Below, in pieces: positions 1 to 40,030 of a stretch of DNA of 40,030 nt. Location: contig NZ_JXDF01000009.1 in NCBI RefSeq assembly GCF_001308195.1, positions 1 through 40,030 of the forward strand, read 5' to 3'. Position 1 is the first letter of the stretch. The number at the start of each line of letters is the position of its first letter. Source of the DNA: Apilactobacillus kunkeei (GTDB lineage: Bacteria > Bacillota > Bacilli > Lactobacillales > Lactobacillaceae). The notes beneath the pieces are model-generated. The model saw nothing but the letters and a program-made list of their open reading frames with translations, was not told the origin of the DNA and searched no databases. A program made the translations under genes and the position numbers.

Positions 1-97
1 AATCCCCTGTAGAATACAGAAAATCAGTTGCCCAATTAAAGAGTTAGAAAGCTGCTTTTATTTATTTGTTCAAAATAATAGTTGCAGTTCCCAATGT
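1..97 (+). mobile_element. 3' end of an IS3-family insertion sequence (partial)
   Basis: Frame 3 from the first base reads SPVEYRKSVAQLKS and stops at 45-47. S-P-V-E/Q-Y-R is the typical C-terminal signature of IS3-family (IS150 group) OrfB transposases, just after the last catalytic glutamate. Downstream, about 65-97 (TTTGTTCAAAATAATAG followed by TTGCAGTTCCCA) resembles the right terminal repeat of such elements, so the element probably ends near 97. The rest of the transposase and the left end lie outside the window, so completeness and activity cannot be judged. The end coordinate is an inference from the usual spacing between the orfB stop and the right repeat. Confidence 0.6.
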
Positions 98-110
98 GGC
101 TGCTTTTTTA

Positions 111-617
111 TTATGGATTATTAGTAAGAATATTAATTACGTAGAAGATGATGATACCGATGATTAGTGGTTTGTTGGTAAAAAAGAATTTGGAAATTCC
201 TGATAACCATGATTGGAAATAATTGTTTCGATCAATGTGATTAATGATATTGTTGACTACCATTGTGAATTCAAATGCTAACCAGATATATAGCAAGCCG
301 ACTAATAGGTTAAGAGAAGCTGACCAGTATAGTCCAGCTAATACTCCTAGAATTGTTGAAGCTAAATGAGTAGATGCGGATAGTAAATAAAAAGTGTAGA
401 CAATGATGGTCACGATTTTATTTGTAAACAGTGAAGCGATGGTGTAGTAGAGAAAGAACATAACGATTGGTAGTAGACCGTGGTAAAGAGACGCTAGGTT
501 AAATGATATTCTTTCGTCTAATAGGATTGGAAATATGTAAGTGTTAAAGAATGTGAAAAGGACCAAAATTACGCCACCGTAAATTAGAATGCTCTTTTTG
601 AATGCTTGGTTATTCAT
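111..617 (-). CDS. Hypothetical polytopic membrane protein
   Basis: A 168-residue protein made almost entirely of hydrophobic segments: about four to five predicted membrane helices (roughly residues 9-28, 42-62, 66-90, 93-122 and 148-166), with few charged residues in short loops. I do not recognise the family. The ATG is preceded by GAGGAG at eight bases, so the start is well supported. The stop lies only about 14 bases from the inferred end of the IS3-family element, so the C-terminus may have been changed by that insertion; no longer homologue is available here to test this. Confidence 0.6.
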   Translation of the reverse strand: MNNQAFKKSILIYGGVILVLFTFFNTYIFPILLDERISFNLASLYHGLLPIVMFFLYYTIASLFTNKIVTIIVYTFYLLSASTHLASTILGVLAGLYWSASLNLLVGLLYIWLAFEFTMVVNNIINHIDRNNYFQSWLSGISKFFFTNKPLIIGIIIFYVINILTNNP

Positions 618-649
618 TAAACTTGCTCCTCGTTGACTTATTTTTGATA

Positions 650-677
650 ATTATAATACAAAGGATTTCTTAATCAA
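650..677 (-). promoter_or_regulatory. Promoter for the membrane protein gene
   Basis: On the minus strand TTGATT (672-677) and TATAAT (650-655) are separated by 16 bp, about 35 bp upstream of the start codon at 617. The -10 box is perfect and the -35 has four of six consensus bases. Confidence 0.5.
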
Positions 678-765
678 TACAATCATAAATAAAAATGTTA
701 TGATTTGATTAATTAATCTAAATGATTTTTAGGCGCTAAATTCATGAAGGAAAGGGGATGCTTGA

Positions 766-1329
766 ATGCATTTAGAACCACTAAGTTGGAACGACATCTT
801 CGAGCTAGCAAGTGCGATTGGAACATTTATCACCGCATACATTGCGTTGTATTTGAATCGCCGCCAGCCCCCAATGAGAATCAGAGTCGATCGTTCATCC
901 GTTAATGGTCAGGGAGTCTTCATCTACTTCTTGGATGAAAAGTTAAACACTAGTGGCTTTATTAAGTTAAACCGCATCTATATGACACTACATGGTGAGG
1001 AGTTGGCTCACAGTGTGAACTTGGATTTGTTTAGGGAAGGATTAACGAGGTGGCGTCCGATTTCCAACGACTATATCGTTACAATTTCAATCAAACGTAG
1101 CAGTGATGACGAACAATTGAACCGTATCATTGCCGAGGCCTTCTCGATTGCCAAACACGAACATGATGACATTTCCCACAACGATATCTCAAAAAAGGAT
1201 TTCCAACTGGGATTCGAATTTATGGTTAACGATCCGAGGGTCCATTTGAATCCGGTTGAGTTTAACTTGAAGAAGCTAGAAGAATCTAGCGTAATCGATA
1301 TGAATAAAATTAAGGAATTTATGCACTAA
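766..1329 (+). CDS. Hypothetical membrane-anchored protein
   Basis: A 187-residue protein with one hydrophobic segment near the N-terminus (about residues 11-29), followed by basic RRQPPMRIR and a long soluble region of alternating beta-like and charged stretches. This suggests a single-pass protein with a cytoplasmic domain. I recognise no domain family or catalytic motif. GAAAGGGG lies about ten bases upstream of the ATG. The gene is monocistronic and ends in a strong bidirectional hairpin shared with the convergent acetyltransferase gene. Confidence 0.6.
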   Translation: MHLEPLSWNDIFELASAIGTFITAYIALYLNRRQPPMRIRVDRSSVNGQGVFIYFLDEKLNTSGFIKLNRIYMTLHGEELAHSVNLDLFREGLTRWRPISNDYIVTISIKRSSDDEQLNRIIAEAFSIAKHEHDDISHNDISKKDFQLGFEFMVNDPRVHLNPVEFNLKKLEESSVIDMNKIKEFMH

Positions 1330-1330
1330 A

Positions 1331-1370
1331 AAATGCATGTAGATAAAAATTATCTGCATGCATTTTTTTA
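1331..1370. terminator. Bidirectional terminator
   Basis: Sixteen-pair hairpin with arms 1331-1346 and 1350-1365 (one G-U pair), AAA loop, A-run on the left and T-run on the right. It lies between two convergent genes. Confidence 0.85.
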
Positions 1371-1802
1371 TTTGTTCAAAATCATTTTAATGTGTGGAGT
1401 TTGGTGGAACTCGTATACATCACCAACTGATTTGAAACCAAACTTGGCATAAAAGCCTTCTTTATCATCTTGTGAATCGATTTCAACTCTTGGATGATCG
1501 AAGTGTTCGTCGATTTCCTTTAATACACGTTCAATTAATTGCTTGCCCAATCCTTTGCCACGAGCGGCAGGGGTGGTAAGTACTCTGCCAAATGAAGTGT
1601 GGTCTTCCCCATGAAAGACCCTGGCATAGGCTAGTAGTTGCCCATCTTCTTCAGCCCAGATATGTAGTGCTTTTTTGTCGACATCATCGACTTCTTGGTA
1701 AGGACGTTTTTGTTCCACCACAAAGGTTTGAACACGAGCAAAGTAGATGGCCCATAGTTCATCACGTGTGATTTCATCAAATGTTTTTACTTTCCATTCC
1801 AT
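1368..1802 (-). CDS. GNAT family N-acetyltransferase, ElaA-like
   Basis: A 144-residue GCN5-related acetyltransferase of the ElaA type, expected to move an acetyl group from acetyl-CoA to an unknown amine substrate in the cytoplasm. Seen: the ElaA-like N-terminus with YFARVQTFVVEQKRPYQEVDDVD (residues 20-42), beta4 with LAYARVF, the acetyl-CoA loop RGKGLG at 81-86, and the C-terminal block FYAKFGFKSVGDVYEF. Length is normal for the family. The ATG follows AGGAGG (minus strand, about 1811-1816). It is monocistronic. The physiological substrate of ElaA proteins is not established. Confidence 0.85.
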   Translation of the reverse strand: MEWKVKTFDEITRDELWAIYFARVQTFVVEQKRPYQEVDDVDKKALHIWAEEDGQLLAYARVFHGEDHTSFGRVLTTPAARGKGLGKQLIERVLKEIDEHFDHPRVEIDSQDDKEGFYAKFGFKSVGDVYEFHQTPHIKMILNK

Positions 1803-1968
1803 GACACAACCTCCTAGATTGATTATTTTTATTCTACTATTTTTTATATTGAAAGTGTAAGATTTTGCAGTTTTATGCCAAAAAAGGCGCGGTGTTATTT
1901 TTGCGAATCGATGCTATTTTTTTAATCGTTCAAGGGCCCTTGATCAATACGCAAAAGGATTGATTAAG

Positions 1969-2472
1969 ATGAATAATTTAGATGCCGGTTTTGATTTCTT
2001 AATGAAAGAAAACCATGTAGGCATTGTCTATGGAGTGTTAAAACGATTATACATTAGAGTTGATAACCCACAATTTGATGACCTAAAGCAGGAGGGCTTT
2101 ATCCACCTGGCAACAAAATACAGTCAATATAATGACGAACTAGATGACAATCGGGTTTGCGGCTACCTATTTCAGGCGGTCTATTGGCACCTGCTAGATA
2201 TTTTAAGAAAGCAGCAACGTACCAACGATCACGTTATTAATGTCGAATCTGAAGTAGATGGTGATGGCTTTTCACCACATGATGAGATTGACGGCATTGA
2301 TTTGTTGAACCAACTTTGGCTGCACTGTACCACTAACCAAAGAAAGTTTTTATGCTGTGCCTATAACGAATCGATGACCGTTACCGATATTGCCAGAAAG
2401 TATCACGTTAGTCGAAAGACGGTCTATCAATGGAAGAAGGGCGTCCAAGAAGAATTTTACAAATTGGGGTAA
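1969..2472 (+). CDS. Sigma-70-like factor of the ComX/SigH type
   Basis: A 167-residue small alternative sigma factor. The N-terminal half carries a region-2-like segment (QFDDLKQEGFIHLATKY about 35-51; GYLFQAVYWHLLDILRKQQ about 65-83), and the C-terminal half a region-4 helix-turn-helix (MTVTDIARKYHVSRKTVYQWKK about 126-147). This architecture matches the competence sigma factor ComX/SigX and SigH-like factors of lactic acid bacteria. An upstream TTG at 1960 touches AAAAGGA (1953-1959), so the ATG at 1969, nine bases from that site, is the better start. Two small genes (DUF1659-like and DUF2922) follow. Which promoters it recognises cannot be read here, and whether it drives competence is inference. 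Confidence 0.75.
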   Translation: MNNLDAGFDFLMKENHVGIVYGVLKRLYIRVDNPQFDDLKQEGFIHLATKYSQYNDELDDNRVCGYLFQAVYWHLLDILRKQQRTNDHVINVESEVDGDGFSPHDEIDGIDLLNQLWLHCTTNQRKFLCCAYNESMTVTDIARKYHVSRKTVYQWKKGVQEEFYKLG

Positions 2473-2555
2473 CACTTTTTTAGGTCGGCACGTTATTAAT
2501 AGTGTAAGGGTTGGCGCTAATCACTTATGAAAATTGGAAAAAGAGGTAAATCACA

Positions 2556-2756
2556 ATGGAAAAGAAATGGAACAAGTCAAAGATTACAGTTAATACTTTA
2601 GGAAGCGACAAGGTTATGAGAAAACGTAACATTGCCAACGCAATTCAAGAAGTATCACCTGAACAAATGGCTCAACTAACCGCAATTGTTGCCGAATTAA
2701 CCGGTGGTAAAGTCGATGGAGTAACACTAGTACAAGAAAGTAACTACTTGGGCTAA
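2556..2756 (+). CDS. DUF1659-like small protein
   Basis: A 66-residue soluble protein. The order of elements (basic N-terminus, a beta-like stretch KITVNTLGSDKVMRKRNIANAI, the helix SPEQMAQLTAIVAELTGG, then VDGVTLVQESNYLG) fits the DUF1659 family, whose members commonly sit directly before a DUF2922 gene, as here. The ATG is preceded by AAAGAGG about nine bases away. The function of the family is unknown. The assignment rests on the pattern and on the DUF2922 neighbour, so it is probable rather than certain. Confidence 0.65.
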   Translation: MEKKWNKSKITVNTLGSDKVMRKRNIANAIQEVSPEQMAQLTAIVAELTGGKVDGVTLVQESNYLG

Positions 2757-2777
2757 TTTTAATTGGAGGACAAATTA

Positions 2778-3023
2778 ATGAAAAAACTAGAATTAACATT
2801 TAAGAGCGAAAACGGTAAGAACAAGAACTTAGGTTTTAACTATGTAGAAGGTGATCTAAGTGCTGATAAGGTAATGCCAGCCATGCAACGCCTATCAGAA
2901 TTAAACCTATTCCGTGACAAGGACGGTAGCTTATACCAAGAACCAGTGGCAGCTAAAATCATTGATACCACAAATCAAGTTTTATTCGACAAACGAATCA
3001 AGACTGACAATTCTGCTAAGTAA
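2778..3023 (+). CDS. DUF2922 family protein
   Basis: An 81-residue protein with the DUF2922 layout: KKLELTFKSENGK beta-hairpin start, then the EGDLSADKVMPAMQRLSELNLF helix block and KIIDTTNQVLFDK at the end. An in-frame TTG at 2763 overlaps the ribosome binding site GGAGGA (2765-2770), so the ATG at 2778, seven bases after it, is chosen. It lies 21 bases after the DUF1659-like gene and is almost certainly co-transcribed with it. A hairpin terminator closes the unit. Family function is unknown. Confidence 0.8.
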   Translation: MKKLELTFKSENGKNKNLGFNYVEGDLSADKVMPAMQRLSELNLFRDKDGSLYQEPVAAKIIDTTNQVLFDKRIKTDNSAK

Positions 3024-3029
3024 TAAAAA

Positions 3030-3062
3030 AAGTCGTGTTGCATTATGCAACACGGCTTTTTA
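3030..3062. terminator. Bidirectional terminator
   Basis: Perfect 9-bp stem CGTGTTGCA / TGCAACACG (3034-3042, 3046-3054) with a TTA loop, an A-run before and a T-run after. It separates the convergent DUF2922 and LysR genes. Confidence 0.85.
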
Positions 3063-3953
3063 TTTTAGGTATCCATCTGGATAATTTGATTCGATAAATT
3101 CACGAATGCATGACACCATCTTTTGTGCAGCAGGCGTCTTCATTTGAACTGAGTTCATTACCATAAAGATTGAACGGTAGAAATCATCATCAAATGGGTA
3201 TAGTGAAACGTCACCGTTAATTCTTTGGAACGCTAACTTAGGTAGAATTCCCATACCAAGACCTGATTCAACCATTGCAATGATTGATTGGTCATCGATA
3301 CTGAATTGAATTGAGTTAGGAGCAACGTTGTATTGATCTAACACTGCTTTGGTATCACCATCGTAATCTGATTTTTGTAGAATGAAGTGTTGGTTTTCAA
3401 CATCCTTTTTGGTAATTGACTTACCATTAGCTGGAACGAAGTCCTTAGGGGTAATGCAGTAAATCTTGTCCTTTACCAATAGGGCCTTTACTAATCTTTC
3501 ATTGATTGGCTGACATGTGAAACCAAGGTCGATTTTACCTTGGCGCGCCTGGAGGGTGATGTCGTTAAAGTCACTTTGAATCAGCTCAACTTTGACGTTG
3601 GGAAATTGACTATGAAAGTTATGTATAATCGTTGGCAACCAGTTGATGCAGACACTACTAAAAGCACCTAGTCTAACTGTTCCAGAAGTTAGTCCTTTGA
3701 TTTTATTGGCTTCTTGTTGAAGACGTTCTTCATTATTTAAGATATCTTGAATAATTGGAAGAACATCCTTACCATCTTCGGTTAACTTAACTCCTGATCT
3801 ATCACGGATAAGTAGTGAGAAACCAAGTTGTTTTTCTAGTTTATCGATTGAATGAGAAATTGCAGAAGGTGTTACTTCTAACTTTTGAGCTGCGTGGTGA
3901 AAACTCTCTTCGCTAACTACGGTTACAAAAGCTTGGTATGAAAAAGAAATCAT
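3060..3953 (-). CDS. LysR family transcriptional regulator
   Basis: A 297-residue LTTR. The N-terminal winged helix-turn-helix (about residues 1-60) has AFVTVVSEESFHHAAQKLEVTPSAISHSIDKLEKQLG, and the effector domain follows from about residue 88 (GTVRLGAFSSVCINWLPTII) to the C-terminus, including MVESGLGMGILP, the usual LTTR co-inducer-domain motif. Two upstream in-frame ATGs (to 3962) abut the binding site GAGAGG, while the ATG at 3953-3951 lies nine bases from it and gives the usual LTTR N-terminus, so it is chosen. LTTRs usually control a divergent gene, but none starts on the other side here within a short distance; target and ligand are unknown. Confidence 0.9.
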   Translation of the reverse strand: MISFSYQAFVTVVSEESFHHAAQKLEVTPSAISHSIDKLEKQLGFSLLIRDRSGVKLTEDGKDVLPIIQDILNNEERLQQEANKIKGLTSGTVRLGAFSSVCINWLPTIIHNFHSQFPNVKVELIQSDFNDITLQARQGKIDLGFTCQPINERLVKALLVKDKIYCITPKDFVPANGKSITKKDVENQHFILQKSDYDGDTKAVLDQYNVAPNSIQFSIDDQSIIAMVESGLGMGILPKLAFQRINGDVSLYPFDDDFYRSIFMVMNSVQMKTPAAQKMVSCIREFIESNYPDGYLK

Positions 3954-4077
3954 GTACATCATCCTCTCGTCTACAATAAAAAACTTATTGTTTTAGATTA
4001 TATATGTTTTTGTCAAAATATGTAACAACCATTTGAAAAAAATTATGTAAACTATCGAAATAAATTCGAATAGAATA

Positions 4078-4110
4078 AAAGACGCTATCAAAATGATAGC
4101 GTCTTTTTTA
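4078..4110. terminator. Terminator of the 4111-4416 gene
   Basis: Perfect 10-bp stem GACGCTATCA / TGATAGCGTC (4081-4090, 4094-4103) with an AAA loop, flanked by A and T runs. Confidence 0.8.
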
Positions 4111-4416
4111 TTATGGATACCAAAAACCAAACGCTTCTTGTGACCAACGATGATATCTGCGAGCATCCATGTTATTTACGCATTTGATAATATATTCCAG
4201 CGGCTTCGGCCGTGAACTGGTAATGATTGCTAGCATGTAGTGCATATCATTGGCACAGTAGATTTTATCTAGTGCCTTATTGCAGGGGTAATAATGTTTA
4301 TCTCCGACATATTTGATAAGCTTATTTTGGATTTTTTGACGTAGCTTGCGACGGAGATGCTGATTGGCCTGCTCGAACTTGGCATCCAATTTTAGTCCTC
4401 TATATAACTGACGCAA
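4111..4416 (-). CDS. Hypothetical basic small protein
   Basis: A 101-residue protein, rich in Lys/Arg and Tyr, without signal peptide or membrane segment. The N-terminal third (about residues 10-35) is strongly basic and helical (FEQANQHLRRKLRQKIQNKL); the rest contains two Cys and many aromatics and ends in AFGFWYP. I do not recognise the family. An upstream TTG (to 4434) overlaps the GAAAGGAGG binding site, so the TTG at 4416-4414, seven bases after it, is taken as start. It follows the 4490-4747 gene on the same strand after 73 bases and is probably in the same unit. Confidence 0.5.
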   Translation of the reverse strand: MRQLYRGLKLDAKFEQANQHLRRKLRQKIQNKLIKYVGDKHYYPCNKALDKIYCANDMHYMLAIITSSRPKPLEYIIKCVNNMDARRYHRWSQEAFGFWYP

Positions 4417-4489
4417 ATAAATTCCTCCTTTCAAATATCTATATAAGATAGTAGAAGAGTTCGTAGCTCAAATAGCGAAGGAGACGATA

Positions 4490-4747
4490 TCAGTCTCTTT
4501 GCATGATATCAATCAATACGTTTAATAGGTCTGAATTATTACGATATTTATCAGTTAGGATTAGTAGGTAGTTAACAACCTCGAAGTTATTTTGTTTACT
4601 AAGAAGTTGTTCAAACTGTGGGTATTTTTCATCGTCGCCGAATTTTTTAGCGATAATTTGCTTTAGATAACTAGCAAAATAGTTCCGTAATCTAAGTTGT
4701 GCCAAAAGGTGTGTACTTGGATTGTTCGAACTAAATGTTTCTGTCAT
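4490..4747 (-). CDS. Hypothetical small helical protein
   Basis: An 85-residue, mainly helical, soluble protein. The size and all-helical look recall bacteriocin immunity proteins of lactic acid bacteria, but no signature residue supports that and no bacteriocin precursor with a double-glycine leader is seen nearby, so this is only a possibility. The longer reading from a GTG (to 4762) starts inside the GTGGAGG binding site; the ATG at 4747-4745, eight bases after it, is preferred. It is followed by the unknown basic gene at 4111-4416. Confidence 0.5.
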   Translation of the reverse strand: MTETFSSNNPSTHLLAQLRLRNYFASYLKQIIAKKFGDDEKYPQFEQLLSKQNNFEVVNYLLILTDKYRNNSDLLNVLIDIMQRD

Positions 4748-4885
4748 TGGCAATACCTCCACTAATCTTTTTACTTTACTTTAATATTTTTTGGATTAAA
4801 TGTCTAAAGTATGGCACTGATTTTAAAATTATTTAATAAAACACGACAATTTATTAATGAAATAGTTAAAAAGTTAAAATGTGTT

Positions 4886-4891
4886 ATAATC
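4886..4891 (+). promoter_or_regulatory. Extended -10 promoter of the surface protein gene
   Basis: TGT followed by TATAAT (TG at 4883-4884, hexamer 4886-4891) gives a TGn extended -10; no good -35 is seen 17 bp upstream. It lies 29 bp before the ATG at 4921. Confidence 0.5.
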
Positions 4892-4920
4892 TAGATTATA
4901 AAATTATTGGAGGAATCAAA

Positions 4921-6285
4921 ATGCAATCATTTTTAAAGAAGACAGTCTATGCTGGACTAACTCTTTTTGCATTAGGTTCATTAGCAGCAGTTAACACAAC
5001 CACTGCTAATGCCAAGAAACACGTCACTACTAAACGTGTTGCCAAAAAGGTAAAAACAGGGAAGCACACAAAAAAACAAACTAAAGTAACTGTCACATAC
5101 TACAAAGTTCATTTCGCAGAAAATGCTGCATATGCTAAATCAAACGGGGTCGTTAGTATCATGAACAAACCCGGTAAACTGGGTAATGCTAAGGTTGTTG
5201 CCGATAAAGCAACAATGCGTCGTTTAGCAAAATCGAAACTACCTGAAAACGTATTCTATGTATATGGAATGGCTAAGACTAACACCGGTCTATACTACGC
5301 TCACGTTGTCACTTTAGGTGGTAAGTACCGTGGTTGGATCTACGTTGGTAGAAATGACTTCCAATATAACCTAGATAGCATTACTAAAAACACTGGAATT
5401 TCAGCTACAAAAACATTAAAATACGGTGCAAACCCAAGCAACGTAAACGTTAAAATTCTAGACAATCTATGGACTTATCCTAAGTTCAGTCGTTACAACG
5501 CGCGTGTAGTTAGCCATAAGAAGGCTTCATATATCAACGATGATTTCGTTGTTGAATCAGCCGTATACAATACCCGTGGTTGGTTATACTACTACGTTCA
5601 AGACACCAAGAAGAAGAGTGTTAATGGTTGGATTTACAGCGGTAGCACTACTGCTCCTAATGCTAAGAAGGATACTAAGAAGACTTCTAACAAGAAGACT
5701 TCTGCTAAGACACCAACTGATAACAAGCAAACACAAACTAACCCAACTACCACAACACCAACACCAAGTACTTATAACCTAGTATTTAAATACAATGGTA
5801 ACTTTGTAAGCACAAAGATTGTTAACTTATCAGATCTATCAGTAAACGGCACTCCTGTCGTAACTCCTGATTCAATCGCTAAGTTTATCCCAAGTAACTA
5901 CCAAATCACTACTGATTCTAATGCTATCAATACTGATGGACCAATCGTTAATGGTGGAACTGCCATCATCAACCTAAATGCCGTTCCAGCAACTCGTTTA
6001 ACAATTGCCATCAAACAAAAAGATACTGGTGTACTTTTGACTCCTTCATCTGATTTAGTAACTACTCTAAACGAAGCTGGTCAAGACTTATTGAATCAAA
6101 AACTAGTACTAAATGGTCAAAGTATTAATTCCGATGCCGTTAAGTCAATCTTAACTAACCGTAACTTACTAAGCATTGATCAATCAAAGCTATCAACTAG
6201 TGGTGCCGGTTCACTTCAATTCGTAGGTGTAGACACAACCGCAATTGATGCAAGTAACCCAACAGTTACTCTTTACTACAAATAA
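4921..6285 (+). CDS. Secreted surface protein with two SH3/GW-like modules
   Basis: A 454-residue exported protein. A Sec signal peptide covers about residues 1-31 (MQSFLKKTVYAGLTLFALG, cleavage after TANA). Then come a Lys-rich stretch and two related modules of about 80-90 residues, each ending in a W-I-Y turn (YRGWIYVGRNDF and VNGWIYSGS), like the GW/SH3b-type or S-layer-like repeats of lactobacillar surface proteins. A Thr/Pro/Lys linker (KKTSNKKTS, TTTTPTPST) leads to a C-terminal beta-rich domain of about 155 residues that I do not recognise. There is no LPXTG anchor; the basic modules may bind wall polymers. GGAGG lies five to ten bases before the ATG at 4921; an in-frame ATG at 4879 would put residues before the signal peptide and is rejected. 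A terminator follows. Confidence 0.75.
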   Translation: MQSFLKKTVYAGLTLFALGSLAAVNTTTANAKKHVTTKRVAKKVKTGKHTKKQTKVTVTYYKVHFAENAAYAKSNGVVSIMNKPGKLGNAKVVADKATMRRLAKSKLPENVFYVYGMAKTNTGLYYAHVVTLGGKYRGWIYVGRNDFQYNLDSITKNTGISATKTLKYGANPSNVNVKILDNLWTYPKFSRYNARVVSHKKASYINDDFVVESAVYNTRGWLYYYVQDTKKKSVNGWIYSGSTTAPNAKKDTKKTSNKKTSAKTPTDNKQTQTNPTTTTPTPSTYNLVFKYNGNFVSTKIVNLSDLSVNGTPVVTPDSIAKFIPSNYQITTDSNAINTDGPIVNGGTAIINLNAVPATRLTIAIKQKDTGVLLTPSSDLVTTLNEAGQDLLNQKLVLNGQSINSDAVKSILTNRNLLSIDQSKLSTSGAGSLQFVGVDTTAIDASNPTVTLYYK

Positions 6286-6292
6286 GAGATAA

Positions 6293-6326
6293 AAAAGCTT
6301 CCCAAAAAGGGGGGGGGCTTTTTTAC
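6293..6326 (+). terminator. Terminator with a nine-G tract
   Basis: The hairpin AAGCTTCCC, loop, GGGGGGGGCTT, followed by T6, ends the surface protein gene. The 3' arm contains an uninterrupted run of nine G (6309-6317). Confidence 0.75.
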
Positions 6327-6406
6327 TTTTATTTAATTTTCAGTGAATATTATACTAATATGTATTATTATTATTAATGTATAAGATTAAAACGGAGTGA
6401 TAAAAT

Positions 6407-7273
6407 TTGAAAAAGTTCTTAGTTTTCTTGTCATTGATAACTGTACTTTTAATGTTTTTTTCAGTTTCTGGACAAGCTGTCAATGCACAAACCTACGTAT
6501 ATGTTACAAGAACTGGTAAAAGATACTACTATAATCGAAATGATTGGGGCTTAAAACGGGCGCACCAAGTTTATCGTGTGACCTTAAGTCAGGCTCAATC
6601 ACGTGGTCTTACTTTGGCCAAGGACGAAAGCACCAATCGTACTGTCGTTACTAAGGTAACAGCCAAAAAGGCTAGAAAGATACATAAACAAGCAGTTAGT
6701 CATAGTGGCAAGACTAAGATTGCTAACAATCAAATTGTGATTCTAAATGGTAATAATCCTGCCTTTAGTAAGTCCGACATGTCACTAAAGCATGGTGCAT
6801 GGGCAAGATACGGTAGCTTGGATAAGCTCAATCGTTCAACCACTGCGAATGCAATGTTAAACTATTCATTGATGCCAAAGGTTAAAAGAGAACCTTTATA
6901 TGTTGATCCTACGGGTTGGCATAACAAAAGAGATGGCGGAACATGGTTATATAATAGAAGTCATCTAATCGGCTATCAGTTTACAGGTCAAAATAATAAC
7001 TTACGTAATCTGATGACAGGAACGCGTTCATTAAATGATCCTGCGATGAGTACGTTTGAAAATAAGGTTGCATACTATCTACGCAGTAATCACCATCACT
7101 ACGTTAGATATCAAATTAAACCGGTGTTTAAGAAGAACAACCTCTTAGCGTCTGGTGTGATTATGCGTGCCCAATCGGTTGGGAGTAACGCAATTTCGTT
7201 TAATGTTTACATTAAAAATATTCAAGAGGGATTCAAACTGAACTACGCAAATGGAACTAGCGTAGCTGAATAA
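6407..7273 (+). CDS. Secreted DNA/RNA non-specific endonuclease, EndA-like
   Basis: A 288-residue exported nuclease. The signal peptide is at about 1-27 (LVFLSLITVLLMFFSVSG, cleavage after VNA). The C-terminal half is a beta-beta-alpha-metal nuclease domain of the EndA / NUC1 type: the catalytic block is LYNRSHLIGYQFTG (181-194), where NRSH stands for the family's DRGH and His186 is the expected general base. It is followed by the Asn-rich NNNLRNLMTGTRSLN (196-210), which supplies the metal-binding Asn. Such enzymes degrade extracellular DNA or process incoming DNA during transformation. The start is TTG, eight bases after CGGAGTG. The next gene begins 12 bases later, suggesting co-transcription with the two large membrane proteins. 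Confidence 0.85.
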   Translation: MKKFLVFLSLITVLLMFFSVSGQAVNAQTYVYVTRTGKRYYYNRNDWGLKRAHQVYRVTLSQAQSRGLTLAKDESTNRTVVTKVTAKKARKIHKQAVSHSGKTKIANNQIVILNGNNPAFSKSDMSLKHGAWARYGSLDKLNRSTTANAMLNYSLMPKVKREPLYVDPTGWHNKRDGGTWLYNRSHLIGYQFTGQNNNLRNLMTGTRSLNDPAMSTFENKVAYYLRSNHHHYVRYQIKPVFKKNNLLASGVIMRAQSVGSNAISFNVYIKNIQEGFKLNYANGTSVAE

Positions 7274-7285
7274 TGAGGAGAATTA

Positions 7286-9055
7286 ATGATGGAAAAATTA
7301 AAGCAGTTTTTAAAATGGTTAACACCATTTATTATCTTTTTAGTTTTAGCGTTATTAGTCGTTGCGATTCCACTAGTTAAGAAGCAAACATTCTTGGGAT
7401 CAGATTCACTATTTCACTTTAACCGTTTCTACGATGCCGCAATGCAATTAAAGAACCATAAGATTAGTTATTTCCAAACTAATTATGGTTTCTTAGGTAC
7501 AGGTAGAATGCTAAGTACCTTGTATGGACCAGTCGCAGCCTACGTAGGTGGTTTTCTACTATTATTAGCTGGAACCTGGTTTAAGTTCGAAATTTTAACC
7601 GATTTAATTGTGTTAATTGTTTCAGCTCTTGGAATGTACAAGCTATGTCGTGTTAACAACGTTGATAAGTACCCAGCTATTTTCATGGGCTTTATTTACA
7701 TGTACTCTTCATTGGTAATGCAATGGGTTACTGCCCAACAATTTACCGGAGTAGGGGCCATGTTTGTGCCATTTGTCATGATTTATGCTACCCAAATGGT
7801 GAGAAAAAATGACGTCTCATTCTTCGGATTCGCATTCGTAATGAGTTTATTGATTGAAACCCACTTGATGAGTGCAATGATTGCCTCGCTTGGCATTATT
7901 CCATTCTTTGTTGTAGGGATGATTAACGCAGTAGATAAAAAACAACGTGTGCGTATGCTACTACATACAATTTATGCGGCGTTGATTACAATGGTTTTAA
8001 CGATTAATGTTTGGTACAACTTAATCTACATTTCATCAACCAACCATTTACTTTCAGTCTACCCTGTAACCCACGTTCGTACCTATGGATATAACTTTAA
8101 TGTTCAATCATTAGTGAACATTATGAAACCGACCGAGTTTATTTTATTCGTTTTTGTATTATACTTTGTTATTAGAAGATTCAAACAAGTCGATATCTTA
8201 ACTAAGACAACTGCACTAACTGGATTTTGCTTCTTATTTATGGCTTGGAGTCACTTCCCATGGGGAGTTCTTCAATATCTTATTCCACAGTTATCATACA
8301 CACTTCAATTTCCAAAACGTTTCTTGGTAATTGCGTTTGTATGCCTATTAGTAACTTTCGGTCGAATTTTAACCTATGAAATTAGAAATAATACTCATAA
8401 GAGTAACTATGTTGTCGTAGCAACAATCTTATTATTGATTCTTGGTAGTACCGGATTGGACTTTTATGCCATCCACCAACGTAGTATTAACTATGTGAAC
8501 CTAAATACTAAGCGTCACAAAAATAATAAGAACGACAACTCACTTTATTACTATGTAAGAAAACACCATAGAACAATTCAAAAGGACACCCAAAGCCACA
8601 ATCTTTCATACTTGCTAGAAGATATTATTAAGGCGACTCCTGACTATGTTCCTTCTTATAAACAAATTACGGGACATATTGAATACAGTAATCTAGATCC
8701 GTACAGATTGTATTACAATGATTACATTGCAAGAAACCATGATAAGAAGGTTCATTTCAAACACATTGTAAGAAAAGATGGATCACTAAGTATTAAGTTT
8801 AAACTAAAGAAAGCACAAGAAATTCAAGTTCCATTGGTTAAGTATGCCCAAACACAAGTAACGGTTAATGGAACCGTCAAGAATGTGAAGACAACTAAAC
8901 TAGGAGCAATAATCGTCTCAGCCAAGAAGGGTAATAATAGAGTAAACATCAAGTATGTAACTTCATTTACTACTCGTTTGATGATGGTACTAACATGGAT
9001 TAGTTGGATTTTGTTTGGAATTTTTGCATTAACAAAAATTAGACGCAACAAGTAG
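7286..9055 (+). CDS. PTPS-related polytopic membrane protein (GT-C-like), copy 1
   Basis: A 589-residue integral membrane protein with about 11-13 helices. After the first helix comes LGSDSLFHFNRFYDA (about 37-51), whose Asp is placed like the catalytic Asp in the first outer loop of GT-C glycosyltransferases; LQFPKRFLV follows near residue 345. A soluble region of about 180 residues (400-570) precedes the last helix and a basic tail. The layout matches the '6-pyruvoyl-tetrahydropterin synthase-related' membrane family of lactobacilli, for which transfer of sugars at the cell surface is an inference. GAGGAG (7275-7280) serves the ATG at 7286 or the adjacent ATG at 7289; the choice cannot be settled. 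It is a tandem paralogue of the next gene. Confidence 0.75.
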   Translation: MMEKLKQFLKWLTPFIIFLVLALLVVAIPLVKKQTFLGSDSLFHFNRFYDAAMQLKNHKISYFQTNYGFLGTGRMLSTLYGPVAAYVGGFLLLLAGTWFKFEILTDLIVLIVSALGMYKLCRVNNVDKYPAIFMGFIYMYSSLVMQWVTAQQFTGVGAMFVPFVMIYATQMVRKNDVSFFGFAFVMSLLIETHLMSAMIASLGIIPFFVVGMINAVDKKQRVRMLLHTIYAALITMVLTINVWYNLIYISSTNHLLSVYPVTHVRTYGYNFNVQSLVNIMKPTEFILFVFVLYFVIRRFKQVDILTKTTALTGFCFLFMAWSHFPWGVLQYLIPQLSYTLQFPKRFLVIAFVCLLVTFGRILTYEIRNNTHKSNYVVVATILLLILGSTGLDFYAIHQRSINYVNLNTKRHKNNKNDNSLYYYVRKHHRTIQKDTQSHNLSYLLEDIIKATPDYVPSYKQITGHIEYSNLDPYRLYYNDYIARNHDKKVHFKHIVRKDGSLSIKFKLKKAQEIQVPLVKYAQTQVTVNGTVKNVKTTKLGAIIVSAKKGNNRVNIKYVTSFTTRLMMVLTWISWILFGIFALTKIRRNK

Positions 9056-9076
9056 GCCGAATGGGCCTTTTGTTGC
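9045..9076 (+). promoter_or_regulatory. Hairpin spanning the stop codon between the two paralogues
   Basis: GCAACAA (9045-9051) pairs with TTGTTGC (9070-9076), and inside it GGCC (9055-9058) with GGCC (9064-9067). Only TTTA follows, so it is a weak terminator at best. It may reduce readthrough or protect the 3' end of the upstream message. Confidence 0.45.
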
Positions 9077-9118
9077 TTTAGAGGAAATGAATAATTTCCG
9101 ATTACTGGAGGGATAGTT

Positions 9119-10921
9119 TTGGAACAACTGAGAAATGCGGCTAAAAAAGTTCATGAAAGCCGCTTTTTCCCGCTGCTCGTGTTTGGATTATTGGGGTTGA
9201 TTGCTCTTAGCGGTTTGATTTTAAATAATACGTTAATTTTGAGCTACGATACGATTTTTCACTTTAACCGCTTTTATGACACTGCTGAGCAAATCAGAAA
9301 TGGAAGTTATAATTACTTCCAAATGAACTACGGTTTCTTACAAACAGGAAGAATTGTCAATGCCTTGTATGGACCGGTAGTGGCCTACATTGGTGGCTTT
9401 GTCCTGTTGCTAAGTTACAACTGGATTGTATTTGAAATTGTAAGCTCAATGCTAGTGATGTTAATCGCTGCATTTTCAATGTATTGGTTATGTAAGGTTA
9501 ACGGCGTTAGTCGTGATTACTCCATTTTGATGGGTTCACTTTACATGGTTGGATCATCAGTGTTTCTATGGGTAACCACTCAACAATTTACCGGAGTTGG
9601 AGCTGCGGTAATGCCATTGTTTTTCATTGGAATTACTTTAATGTTACAAAAATTAAGGATTCCAGTACTAGGGGTATCCGTGGGAATGGCAGTCCTAATT
9701 CAAACCCACGTGGTTTCCAGTTTGATTGCCTTTGGTGCTGCGCTTCCAATCATCATCGTTTCTTTAGTACTAACCAAGGAAAAGTGGAAGATGATTAAGG
9801 ATGGGTTAATCGCAATTGTGTTAACACTTGCATTAACCTTTAACGTTTGGGGAGTTATGATTTCAATCTTTAGACATAATTTCTTGATTCCAACATTCCC
9901 CGAAACTAGCATGCAACTATTCACGGTTTCGCTACATGGTGAATCAATCCAAAGTGTTGTTAAGCCAATGGAACTATTGATATTCTTGTATGTTATCTAT
10001 TATGTGATTACGAGATGGAAGAAGTTAAACTACGTTGTTAGAACATTGGGTTCAGTTGGTTTTGCTTTCTTGGTTTTATCAACGAATATCGTTCCTTGGA
10101 CTCGTTTACAAGTTGAATTTCCAAAGCTAACCACATTGGTGCAATTTCCAAAGCGTTTTGCAGTGGTTCCATTCATCCTATTCTTCTTATTACTAGGGAT
10201 GATTTTAACCAACGACAAGCATGCCTTGACGTTAAAACCATTGCACTACCCAAGTCGCGCATTCACTTATGCAATGCTCTTCTTTGTTTTTGCATTAAAC
10301 ATGGAATTAAACTTCCAAGCAATTAACCTAGGAGTGTCTCAAACCATTGCGATGAAACAAAACAATGATTCTGTAATCCCGGTTAACCATGCTTTTAGCT
10401 ACAACAAGAGAAATAATCGTACTTACTTACAAGATTTAGAAAGTACAAATAAATCATACTTTATCAACGATATCCTAAAGACAACGCCTGATTACTTACC
10501 AACCACTGAGGCAGTCAATGAGGATAATTATGCTAATGTGCATCCATACCTAAATAACCACCGTCAGTTGATTAAACACAACTTCAAAATTAAGGGTGGT
10601 TACACCAAGAAGGTGAACAAGGATGGATCATTGACCGTCACATGGTATAACCATCACTCAAAGACTAGACGCTTCAGAGTAACCGTCGTTAAGTACTCAG
10701 CCACTAAGTTAGTTCTAAACGGTAAGAAGATTAAGCCAGCCCGCATCAGTCAGGTTGGTGCTGTCACCGTTAAGGCCAAACCAGGTAAAAATGTGTTAAC
10801 AGTATCCTATCGTACTGGATTAGGAATGGATGTTATCTTCCTAGTTACCACACTTAGTTGGGTCGGCGTCTTCGGATATGTCATTGTCAGAAGATTTAAA
10901 AACAAAAAGAGTAACCAGTAA
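9119..10921 (+). CDS. PTPS-related polytopic membrane protein (GT-C-like), copy 2
   Basis: A 600-residue paralogue of the preceding protein, with the same order of elements: LSYDTIFHFNRFYDT (about 41-55), NALYGPVVAYIGGFVLL, QQFTGVGAAVMPLF, VQFPKRFAVVPF, a large soluble region (about 395-570) with TTPDYLP, and a final helix with basic tail. The shared HFNRFYD block argues for a common active site, with lipid-linked sugar transfer as the most plausible but unproven role. The start is TTG, six bases after GGAGGG (9107-9112). The 63-base gap to copy 1 holds a hairpin but no clear promoter. A bidirectional terminator overlaps the stop codon. Confidence 0.75.
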   Translation: MEQLRNAAKKVHESRFFPLLVFGLLGLIALSGLILNNTLILSYDTIFHFNRFYDTAEQIRNGSYNYFQMNYGFLQTGRIVNALYGPVVAYIGGFVLLLSYNWIVFEIVSSMLVMLIAAFSMYWLCKVNGVSRDYSILMGSLYMVGSSVFLWVTTQQFTGVGAAVMPLFFIGITLMLQKLRIPVLGVSVGMAVLIQTHVVSSLIAFGAALPIIIVSLVLTKEKWKMIKDGLIAIVLTLALTFNVWGVMISIFRHNFLIPTFPETSMQLFTVSLHGESIQSVVKPMELLIFLYVIYYVITRWKKLNYVVRTLGSVGFAFLVLSTNIVPWTRLQVEFPKLTTLVQFPKRFAVVPFILFFLLLGMILTNDKHALTLKPLHYPSRAFTYAMLFFVFALNMELNFQAINLGVSQTIAMKQNNDSVIPVNHAFSYNKRNNRTYLQDLESTNKSYFINDILKTTPDYLPTTEAVNEDNYANVHPYLNNHRQLIKHNFKIKGGYTKKVNKDGSLTVTWYNHHSKTRRFRVTVVKYSATKLVLNGKKIKPARISQVGAVTVKAKPGKNVLTVSYRTGLGMDVIFLVTTLSWVGVFGYVIVRRFKNKKSNQ

Positions 10922-10936
10922 TGGTTACTCTTTTTT
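10904..10936. terminator. Bidirectional terminator overlapping a stop codon
   Basis: Stem of about 14 bp (AAGAGTAACCA / TGGTTACTCTT) with loop GTAA that contains part of the upstream TAA. T-runs occur on both strands. It separates convergent genes. Confidence 0.85.
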
Positions 10937-11647
10937 ATTTGCTAAATAATCCTCATACATGTACTTAGCGGTCTTTAAATAGATGTTGTGGTATATTTGG
11001 TCGTCGAATAAGATCGAGTTAGCACAGGACAAATTTGGATTGTTAAAACGACTCTGTTTGACGAAGTTGATACAACTAATACTCTTTTGGGTGTAGTAGA
11101 TAATGAAGTTATGAATCATCATCAGGTCTTTGAATTTGTTTTGCAGATAGTAGCCACTGGCATTGATCTTGAGGTGCGTTTCTTTGCCATGCATGTACAG
11201 GTAGGAGAACTTATCAGTGGAATAGGGGATGCAATAGCTCAATAGGTTGGCGTTAAACCAGGAGTAGGACCGAGTCTTATGACTGGATGGCAATGGAATT
11301 AGTGATGCCTCGGTGGTTAAAATTGGAAACTTATTTTTGATATGCAGTTCCTCACAGATACTTCGATTGAAGTGTTTATGCAACATGCATTCCATTTGCA
11401 ACTTCTTATTGATTAAAGCTGTGGTCGATGATTTCAGTAAGTAAAAGTTAAAACCATTTTCAATTACCATGGTCGCATAACGTTTGCTGCGGTCGTAAAC
11501 ATCCACCAGCATCAATAGGTTATGCCAGTTGATTTGTTTGAAATTAAAACGGTGGTTGACCAGACTAATCGGTAGTTTATCGACATCGACAAATGTGGTG
11601 CCATCCTTACTTTCAATCGCTTCGTTTTTCAAATTTGTTTCATTCAT
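10925..11647 (-). CDS. ComK-like competence transcription factor
   Basis: A 240-residue protein. Residues about 104-170 follow the order of Bacillus/Listeria ComK: N-K-F-P-I-L-T-T-E-A-S (ComK HKVPIVIS), LIPLPSSHK (FFPTTSPK), SWFN (VWIS), then YLYMHGKETHLKIN (YF-N-G-LSLDVS) and LQNKF (LTNQLRR). In Bacillus ComK activates DNA-uptake genes; in lactobacilli its homologues are little studied. The N-terminal 80 residues are longer than in Bacillus ComK. The ATG lies seven bases after AGAGGA (11655-11660), which is buried in a perfect hairpin (see separate entry), so expression is probably controlled at its leader. The recognition is by eye and the DNA target is unknown. Confidence 0.7.
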   Translation of the reverse strand: MNETNLKNEAIESKDGTTFVDVDKLPISLVNHRFNFKQINWHNLLMLVDVYDRSKRYATMVIENGFNFYLLKSSTTALINKKLQMECMLHKHFNRSICEELHIKNKFPILTTEASLIPLPSSHKTRSYSWFNANLLSYCIPYSTDKFSYLYMHGKETHLKINASGYYLQNKFKDLMMIHNFIIYYTQKSISCINFVKQSRFNNPNLSCANSILFDDQIYHNIYLKTAKYMYEDYLANKKE

Positions 11648-11697
11648 AAAAAAATCCTCTCGTGTGTTTTGCGTTTAACAAGCTAGCACGAGAGGAT
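11648..11697 (-). promoter_or_regulatory. Hairpin and T7 run enclosing the ribosome binding site of the ComK-like gene
   Basis: Perfect 11-bp arms ATCCTCTCGTG (11654-11664) and CACGAGAGGAT (11687-11697) enclose a 22-base loop. On the minus strand the 3' arm ends in GAGAGGAT, followed by seven T and then the ATG, so one structure could act as intrinsic terminator of the upstream hydrolase gene and as a block of the ComK-like ribosome binding site. Confidence 0.7.
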
Positions 11698-11734
11698 CTC
11701 TTAGGCGAATTATTTCGGCCGATTTAAGAAAATC

Positions 11735-12334
11735 TTAACTATTTTTGATGAAGTCACCTATGTAAAAGGCAAGTTTACGATAAGTATAGGCGTTAGGGTG
11801 GACGTGTTGATCTTGGTACATTTCCTTGTAGTTAAAGTCGGTGATGAATTCTGAATGATATTCACGCCAATCGATGAACGGAATTTGGAATGCTGAATAG
11901 ACTTCAGTCAAACCATCTAGTAGTTCATTGAATGTGTAGTTAGAATATCTAACGACTTCAGCAGCATTCTTATCTTCGTCAAAACGAGTTAGTGGCAGCA
12001 CGGCGTAAATCTTTGCTTCGTGGTGTTCACTAATCAGTTGGCGAACCAATCTAGTTAATTTGGAAATGATGCGGACTAATGGAACGTCTAAATGACCATA
12101 GTCGTTAGTCCCAATCATCAAGACGATGACGTCGTATTTCTTATCTTTGATTTTTTCAATTTCTTTTTCTAGTGTTTCATAGATGGTAGCACCATTAATC
12201 CCGTTGTTGCAGACACGGCAATTATAGTATTTGGCTAAGTATCGTGGATAGTTGTAGCGTAGGTTTACGGTTCCGTCGAATCCGCGGGTGACTGAGTCAC
12301 CTAAGGCCACGACTGTTTTGTTTGTAAGATCCAA
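11735..12334 (-). CDS. SGNH/GDSL family hydrolase
   Basis: A 199-residue cytoplasmic-looking esterase/lipase of the SGNH fold. Block I is VVALGDSVTRG with the nucleophile Ser14, block II GINGAT (about 45-50), block III IGTNDYG (GTND 75-78), and block V DQHVHPN (175-181) with the catalytic His. The family hydrolyses ester bonds in lipids, carbohydrates or peptidoglycan O-acetyl groups; the substrate is unknown, and no signal peptide is seen. An upstream TTG (12343) touches the GGAG site, so the TTG at 12334-12332, nine bases after it, is preferred. Its only terminator is the hairpin that contains the ComK-like binding site, so readthrough would extend into that gene. Confidence 0.85.
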   Translation of the reverse strand: MDLTNKTVVALGDSVTRGFDGTVNLRYNYPRYLAKYYNCRVCNNGINGATIYETLEKEIEKIKDKKYDVIVLMIGTNDYGHLDVPLVRIISKLTRLVRQLISEHHEAKIYAVLPLTRFDEDKNAAEVVRYSNYTFNELLDGLTEVYSAFQIPFIDWREYHSEFITDFNYKEMYQDQHVHPNAYTYRKLAFYIGDFIKNS

Positions 12335-12427
12335 TTTAATCAACTCCGATGAATATGTATATATTAACTAATATAATATCAAAAACTTAGTAAAAATTTA
12401 ATTTTATATACTCGGAAATTTTTTTGG

Positions 12428-12493
12428 TATAATGGAGGTCCTTGGCAGGGGCACAAAAGCCGAAAAAAGACGCGGATATCCGCGCCTTTTTTT
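12428..12493 (+). ncRNA. Possible short transcript with its own -10 box and terminator
   Basis: TATAAT at 12428-12433 (no convincing -35) is followed about 40 bases later by the palindrome CGCGGATATCCGCG (12471-12484) and a T7 run (12487-12493). A transcript of about 50 bases is possible and would end just before the separate TTGACA promoter of the next gene. It contains GGC and GCC segments that could pair (around 12443 and 12459). I recognise no known riboswitch. The hairpin also has a T6 run on the minus strand. Confidence 0.35.
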
Positions 12494-12494
12494 A

Positions 12495-12522
12495 TTGACA
12501 CAATTGCCATTTATGATATACT
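12495..12522 (+). promoter_or_regulatory. Promoter of the DeoB-like gene
   Basis: Perfect -35 TTGACA (12495-12500), 16-bp spacer, -10 TATACT (12517-12522), 34 bp before the ATG. Confidence 0.7.
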
Positions 12523-12556
12523 CATTTGTTAATAAATAAAATTAGGAGGGCACACA

Positions 12557-13372
12557 ATGACACACAAAAGAATGATTGTTTTGGATATTGCTTCACTTGG
12601 TTTAGGCGAAGCTCCCGATGCTAATCGTTTTGACTCTATTGGTGCCGACACATTAGGCCATATCGCTGATAAGGGGCTAAATGTTTCTAATTTAATTAAC
12701 CTAGGTCTTGGCAATGTTCGCTGGGACAACGAGATTAAATCAATTCCACAAGTTGACGCTCCTCGTGGCTTCTTTGGGAAAATGGTTACCACTGTTGATA
12801 GCAACAGGGGTAGTGCCTCATTTCGTGAGATGTTTGACTACACTGCCGGTGTCCGTACAGCTTCTGTAATGGACTTGTTGGCAGAAAAACAACATAGTGT
12901 TTCAATTATTTCAAGCTTTGCTTATTACTGGGAAAAGCAGGACGATATTTCTATGGTCCAAGTCCCTGATGATAGCAAAGCTTTTATTGAATTATCATCT
13001 AAAATGAGGACCCAAAAGAGCGGGTTAATTTACTGCCAGTTACCAGAACTACGACACTTCGCCAGAATGGATGACAGTGTTGGGTATGCTAAGCAATTAA
13101 ATGTGTTGGATGAAACAATCGGTAAGGTCTTAGAACGACTAAGGGATAATGATTTACTACTGATCACATCCTCATATGCCATTGATCCAACCAGAGACAA
13201 TCGAATTACGCGTGAATACTTACCACTAATTGTCTTCAATCCAAATAAGGATGAAGGTAAGTCATTAGGAATTAAGCGTTCATTAGGTGCGGTTGCTAAC
13301 GCAATCGTTGCGTTCTTCGATTTAGATGATGGGGAAATTACTAAACCAAACTTTATCAACGAAGTTATGTAA
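12557..13372 (+). CDS. DeoB-like protein, short and probably inactive
   Basis: A 271-residue homologue of phosphopentomutase (usual length about 390), which interconverts ribose 1- and 5-phosphate. The N-terminus is DeoB-like (VLDIASLGLGEAPDANRF, GADTLGHIA), as is the C-terminus (LLLITSSYAIDPT, TREYLPLIVFN). Key residues are changed: ADHGNDPT has become SSYAIDPT, DHTREY is NRITREY, the D-M-x-x-G-H-R-R-D segment is ELRHFARMDD, and TTTGHWEM around the nucleophile is GSASFREM. Most of the cap domain is missing. Only the first metal ligand, Asp9, remains. So it is likely a pseudoenzyme, perhaps regulatory, linked to the downstream nucleoside and purine transporters. The ATG follows AGGAGGG by seven bases. 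Confidence 0.7.
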   Translation: MTHKRMIVLDIASLGLGEAPDANRFDSIGADTLGHIADKGLNVSNLINLGLGNVRWDNEIKSIPQVDAPRGFFGKMVTTVDSNRGSASFREMFDYTAGVRTASVMDLLAEKQHSVSIISSFAYYWEKQDDISMVQVPDDSKAFIELSSKMRTQKSGLIYCQLPELRHFARMDDSVGYAKQLNVLDETIGKVLERLRDNDLLLITSSYAIDPTRDNRITREYLPLIVFNPNKDEGKSLGIKRSLGAVANAIVAFFDLDDGEITKPNFINEVM

Positions 13373-13460
13373 TTAAGCAATATTGAAAGGGGTGTTGCGC
13401 AACTAAAATAAGCTATTTGTCACTATATTTTTTTGTCGCAGAGAAAGGATTAGAATTTTT

Positions 13461-14708
13461 ATGTATTTGTTAGTTAATATTTTAGGAATTATTGTTTTCC
13501 TAGGGATTGCATTTATTTTTTCAAAGAACAAGAAAGAAATTAAATGGCGTTCAGTAATTACTGTTTTAGTGTTAAACCTAGTAATCGCTTACTGTTTAAC
13601 ACAATTTTCATGGGGTCGTGCTGCTGTTGAAGCCGCTGCCAATGGTTTCTCAGCATTAGTTGAAGTGGCCTACCAAGGTATCGCTTTTGCTCTACCTAGT
13701 TGGGTTCACGTTAAGTCAATGGACTTTGTAACTTCAGCACTTCTACCAATTTTATTAATCGTTCCAGTGTTTGATATCTTAACTTACATTGGAATCCTAC
13801 CTTGGATCATCAAATGGGTAGGTAAAGGTTTGGCATACATAACTGGCCAACCTAAGTTTGAATCATTCTTCGCTGTTGAAATGATGTTTTTAGGTAACAC
13901 TGAAGCACTTGCTGTTTCAACTCTACAATTAAAACAAATCTCAGCAGTAAGAAATGTTGTCATTGCCATGATGTCAATGTCATGTGTGACTGCCTCAATT
14001 CTTGGCGCATACACTCAAATGGTTCCAGGTCAATACGTATTGACTGCCGTTCCATTGAACATCTTAAATGCTGTTATTGTAACTAGTATTTTAATGCCAA
14101 CTTCAGTTAGCCCAGAAGAAGATACTATCGCTAAGTTAGGTAGTTCTTCACAAACTGCTGAAGTTGCCGTTGGTGAACATCCTGAAAACGCAGAAGAAGC
14201 TAAGAAAGAACCATTCTTCTCATTCTTGGGTGACTCAATCCTAGGTGCTGGTAAATTAATCTTAATCATTACTGCAAACGTTATCGCATTCGTTGCTTTA
14301 GCTGCATTAATCGATAAGATCTTAGGTGCAATCAATCCTAGTTTATCCCTAGAACACATCTTAGGAATCATCATGTTCCCATTCGCTTGGTTAATGGGTT
14401 CAGACGTGCATACTGCTTTTGATTTTGCACAAAACATGGGTACTAAGCTGGTAACTAACGAATTTGTTGTTATGGGTAAAGTATCATCACACATCGGTTC
14501 ATACGCTCCTCACTACCGTGCACAATTAACTGTCTTCCTAACTTCATTTGCTAACCTTTCTACAGTAGGAATGATCATCGGTGCATTCAAGGGTATCGTT
14601 AACCGTGAAGTAAACAACGCTATTTCAAAGAGTGTAGGTTACATGATTCTATCAGGAATTTTAGTTTCACTACTATCTGCAGGAATCGTTGGTCTATTTG
14701 TATGGTAA
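13461..14708 (+). CDS. Concentrative nucleoside transporter, NupC/CNT family
   Basis: A 415-residue membrane protein with the CNT layout: three N-terminal helices (from residue 1), then the transport core with PILLIVPVFDILTYIGILPW (about 95-115), the conserved FLGNTEALA (about 143-151; family G-Q-T/N-E-A/S-P nucleoside-binding loop), a loop with acidic residues at about 215-255, and a C-terminal half with SHIGSYAPHYRA and FANLSTVGMIIG. CNT proteins take up nucleosides with H+ or Na+. It follows the DeoB-like gene by 88 bases and precedes the purine permease by 41 bases, which fits a nucleoside salvage unit. GAGAAAGGA lies before the ATG. Confidence 0.9.
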   Translation: MYLLVNILGIIVFLGIAFIFSKNKKEIKWRSVITVLVLNLVIAYCLTQFSWGRAAVEAAANGFSALVEVAYQGIAFALPSWVHVKSMDFVTSALLPILLIVPVFDILTYIGILPWIIKWVGKGLAYITGQPKFESFFAVEMMFLGNTEALAVSTLQLKQISAVRNVVIAMMSMSCVTASILGAYTQMVPGQYVLTAVPLNILNAVIVTSILMPTSVSPEEDTIAKLGSSSQTAEVAVGEHPENAEEAKKEPFFSFLGDSILGAGKLILIITANVIAFVALAALIDKILGAINPSLSLEHILGIIMFPFAWLMGSDVHTAFDFAQNMGTKLVTNEFVVMGKVSSHIGSYAPHYRAQLTVFLTSFANLSTVGMIIGAFKGIVNREVNNAISKSVGYMILSGILVSLLSAGIVGLFVW

Positions 14709-14749
14709 AATAGAAATATAATATATATATAGATTAAGGATTTTGTTTA

Positions 14750-16069
14750 ATGAGTAATAAGTTGAACAAAACGTTAAAAAAAGAGACAGCCGCGCTGTCT
14801 CTTTTAGACGTTTTAAGGGATAAAGAAATTTTTAAGACAGAGGTCTTGGGTGGAATTACCGGATTCTTTGCTATCTCATATATCTTGGTGGTTAATCCGA
14901 TGATATTGGCGGATGCGGGGATGGATGTTCACCAGACAGTCTTTGCGACAATTATTAGTTCTGTAATCGGTTGTTTTATCATGGGATTCTATGCTAACTC
15001 CCCAGTAGTGATTACTCCCGGAATGGGTGTTAATGCGTTTTTTACCTACACGATGGTGTTAAACATGGGATTGTCATATCAAGAAGCATTGACGGTTTCA
15101 TTGTTATCAACAATTGCGTTTGCATTAATCGCATTCAGCCGATTTACGGACATCTTGCAGGATGGCATTCCTGATTCATTGAAGTCAGCAATCACCGCCG
15201 GCATTGGTTTATTTTTAGTTGAGATTGGTCTGCAGAAGGCCGATTTGATTCAACAAGGGAAGAATTCATTATTAACGATTGGATCATTTAAGAATCCATC
15301 GTTGCTACTAGCCATTTTTGGCTTGATTCTAACAATTGTTTTATATATTAAGAAAGTGAAGGGAAACTTCTTCATCGGAATTGTGATTAGTACGATTGTC
15401 GGAATCGTCTTCCACATTCATGACAGTGGGGTTAAGACCACCCACTTGATTGATATCTTACAATATCACAAATCGTTGTTTGACTTTAGTTTTAAAAACG
15501 TCTGGACTACACCGTTTATCATGGCATCATTTTCGATGACGATGATTTTGGTGTTTGAATCGATGGGGTTAAACGCCGGAATTTTACCGGACATGAAGAA
15601 GTTCAAGAAGACTTTTAGAACTGTTTCGATTACCGGAATCATTTCTAGTATCTTAGGAACTAGTCCTACCGTATCGGCTGCTGAAAGTGTGGCTGGTTTT
15701 CAACTAGGTGCTAGAACCGGTATCATGTCGATTACCGCTGGTATTATGTTCTTACTTTCAACATTTTTTATTAGTTTTTTAGATTTGGTACCTCAAGCAG
15801 CAATTGCACCGGTTATCATTATTACGGGTGCATTAATGTTATCCAATTTAAAGGCCATTGATATGGATGACTTTGCTGAGTGGTTCCCAGCATTTTTAAT
15901 CGTGGTATTGATTCCGTTGACTGGAAGTATCTCAATTGGATTGGCATTTGGGTTTGTCGCTTATCCAATCGTGAAAATCTTTAACGGGCAAATCAAATCA
16001 ATTAGTACAATTAACTATATTTTAAGCGGCTTGTTTTTAATCAATTTGATAATGACAGCAATGCTATAG
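14750..16069 (+). CDS. NCS2/AzgA-type purine permease (PbuG/PbuO-like)
   Basis: A 439-residue permease for adenine, guanine or hypoxanthine with H+ symport expected. Seen: FKTEVLGGITGFFAISYILVVNP (about 28-50), the conserved ITPGMGVNAFFTYT (about 88-101), FESMG (about 262-266), the signature GTSPTVSAAESVAGFQLGARTG (about 303-324) and a C-terminal VPLTGSIS-like region. Length is normal. The binding site AAGGAT is weak and about nine bases from the ATG. A perfect 12-bp hairpin lies inside the first 20 codons, directly after the start (separate entry), and a terminator follows the stop. It completes the nucleoside/purine block. Confidence 0.9.
   Translation: MSNKLNKTLKKETAALSLLDVLRDKEIFKTEVLGGITGFFAISYILVVNPMILADAGMDVHQTVFATIISSVIGCFIMGFYANSPVVITPGMGVNAFFTYTMVLNMGLSYQEALTVSLLSTIAFALIAFSRFTDILQDGIPDSLKSAITAGIGLFLVEIGLQKADLIQQGKNSLLTIGSFKNPSLLLAIFGLILTIVLYIKKVKGNFFIGIVISTIVGIVFHIHDSGVKTTHLIDILQYHKSLFDFSFKNVWTTPFIMASFSMTMILVFESMGLNAGILPDMKKFKKTFRTVSITGIISSILGTSPTVSAAESVAGFQLGARTGIMSITAGIMFLLSTFFISFLDLVPQAAIAPVIIITGALMLSNLKAIDMDDFAEWFPAFLIVVLIPLTGSISIGLAFGFVAYPIVKIFNGQIKSISTINYILSGLFLINLIMTAML
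14779..14805 (+). promoter_or_regulatory. Perfect 12-bp hairpin inside the start of the purine permease gene
   Basis: Arms AAAAGAGACAGC (14779-14790) and GCTGTCTCTTTT (14794-14805) with a three-base loop, 30 bases after the ATG. It looks like an intrinsic terminator placed in coding sequence. Confidence 0.55.
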
Positions 16070-16070
16070 G

Positions 16071-16096
16071 AAAGGCGATCGAATGATCGTCTTTTT
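16071..16096 (+). terminator. Terminator of the purine permease gene
   Basis: Eight-pair stem AGGCGATC / GATCGTCT with loop GAAT and a T5 run, directly after the stop codon. Confidence 0.8.
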
Positions 16097-16209
16097 ATAT
16101 GTATTTTTTTGATAATCTAGTGACGAATTAGCCTAATTTTGGTTATAATGGAAAAGTATATGTTTCATGATTGTAAAAAAGATTAATATCAGTTAGAGTA
16201 TAGATAGAT

Positions 16210-16229
16210 GTGAAACAATCATGTTTCAC
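16210..16229. promoter_or_regulatory. Inverted repeat of parS-type half sites before rsmG
   Basis: GTGAAACA (16210-16217), ATCA, TGTTTCAC (16222-16229). These are the two halves of the ParB site consensus TGTTTCAC-GTGAAACA, but in everted order and four bases apart, 16 bp before the rsmG start. A related TGTTTCATGATTG occurs near 16161. Confidence 0.45.
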
Positions 16230-16244
16230 AATAGGAGGATTTGC

Positions 16245-16982
16245 ATGAATCCAGAAGAATTCAAGAGTCAATTAGCAAAACGCAATGTCAAATTGACTGA
16301 CCACCAAATGAAACAATTTGCCGATTACTATGAATTGTTAGTTTCCACTAACGAACACGTTAATCTGACAACCATTGTTGATAGGGATGAAGTATATTTA
16401 AAGCATTTCTTTGATTCAATAACTCCTGCATTCTTTGCAGAAGACTTGAGAACCGAGGAATTAACCCTATGTGATGTCGGAGCCGGTGCTGGTTTTCCAT
16501 CCATTCCGTTAAAGATTGTTTTTCCTAATTTAAAGGTCACCATTATTGATTCATTAAACAAACGAATCAATTTCTTGGATGAACTAGTTACTAAATTAGG
16601 ACTAACCGATGTTGAATTACATCATGCCAGAGCAGAAGAATTTGGTGGTAAAAAATCTCGATACCGTGAATCATTTGATATCGCAACCGCACGTGCAGTT
16701 GCTCGAATGAGTGTGCTTGCTGAATTTTGTCTGCCATTGGTTAAGATTGGTGGACGAATGATTGCACTAAAGGCATCTAAAGCTAAAGATGAACTATCAG
16801 ACGGAAAAAGCGCGATTACTACTCTAGGTGGTAAGATGATTTCCGATGATGAGTTCAATCTGCCGGTTTCAAATGATCCACGTAACATGGTCGTGTTAGA
16901 AAAAGTGAAGAACACGCCAAAACAATACCCAAGAAAAGCGGGTACACCAAACAAGAAACCAATTGGTTCAAGTAATAAGTAG
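16245..16982 (+). CDS. rsmG: 16S rRNA (guanine-N7)-methyltransferase RsmG
   Basis: A 245-residue SAM-dependent enzyme (formerly GidB) that methylates N7 of G527 (E. coli numbering) in 16S rRNA. Motif I is CDVGAGAGFPSIPLK (76-90), preceded by HFFDSI (54-59) and followed by IDSLNKRINFLDEL (about 100-113), ATARAVARMSVLAEFCLPL and LPVSNDPRNMVVLEK. The C-terminus PKQYPRKAGTPNKKPIG is the usual RsmG end. The ATG at 16245 is six bases after AGGAGGA; an upstream in-frame ATG at 16221 precedes the binding site and is rejected. It is the first gene of the rsmG-parA-parB unit typical of the phylum. Confidence 0.96.
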   Translation: MNPEEFKSQLAKRNVKLTDHQMKQFADYYELLVSTNEHVNLTTIVDRDEVYLKHFFDSITPAFFAEDLRTEELTLCDVGAGAGFPSIPLKIVFPNLKVTIIDSLNKRINFLDELVTKLGLTDVELHHARAEEFGGKKSRYRESFDIATARAVARMSVLAEFCLPLVKIGGRMIALKASKAKDELSDGKSAITTLGGKMISDDEFNLPVSNDPRNMVVLEKVKNTPKQYPRKAGTPNKKPIGSSNK

Positions 16983-17001
16983 ACTAGAGGAGGGGTTTTT
17001 A

Positions 17002-17769
17002 ATGGGACACGTTATATCATTAGCTAATCAAAAGGGTGGAGTTGGTAAGACTACCACTTCCGTTAATCTAGGCGCAGACCTTGCAACAATGGGAAAAAAG
17101 GTATTACTAATCGATGCTGATGCCCAAGGAAATGCAACTTCAGGAGTAGGTATTCAAAAATCCGACATCCAAAAAGATATTTACGATATCTTGGTTAATG
17201 AAGAACCAATCTCAGAAGCCATTATTCCTTCAAAACATGAAGGTTTAGACATTGTACCAGCAACAATTCAACTATCAGGGGCAGACATTGAATTAACTCC
17301 TCAAATGGCGAGAGAAACACGTTTATTAAATGCCCTAAAATCAGTCTCAGATCAATACGATTACGTACTAGTGGACTGTCCACCTTCATTAGGATTAATC
17401 ACTGTGAATGCATTTACTGCCAGTGATTCAATCTTAATTCCAGTGCAAACCGAATACTATGCACTAGAAGGTTTAAGCCAACTATTAAACACTGTTCAAC
17501 TAGTTAAGAAACATTTTAACCCAGACCTAGACGTTGAAGGAGTTCTACTTACCATGTATGACTCACGTACTAAGTTAGGTCAACAAGTTAACGATGAAGT
17601 TCGTAAGTACTTTGGTGACAAGGTATACGACACTATCATCACTAGAAATGTGCGTTTATCAGAAGCCCCAAGTTACGGATTACCAATCATTGATTATGAT
17701 CCAAATTCAAAGGGTTCAGAATTATACATGCAATTTGCAAAGGAAGTGTTAGCTGCTCATGGTGAATAA
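17002..17769 (+). CDS. parA: Chromosome-partitioning ATPase ParA (Soj)
   Basis: A 255-residue ParA/MinD-type ATPase. The deviant Walker A is QKGGVGKTTTS (10-20) and Walker A' VLLIDADAQGNAT follows, with Walker B YVLVDCPPSLG. It binds DNA as an ATP dimer and works with ParB at parS in origin segregation and control of DnaA. The ATG at 17002 follows GAGGAGGGG by six bases; an earlier in-frame start at 16963 lies inside rsmG and is rejected. ParB overlaps its stop by 11 bases (ATGGTGAATAA), so the two are translationally coupled. Confidence 0.95.
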   Translation: MGHVISLANQKGGVGKTTTSVNLGADLATMGKKVLLIDADAQGNATSGVGIQKSDIQKDIYDILVNEEPISEAIIPSKHEGLDIVPATIQLSGADIELTPQMARETRLLNALKSVSDQYDYVLVDCPPSLGLITVNAFTASDSILIPVQTEYYALEGLSQLLNTVQLVKKHFNPDLDVEGVLLTMYDSRTKLGQQVNDEVRKYFGDKVYDTIITRNVRLSEAPSYGLPIIDYDPNSKGSELYMQFAKEVLAAHGE

Positions 17770-18640
17770 CAAAGGACTAGGTCGAGGTATTCAAGCATTG
17801 TTTGCTGATAATGATATCGACGCCAACTCAGAAGACGTATTGGAATTAGAGCTAACCAAGTTATCTCCAAATCCTTTCCAACCAAGAACGCATTTCGATA
17901 CAAATGCACTTAAAGATTTAACCCGTTCGATTGAAAAATCTGGAGTATTCCAACCAATCATTGTAAGAAAGACTAGCGGAAGCAAGGATGCTTATGAAAT
18001 TCTTGCTGGAGAAAGACGTTATCGTGCTTCTCGCATGGCAGGTAAGGAAAAGATTCCGGCAATTGTTCGTGATGCTTCTGATGAACAAATGATGGAAATC
18101 GCTGTGATGGAAAACCTTCAAAGAGAGGACTTAAATCCAATCGAAGAAGCCGAAGCTTACAACACTTTGATGACTAAGCTAGATATTACTCAAGCTGAAG
18201 TATCAAAACGTTTAGGTAAATCACGTCCATACATTGCTAACTACTTACGTCTATTAGGTTTGCCAACTGAAGTAAAGGACATGCTTACTAAGAACCAACT
18301 TTCAATGGGACAAGCAAGAACATTACTATCAGTTAAGAAGAAGGATGAACTAATCAAATTAGCCAAGAAGGCATACGAACAAACTATGACTGTTCGCCAA
18401 CTTGAAAAGGAAATTGAAAACCTAAGTTCATCACCTAAGAAGAAAAAGAAGCCACGTCGTTCAACTAAGAAGTCACCATTCTTACGTGCTTCTGAAAATG
18501 AACTACAAGATAAATTCCAAACATCCGTTTCAATCTCAAATAACCGTTCTAAGAAGGGGACCGGTAAGATTGAAATCAGTTACGCATCAGATGATGATTT
18601 AAACCGCATTTTGCAAATTTTAGATATTAATTTAGACTAA
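17759..18640 (+). CDS. parB: Chromosome-partitioning protein ParB (Spo0J)
   Basis: A 293-residue ParB. The N-terminus NKGLGRGIQALF carries the ParA-interacting segment. The CTPase domain has LSPNPFQPRTHFD (about 31-43), the GERRYRA motif (about 79-85) and VMENLQREDLNPIEEA. The central HTH is ITQAEVSKRLGKSRPYIANYLRLLGLP (about 138-164). A Lys/Arg linker (SPKKKKKPRRSTKKS) precedes the C-terminal dimer domain GTGKIEISYASDDDLNRILQIL. It spreads on DNA from parS as a CTP-dependent clamp. GTG at 17762 is an alternative start. No canonical parS site was seen in this window. Confidence 0.95.
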   Translation: MVNNKGLGRGIQALFADNDIDANSEDVLELELTKLSPNPFQPRTHFDTNALKDLTRSIEKSGVFQPIIVRKTSGSKDAYEILAGERRYRASRMAGKEKIPAIVRDASDEQMMEIAVMENLQREDLNPIEEAEAYNTLMTKLDITQAEVSKRLGKSRPYIANYLRLLGLPTEVKDMLTKNQLSMGQARTLLSVKKKDELIKLAKKAYEQTMTVRQLEKEIENLSSSPKKKKKPRRSTKKSPFLRASENELQDKFQTSVSISNNRSKKGTGKIEISYASDDDLNRILQILDINLD

Positions 18641-18654
18641 AAGGAGTGCTCAAT

Positions 18655-18843
18655 ATGTATTCATTGAATGATGTTGTCATGATGAAAAAAGCCCATCCAT
18701 GCGGCGAGAATAGTTGGAAGATTATTCGAATGGGTGCAGACATTAAAATTGAATGTCAAAAGTGCGGCCATGTGGTTATGCTTCCACGTCGTGAATTCGA
18801 AAAGAAAATGAAAAAAGTAATTCAAAGTACACAAGAAGATTAA
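18655..18843 (+). CDS. DUF951 small zinc-ribbon-like protein
   Basis: A 62-residue protein of the DUF951 family: YSLNDVVMMKKAHPCGENSW, then KIECQKCGHVVMLPRREFEKK. The three Cys (one in PCG, a CQKC pair) suggest metal binding, and the family is conserved between parB and ychF in many Firmicutes; function unknown, perhaps nucleic-acid-related. AGGAG lies before the ATG at 18655, while an in-frame GTG at 18646 overlaps that site. It is 14 bases downstream of parB and very likely co-transcribed. Confidence 0.88.
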   Translation: MYSLNDVVMMKKAHPCGENSWKIIRMGADIKIECQKCGHVVMLPRREFEKKMKKVIQSTQED

Positions 18844-18870
18844 ATCTAAAGAAAAGAGTGAATTATTAAT

Positions 18871-19971
18871 ATGTCATTAACAGCAGGAATTGTTGGTTTA
18901 CCAAACGTTGGTAAATCTACATTATTTAATGCGATTACTAAAGCTGGGGCGGAAATGGCTAACTACCCATTTGCCACAATCGACCCAAACGTAGGGATGG
19001 TGGAAGTTCCAGATGACAGACTTGATCGAATTCAAGAACTAATTCCAGCTAAGAAGATTGTTCCTACCACCTTCGAATTTACCGACATTGCCGGTATCGT
19101 TAAGGGTGCAAGTAAGGGTGAAGGTCTTGGTAACAAGTTCCTAGAAAACATCAGACAAGTGGACGCTATCGTTCACGTCGTTCGTTCTTTTGACGATGAC
19201 AACATTACCCACGTTACTGGTAAGGTTGATCCAATCGCTGATATCGAAACAATCAACTTAGAACTAGGTATCTCTGATTTAGATGCAGTTACTAAGCGTT
19301 TAGGTCGTGTTCAAAAGGCGGCTAAGGGTAAGGACGAAGACGCACTTGCTGAATTAGCTGTCCTAGAAAAGATTAAGCCAGTCCTAGAAGCGGGTAAACC
19401 AGTTCGTTCAATCGACTTTGACGAAGATGAACAAAAGATTGTTAAGGGATTATTCCTATTAACTTCAAAACCGGTGCTATACGTTGCTAACATCTCAGAA
19501 GATGATATGGCTGATCCAGAAGGCTCAAAGTACTTCCAACTAGTTAAGGAATACGCTGCTAAGGAAAACGCTCAAGCAATCGGTATTGCTGCTGAAACTG
19601 AAGAAGAAATTGCGGAATTAGATGACGAAGACAAGGCTACTTTCCTAGAAGCAGAAGGTGTTACTGAACCAGGTCTAAACAAGCTAATTCGTGCTTCATA
19701 CAACCTATTAGGTTTAGAAACATTTTTCACTGCAGGTGGTAAGGAAACTAAGGCTTGGACTTATCTAAAGGGTACCAAGGCTCCTCAAGCTGCCGGAATT
19801 ATTCACTCAGACTTCGAACGTGGTTTCATCAGAGCCGAAGTAATGGCATTTGACGACTTAGACAAGCTAGGTAGCGAACAAGCCGTTAAGGAAGCTGGTA
19901 AGCTACGTGTTGAAGGTAAAGATTATGTTATGCAAGACGGTGACATTGTAAACTTCAGATTCAATGTTTAA
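18871..19971 (+). CDS. ychF: Redox-regulated ATPase YchF (OLA1 family)
   Basis: A 366-residue Obg-like P-loop protein that prefers ATP over GTP and associates with ribosomes. Seen: G1 GLPNVGKST (9-17), the switch region [13 protein letters not shown]3 [20 protein letters not shown], the altered G4 VANISEDD (NxxE instead of NKxD, explaining ATP use), a central coiled coil (about 130-180) and a C-terminal TGS domain with [35 protein letters not shown] and [11 protein letters not shown]. Length is normal for the family. It follows DUF951 by 27 bases and precedes DUF1129 by 18. Confidence 0.96.
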
Positions 19972-19989
19972 TCGGAAAGGACGACATCA

Positions 19990-20718
19990 ATGACTGAAAA
20001 GAGAAATGCTCATGTACAACAAAATAGACATGAAGCAGAACAAAAGACTCGTCAACAATTTGATGGGATTGGTTTGACTAAACGTAATTCAGATTACATG
20101 TTTAGATTTAACAAAGAGTTAAAGAAGACCAAGTTATCAGACGAACGTAAGGTCGAAATTGTTAACCAAATGAAGGATGAATTGCTAGTTGAACAAAAAC
20201 ACGGTGCAACTGCGCGTAATTTATACGGTACTGTTGAAGAACGTATCAACTTCATTATGAACCCACCAAAGAAAAAGATTTCAATGATGGATAACTTTGC
20301 GCCTAATGCAATCTTTAATGCATTGTTCTTCTTCGTTATCTTTAACTTGCTATACGGAATCACTTTGATGATTCAAACTAACGCTAAGGACAAACAATCA
20401 GTCGGAATCTTATCACTTGTATTGATTTCTCTAGTATTTGGTATCTTTATGCCAATTATGACTAGATTATTGGACGGAAACGTTAAGCACAAATACAGTG
20501 GACTAGTGCGCTTTGGTTTACTAATCCTATCAGTAATTGTGTGGATTGGTGCGTTCATGGTAATTGTTTCAATTCCACAAGCAGGAATTAACATTGCCGT
20601 ATCACCAATTGTTAACTTTATTTTAGCTGCAATCTCAGCATTCGCAGCGTTCTGGATTCACAAGAACTACGAAATTACTGTTAATGTGATGACACCTAGA
20701 ACACCAAATAGAAGATAA
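19990..20718 (+). CDS. DUF1129 family membrane protein
   Basis: A 242-residue protein: about 90 soluble residues rich in charged helices (HEAEQKTRQQFDGIGLTKRNSDYMFRFNKEL), the segment NPPKKKISMMDNFAPNAIFNALFFF leading to four to five membrane helices (about 103-122, 135-156, 168-190, 200-222), and a polar tail. DUF1129 proteins often follow ychF in lactobacilli, as here; their function is unknown. GGAAAGGA precedes the ATG. A hairpin with a TTTTTT run follows the stop. Confidence 0.85.
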   Translation: MTEKRNAHVQQNRHEAEQKTRQQFDGIGLTKRNSDYMFRFNKELKKTKLSDERKVEIVNQMKDELLVEQKHGATARNLYGTVEERINFIMNPPKKKISMMDNFAPNAIFNALFFFVIFNLLYGITLMIQTNAKDKQSVGILSLVLISLVFGIFMPIMTRLLDGNVKHKYSGLVRFGLLILSVIVWIGAFMVIVSIPQAGINIAVSPIVNFILAAISAFAAFWIHKNYEITVNVMTPRTPNRR

Positions 20719-20724
20719 AAATAA

Positions 20725-20766
20725 ATGTCAGTGAAAATTAAATTTGATTTTCTCTGGCATTTTTTG
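20725..20766 (+). terminator. Terminator after the parAB-ychF unit
   Basis: Imperfect stem TGTCAG-GAAAAT / ATTTTC-CTGGCA with a T6 run, about seven bases after the DUF1129 stop. Confidence 0.65.
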
Positions 20767-20788
20767 TATATTAGACTTTAAAAAATAA

Positions 20789-21946
<1,158 letters not shown>

Positions 21947-21957
21947 AATATTAAAAA

Positions 21958-21990
21958 CATTAAGAGATGCTAATTTTTAGTGTCTTTTTT
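21958..21990 (+). terminator. Terminator of guaB
   Basis: Imperfect stem AAGAGATGCTAA / TTAGTGTCTTTT with a T run. Confidence 0.6.
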
Positions 21991-22065
21991 ATTTACATTT
22001 ATATAACAAATCCTTATATTGTGTTAATATAAAACTATATAAACGAAAAGAAAGAAGGCGTCTCG

Positions 22066-22755
22066 ATGAAAGTTCTAGTAGTAGACGATGATCAAGAAAT
22101 TGCTGAATTATTAAAGATTTACATACGAAACGAAGGATACGAAACAGTCATTGTAAATGACGGGGAAGCCGCCCTAACTGAATTAAGAAAAAATAGTGAT
22201 ATTGGACTTATGATTCTAGACATTATGATGCCAAAGATGTCTGGTTTTGAAGTATTAAAACGAGTAAGAAGAGAAATTAGTTTACCAATCATGATTCTAT
22301 CTGCAAAGACAGAAGACATTGATAAGATTGAAGGACTTGTTGGTGGTGCTGATGACTACATAACAAAACCATTTAATCCATTAGAAGTAATGGCTCGAAT
22401 GCACTCAATTTTAAGAAGATATACTGACAAGGTTGTTGTTGGGGAACCTGAAGTTCTAAACGTCGCTACATTGACTATCAACCGTGAATCACACGAAGTT
22501 AAGACTAGTGATGGCAAGTCAATTCAATTAACTGCAATTGAATTTGGTATTTTATACCTATTAGCAAGTCACCCAGGTCGCGTATATTCTGCCAATGAAA
22601 TTTTTGAACGAGTATGGCGTCAAGAAAGTATTATTTCCGCTAAGACTGTTATGGTCCACGTAAGTCACTTGCGTGATAAGCTTGAAGAAGCTACAGATGG
22701 TAAAAAAATTATTGAAACTGTCTGGGGAGTAGGATACAGAATCAATGAAGAATAA
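22066..22755 (+). CDS. OmpR-family response regulator, VanR-like
   Basis: A 229-residue regulator. The receiver domain (1-118) has VVDDDQE (5-11), phosphoacceptor Asp52 in LMILDIMMP, SAKTED and the conserved Lys in DDYITKPFNP. A winged-helix DNA-binding domain (about 130-229) has LTAIEFGILYLLASHPGRVYS, VWRQES and VMVHVSHLRDKLEE and ends in VWGVGYRI. Its closest look is the VanR group. It overlaps the sensor kinase gene by 11 bases, and that in turn overlaps a D,D-carboxypeptidase gene, so wall-related signals are likely; resistance to glycopeptides is not implied, since no vanHAX genes are present. Confidence 0.92.
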   Translation: MKVLVVDDDQEIAELLKIYIRNEGYETVIVNDGEAALTELRKNSDIGLMILDIMMPKMSGFEVLKRVRREISLPIMILSAKTEDIDKIEGLVGGADDYITKPFNPLEVMARMHSILRRYTDKVVVGEPEVLNVATLTINRESHEVKTSDGKSIQLTAIEFGILYLLASHPGRVYSANEIFERVWRQESIISAKTVMVHVSHLRDKLEEATDGKKIIETVWGVGYRINEE

Positions 22756-23953
22756 TAGTAAATCAATTAAGTTAACACATAAAGAACGAATTGGATTAGT
22801 TACTGATGCTATTTTAACGAGTTTATTTATATTGATAGTTAATTTCTTGGTTTTCTTTGCAACAGAAGTGTATTACACAACCCATCCGGATTGGCGTAAC
22901 CAGTTAATTCGTTTTGGAAATTCACTAATTGCAGGGAATCATATCCAACTATGGAGTTGGAGCAACGGATTTGTAGTTATGATTGCTGCACTGGATATGT
23001 TTGTGTTGTATATTCGTTTGTTCATGCATTATAAACGTATTCAAGAACAACATATTATTAATGATTTGCACTATATTGCTGATGGTAATTTTGATTATAC
23101 AATTCCATATAAACTTATTGGTGATGATCAACGAATTGTTGAAAGTATTAATGTATTAGTTAATAATGTTATCCACTCAATGTCTGAAGAATTGAAGACT
23201 GAAAAATCAAAAGATGAGTTAATATCAAATGTTTCACACGATATTAGAACACCATTGACTTCCATCATTGGTTACTTAGGGTTGATTGAAAATAAGCAAT
23301 ATACAAGTGAAGAAGATTTGGCTAAGTATGTTCATATTGCCTACTCAAAGGCAAGACAAATGAAGACCTTGGCGGATGACTTATTTGAATACACAAAAAT
23401 TACTGACAAGGATTACAGTAAGTTAAATACCAGAAAAATTGAAATGAAAGCAATGATTGACCAAATTTCTGCCGGTTTTGATTTAGAAATGGCGGAAAAA
23501 GATATGCAAATGCATAGCAAGACCAACTTTGATAAATTAGTGATTGATGGTAGTCCATCCGATTTGGCCCGAGCTATTAATAATCTAATTAATAACGCTT
23601 TGAAGTATGGTCATGATGGCCACAACATTTATGTAGAAGGTTTTCGTGTCAATGAAAAAGAACTAGAAATCAAAGTCTCTAATGATGGTGAAAAGATTCC
23701 AGAAGAATCAATTAAACACGTTTTTGATCGTTTCTATCGTGTCGAAAGCTCACGTAATAAGTCGACTGGGGGGACCGGTCTTGGGTTAGCCATCGTATAT
23801 GATGTTGTTAATATCCACGGTGGTTATTGTTCAGTGGCATCTAATGATGAATTAACAACGTTTACACTCCATCTACCAATTAAACATGGTGATAAGTTAA
23901 CACCAACTAAACATGAAGAAGGGAAACAGGAGGTTATCGATAATGCAAAGTAA
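22745..23953 (+). CDS. Sensor histidine kinase, VanS-like
   Basis: A 402-residue membrane kinase, partner of the preceding regulator. It has two helices (about 18-40 and 75-94) around an extracytoplasmic loop of about 35 residues, a HAMP-like stretch (about 95-150), the H-box LISNVSHDIRTPLTSIIGYL with His165, the N-box NNLINNALKYG, a G1 box VSNDGEKIPEES, the F-box FDRFYRVESS and G2 GGTGLGLAI. The short outer loop suggests sensing within the membrane or at the wall. Its stop overlaps the start of the carboxypeptidase gene by 11 bases (ATGCAAAGTAA). Confidence 0.92.
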   Translation: MKNNSKSIKLTHKERIGLVTDAILTSLFILIVNFLVFFATEVYYTTHPDWRNQLIRFGNSLIAGNHIQLWSWSNGFVVMIAALDMFVLYIRLFMHYKRIQEQHIINDLHYIADGNFDYTIPYKLIGDDQRIVESINVLVNNVIHSMSEELKTEKSKDELISNVSHDIRTPLTSIIGYLGLIENKQYTSEEDLAKYVHIAYSKARQMKTLADDLFEYTKITDKDYSKLNTRKIEMKAMIDQISAGFDLEMAEKDMQMHSKTNFDKLVIDGSPSDLARAINNLINNALKYGHDGHNIYVEGFRVNEKELEIKVSNDGEKIPEESIKHVFDRFYRVESSRNKSTGGTGLGLAIVYDVVNIHGGYCSVASNDELTTFTLHLPIKHGDKLTPTKHEEGKQEVIDNAK

Positions 23954-25316
23954 GCTTGCTCACAAGCTTAGTATTGCTTTAATTGCATTAGTTATATTCA
24001 TCACAATGCCTTTAACAGCAAGCGCTCAAGAAAAACAATCCACTACTGCTGATTCTAACACTTCAAAAAAAGTTGCAATTATGCGTAGTAAGGAATTAGG
24101 CCAAGAAGTCGATAAGTTATTAAGTACAAACCAACCACTAACACTTACCGCAAAGTCTGCGATTGCGATTGATTCTCAGACGGGACAAGTTTTATACGCT
24201 AAAAATATCAATGAATCATTACCTACAGCTTCAATGAGTAAGTTGTTAACTTTATATGTTACTTTAAAGTATATTAAAGAAGGAAAAATTCATTGGGATG
24301 ACAAAGTAAAGATTAATAGGGCACTCCATAATTTAAGTGTCAATCATAATTACGCCAATGTAAAACTTCGTTTAGGTCATTCATACACAATCAGACAACT
24401 TTACCAAACCGCTATCTATTCTGAAAATGCTGCAACCATGGCATTAGGATACGGAGTAGCAGGTAGTACACAAAAATTTGCTTTATTAATGCGTAAGGAA
24501 GCAAAGAAGATTGGGATTGATGATGCCAAGATTTATACTGCCTGTGGTTTAACCAACGGGGAAGTTGGTTCACTTGGTTTCAAGGGCGTATCAGCTGATG
24601 CCGAAAACAAGTTATCAGCTCGTGATATGGCACTATTAGCAATGAAGATTTTGAAATACTATCCAAATATTTTGAAGACTACTTCAGCTAATACAACCAA
24701 ATTTGATGGTCAAACAATGCTAAATTGGAACTGGATGATTAAGGGTAGAAGTCAAGAATTACCTGACATCAAGGTTGATGGGCTAAAGACAGGAACATCT
24801 GATACTGCTAAGGCTTGCTTTACAGGAACAGCGGTTAAGAATGGTCACCGTATCATCACCGTTGTAATGGGAGTCCCTAATTCTGGTCAATACGATCCAG
24901 CTCGTTTCATTCAAACCAGAAAGCTTATGAAGTACGTGTATGCTAAGTATCACTACGTTAAGCTATCTCATGGTCAAACCGTTAAGAACGCTACTGACGG
25001 TAAAAATAACGGTAAGATAAAAATCGAAAACGGTAAAGATGACTCAGTCGATTTAGCCGTTTCAACTACTCAAGGTGTATGGTTAACTAAGAACCAAAAA
25101 CTAAATATAAAAGACATCAAGTCAACTGGTGAATATGCTGATGAATCAAGTGTCGATGCTGGGTTCGATAAGGGCGATAAAATCGCCACAGCTAAAGTTT
25201 CCAATGTGAAGTATATGAAGGGTGTATCAAACCGGATTGATTTAATCGCTAATCATGATGGAGATAAACCTAACATTTTCGTGAGAGCATGGAGATGGAT
25301 TGCCAGTTTATTCTAA
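23943..25316 (+). CDS. dacA: D-alanyl-D-alanine carboxypeptidase, PBP5/DacA type
   Basis: A 457-residue low-molecular-mass penicillin-binding protein that removes the terminal D-Ala from muropeptide stems. Signal peptide about 1-29 (LSIALIALVIFITMPLTASA). The serine peptidase motifs are SMSK (97-100, nucleophile Ser97), SEN (160-162) and KTG (282-284). The C-terminal all-beta domain (about 335-440) precedes an amphipathic tail VRAWRWIASLF, the usual membrane anchor of PBP5. The ATG at 23943 follows AGGAGG and lies within the kinase gene; earlier in-frame starts lie further inside that gene and are rejected. The overlap makes it part of the two-component operon, probably its target. Confidence 0.93.
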   Translation: MQSKLAHKLSIALIALVIFITMPLTASAQEKQSTTADSNTSKKVAIMRSKELGQEVDKLLSTNQPLTLTAKSAIAIDSQTGQVLYAKNINESLPTASMSKLLTLYVTLKYIKEGKIHWDDKVKINRALHNLSVNHNYANVKLRLGHSYTIRQLYQTAIYSENAATMALGYGVAGSTQKFALLMRKEAKKIGIDDAKIYTACGLTNGEVGSLGFKGVSADAENKLSARDMALLAMKILKYYPNILKTTSANTTKFDGQTMLNWNWMIKGRSQELPDIKVDGLKTGTSDTAKACFTGTAVKNGHRIITVVMGVPNSGQYDPARFIQTRKLMKYVYAKYHYVKLSHGQTVKNATDGKNNGKIKIENGKDDSVDLAVSTTQGVWLTKNQKLNIKDIKSTGEYADESSVDAGFDKGDKIATAKVSNVKYMKGVSNRIDLIANHDGDKPNIFVRAWRWIASLF

Positions 25317-25349
25317 AAAAAGAGTTATTAAAATGATAACTCTTTTTTT
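25313..25349 (+). terminator. Terminator of the two-component/dacA operon
   Basis: AAAGAGTTAT / ATAACTCTTT stem with a T7 run, overlapping the stop codon. Confidence 0.85.
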
Positions 25350-25456
25350 ACTGCAAACATTAAACAAACAGTATATTCACTGTGTTTATAATAATAAAAT
25401 GATGATGTTTTATTAAAATTATGTAAATAAGTTAGATAAAATAAACTATTTTGCGT

Positions 25457-25462
25457 TATAAT
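25457..25462 (+). promoter_or_regulatory. Candidate -10 box of azlCD
   Basis: Perfect TATAAT, 84 bp before the azlC start; the base pairs 17 bp upstream give only a weak -35. The rest of the 25350-25545 gap is AT-rich and shows nothing else. Confidence 0.4.
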
Positions 25463-25545
25463 AGTAGGTAAAGTTTGATTTTTATCTGACTGTTTATAAA
25501 TCGTTGAAAATTAAGACCTATTGTTTCTAAACGGGGGAATATTAT

Positions 25546-26346
25546 TTGACAAAGCAAGTACCAAATCCAAATGAACCGCGTTGGCTAACCAACTTGAAGA
25601 CGGCAATGCCTTTGAATATTAGCTACGTTCCCATTGGAATTGCATGTGGTATCTTACTTCATGCAGCTGGATTTAATACTTTATTGACAGCTCTAGTATC
25701 ATTAATGGTTTTCTCTGGTGGTGCGCAATTCTTGATTGCCTCCATGTTAACCATTAACTCACCATTATTATCAATCGTAATTATGATGTTTTTTCTAGAG
25801 TTAAGATATGCATTATTAGGATCCAGTATTTCTAAATATTTACAAGGTAAGTCATTTTGGTTTACTGTGTTATTTGCAGTTTCATTAAATGATGAAACAT
25901 ACGCTGTAAATTATTTGAAACTATCAACTGATAAGAAGTTTACTGCTCAAGATGCATTACAAATTGAACACTATGCTTTGATTGTATGGACAATTAGTAC
26001 CATCATTGGTAGTTTAGTTGGTTCATCACTTTCAATTAACTTAACAGTCGTTCATTTTGCGCTAACTGCATTATTTATCTATATGATTGTTATGCAAATG
26101 AAGTCATTACTAAAGGTGTTAATTATTCTATTAACTATTGTCTTGGCAATTGCATTCATGTTATTGATGAAATCCACTTTAGGATTAGTCGTTTCAACTC
26201 TGTTAGCTTCATTCATTGGATTCTTCGTTGAATCATGGATTAGAAGCCATTACGAAAAGTATAAGAAGAATCGCTTGCTTCGCTTATTTAAGAACCCTGC
26301 GGGTACCCCTGAAGATAAGTTTGATGAAGAAGAAGAGACTGAATAA
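25546..26346 (+). CDS. azlC: AzlC family branched-chain amino acid export subunit
   Basis: A 266-residue membrane protein of the AzlC family, the large subunit of an exporter for branched-chain amino acids (and the azaleucine analogue in Bacillus). Seen: TAMPLNISYVPIGIACGILLHAAGF (about 15-39), VFSGGAQFLIASML (the conserved FSGGAQF, about 57-63), FFLELRYALLGSSIS (about 84-98), SLNDETYAVNY, then four to five C-terminal helices and an acidic tail. It starts at TTG, nine bases after CGGGGGAA. The azlD gene follows after 27 bases. Confidence 0.9.
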   Translation: MTKQVPNPNEPRWLTNLKTAMPLNISYVPIGIACGILLHAAGFNTLLTALVSLMVFSGGAQFLIASMLTINSPLLSIVIMMFFLELRYALLGSSISKYLQGKSFWFTVLFAVSLNDETYAVNYLKLSTDKKFTAQDALQIEHYALIVWTISTIIGSLVGSSLSINLTVVHFALTALFIYMIVMQMKSLLKVLIILLTIVLAIAFMLLMKSTLGLVVSTLLASFIGFFVESWIRSHYEKYKKNRLLRLFKNPAGTPEDKFDEEEETE

Positions 26347-26373
26347 CTTTAAAAACGGATTAGGAGATATTCT

Positions 26374-26706
26374 ATGGAATGGAATTCAACTCAACATTTT
26401 TGGTTGATTATATTATGTTTTGTGGTTGCTTTTATCCCTAGATTCGTCCCACTAGCTTTCTTTAGAACAAGAAAGATTCCTAAGTGGTTTAACGAATGGA
26501 TGGGATACATACCGATTGCCTTATTTACCTCATTGGTTGTTAAGGATCTATGTATTACATCATCATATACCTTATCGGTATCAGGAAAAGCACCCGAACT
26601 AGTAGCTGCCTTAATCGTGTTTATTATTGCTTATTGGACAAGATCAATGGCACTATCAGTTATTTTGGGATTAGCTGCTGTGTTAGTTTTAGCAGTATTT
26701 ATTTAA
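26374..26706 (+). CDS. azlD: AzlD family branched-chain amino acid export subunit
   Basis: A 110-residue protein with about four membrane helices, the small partner of AzlC. The conserved FIPRFVPLAFFRTRKIPKWFNEWMGYIPIALF block (about 21-52) is clear. TAGGAG lies seven bases before the ATG. Together with azlC it forms a two-gene operon ended by a bidirectional terminator. Confidence 0.9.
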   Translation: MEWNSTQHFWLIILCFVVAFIPRFVPLAFFRTRKIPKWFNEWMGYIPIALFTSLVVKDLCITSSYTLSVSGKAPELVAALIVFIIAYWTRSMALSVILGLAAVLVLAVFI

Positions 26707-26716
26707 ATAAAGAAAA

Positions 26717-26750
26717 ATAAAAGCACCGGTCAATTGACCAGTGCTTTTTT
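26717..26750. terminator. Bidirectional terminator between azlD and the EIIC-like gene
   Basis: Stem AAAAGCAC-GGTCAA / TTGACC-GTGCTTTT with one mismatch, T-runs on both strands. Confidence 0.85.
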
Positions 26751-26756
26751 AGTTTT

Positions 26757-27866
26757 TTATACAATATGCATCTTCATATCATCTTCTTTTACTTTATGAC
26801 ATGCCTTTAATATCTTTAGCATTGTTATAGAAATAATAGAAGGCATTACAATACCTAATATTATATAGACTGTTAGTTTAGATGGACTTTGACTAGCGAA
26901 ATTGAGTGGAACTATTAATGAGTTAGTTCCAAGTCCAGCTAGTTTGTACGTCGTAGAAAAATGGAATAACATTGTTCCGATTGGTGCAACAATCAATGAT
27001 GACACCATACCAGGAATCAAGATATACGGATTTTTTGTGATATTACCAAATTGAACCTTTGGAGTGATTAAACCTTGGGCAATATTTGCACCAAAACGGT
27101 TAACTCTAAAAGACATTACTGTGTATGAAACGTATTGGGCAGTAGTCCCGAGTAGTGCTGCTCCAGAAGATAATGGATCTAACATGATGGCAATCGCCAA
27201 TGCCGCAGACGAAGCTGGTGTCATTAAGAAGATTGACCATACTAATGCAACGGAGATGGATCCGACAAATGGGTTTACAATCATACTTTTTGCAATTATC
27301 TTTGATATCCATATTAAAGCAGGAGTTGTGATTGCCGCCAATCCTAATGCAATTATTGAGCCAAACATTGTTGCGCAAAATGGTACTAAAAACATATCTA
27401 GTGGAGTTTTTCCTGATAATTTTTTACCGATTAGTGTTGCGATAATCGCTCCCCCCAATGCACTGATGGGTTGTCCAATCATAAATACAGATGAACCAAT
27501 GGGCTGGGATAGCAAATGACCAGTCGCAGTAATTGCATTGACTGTTTTTTCACTGAAAAAAACATTATTGGCACCGACTGTTGCAGTAATCATCGAGCTA
27601 AACATAACCAATGTGTTTGTTTTTAACTGATGTGCAACAGCAGCTCCAATAGCTGGGGCCATTAGAACCTGAGTAATTAAACCAATCTGATTTAGTGCAG
27701 ACCAGTGTTTTAAGTTGGCGATTGCAACTATCAACATTCCAATACCCAGTGTAACAAAAATCGCGTTTGAGACTCCACTCACAATTAAAAAGATATTTTC
27801 TTTGGATGAAGATAAAGAATTTACTGTATTGATTTGTGGGTTATCTTTTTTTGCTACATCAATCAT
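26757..27866 (-). CDS. EIIC-like membrane permease (PTS_EIIC_2 family), copy 1
   Basis: A 369-residue protein with eight to ten helices of the 'PTS transporter subunit IIC' family that stands apart from classical sugar EIICs. Conserved blocks shared with copy 2: MAPAIGAAVAHQLKTNTLV, ATVGANNVFF, IGQPISALGGAIIATLIGK, KTPLDMFLVPFCATMFGS, FLMTPASSAALAIAIMLDPLSSGAALLGTTAQ and QGLITPKVQFGNITKNPYI. No EIIA/EIIB domain, His or Cys phosphorylation site or neighbouring PTS gene is seen, so phosphorylating transport is doubtful; substrate unknown. AGGAG lies nine bases before the ATG. It lies 92 bases downstream of copy 2, with a terminator between them. Confidence 0.8.
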   Translation of the reverse strand: MIDVAKKDNPQINTVNSLSSSKENIFLIVSGVSNAIFVTLGIGMLIVAIANLKHWSALNQIGLITQVLMAPAIGAAVAHQLKTNTLVMFSSMITATVGANNVFFSEKTVNAITATGHLLSQPIGSSVFMIGQPISALGGAIIATLIGKKLSGKTPLDMFLVPFCATMFGSIIALGLAAITTPALIWISKIIAKSMIVNPFVGSISVALVWSIFLMTPASSAALAIAIMLDPLSSGAALLGTTAQYVSYTVMSFRVNRFGANIAQGLITPKVQFGNITKNPYILIPGMVSSLIVAPIGTMLFHFSTTYKLAGLGTNSLIVPLNFASQSPSKLTVYIILGIVMPSIISITMLKILKACHKVKEDDMKMHIV

Positions 27867-27919
27867 TTGAATCCACTCCTTTATTTAGATAAACGAAGTC
27901 CCATTGGCTCCTAATATAC

Positions 27920-27953
27920 AAAAAAGTACTAGCGATAATCGCCAGTACTTTTT
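27920..27953 (-). terminator. Terminator between the two EIIC-like genes
   Basis: Stem AAAGTACT-GCGAT / ATCGC-AGTACTTT with one mismatch and T-runs on both sides. Confidence 0.8.
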
Positions 27954-27958
27954 GATGA

Positions 27959-29083
27959 TTAGACAATATCAATTTTCATATCGTCATTCTTGATTTTATG
28001 AGCAGCCTTTAGAACTCTAACAAGTACCAATGAAATTATAGCTGGTACAACAATTCCTAATACGACATAAATAGCTAGTTTTGACATACTTTGAGAAGCA
28101 AGGGTAATTGGAGCGATTAGTGAGTTCAGACCTAATCCAGCAATCTTGTATGATACTGAGAAATGAAATACTAATGTTCCAACCGGTCCAATAATTGCAG
28201 CAGAGACGATACCTGGAACTGCGATGTAGGGGTTCTTGGTAATATTACCAAATTGAACTTTGGGAGTGATTAAACCTTGAGCGATATTTGCACCAGGTTT
28301 GTTTACTCGATATGACATCACTGTGTATGATACGAATTGTGCTGTTGTTCCTAATAATGCAGCTCCTGAAGATAATGGATCTAACATAACAGCAATTGCT
28401 AGTGCTGCTGATGAGGCAGGTGTCATTAGAAAAATTGCCCATACGACTGAGATTACTAATCCACCAACAAATGGGTTAATAACCATTGTCTTGGCAATTA
28501 CTCCTGATAACCATACAAGTGCAGGGGTAGTGACTGTTGCAAAGCCTAAGGCCGCAACACATCCTACAAATGTAGCTGCAAATGGTACTAAGAACATATC
28601 CAAAGGTGTTTTTCCTGTTAAGTATTTACCAATGACTGTGGCGACAACAGCGCCACCTAAAGCACTAACAGGTTGTCCAATCATGAAGACAGCAGAACCT
28701 GCTGGTTGAGGTAATACGTGTCCGGTTGCAGTAACTGCATTCGTCACAGCAGATGTGAAGAATACGTTGTTTGCACCAACCGTAGCGGCAATCATTGAAC
28801 TAAATAACACCAAAGTATTAGTCTTTAATTGTGATGCAACTGCAGCACCGATGGCGGGGGCCATTAAGTATTGGCAAATTAATCCAATTTCGGCTAATGC
28901 ATTCCAATGGACAAAGTTAGCAATAGCACCTAATAATAAACCAACACCTAGTGTGACTAAAATCGCATTAGATACCCCATTGAACACTAAATATACACTA
29001 TCCTTAAACCCAGATTTAACTTCAACGTGCGCAATATTAGCAGCGTTCATCTGAGGTGAATCATCTTTTGTTGCATTTATCAT
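27959..29083 (-). CDS. EIIC-like membrane permease (PTS_EIIC_2 family), copy 2
   Basis: A 374-residue paralogue of the next gene downstream, collinear over the whole length, with the blocks MAPAIGAAVASQLKTNTLV, GANNVFF, IGQPVSALGGAVVATVIGK, KTPLDMFLVPFAATFVG, TPASSAALAIAVMLDPLSSG and LITPKVQFGNITKNPYI. Both end in a short charged tail (DDMKI/MHIV). The tandem arrangement points to a duplication with later divergence, most visible in the N-terminal 30 residues. GGGAG lies before the ATG at 29083-29081. The 172-base gap upstream is very AT-rich. Confidence 0.8.
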   Translation of the reverse strand: MINATKDDSPQMNAANIAHVEVKSGFKDSVYLVFNGVSNAILVTLGVGLLLGAIANFVHWNALAEIGLICQYLMAPAIGAAVASQLKTNTLVLFSSMIAATVGANNVFFTSAVTNAVTATGHVLPQPAGSAVFMIGQPVSALGGAVVATVIGKYLTGKTPLDMFLVPFAATFVGCVAALGFATVTTPALVWLSGVIAKTMVINPFVGGLVISVVWAIFLMTPASSAALAIAVMLDPLSSGAALLGTTAQFVSYTVMSYRVNKPGANIAQGLITPKVQFGNITKNPYIAVPGIVSAAIIGPVGTLVFHFSVSYKIAGLGLNSLIAPITLASQSMSKLAIYVVLGIVVPAIISLVLVRVLKAAHKIKNDDMKIDIV

Positions 29084-29203
29084 ATTGAATCAACTCCCTT
29101 ACTTAAAAGTAATGTATTTAAAAAATTAAAATTAGATTAGAAAATAATTAAAATTTTTATAATTAAACCATAAATCAGAAATAAAAGTCAAGACAATTAA
29201 AAG

Positions 29204-29240
29204 AAAAAAACATCGGTGAAATTTTTTCACCGATGTTTTT
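29204..29240 (-). terminator. Terminator of the cfa gene
   Basis: AAACATCGGTGAA / TTCACCGATGTTT with a six-base loop and flanking A/T runs, 16 bases from the cfa stop. Confidence 0.85.
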
Positions 29241-29255
29241 AATAGTTTTTTTCAA

Positions 29256-30434
29256 TTATTTGTACATGTAATCTCTAGTGATTGGTAGTTCTTGTCCTGA
29301 AGGACCCTTTGAGATTAAGTATTGCATAACGTCAATGTTACCAGCCTTGAATGAGCCAGCACATGTCTTTAGGTATAAGTCCCACATTCTTAAGAAGCGT
29401 TCGTCATCACCCATGACTTCTTTAACTTCATCAATATGATCGTTAAAGTTTTTGTCCCAGTGTTCCAATGTGTATTGGTAGTGTCTTCTTAATGATTCTA
29501 AGTCATAGATTTGAAGACCATTGTTGATGATGTGATCTAGGTTTTCAGTCATACCAGGAACATATCCACCGGGGAAGATGTATTTGTTAATCCAACCATT
29601 GTAGGCTCCACCTTGTTGTCTTGTAATTCCGTGAATTAAAGCAACACCGTGGTCCTTTAGGTATTTGTTAATGCATGAGAAGTATTCGTTCAAGTTTTCT
29701 TTACCAACGTGTTCGAACATACCAACTGAAGTGATGTAATCAAAATGTTCATCACCTAGTTGACGGTAATCTTGTAAACGAACTTCAGCTTGATCTTGTA
29801 AACCAAATTTTTCAATTTGTGCGTTTACGTAATCGCATTGTTCTTGACTTAAAGTAACACCGACTACGTTTAGCCCGTATTCTTTAGCAGCAGTTAGCAT
29901 TAATGTACCCCAACCACAACCGATGTCTAGTAGGGTACGACCTGGCTTAGGATTTAGTTTCTTGATAATGTGGTGTACTTTTTGCATTTGAGCCTCGTAC
30001 AAGTCATCGTCAGGATTTTCAAAGTAAGCACATGAATAGGTCATTGTCTTATCTAACCAAATCTTGTAGAAGTCATTACCGATATCGTAGTGACTTTGAA
30101 TGTCCTTCTTACTAGTGGACTCGTTATGATTTTGCTTAGGTAGGAAATTAATGTATTTATGGTCACGAATAAAACTAGTTGACTTTTGGTAAGCTGAAAC
30201 GATTAAGTCTTCAATACTTCCATCAACATCGATTTTTCCGTCCATGTAAGCTTCTCCCAATGCGATAGAAGCATTCTTTCTAATATCCTTGATAGGAATT
30301 GGTTCTTTCATAGCGATGGTAGCCTTAGGTTCACCTTCACCATATTTTTCAGATTTTCCGTCCCAATAATTTACTTGGATTGGTTCATTAAATCCGTGTT
30401 TAAAAAATGTTTTATAAAAAGTTTTTTCAAACAT
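29256..30434 (-). CDS. cfa: Cyclopropane-fatty-acyl-phospholipid synthase
   Basis: A 392-residue SAM-dependent enzyme that adds a methylene bridge to unsaturated acyl chains of membrane phospholipids, helping survival in acid and stationary phase. Seen: [27 protein letters not shown] (about 112-138, including the conserved Cys135), the SAM motif [11 protein letters not shown] (168-178), VGVTLSQEQ, the SVGMFEHVG block (substrate/bicarbonate region) and the C-terminal [31 protein letters not shown]. Length is normal. AAAGGAC lies about nine bases before the ATG. It is monocistronic and divergent from the AI-2E family gene. Confidence 0.95.
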
Positions 30435-30582
30435 GAGAACAGTCCTTTCTTTATTAATAAAACCACGAACCCATTATACTCTTATGATGGTACTTTATGT
30501 AAGTAAAGACACCGACTAATTTCATTATTTTTTATAGTGTAAAATGTTATAATTGAAACATAACTAAATAGCGGGGTGAATT

Positions 30583-31629
30583 ATGAAACTGTGGGATAAA
30601 TTTTTAGCCAACGTTAAATTAAGACGCTGGTGTGTATTGATTTTTATAATCTTTGTTTTATATCTAATGCGCTCAATGATGAGTATGTTACTACTAACTT
30701 TCATCTTCTCATTGCTAGTCACCAAATGGGTCGGCTTCGTCAGAAGATACATTAAGATTCCAGCACCTATCTTAGTCATTTTGACTTATCTACTATTCAT
30801 TGCTGGGGTAGTAAGTGCGGTTGCAATTTACTCACCGGTAATTTACGACCAAGCTGTTACAGCATCAAAACACATTATTGATTTCTACGAAGATCCAAAT
30901 AACCTTCATGGTACTAGCCAAATTAAGGACATGATTGTTCAGTTCATCCACCGTTCTAACTTTCTAAGCGAAGTGAAGGGGAGCTTCTCAATTATTCTTC
31001 AATATGTATCTAGTGTAGGCCAAATGGGGGTAACATTCTTCTTATCTCTAATCTTGAGTTTCTTCTTTACATTAGAAGAAAAATCAATGGGTGAGTTTAG
31101 CAAACGCTTCTTGGATGCAGAATTTTCATGGTTCTTCCAAGACGTTTACTACTTTGCTAAGACATTTACCAAAACATTTGGGGTCGTTTTAGAAGCACAA
31201 TTCTTGATTGCACTATTTAACACCATCTTTACTACCTTAATCATGGCATTTATGGGAATTCCACAATTGGTAATTCTATCAATTATGATCTTTTTCCTAA
31301 GTCTAGTGCCTGTTGCTGGGGTAATTATTTCATTGGTGCCTTTATCAATTGTGGGTTACTCTGTAGGTGGATTTAAGTACATCATTTATCTAATTATCAT
31401 GATTGCTGTAGTCCACTTCCTAGAAGCATACATTTTGAATCCAAAACTAATGTCTTCTAGAACAGAATTACCAATTTTCTATACATTTTGTGCCTTACTA
31501 ATTGGTGAAGAAATTTTTGGAACATGGGGATTAATCGTCTCTGTACCAATTTTGGCTTTCTTCCTAGAAATTTTGGGAGTGAAAGGTGAAAATAAAAAAT
31601 CAATAAATATAAAGAGAATTGTTAAATAG
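30583..31629 (+). CDS. AI-2E family transporter
   Basis: A 348-residue membrane protein of the AI-2E (YdiK/TqsA/PerM) family, whose members include AI-2 exporters and Na+/H+ antiporters. There are about seven to eight helices: three at the N-terminus (17-58 and 62-85), a soluble or re-entrant part (90-140), and the C-terminal core with FFLSLILSFFFTLEEKS, IALFNTIFTTLIMAFMGIPQ, LSLVPVAGVIISLVPLSIVGYSVGG and HFLEAYILNPKLMSSRTELP (the family signature near the end). GCGGGGTG precedes the ATG. It is divergent from cfa, with gpmA 70 bases downstream; no terminator lies between. The substrate cannot be read from sequence. Confidence 0.88.
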   Translation: MKLWDKFLANVKLRRWCVLIFIIFVLYLMRSMMSMLLLTFIFSLLVTKWVGFVRRYIKIPAPILVILTYLLFIAGVVSAVAIYSPVIYDQAVTASKHIIDFYEDPNNLHGTSQIKDMIVQFIHRSNFLSEVKGSFSIILQYVSSVGQMGVTFFLSLILSFFFTLEEKSMGEFSKRFLDAEFSWFFQDVYYFAKTFTKTFGVVLEAQFLIALFNTIFTTLIMAFMGIPQLVILSIMIFFLSLVPVAGVIISLVPLSIVGYSVGGFKYIIYLIIMIAVVHFLEAYILNPKLMSSRTELPIFYTFCALLIGEEIFGTWGLIVSVPILAFFLEILGVKGENKKSINIKRIVK

Positions 31630-31699
31630 GATGTAAATTTTTTACTTTTGATGTAAAATAGTATTGTTGATTTAAGAAATAGAAAGGGGTTTTCGACCT

Positions 31700-32392
31700 A
31701 TGTCAAAACTTGTATTGATCCGTCACGGACAAAGTCAATGGAACCTTTCAAACCAATTCACTGGTTGGGAAGATGTTGACCTAAGCGATAAGGGTGTAGA
31801 AGAAGCTAAAGAAGCTGGTAAATTAGTTAAGAAGGCAGGATTAGAATTTGATTACGCATATACTTCAGTTCTAACTCGTGCTATCAAGACATTACATTAC
31901 GCCTTAGAAGAATCAGACCAACTATGGGTACCTGAAACTAAGACTTGGAGACTAAACGAACGTCATTACGGTCGTCTACAAGGTCTAAACAAGAAAGAAA
32001 CTGCTGAAAAGTACGGAGACGAACAAGTTCACATTTGGCGTCGTTCATACGACACACTACCTCCACTATTGAGTGCAGATGACGAAGGTTCAGCTGTAAA
32101 CGACCGTCGTTACAAGGACTTAGATCCTAACTTAATCCCTGGTGGTGAAAACCTAAAGGTTACTTTAGAACGTGTTATGCCTCTATGGGCTGACGAAATT
32201 GCTCCTAAGCTGTTAGATGGCAAGAACGTTATCATCGCTGCACACGGTAACTCACTACGTGCATTAAGTAAGTACATTGAAAGAATCTCTGATGATGATA
32301 TCATGGATCTTGAAATGAAGACAGGTGAACCTGTAGTTTACGAATTTAACGATAAACTAGAAGTTCAAAACAAGACAAAATTAGATAAGTAA
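31700..32392 (+). CDS. gpmA: 2,3-bisphosphoglycerate-dependent phosphoglycerate mutase
   Basis: A 230-residue glycolytic enzyme converting 3- to 2-phosphoglycerate. The active-site block is [10 protein letters not shown] (6-15) with phospho-His9; [51 protein letters not shown] and [10 protein letters not shown] (second catalytic His) follow. The length and order fit GpmA. AGAAAGGGG lies before the ATG. A probable own promoter (-10-like TAAAAT near 31658) lies in the 70-base gap. A hairpin terminator follows. Codon use suggests high expression. Confidence 0.97.
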
Positions 32393-32398
32393 TAACTA

Positions 32399-32429
32399 AA
32401 AAGAAGTCCTCATATGAGGGCTTCTTTAT
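32399..32429 (+). terminator. Terminator of gpmA
   Basis: AAGAAG-CCTC / GAGG-CTTCTT stem with loop ATAT and a short T run. Confidence 0.75.
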
Positions 32430-32446
32430 TTGCAAAAAAAGATAAT

Positions 32447-32484
32447 AAAAAAGCCATACGATTAATTCGTATGGCTTTTATTTT
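32447..32484 (-). terminator. Terminator of the ica/pga-like operon
   Basis: AAAGCCATACGA / TCGTATGGCTTT hairpin with flanking A and T runs, next to the deacetylase stop codon. Confidence 0.8.
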
Positions 32485-32486
32485 AG

Positions 32487-33419
32487 TTAGCTTTTCTTTA
32501 AGAACCATTCTCGAATACTTGGCCAACTGTTTGTATTAATAATCATTCTTGGTGTGTAGATTGGATCAGTATGATCACCGTTACCATTGTTGTAAACAGT
32601 ACCGGAATCGAGTGTTCCAACCCATCCTAGATGAGGTTGTCTTGCTAAGAATTGTGAGATTCTAGGAGTACCACCACCATAAGGATAGGCAAATGAATCA
32701 GCATAAATACCAGTGTGTGCCTTTAGCACTTTTCTAGATTTAACGAAGTCTTTTGTAAATCGATCGTAGTTCTTAGGTAGGTTAAACACTGGAATCAAAT
32801 TTGAAGTAAGGTAGTGCATGTTGTTGGTGTGAACACCAATTGTCATTAGGTTACCAGCTTCTTTTCTAGCGTAATGAATTTGTGACCATGTTGCTAGTTG
32901 AGTACCTTCACGATATCTACCGGTGTTACCGGTGATAATGAAAGTAGTGAATGGGTAGTTGTACTTTTTCATGATTGGAATAGCGTTATCAATAGTAGTT
33001 CTATCAATATCATCAAATGTTAGTACAGCATATTTACCTTTGATTGGTTTCTTTGAATTGGTCATTTTGACCATTTCAGCACCAGAGATAACCTTGATGT
33101 TGTGCTTGTGTAAGAATTCCATTTGTTCTTTGAATTCGTTAGCGGGCACATCGAAATCGTGAAGTTGTGAATTGGTTGATAGGGTTCTTGAAACGTTAAC
33201 CCCTAGGTTGTTCTTTAAGATACGGTGGTAACAAAATACCAAGATACCGTTTTTTGCTTTTTCTTCTTGCTTAGTTAAGCCGTAGTATTCACTACTACCT
33301 TTATCGTAAGCAACAGATCTGTGGATAGTAAATGACATAATGACGAACAAAATGATTGCTAAAATAATAACAATAATCTTACGTTGCTTTCTTGTCATTT
33401 TTTGATTCTTATTTGACAT
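32487..33419 (-). CDS. Polysaccharide deacetylase, IcaB/PgaB-like
   Basis: A 310-residue membrane-anchored enzyme of the NodB family, expected to remove N-acetyl groups from exported poly-beta-1,6-GlcNAc. The N-terminal anchor helix is at about 14-33. The NodB motifs are LTFDD (133-137; catalytic and metal-binding Asp) and the His pair in GVHTNNMH (His197, His202); SFAYPYGG, the usual motif 3, follows. FCYHRIL (62-68) is the typical segment before the domain. The start ATG overlaps the stop of the upstream IcaD-like gene by 11 bases (ATGTCAAATAA). The operon order, glycosyltransferase, small membrane protein, deacetylase, is that of icaA-icaD-icaB. Confidence 0.9.
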   Translation of the reverse strand: MSNKNQKMTRKQRKIIVIILAIILFVIMSFTIHRSVAYDKGSSEYYGLTKQEEKAKNGILVFCYHRILKNNLGVNVSRTLSTNSQLHDFDVPANEFKEQMEFLHKHNIKVISGAEMVKMTNSKKPIKGKYAVLTFDDIDRTTIDNAIPIMKKYNYPFTTFIITGNTGRYREGTQLATWSQIHYARKEAGNLMTIGVHTNNMHYLTSNLIPVFNLPKNYDRFTKDFVKSRKVLKAHTGIYADSFAYPYGGGTPRISQFLARQPHLGWVGTLDSGTVYNNGNGDHTDPIYTPRMIINTNSWPSIREWFLKKS

Positions 33420-33720
33420 TTTTGTTTAACCTCCGTAAATAAACTAATCTAAATGTTGAGTATATTGCAGTGATAATAATTAATCCAGCAATTGCAATTA
33501 ATAGCTTGATGTATAAATCATAGTTTAGGTTTAACAATAGGTAGAAACTAACAAAATCATCACTGTAGAAACCAAATAGAAAAGCGAAGTTTACGATTAA
33601 AACAAAGGCAACATAAATCCATAAAGCAGCGAATAGAATAAAGTGAAATAAACGTCTTAATGGACTAATACTCTTTCTAATTACGAATGTTTCGTAATCT
33701 TTTCTCAAATCTTTCTTCAT
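33409..33720 (-). CDS. Small two-helix membrane protein, IcaD/PgaD-like
   Basis: A 103-residue protein with two strong membrane helices (about 26-52 and 69-91) between charged ends. Size, topology and position directly after the IcaA-like glycosyltransferase fit IcaD/PgaD, which is needed for full activity of the polymerase. Sequence conservation in this family is low, so the call rests mainly on context. It begins two bases after the glycosyltransferase stop codon and overlaps the deacetylase gene by 11 bases. Confidence 0.75.
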   Translation of the reverse strand: MKKDLRKDYETFVIRKSISPLRRLFHFILFAALWIYVAFVLIVNFAFLFGFYSDDFVSFYLLLNLNYDLYIKLLIAIAGLIIITAIYSTFRLVYLRRLNKNVK

Positions 33721-33722
33721 AA

Positions 33723-34940
33723 TTATTTTACCCCCCGATCTGGACTGCTCCAGGTACCTACATTTTCAGGATCTAGGAAGAATGAAACTAAAGCCAAGAT
33801 ACATGAGATTAAGTTGATCATCCAGTAGTAAACAATGTAAGCAGGAATCAATAGTAAATCGACGAAATTTAATAGGGCGGTTTCGTGTGAACCATAGAAA
33901 CCGATGAAGAATTGTAAAATGCTGACGATGATAAGTACTAATAAGACGTCACCATCTAATTGAACTTCATGAATTAATAATAGGTTGAAGAAATAAGAGA
34001 TAGTACTCAATGCAGTTAAAACAGCCCAAGTACTACTGATAATTGTTTCGTACATTAAAGCTTTTTGAGTAATTGAACCATGTAGTAGAAGATCCTTGTT
34101 CTTAGCAATAACTTCCATACCACCACGAGCCCAACGACGACGTTGTTTAATTAAATTTCTAGTGTTTTCTGGAACTAGAATCCAACAGATTGCTGTAGGT
34201 TGATAACTAACGCTCCAACCCTTACGATACATTCTCCAAGTAATATCAATATCTTCAGTAATAACATCAGTATGCCATCCACCTACGTCTTCTAGTGCTT
34301 CACGTCTAAAACCAACGATAACACCAGAAACAGTATTGATACGTCCATATAGGTATGATTGAGCTTTTTTGATAATATCGATAACACCGATATATTCAAG
34401 AAGTTGTAAACGACCTAAAACCGTAGTTCTATTTCTAACGACTGGTTTACCAGCAACGGCACCTAGTTTTGGATTAGTCTTAAGTGTCTTAACTAGTTCA
34501 GTTACAGAATTCTTTGCTAGTAGGGAGTCTGAATCGATACCAACAACGTATTTTCCTTCAGCAACCTTAAAACCTTCGTTCATTGCGTTAGCTTTACCTT
34601 GGTTAACGTCGATTGGAACGACCTTGATTTTGAATTGATTAGCATATTGCTTTTGCAACTTGTACATAATATCTAATGTATCGTCATCGCTTTTATCATC
34701 AATTAAAACAACTTCGAAGTTGTTGTAGTCAATGTTTGAAATTGCTGAAATCGCTTCGTTTAACGTATCACTTTCGTTATGAGCGGGGACTAGAATTGAC
34801 ACTGATTCAGATCCATCCACTTTAGCGAATTTTTCAGAGCGACGGTAGATGTTACAGTATAGCGCCCCGACAATCCAAATTGCTGACACAACAATTGGAT
34901 ATCCGATAATGAAATCGTTAATAATATCTAAAAACCACAT
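33723..34940 (-). CDS. Poly-N-acetylglucosamine synthase, IcaA/PgaC-like
   Basis: A 405-residue GT2-family processive glycosyltransferase. One N-terminal helix (about 10-30) precedes the GT-A domain with SILVPAHNES (48-57), LIDDKSDDDT, the DxD-type GIDSDSL with Asp136 and Asp138, the TED base (228-230) and QRRRW (266-270); three to four C-terminal helices follow. These motifs fit synthesis of beta-1,6-GlcNAc polymer from UDP-GlcNAc coupled to export. AAGGAGG is 12 bases from the ATG, a long spacing. The linked genes look like IcaD and IcaB; an icaC/acyltransferase gene is not present. Hyaluronan or cellulose synthase is less likely from context. Confidence 0.88.
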   Translation of the reverse strand: MWFLDIINDFIIGYPIVVSAIWIVGALYCNIYRRSEKFAKVDGSESVSILVPAHNESDTLNEAISAISNIDYNNFEVVLIDDKSDDDTLDIMYKLQKQYANQFKIKVVPIDVNQGKANAMNEGFKVAEGKYVVGIDSDSLLAKNSVTELVKTLKTNPKLGAVAGKPVVRNRTTVLGRLQLLEYIGVIDIIKKAQSYLYGRINTVSGVIVGFRREALEDVGGWHTDVITEDIDITWRMYRKGWSVSYQPTAICWILVPENTRNLIKQRRRWARGGMEVIAKNKDLLLHGSITQKALMYETIISSTWAVLTALSTISYFFNLLLIHEVQLDGDVLLVLIIVSILQFFIGFYGSHETALLNFVDLLLIPAYIVYYWMINLISCILALVSFFLDPENVGTWSSPDRGVK

Positions 34941-34971
34941 TATAAATGAATTCCTCCTTTAAGGACCACTA

Positions 34972-35000
34972 AATAAGATATTAGAATACAATAAGATATT
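34972..35000. repeat. 11-bp direct repeat upstream of the ica/pga-like operon
   Basis: AATAAGATATT occurs at 34972-34982 and again at 34990-35000, an 18-bp period, 30-60 bp before the glycosyltransferase start. It may be a regulator site or simple AT-rich chance. The rest of the 34941-35120 gap is AT-rich without other clear features. Confidence 0.45.
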
Positions 35001-35121
35001 TTAGCGTTTTGTTTATATGTATGACTGTAAAAACCATATATTTATCATACTTCAATTATAAATTAAACTTCCTAATATATCAAAGCTATGAGCCTCAATT
35101 GTTTCAATATTATTACAAATA

Positions 35122-35155
35122 AAAAATGAATTCCATACTTGGAATTCATTTTTAG
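35122..35155 (-). terminator. Terminator of the MerR gene
   Basis: AAAAATGAATTCC / GGAATTCATTTTT hairpin overlapping the MerR stop codon, A/T runs on both sides. Confidence 0.8.
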
Positions 35156-35616
35156 TTTTTCTTAATAATCTGGGCCTCTAAATCGCCGTCATAGTCGACA
35201 AAGTAGACATGTTTATCTGGATCATCTTTTAAGGGACCCATGTCGATTGCTGGACGTTCATTAATCACGTCAATGCAATTAAATCGCTGTTTTGCGATTC
35301 TGTGAAGAAGACTGCCGGTTTTATCAAATACTTCTGCTTTTTCCGCTGCCTTAGTGAGTGTGTATCCCGAGTTCAAAAAAGATTTGATTAACTCTACCTT
35401 AATAATTGATGAATATGGATAACGATGACTGGTATTTTTATCACCTTTTTGGCAGCGAATGTATCCTTTTTGTTCCCAATATCTAATCTTATTTTGTGGC
35501 ACGTTACAGGTTCTAGACAACCCACCGATTCCGATTGATAAATCAAGATCTTGCATTAGCTTATGAACGCGGTCGGAGTAATCTTGAATGTCTTCCTTAC
35601 TATATTTTTCTTCCAC
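35152..35616 (-). CDS. MerR family regulator
   Basis: A 154-residue regulator. A winged helix-turn-helix occupies about 26-92: IGIGGLSRTCNVPQNKIRYWEQKGYIRCQ, then HRYPYSSIIKVELIKSFLNSGYTLTKAAEKA. It resembles the GlnR/TnrA branch in its start. The C-terminus has no Cys cluster for metals and no long coiled coil, so the signal is unknown. It starts at GTG, nine bases after AAAAGGA. It is divergent from the MFS exporter; repeated TGTCA half sites lie between, so it probably controls that exporter and itself. Confidence 0.88.
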   Translation of the reverse strand: MEEKYSKEDIQDYSDRVHKLMQDLDLSIGIGGLSRTCNVPQNKIRYWEQKGYIRCQKGDKNTSHRYPYSSIIKVELIKSFLNSGYTLTKAAEKAEVFDKTGSLLHRIAKQRFNCIDVINERPAIDMGPLKDDPDKHVYFVDYDGDLEAQIIKKN

Positions 35617-35663
35617 AATCTCACATCCTTTTCTTCTTAAATTTCTTAATTTTTTCTGAATAG

Positions 35664-35744
35664 TGTCACATAATCAATAATTATTATATATTTTTTAATA
35701 TCTTTGTCAAATTTGTTGACAAAGAAAAATGTCAGATGTATATT
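35664..35744 (+). promoter_or_regulatory. MFS promoter with overlapping TGTCA operator
   Basis: Promoter: TTGACA (35716-35721), 17-bp spacer, TATATT (35739-35744). Operator: perfect 9-bp arms CTTTGTCAA (35702-35710) and TTGACAAAG (35716-35724) around ATTTG; the core TGTCA-N7-TGACA fits the GlnR/TnrA pattern TGTNAN7TNACA and covers the -35. Further TGTCA half sites lie at 35664-35668 and 35730-35734. Confidence 0.7.
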
Positions 35745-35800
35745 AGTTATTGTCGAAATTTATAGAGAAAATAAAAATATTAACGAAAAGGGGTTAGATT

Positions 35801-37246
35801 ATGAATGTAGATGCAAACGGTAAATCATACAACAAGATTATGCTTGTTGTGATTTTATTGGTTGGTACTTTCTGTACTATTTTAAATCAAACAATTTTAG
35901 CAACTGCGTTTCCTACATTAATGAAAGACTTTGACATTAGTACTTCAACTGTTCAATGGTTAACTTCTGGATTTATGTTGGTTAACGGGATTGCAATTCC
36001 AGTTAGTGCATGGTTATCAAACCGTGTTAACACTAAATGGTTATACTTAGGAGCAATGACGGTTTTTGAAGCAGGGACTGTACTTGCTTTCTTCGCTCCT
36101 AACTTTGGTACATTGTTAGCAGCTCGTTTAATACAAGCACTTGGTGTTGGTGTAACAATGCCATTGCTACAAACTATCATGCTTAGAATTTTCCCACCTG
36201 AAAAACGTGGTGCAGCTATGGGATTATCCGGTGTTGTTATCGGTTTAGCTCCAGCAATTGGACCAACTCTATCAGGCTGGATTTTAATTAACTACTCATG
36301 GCGTGATCTATTTGGAATAATTATTCCAATCGTCGCCATTGTGATTTTATTAGGTCTATACTACATGCGTCCAATTCTACCTACTAATAAGGAAAAAATT
36401 GATGTATTGTCATTAATTCTTTCAACTATTGGTTTCGGTAGTGCACTATACGGTTTCTCAGAAGTTGGTACTGATGGATGGGGTAGCGCAACAGTTATCT
36501 CAACATTAATTATCGGTGCAATCTTTATCGTATTATTTGTATGGCGTCAATTAGTAATGGAAAAACCATTCTTAGACGTACGAGTATTCAAGTCAGCTAA
36601 GTTCTCAATCGCAACTATTCTTTCATCAATTACAATGATGGCTTTAGTTGGATTTGAAATGGTTCTACCATTATACCTACAAATTGTTCGTGGGATGAAC
36701 GCTTTCCATTCAGGATTAAGTCTATTACTTGGTGCTTTAATGATGGGGGTTGTTTCACCATTCGCTGGTCAAATCTTTGATAAGCACGGTGCTAAGAAAC
36801 TAATCACCACTGGTTTAATTCTATTGTTCTTCGGTACAGTGCCATTTGCATATATTACCGCAGACACTGGAATTACCTACATCATTATCCTATATGCTGT
36901 AAGAACATTTGGTATGGCGCTTGTAATGATGCCTTCAACTACTTACGGTATGAACGCATTACCTGATGACAAGATCAACCACGGTACTGCAGTTAACAAT
37001 ACTGTAAGACAAGTTGGTGCTGCCATCGCTACAGCCGTATTGGTTTCAATTCTATCTAACGTAACTACAAGCAACATGCCTGCTAAGTCACTATTAAAAC
37101 TAGATCCATTGGCTTACAAGGATTCAGCAATTAACGCTACATTAAGTGGGTACCATGCTGCATTCTGGGTAGCTGCATTCTTCATTGTAGTTGGATTCAT
37201 TGCTAGCTTCTGGCTACATGACAACAAAAAGGGGGTAAATAAATAA
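35801..37246 (+). CDS. MFS multidrug exporter, DHA2 (EmrB/QacA) family
   Basis: A 481-residue drug:H+ antiporter with 14 expected helices. Seen: LNQTILATAFPTLMKDFDISTSTVQWLTSGFML (about 27-59, the motif D1 region), WLSNRVNTKWLYLGAM (motif A-like), RLIQALGVGVTMPLLQTIM (motif B), GLSGVVIGLAPAIGPTLSGWIL (motif C, typical of exporters), PFLDVRVFKSAKF in the middle, and AVNNTVRQVGAAIATAVLVSIL at the end. AAAAGGGG precedes the ATG. Its stop overlaps the next start by one base (TAATG), so DUF4811 is coupled. Control by the divergent MerR gene is likely. Confidence 0.92.
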   Translation: MNVDANGKSYNKIMLVVILLVGTFCTILNQTILATAFPTLMKDFDISTSTVQWLTSGFMLVNGIAIPVSAWLSNRVNTKWLYLGAMTVFEAGTVLAFFAPNFGTLLAARLIQALGVGVTMPLLQTIMLRIFPPEKRGAAMGLSGVVIGLAPAIGPTLSGWILINYSWRDLFGIIIPIVAIVILLGLYYMRPILPTNKEKIDVLSLILSTIGFGSALYGFSEVGTDGWGSATVISTLIIGAIFIVLFVWRQLVMEKPFLDVRVFKSAKFSIATILSSITMMALVGFEMVLPLYLQIVRGMNAFHSGLSLLLGALMMGVVSPFAGQIFDKHGAKKLITTGLILLFFGTVPFAYITADTGITYIIILYAVRTFGMALVMMPSTTYGMNALPDDKINHGTAVNNTVRQVGAAIATAVLVSILSNVTTSNMPAKSLLKLDPLAYKDSAINATLSGYHAAFWVAAFFIVVGFIASFWLHDNKKGVNK

Positions 37247-38010
37247 TGATTTTATTCGTACTATGCATTACTGCATTCCTATTCTTTATTTGTTTTAACC
37301 TATTAACTAACAACAAGGTATTGCATGCAATTACTTCTATTGTATTTGCCGTTCTATTTATCCTTTCAACTTTCTTCATTACTATTAACTTCCATGATCA
37401 CTATGGTATGCACAAAGTTACCCACGAAACTTCAACTAATTTAGTTTCAAGTACTGATAAGGGCATGAACATGTTACTTTACCAACCAATCGGTACTTCA
37501 GGTAAAGACAAGGTTGTTATTTACCGTACTGATGAAAACGCAACTAAGCCATCACACACTGGTACTGATAAGGTAGAAAACAAGATTATTACTATTAATA
37601 GTGATAAGGCTAAGTTAGTAACTAAGACTGTTAAATATGAATACAACTCAAGTGCTAATCGCCTATGGTTTGGTTTGGCACAAAAGCCAACTAGAGTAAA
37701 AACAATCAATTACTTCTATGTTCCAAAGAGCTGGATGACTTTAACAGTTAACCAAGCAAAACAATTGCCAACAATTATCAAAGAAATTAGTGGATCAAAC
37801 ACTGCTGCTCAAGCCCAAATGAAGATGGCGGCTGAACAATACGTTCAAGCTCAAGTGAAGGCAGCAATGATGAAGAACCCTAAGATGACAGGTGCACAAC
37901 AAAAAGCACTAGTTAAGAAAGCAACTGCTGAATTCACTAAGAAAGCACAAGCTGAAGCACTTCAAAAGATGATGCCTGAAATCAAGCAAAAGCTAAGCCA
38001 AGTTAAATAG
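37246..38010 (+). CDS. DUF4811 family protein
   Basis: A 254-residue protein: two membrane helices at the N-terminus (about 1-20 and 27-48), a beta-rich extracytoplasmic part (about 55-165), and a helical, Lys/Ala/Gln-rich C-terminus (QAQMKMAAEQYVQAQVKAAM, KALVKKATAEFTKK). DUF4811 genes regularly follow EmrB/QacA-type exporters in lactobacilli, suggesting an accessory role, but no function is proven. It overlaps the exporter by one base. Confidence 0.85.
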   Translation: MILFVLCITAFLFFICFNLLTNNKVLHAITSIVFAVLFILSTFFITINFHDHYGMHKVTHETSTNLVSSTDKGMNMLLYQPIGTSGKDKVVIYRTDENATKPSHTGTDKVENKIITINSDKAKLVTKTVKYEYNSSANRLWFGLAQKPTRVKTINYFYVPKSWMTLTVNQAKQLPTIIKEISGSNTAAQAQMKMAAEQYVQAQVKAAMMKNPKMTGAQQKALVKKATAEFTKKAQAEALQKMMPEIKQKLSQVK

Positions 38011-38012
38011 TG

Positions 38013-38041
38013 TTGACTTTTATTTCTTTGCTGATTATTAT
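38013..38041 (+). promoter_or_regulatory. Promoter of tyrS
   Basis: TTGACT (38013-38018), 17-bp spacer, TATTAT (38036-38041), immediately after the DUF4811 stop codon. Confidence 0.7.
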
Positions 38042-38047
38042 GATAGT

Positions 38048-38297
38048 ATCTATTAAATATAAAGCTAAGAAGTAGTTACCAGTATTTAATGCGATTTGTG
38101 TATTCAGAAACCTAGTGGGAATGCGAACTAGGCAAACGCGTTGAAGAATTACACCTACGGAGCTTTCCATTATTGGACGCGTCATTTCGTTATAAATGAT
38201 TGAAAGAGATCGTACATTAGTACGATAACTTGGGTGGTAACGCGGATTAACAAAAAACATTTCGTCCCTGACAATTTATTTGTCAGGGACTTTTTTA
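38048..38297 (+). promoter_or_regulatory. T-box riboswitch of tyrS (tyrosine specifier)
   Basis: A tRNA-sensing leader. The stem I base is AAAGCT (38061-38066) with AGCTTT (38160-38165). The likely specifier is the Tyr codon TAC at 38150-38152 in GAATTACACC. The T-box is GGGTGGTAACGCGG (38232-38245), whose GGTGG...CGCGG bulge pairs with the tRNA acceptor end. The terminator is GTCCCTGACAA / TTGTCAGGGAC (38265-38289) plus T6. Uncharged tRNA-Tyr should favour the antiterminator and tyrS expression. This explains the 302-base gap before tyrS; stem boundaries are approximate. Confidence 0.9.
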
Positions 38298-38312
38298 TTA
38301 GGAGGAAGAAAC

Positions 38313-39569
38313 ATGGACATTATCGATGATTTACAATGGCGTGGCGCCATTAATCAACAAACTGATGCTGAAGGCCTAAAGAAAGAAGTAAACGAAAAGA
38401 AGATTGGTCTATACGCAGGAATTGACCCAACTGGTGACAGTATGCACGTTGGACACTTAATTCCATTCATGATTTTGAAGAGATTCCAACTAGCTGGATA
38501 CAAGCCAGTTATTCTAATTGGTGGAGCTACTGGTTCAATCGGTGACCCATCAGGTAAGAAGGCTGAAAGAAAGTTACAAAGTATGGAACAAGTTAAGCAC
38601 AATGAAGAATGCTTAACTAACCAAATGAAGAGTTTGTTTGGTGAAGATGGTAAGTTCCAAATTGTTAACAACTACGACTGGACTTCAAAACTATCATTAT
38701 TAGACTTCCTTCGTATTTATGGTAAACGTTTCAACGTTAACACTATGTTGAATAAGGAAATTGTTTCAAGTCGTCTAGAAACAGGTATCTCATACACTGA
38801 ATTTACCTACCAAATTCTACAAGCGATGGACTTTGAACACCTATACAAGAACAATGGTGTTGAATTACAAATCGGTGGTGCTGATCAATGGGGTAACATC
38901 ACTGGCGGTATCGAACTAATCCATAAGACCCAAGGTGCAGATGCAAAAGCATTTGGTTTAACTATTCCATTAATGCTTAAAGCAGATGGTACTAAGTTTG
39001 GTAAGACTGAAGGTGGAGCTGTATGGTTAGATCCAGAAAAGACTACACCTTACGAATTCTACCAATTCTGGATTAACACTGATGATAGGGATGTAATCAA
39101 GTACTTGAAGTACTTCACTTTCCTAAACAAAGAAGAAATCGAAGAACTAGAAGAACAAGTTAAGAACGAACCATGGAAGCGAGTTGCTCAACGTCGTCTA
39201 TCCGAAGAAGTAACTGAATTTGTTCATGGTAAGGATGCTGTAGTTGAAGCACAAAACATTACCGAAGCATTATTCTCAGGAAACGTTCAAGACTTAACTA
39301 CTGCTGAAGTAGAAACTGGATTCAAGAACATGCCTTCCGTTGAAGTTAGTGCAGACAAGAAGAATATTGTTGAATGGTTGGCAGACGATACTGCAATCGA
39401 ACCATCAAGAAGACAAGCTAGAGAAGATGTAAGTAACGGTGCTATCCGTATTAATGGAGAAAAGGTTGACGATGTTGATTTCGAAATCGACCCAAGTACT
39501 TCATTCGACGGTAAGTTCGTTGTTGTTAGAAGGGGTAAGAAGAAGTACTTCTTAGCTAGAATTAAATAG
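38313..39569 (+). CDS. tyrS: Tyrosyl-tRNA synthetase
   Basis: A 418-residue class I enzyme charging tRNA-Tyr. The Rossmann fold has GLYAGIDPTGDSMHVGHLIPF, where HVGH is the HIGH motif (about residues 44-47); TGSIGDPSGK, the tyrosine-binding QIGGADQWGNI and KFGKTEGGA, the KMSKS-like loop, follow. A C-terminal S4 domain (about 350-415: PSRRQAREDVSNGAIRINGEKV) binds tRNA. The ATG at 38313 lies eight bases after TAGGAGG; the earlier in-frame ATG at 38280 lies within the T-box terminator and is rejected. Confidence 0.97.
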   Translation: MDIIDDLQWRGAINQQTDAEGLKKEVNEKKIGLYAGIDPTGDSMHVGHLIPFMILKRFQLAGYKPVILIGGATGSIGDPSGKKAERKLQSMEQVKHNEECLTNQMKSLFGEDGKFQIVNNYDWTSKLSLLDFLRIYGKRFNVNTMLNKEIVSSRLETGISYTEFTYQILQAMDFEHLYKNNGVELQIGGADQWGNITGGIELIHKTQGADAKAFGLTIPLMLKADGTKFGKTEGGAVWLDPEKTTPYEFYQFWINTDDRDVIKYLKYFTFLNKEEIEELEEQVKNEPWKRVAQRRLSEEVTEFVHGKDAVVEAQNITEALFSGNVQDLTTAEVETGFKNMPSVEVSADKKNIVEWLADDTAIEPSRRQAREDVSNGAIRINGEKVDDVDFEIDPSTSFDGKFVVVRRGKKKYFLARIK

Positions 39570-39583
39570 TAATAGGATCATAT

Positions 39584-39616
39584 AAAAGTAGATTGATTAG
39601 TTCAATCTACTTTTTT
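39584..39616 (+). terminator. Terminator of tyrS
   Basis: AGTAGATTGA / TCAATCTACT hairpin with a T7 run. Confidence 0.85.
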
Positions 39617-39637
39617 TAATTTATTTGCTGAGAAGTG

Positions 39638-39666
39638 TTGACTTTATAAGGTTTACCTGGCATAAT
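39638..39666 (+). promoter_or_regulatory. rrn promoter 1 (distal)
   Basis: TTGACT (39638-39643), 17 bp, CATAAT (39661-39666), first of three promoters in tandem. Confidence 0.6.
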
Positions 39667-39696
39667 ATTATTTGTTGTTGAGAGAGGTAATCAAAA

Positions 39697-39753
39697 ATGA
39701 TTACAAATCAGCAACGATTAATTTTTCAAAACATGTTGACACAATGTCATTAA
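39697..39753 (+). CDS. Possible 18-residue leader peptide (small ORF)
   Basis: ATG at 39697 after AGAGAGG (39681-39687, nine bases) encodes MITNQQRLIFQNMLTQCH and a TAA. It lies downstream of promoter 1 and its stop falls inside promoter 2. A hairpin GTAATC / GATTAC covers its start. No homologue is known to me, and chance is quite possible. Confidence 0.25.
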   Translation: MITNQQRLIFQNMLTQCH

Positions 39754-39764
39754 TTTGATATTAT
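39736..39764 (+). promoter_or_regulatory. rrn promoter 2
   Basis: Perfect TTGACA (39736-39741), 17 bp, TATTAT (39759-39764). Confidence 0.8.
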
Positions 39765-39811
39765 AAATGAGTTGCGTTATTGATATGACGCGAAAGTCAT
39801 TAAAAAAGTTG

Positions 39812-39840
39812 TTGACACGGCTTTGATAAGATGATATTAT
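39812..39840 (+). promoter_or_regulatory. rrn promoter 3 (proximal)
   Basis: Perfect TTGACA (39812-39817), 17 bp, TATTAT (39835-39840), followed by the rRNA leader. Confidence 0.85.
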
Positions 39841-39847
39841 TAACAAG

Positions 39848-40022
39848 TTGTCAATTGAGACAGCAAGTTAATAAAAGGTAGATCTTTGAAAACTGAACAA
39901 GATTGATAATCGATGATGTGTAAGGAACTTACAACTTAGTTGTAAGAATTAAACATTGCGAAGTCAATTCGCTTATAAAATAACAATTTATTCAGAAGAG
40001 CTAAGTTAAGCTTTTCATCTTA
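39848..40022 (+). ncRNA. 16S rRNA precursor leader
   Basis: The leader contains GATCTTTGAAAACTGAACAA (39882-39901), a sequence typical of rRNA leaders and spacers of lactobacilli (antitermination and processing). A hairpin CTTACAA / TTGTAAG (39928-39934, 39940-39946) follows, then the AT-rich stretch before the mature 16S 5' end, whose arms would pair with sequence after the 16S gene for RNase III cleavage. Confidence 0.8.
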
Positions 40023-40030
40023 AGATGAGA
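40023..40030 (+). rRNA. rrs: 16S rRNA, first bases only
   Basis: The window ends in AGATGAGA, which would continue as GTTTGATCCTGGCTCAG in 16S genes of this family. The exact mature 5' end cannot be seen. Confidence 0.6.

Follow-up and report, generated by a model that had tools for sequence, protein, structure and literature searches.

A terminator-like hairpin covers the ribosome site of a diverged comK-family gene in Apilactobacillus and recurs in plan at comGA

The window analysed in this study, a 40,030-nucleotide stretch of Apilactobacillus kunkeei (NCBI RefSeq assembly GCF_001308195.1, contig NZ_JXDF01000009.1, positions 1 to 40,030), carries a comK-family gene whose ribosome site is buried in a terminator-like hairpin that is followed by a U-tract and the start codon. 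This layout was found in 9 of 16 Apilactobacillus genomes, and a hairpin of the same plan, with the motif CGAATA in its loop, precedes comGA. The best reading, which we hold tentatively and put somewhat short of an even chance, is that the intrinsic terminator of the preceding SGNH hydrolase gene and the comK translation start form a single element, so that leaky read-through is blocked and RNAs started in the loop are translated. The type of control is itself known; the setting is new, as is the comGA hairpin with a presumed promoter box in its loop alongside the comK layout. The hairpin had been noticed in a sequence-only reading of this DNA, and that observation was confirmed and extended here, while its interpretation was partly supported. 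The features of the locus are as follows.

10925 to 11647, minus strand: diverged comK-family gene, 240 aa, with an ortholog in each of the 16 genus genomes (profile match 99.6% to those above the PF06338 cut-off)
11648 to 11654, minus strand: T7 tract immediately 5' of the ATG, its first T being the last base of the arm
11654 to 11664, minus strand: 3' arm, CACGAGAGGAT
11656 to 11661, minus strand: weak ribosome site, GAGAGG, within the 3' arm and eight bases 5' of the ATG, matching AGGAGG at 4 of 6 positions
11665 to 11686, minus strand: loop of 22 nt, containing a weak extended -10-like TGCTAGCTT that is no better than shuffles
11687 to 11697, to 11702 with G-U pairs, minus strand: 5' arm, ATCCTCTCGTG
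11709 to 11738, minus strand: promoter-like TTAAGA-18-AATAAT, a rival start that would keep both arms, not above shuffles
11735 to 12343, minus strand: SGNH/GDSL hydrolase gene 5' of comK (PF13472, E 1e-23)

The two arms were complementary at 11 of 11 positions, exactly where the sequence-only reading had placed them, and the stem reached 16 bp once G-U pairs were allowed. The minus strand across the end of the hairpin is GAGAGGATTTTTTTATG; the T7 and ATG described earlier are present, but the T7 shares the last T of the arm and only six T lie beyond it. The predicted fold of 11635-11720 (minus strand) had -27.9 kcal/mol against -12.83 for shuffles (sd 2.75; z -5.48; 0 of 200 as stable), and the isolated hairpin had -19.2 kcal/mol (z -4.97 against shuffles). 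The burial of the ribosome site was borne out, with GAGAGG lying inside the 3' arm and a predicted unpaired probability of 0.0 in the read-through RNA. With regard to termination, the structure has a strong stem (11 bp, perfect) followed directly by a U-tract (six U), but it lacks the short loop of an intrinsic terminator, for which 22 nt is long. A terminator scan from the SGNH stop codon (11735-11737) to the comK start listed no site, in agreement with the claim that the hydrolase gene has no other terminator; the scan was limited to loops of 3-8 nt, and therefore the comK hairpin was unlisted too.

The rarity of this arrangement was assessed against 98 control genes of at least 100 aa, whose ribosome sites matched AGGAGG at no fewer than 5 of 6 positions, drawn from the window together with a further 160 kb of that genome, in eight pieces of 20 kb; the comK site, with 4 of 6, lies below this entry threshold. 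The measure was the longest ungapped helix, G-U pairs allowed, over at least 4 bases of the ribosome site, and comK and comGA were measured with a script near-identical to that of the control. This helix was at most 11 bp in all 98 control genes, against 16 bp at comK and 17 bp at comGA. The sole 11-bp Watson-Crick case in the control arose from the U-run of an upstream hairpin pairing with an A-run 52 nt away, and ribosome sites with an unpaired probability below 0.1 were found in 5 of the 98. Moreover, the pattern GAGGN{0,2}TTTTTN{0,3}ATG occurred at 17 places in the whole genome, four of which had helices of at least 12 bp, namely comGA (17), comK (16), L058 (14) and L059 (13, including five G-U pairs, at a 66-aa frame). 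Among these four, an 11-bp Watson-Crick helix over the site was present at comK only, the other three having no Watson-Crick helix by the same measure. L058 (G000:C5:24675-24691, minus strand) is a 101-aa frame with its ribosome site in the 14-bp G-U-allowing helix, which may be compared with the fold-back masking of transposases; we take the frame to resemble an IS transposase orfA.

The gene had previously been called ComK-like from its letters. The 240-aa protein of the window matched no Pfam family at E up to 10, and its genome (G000) was without a PF06338 match in the genome search, though the description was upheld through orthologs in the genus. All four orthologs scanned (G006, G008, G009 and G010) exceeded the ComK (PF06338) cut-off, and the 99.6% match was obtained between a profile of 10 orthologs and the profile of those four, over 185 columns. 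Compared directly, the comK-family protein and two typical ComK sequences did not match. A comK match by protein search was present in each of the 16 genus genomes, at identities down to 18%. Five of the six named relatives found with the window's ComK-like protein were Apilactobacillus (A. waqarii, A. kunkeei twice, A. zhangqiuensis and A. nanyangensis), and the sixth was an uncultured Lactobacillus bin. Judged via its genus orthologs, the protein is thus a diverged member of the ComK family, with a predicted function. A 2012 paper states, in its available part, that ComK homologues are lacking in L. sakei and Lactobacillales; here, a ComK match above the cut-off was found in 19 of 60 genomes of one search and in 9 of 61 of another, two sets that overlap and the first of which includes other families.

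The SGNH gene lies 87 nt from comK in the window and was found 5' of comK in 15 of the 16 Apilactobacillus genomes, being absent in G015. Outside the genus, none of 19 comK loci had an SGNH gene beside comK at E 1e-3 within the 1.5-kb flanks searched, the single weak match there being L028 (E 0.064). In G015 the comK gene (L016), which has no SGNH gene upstream, has a com-box-like stretch, TTTTTTACGAATA, upstream. A dyad at the SGNH stop, TTAAGANNNTCTTAA, was considered as an operator and rejected: per-genome counts ranged from 0 to 6, with 11 of the 16 Apilactobacillus genomes carrying it, and no connection with com genes was noticed among sites that, other than the one at the SGNH stop, were without annotation when this was judged. 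Further along the window, the plus strand at 12424-12492 shows a TATAAT-like promoter, then a brief run rich in G+C and a terminator-like hairpin 5' of the gene at 12557-13372, which is presumably deoB-like. The block GCCCCTGCCAAGG within this element was kept in 7 of 7 aligned genomes; the window scan gave no Rfam match at gathering level for 12424-12492, and the element may be a small RNA.

Conservation of the arms, which had been proposed as a check, was seen in one part of the genus but not in the other. The hairpin was kept in seven close genomes (G000, G011, G013, G004, G002, G001 and G003), with a stretch GAGAGGA invariant in 7 of 7, and was rebuilt on the same plan with different arm sequences in G005 and G007 (AACTCCTT/AAGGAGTT, with the same T7-ATG), where ComK identity is just 39 and 37%. 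In G001 it has mismatches and one extra base and folds more weakly (leader -18.9 kcal/mol). The helix exceeded the control maximum in six of the nine genomes only (5 bp in G001, 11 bp in G005 and G007). In the remaining seven genomes of the genus, the helix at the comK ribosome site measured 5-9 bp with G-U pairs, inside the control range, and a general pairing of the comK site across the genus was rejected on this ground. Differences in the comK leader amounted to 5-17% against 36-71% at fourfold sites of comK; leader conservation was dropped as proof, since by eye the adjacent spacer between the SGNH and deoB-like genes was similarly conserved. The nine hairpin genomes are related, so the layout represents one or two events, not nine.

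Some further observations were made at the comK starts. In G012, 11-bp arms AATGACTGAAA/TTTCAGTCATT stand just 3' of the comK ribosome site, and in G008 and G010 CTTAAGC/GCTTAAG stands beside it; as related structures these arms are suggestive only. The comK genes of G012 and G014 (L021, L022) have no in-frame ATG, GTG or TTG at the usual distance from the ribosome site, and in both genomes ATT was the codon with the best ribosome site, at comK and also at comGA (L036, L038), so that ATT starts are possible at both genes. In another genus, the stretch GGAGGATTTTTTTATATG upstream of comK in G028 (L099) resembles the T7 layout, with no long arm over the site in the fold.

The start of comG in the window's genome is CCTTCACTTTTTGCGAATATAAAAAGTGGAGGTTTTTTTATG. 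At comGA, the same 9 of 16 genomes that have the comK hairpin show a hairpin whose 3' arm contains GGAGG and whose loop contains CGAATA. A run of six or seven T and the ATG follow this hairpin, with one G between the run and the ATG in G007. The helix was above the control maximum in eight of the nine, the exception being G007 (9 bp). No such hairpin was found at comGA of the other seven genus genomes, five of which had CGAATA, while G014 had CGTAT and G012 had neither. In total, CGAATA 3' of a T-rich stretch was present at comGA in 14 of 16 genomes. This motif is a presumed sigma-H/ComX box, and it would be read by a sigma-H/ComX-type factor. In L. sakei, according to the available part of a published study, overproduction of sigma-H raises comGA and comEA. 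Two stem positions of the comGA hairpin differed on both sides between G000 and G005; these pair changes were taken from the folds because the MAFFT leader alignment misplaced the 3' arm of two rows. Furthermore, in the seven aligned genomes the gene 5' of comGA, which we take to be yebC, ends in a separate hairpin with its own T-run, and thus the second hairpin is not needed as its terminator. On the comGA tree the hairpin label needs two changes, while 22% of bootstrap trees give a single origin, which may still apply; consequently, the shared occurrence was counted as one or two events.

Terminator-like surroundings were also seen at other com promoters. At comEA, all 16 genomes (L076, L079-L094) had a 9-14-pair hairpin (with one mismatch allowed) immediately 5' of a T-run and then CGTA, and coiA of G000 (L078) had the same hairpin and T-run look. 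In the window's genome comC has TTCTTTCGTAAATAAT without such a hairpin. The competence boxes examined tend to sit on terminator-like T-runs. The gene before coiA (L078, G000:C17 near 320178) is MecA-like by sequence and is presumably MecA, which in B. subtilis is the adaptor delivering ComK to ClpC.

According to the preferred reading, in which terminator and translation start are fused, transcripts from the SGNH gene would mostly end at the U-tract, read-through transcripts past it would carry both arms and are predicted to have the comK ribosome site locked, and productive comK mRNA would start inside the hairpin and lack the 5' arm. We infer both that termination occurs at the comK hairpin and that a start inside its loop exists. 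With loop start points chosen by the analyst, the predicted folds of the nine genomes gave unpaired probabilities of the site of 0.00-0.17 in read-through RNA versus 0.18-0.61 in RNA started inside at comK, and 0.00 versus 0.23-0.80 at comGA. The earlier suggestion of a start site inside the loop has a counterpart in the layout of comGA, where all nine genomes carry CGAATA in the loop at a position from which a start would omit the 5' arm, and this layout fits promoter-in-hairpin masking well as far as sequence can indicate; but at comK no loop start was above shuffles in any of the nine genomes under sigma-A-like scoring. Of 200 shuffles, 127-157 were as good as TGCTAGCTT in each of the five genomes where it was listed, and 53 and 45 were as good as the loop site of G005 and G007, respectively. 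We also considered CTCTCGTGCTAGC as a com-box of the comK loop but dropped it by eye, unscored, as it resembles the comEA box in its first bases only. Near the comK ribosome site of genomes outside the nine, TATAAT stands shortly 5' of it in G006, G008, G009 and G010 (8-17 of 200 shuffles as good) and TATATT in G012 and G014 (5 and 17 of 200); the sites of G006, G008, G009, G010 and G012 count in favour of the preferred reading.

The main rival, which we regard as rather unlikely, is a translational lock of the S. aureus sigH type, in which the main comK mRNA has the hairpin and stays untranslated in the majority of cells, the lock being opened by some further factor or in occasional cells, giving competence in a minority. 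The claim that the competence regulator is off by default finds a precedent there, according to the available part of PMC3486894. Moreover, the best promoter-like site in G013, G004, G001 and G005 was TTTACA-17-AATAAT, which lies 5' of the hairpin and overlaps the SGNH end (9, 7, 7 and 15 of 200 shuffles as good, respectively); RNA started there would have both arms, which favours this lock. However, the presumed box inside the comGA loop fits exclusion of the arm rather than its opening, and a U-tract after the stem would mostly end the mRNA before the ATG, with no antiterminating partner seen. The hairpin may also act as a lock and as a start-dependent mask together.

It is less probable still that an ordinary SGNH terminator has merely been crowded onto the next gene, with the ribosome site in its arm by crowding and little regulatory effect. 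The compact 87-nt spacing, the order of hairpin and T-run, and the fact that other genus genomes manage without the hairpin agree with such crowding, but the overlap recurs at comGA, whose upstream gene already has its hairpin and T-run, and a helix of at least 12 bp over the site was found in 0 of 98 control genes. An RNA thermometer, riboswitch or protein-melted switch appears very improbable: such switches generally have a hairpin that covers a ribosome site, yet this one is very stable on its own (-19.2 kcal/mol), and the whole window had 0 Rfam matches at gathering level. At E up to 1, Hsp90_CRE was the one cis-regulatory match, below its cut-off (score 21.4 against 50) and on the opposite strand. 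The earlier proposal of release by a protein or by temperature thus gained no specific support. 

A broader proposal, which we advance with considerable doubt, is that one Apilactobacillus lineage has a self-insulating start of about 50 nt on its competence genes, combining terminator, ribosome-site mask and promoter and common to comK and comG. By this device only RNAs started from the competence promoter internal to the hairpin would be translated, and competence would not be triggered by leaky read-through.

In B. subtilis, small leaks in ComK, a self-activating competence regulator, can trigger an all-or-none switch. If the proposal holds, promoter, terminator and ribosome-site mask in one short element would provide compact leak suppression, and such an element would be a possible part for synthetic circuits. 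In addition, the hairpin offers an experimental entry point to the way in which Apilactobacillus keeps competence off.

A literature search covering the top-ranked matches, with few subscription journals in its scope, turned up no description of such an element for either comK or comG. Related elements are known elsewhere. In the 5' UTR of IS200 tnpA, a stem-loop over the ribosome site keeps expression low, according to the available part of PMC12594629; the covering of the site is alike, but tnpA is a transposon gene and not a competence gene. The streptococcal ComX cinbox/combox is given as TACGAATA in the available text of PMC3661451, and CGAATA of comGA resembles it in following a T-run, whereas here nine genomes carry the comGA box within the loop of a hairpin, and at comEA all 16 have it, in the form CGTA, directly after a hairpin and T-run. 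For S. aureus sigH, which encodes a competence sigma factor, the portion of PMC3486894 available describes the ribosome site in a perfect inverted repeat of the 5' UTR just before the start codon, and deletion of half of this repeat turned on all cells. The competence regulator gene comK likewise has its ribosome site in an inverted repeat just 5' of the start codon; the genes concerned here, comK and comGA, are different ones, and in the present case a T-run follows the stem. In phage T4, as described in the available part of PMC2988022, a hairpin masks the ribosome site of I-TevI, I-TevII, I-TevIII, segB and mobE only on long transcripts, and a promoter whose RNA omits the 5' part frees the ribosome site of these homing-endonuclease genes. 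The present case differs from T4 masking in that the hairpins lie at competence genes of the chromosome, a U-tract links the stem to the ATG, the comGA loop holds a motif of the com-box type and the starts are predicted; it resembles T4 masking in the layout of comGA and in the predicted pairing of the site in the long RNA, at comK and at comGA in 9 of 9 genomes each.
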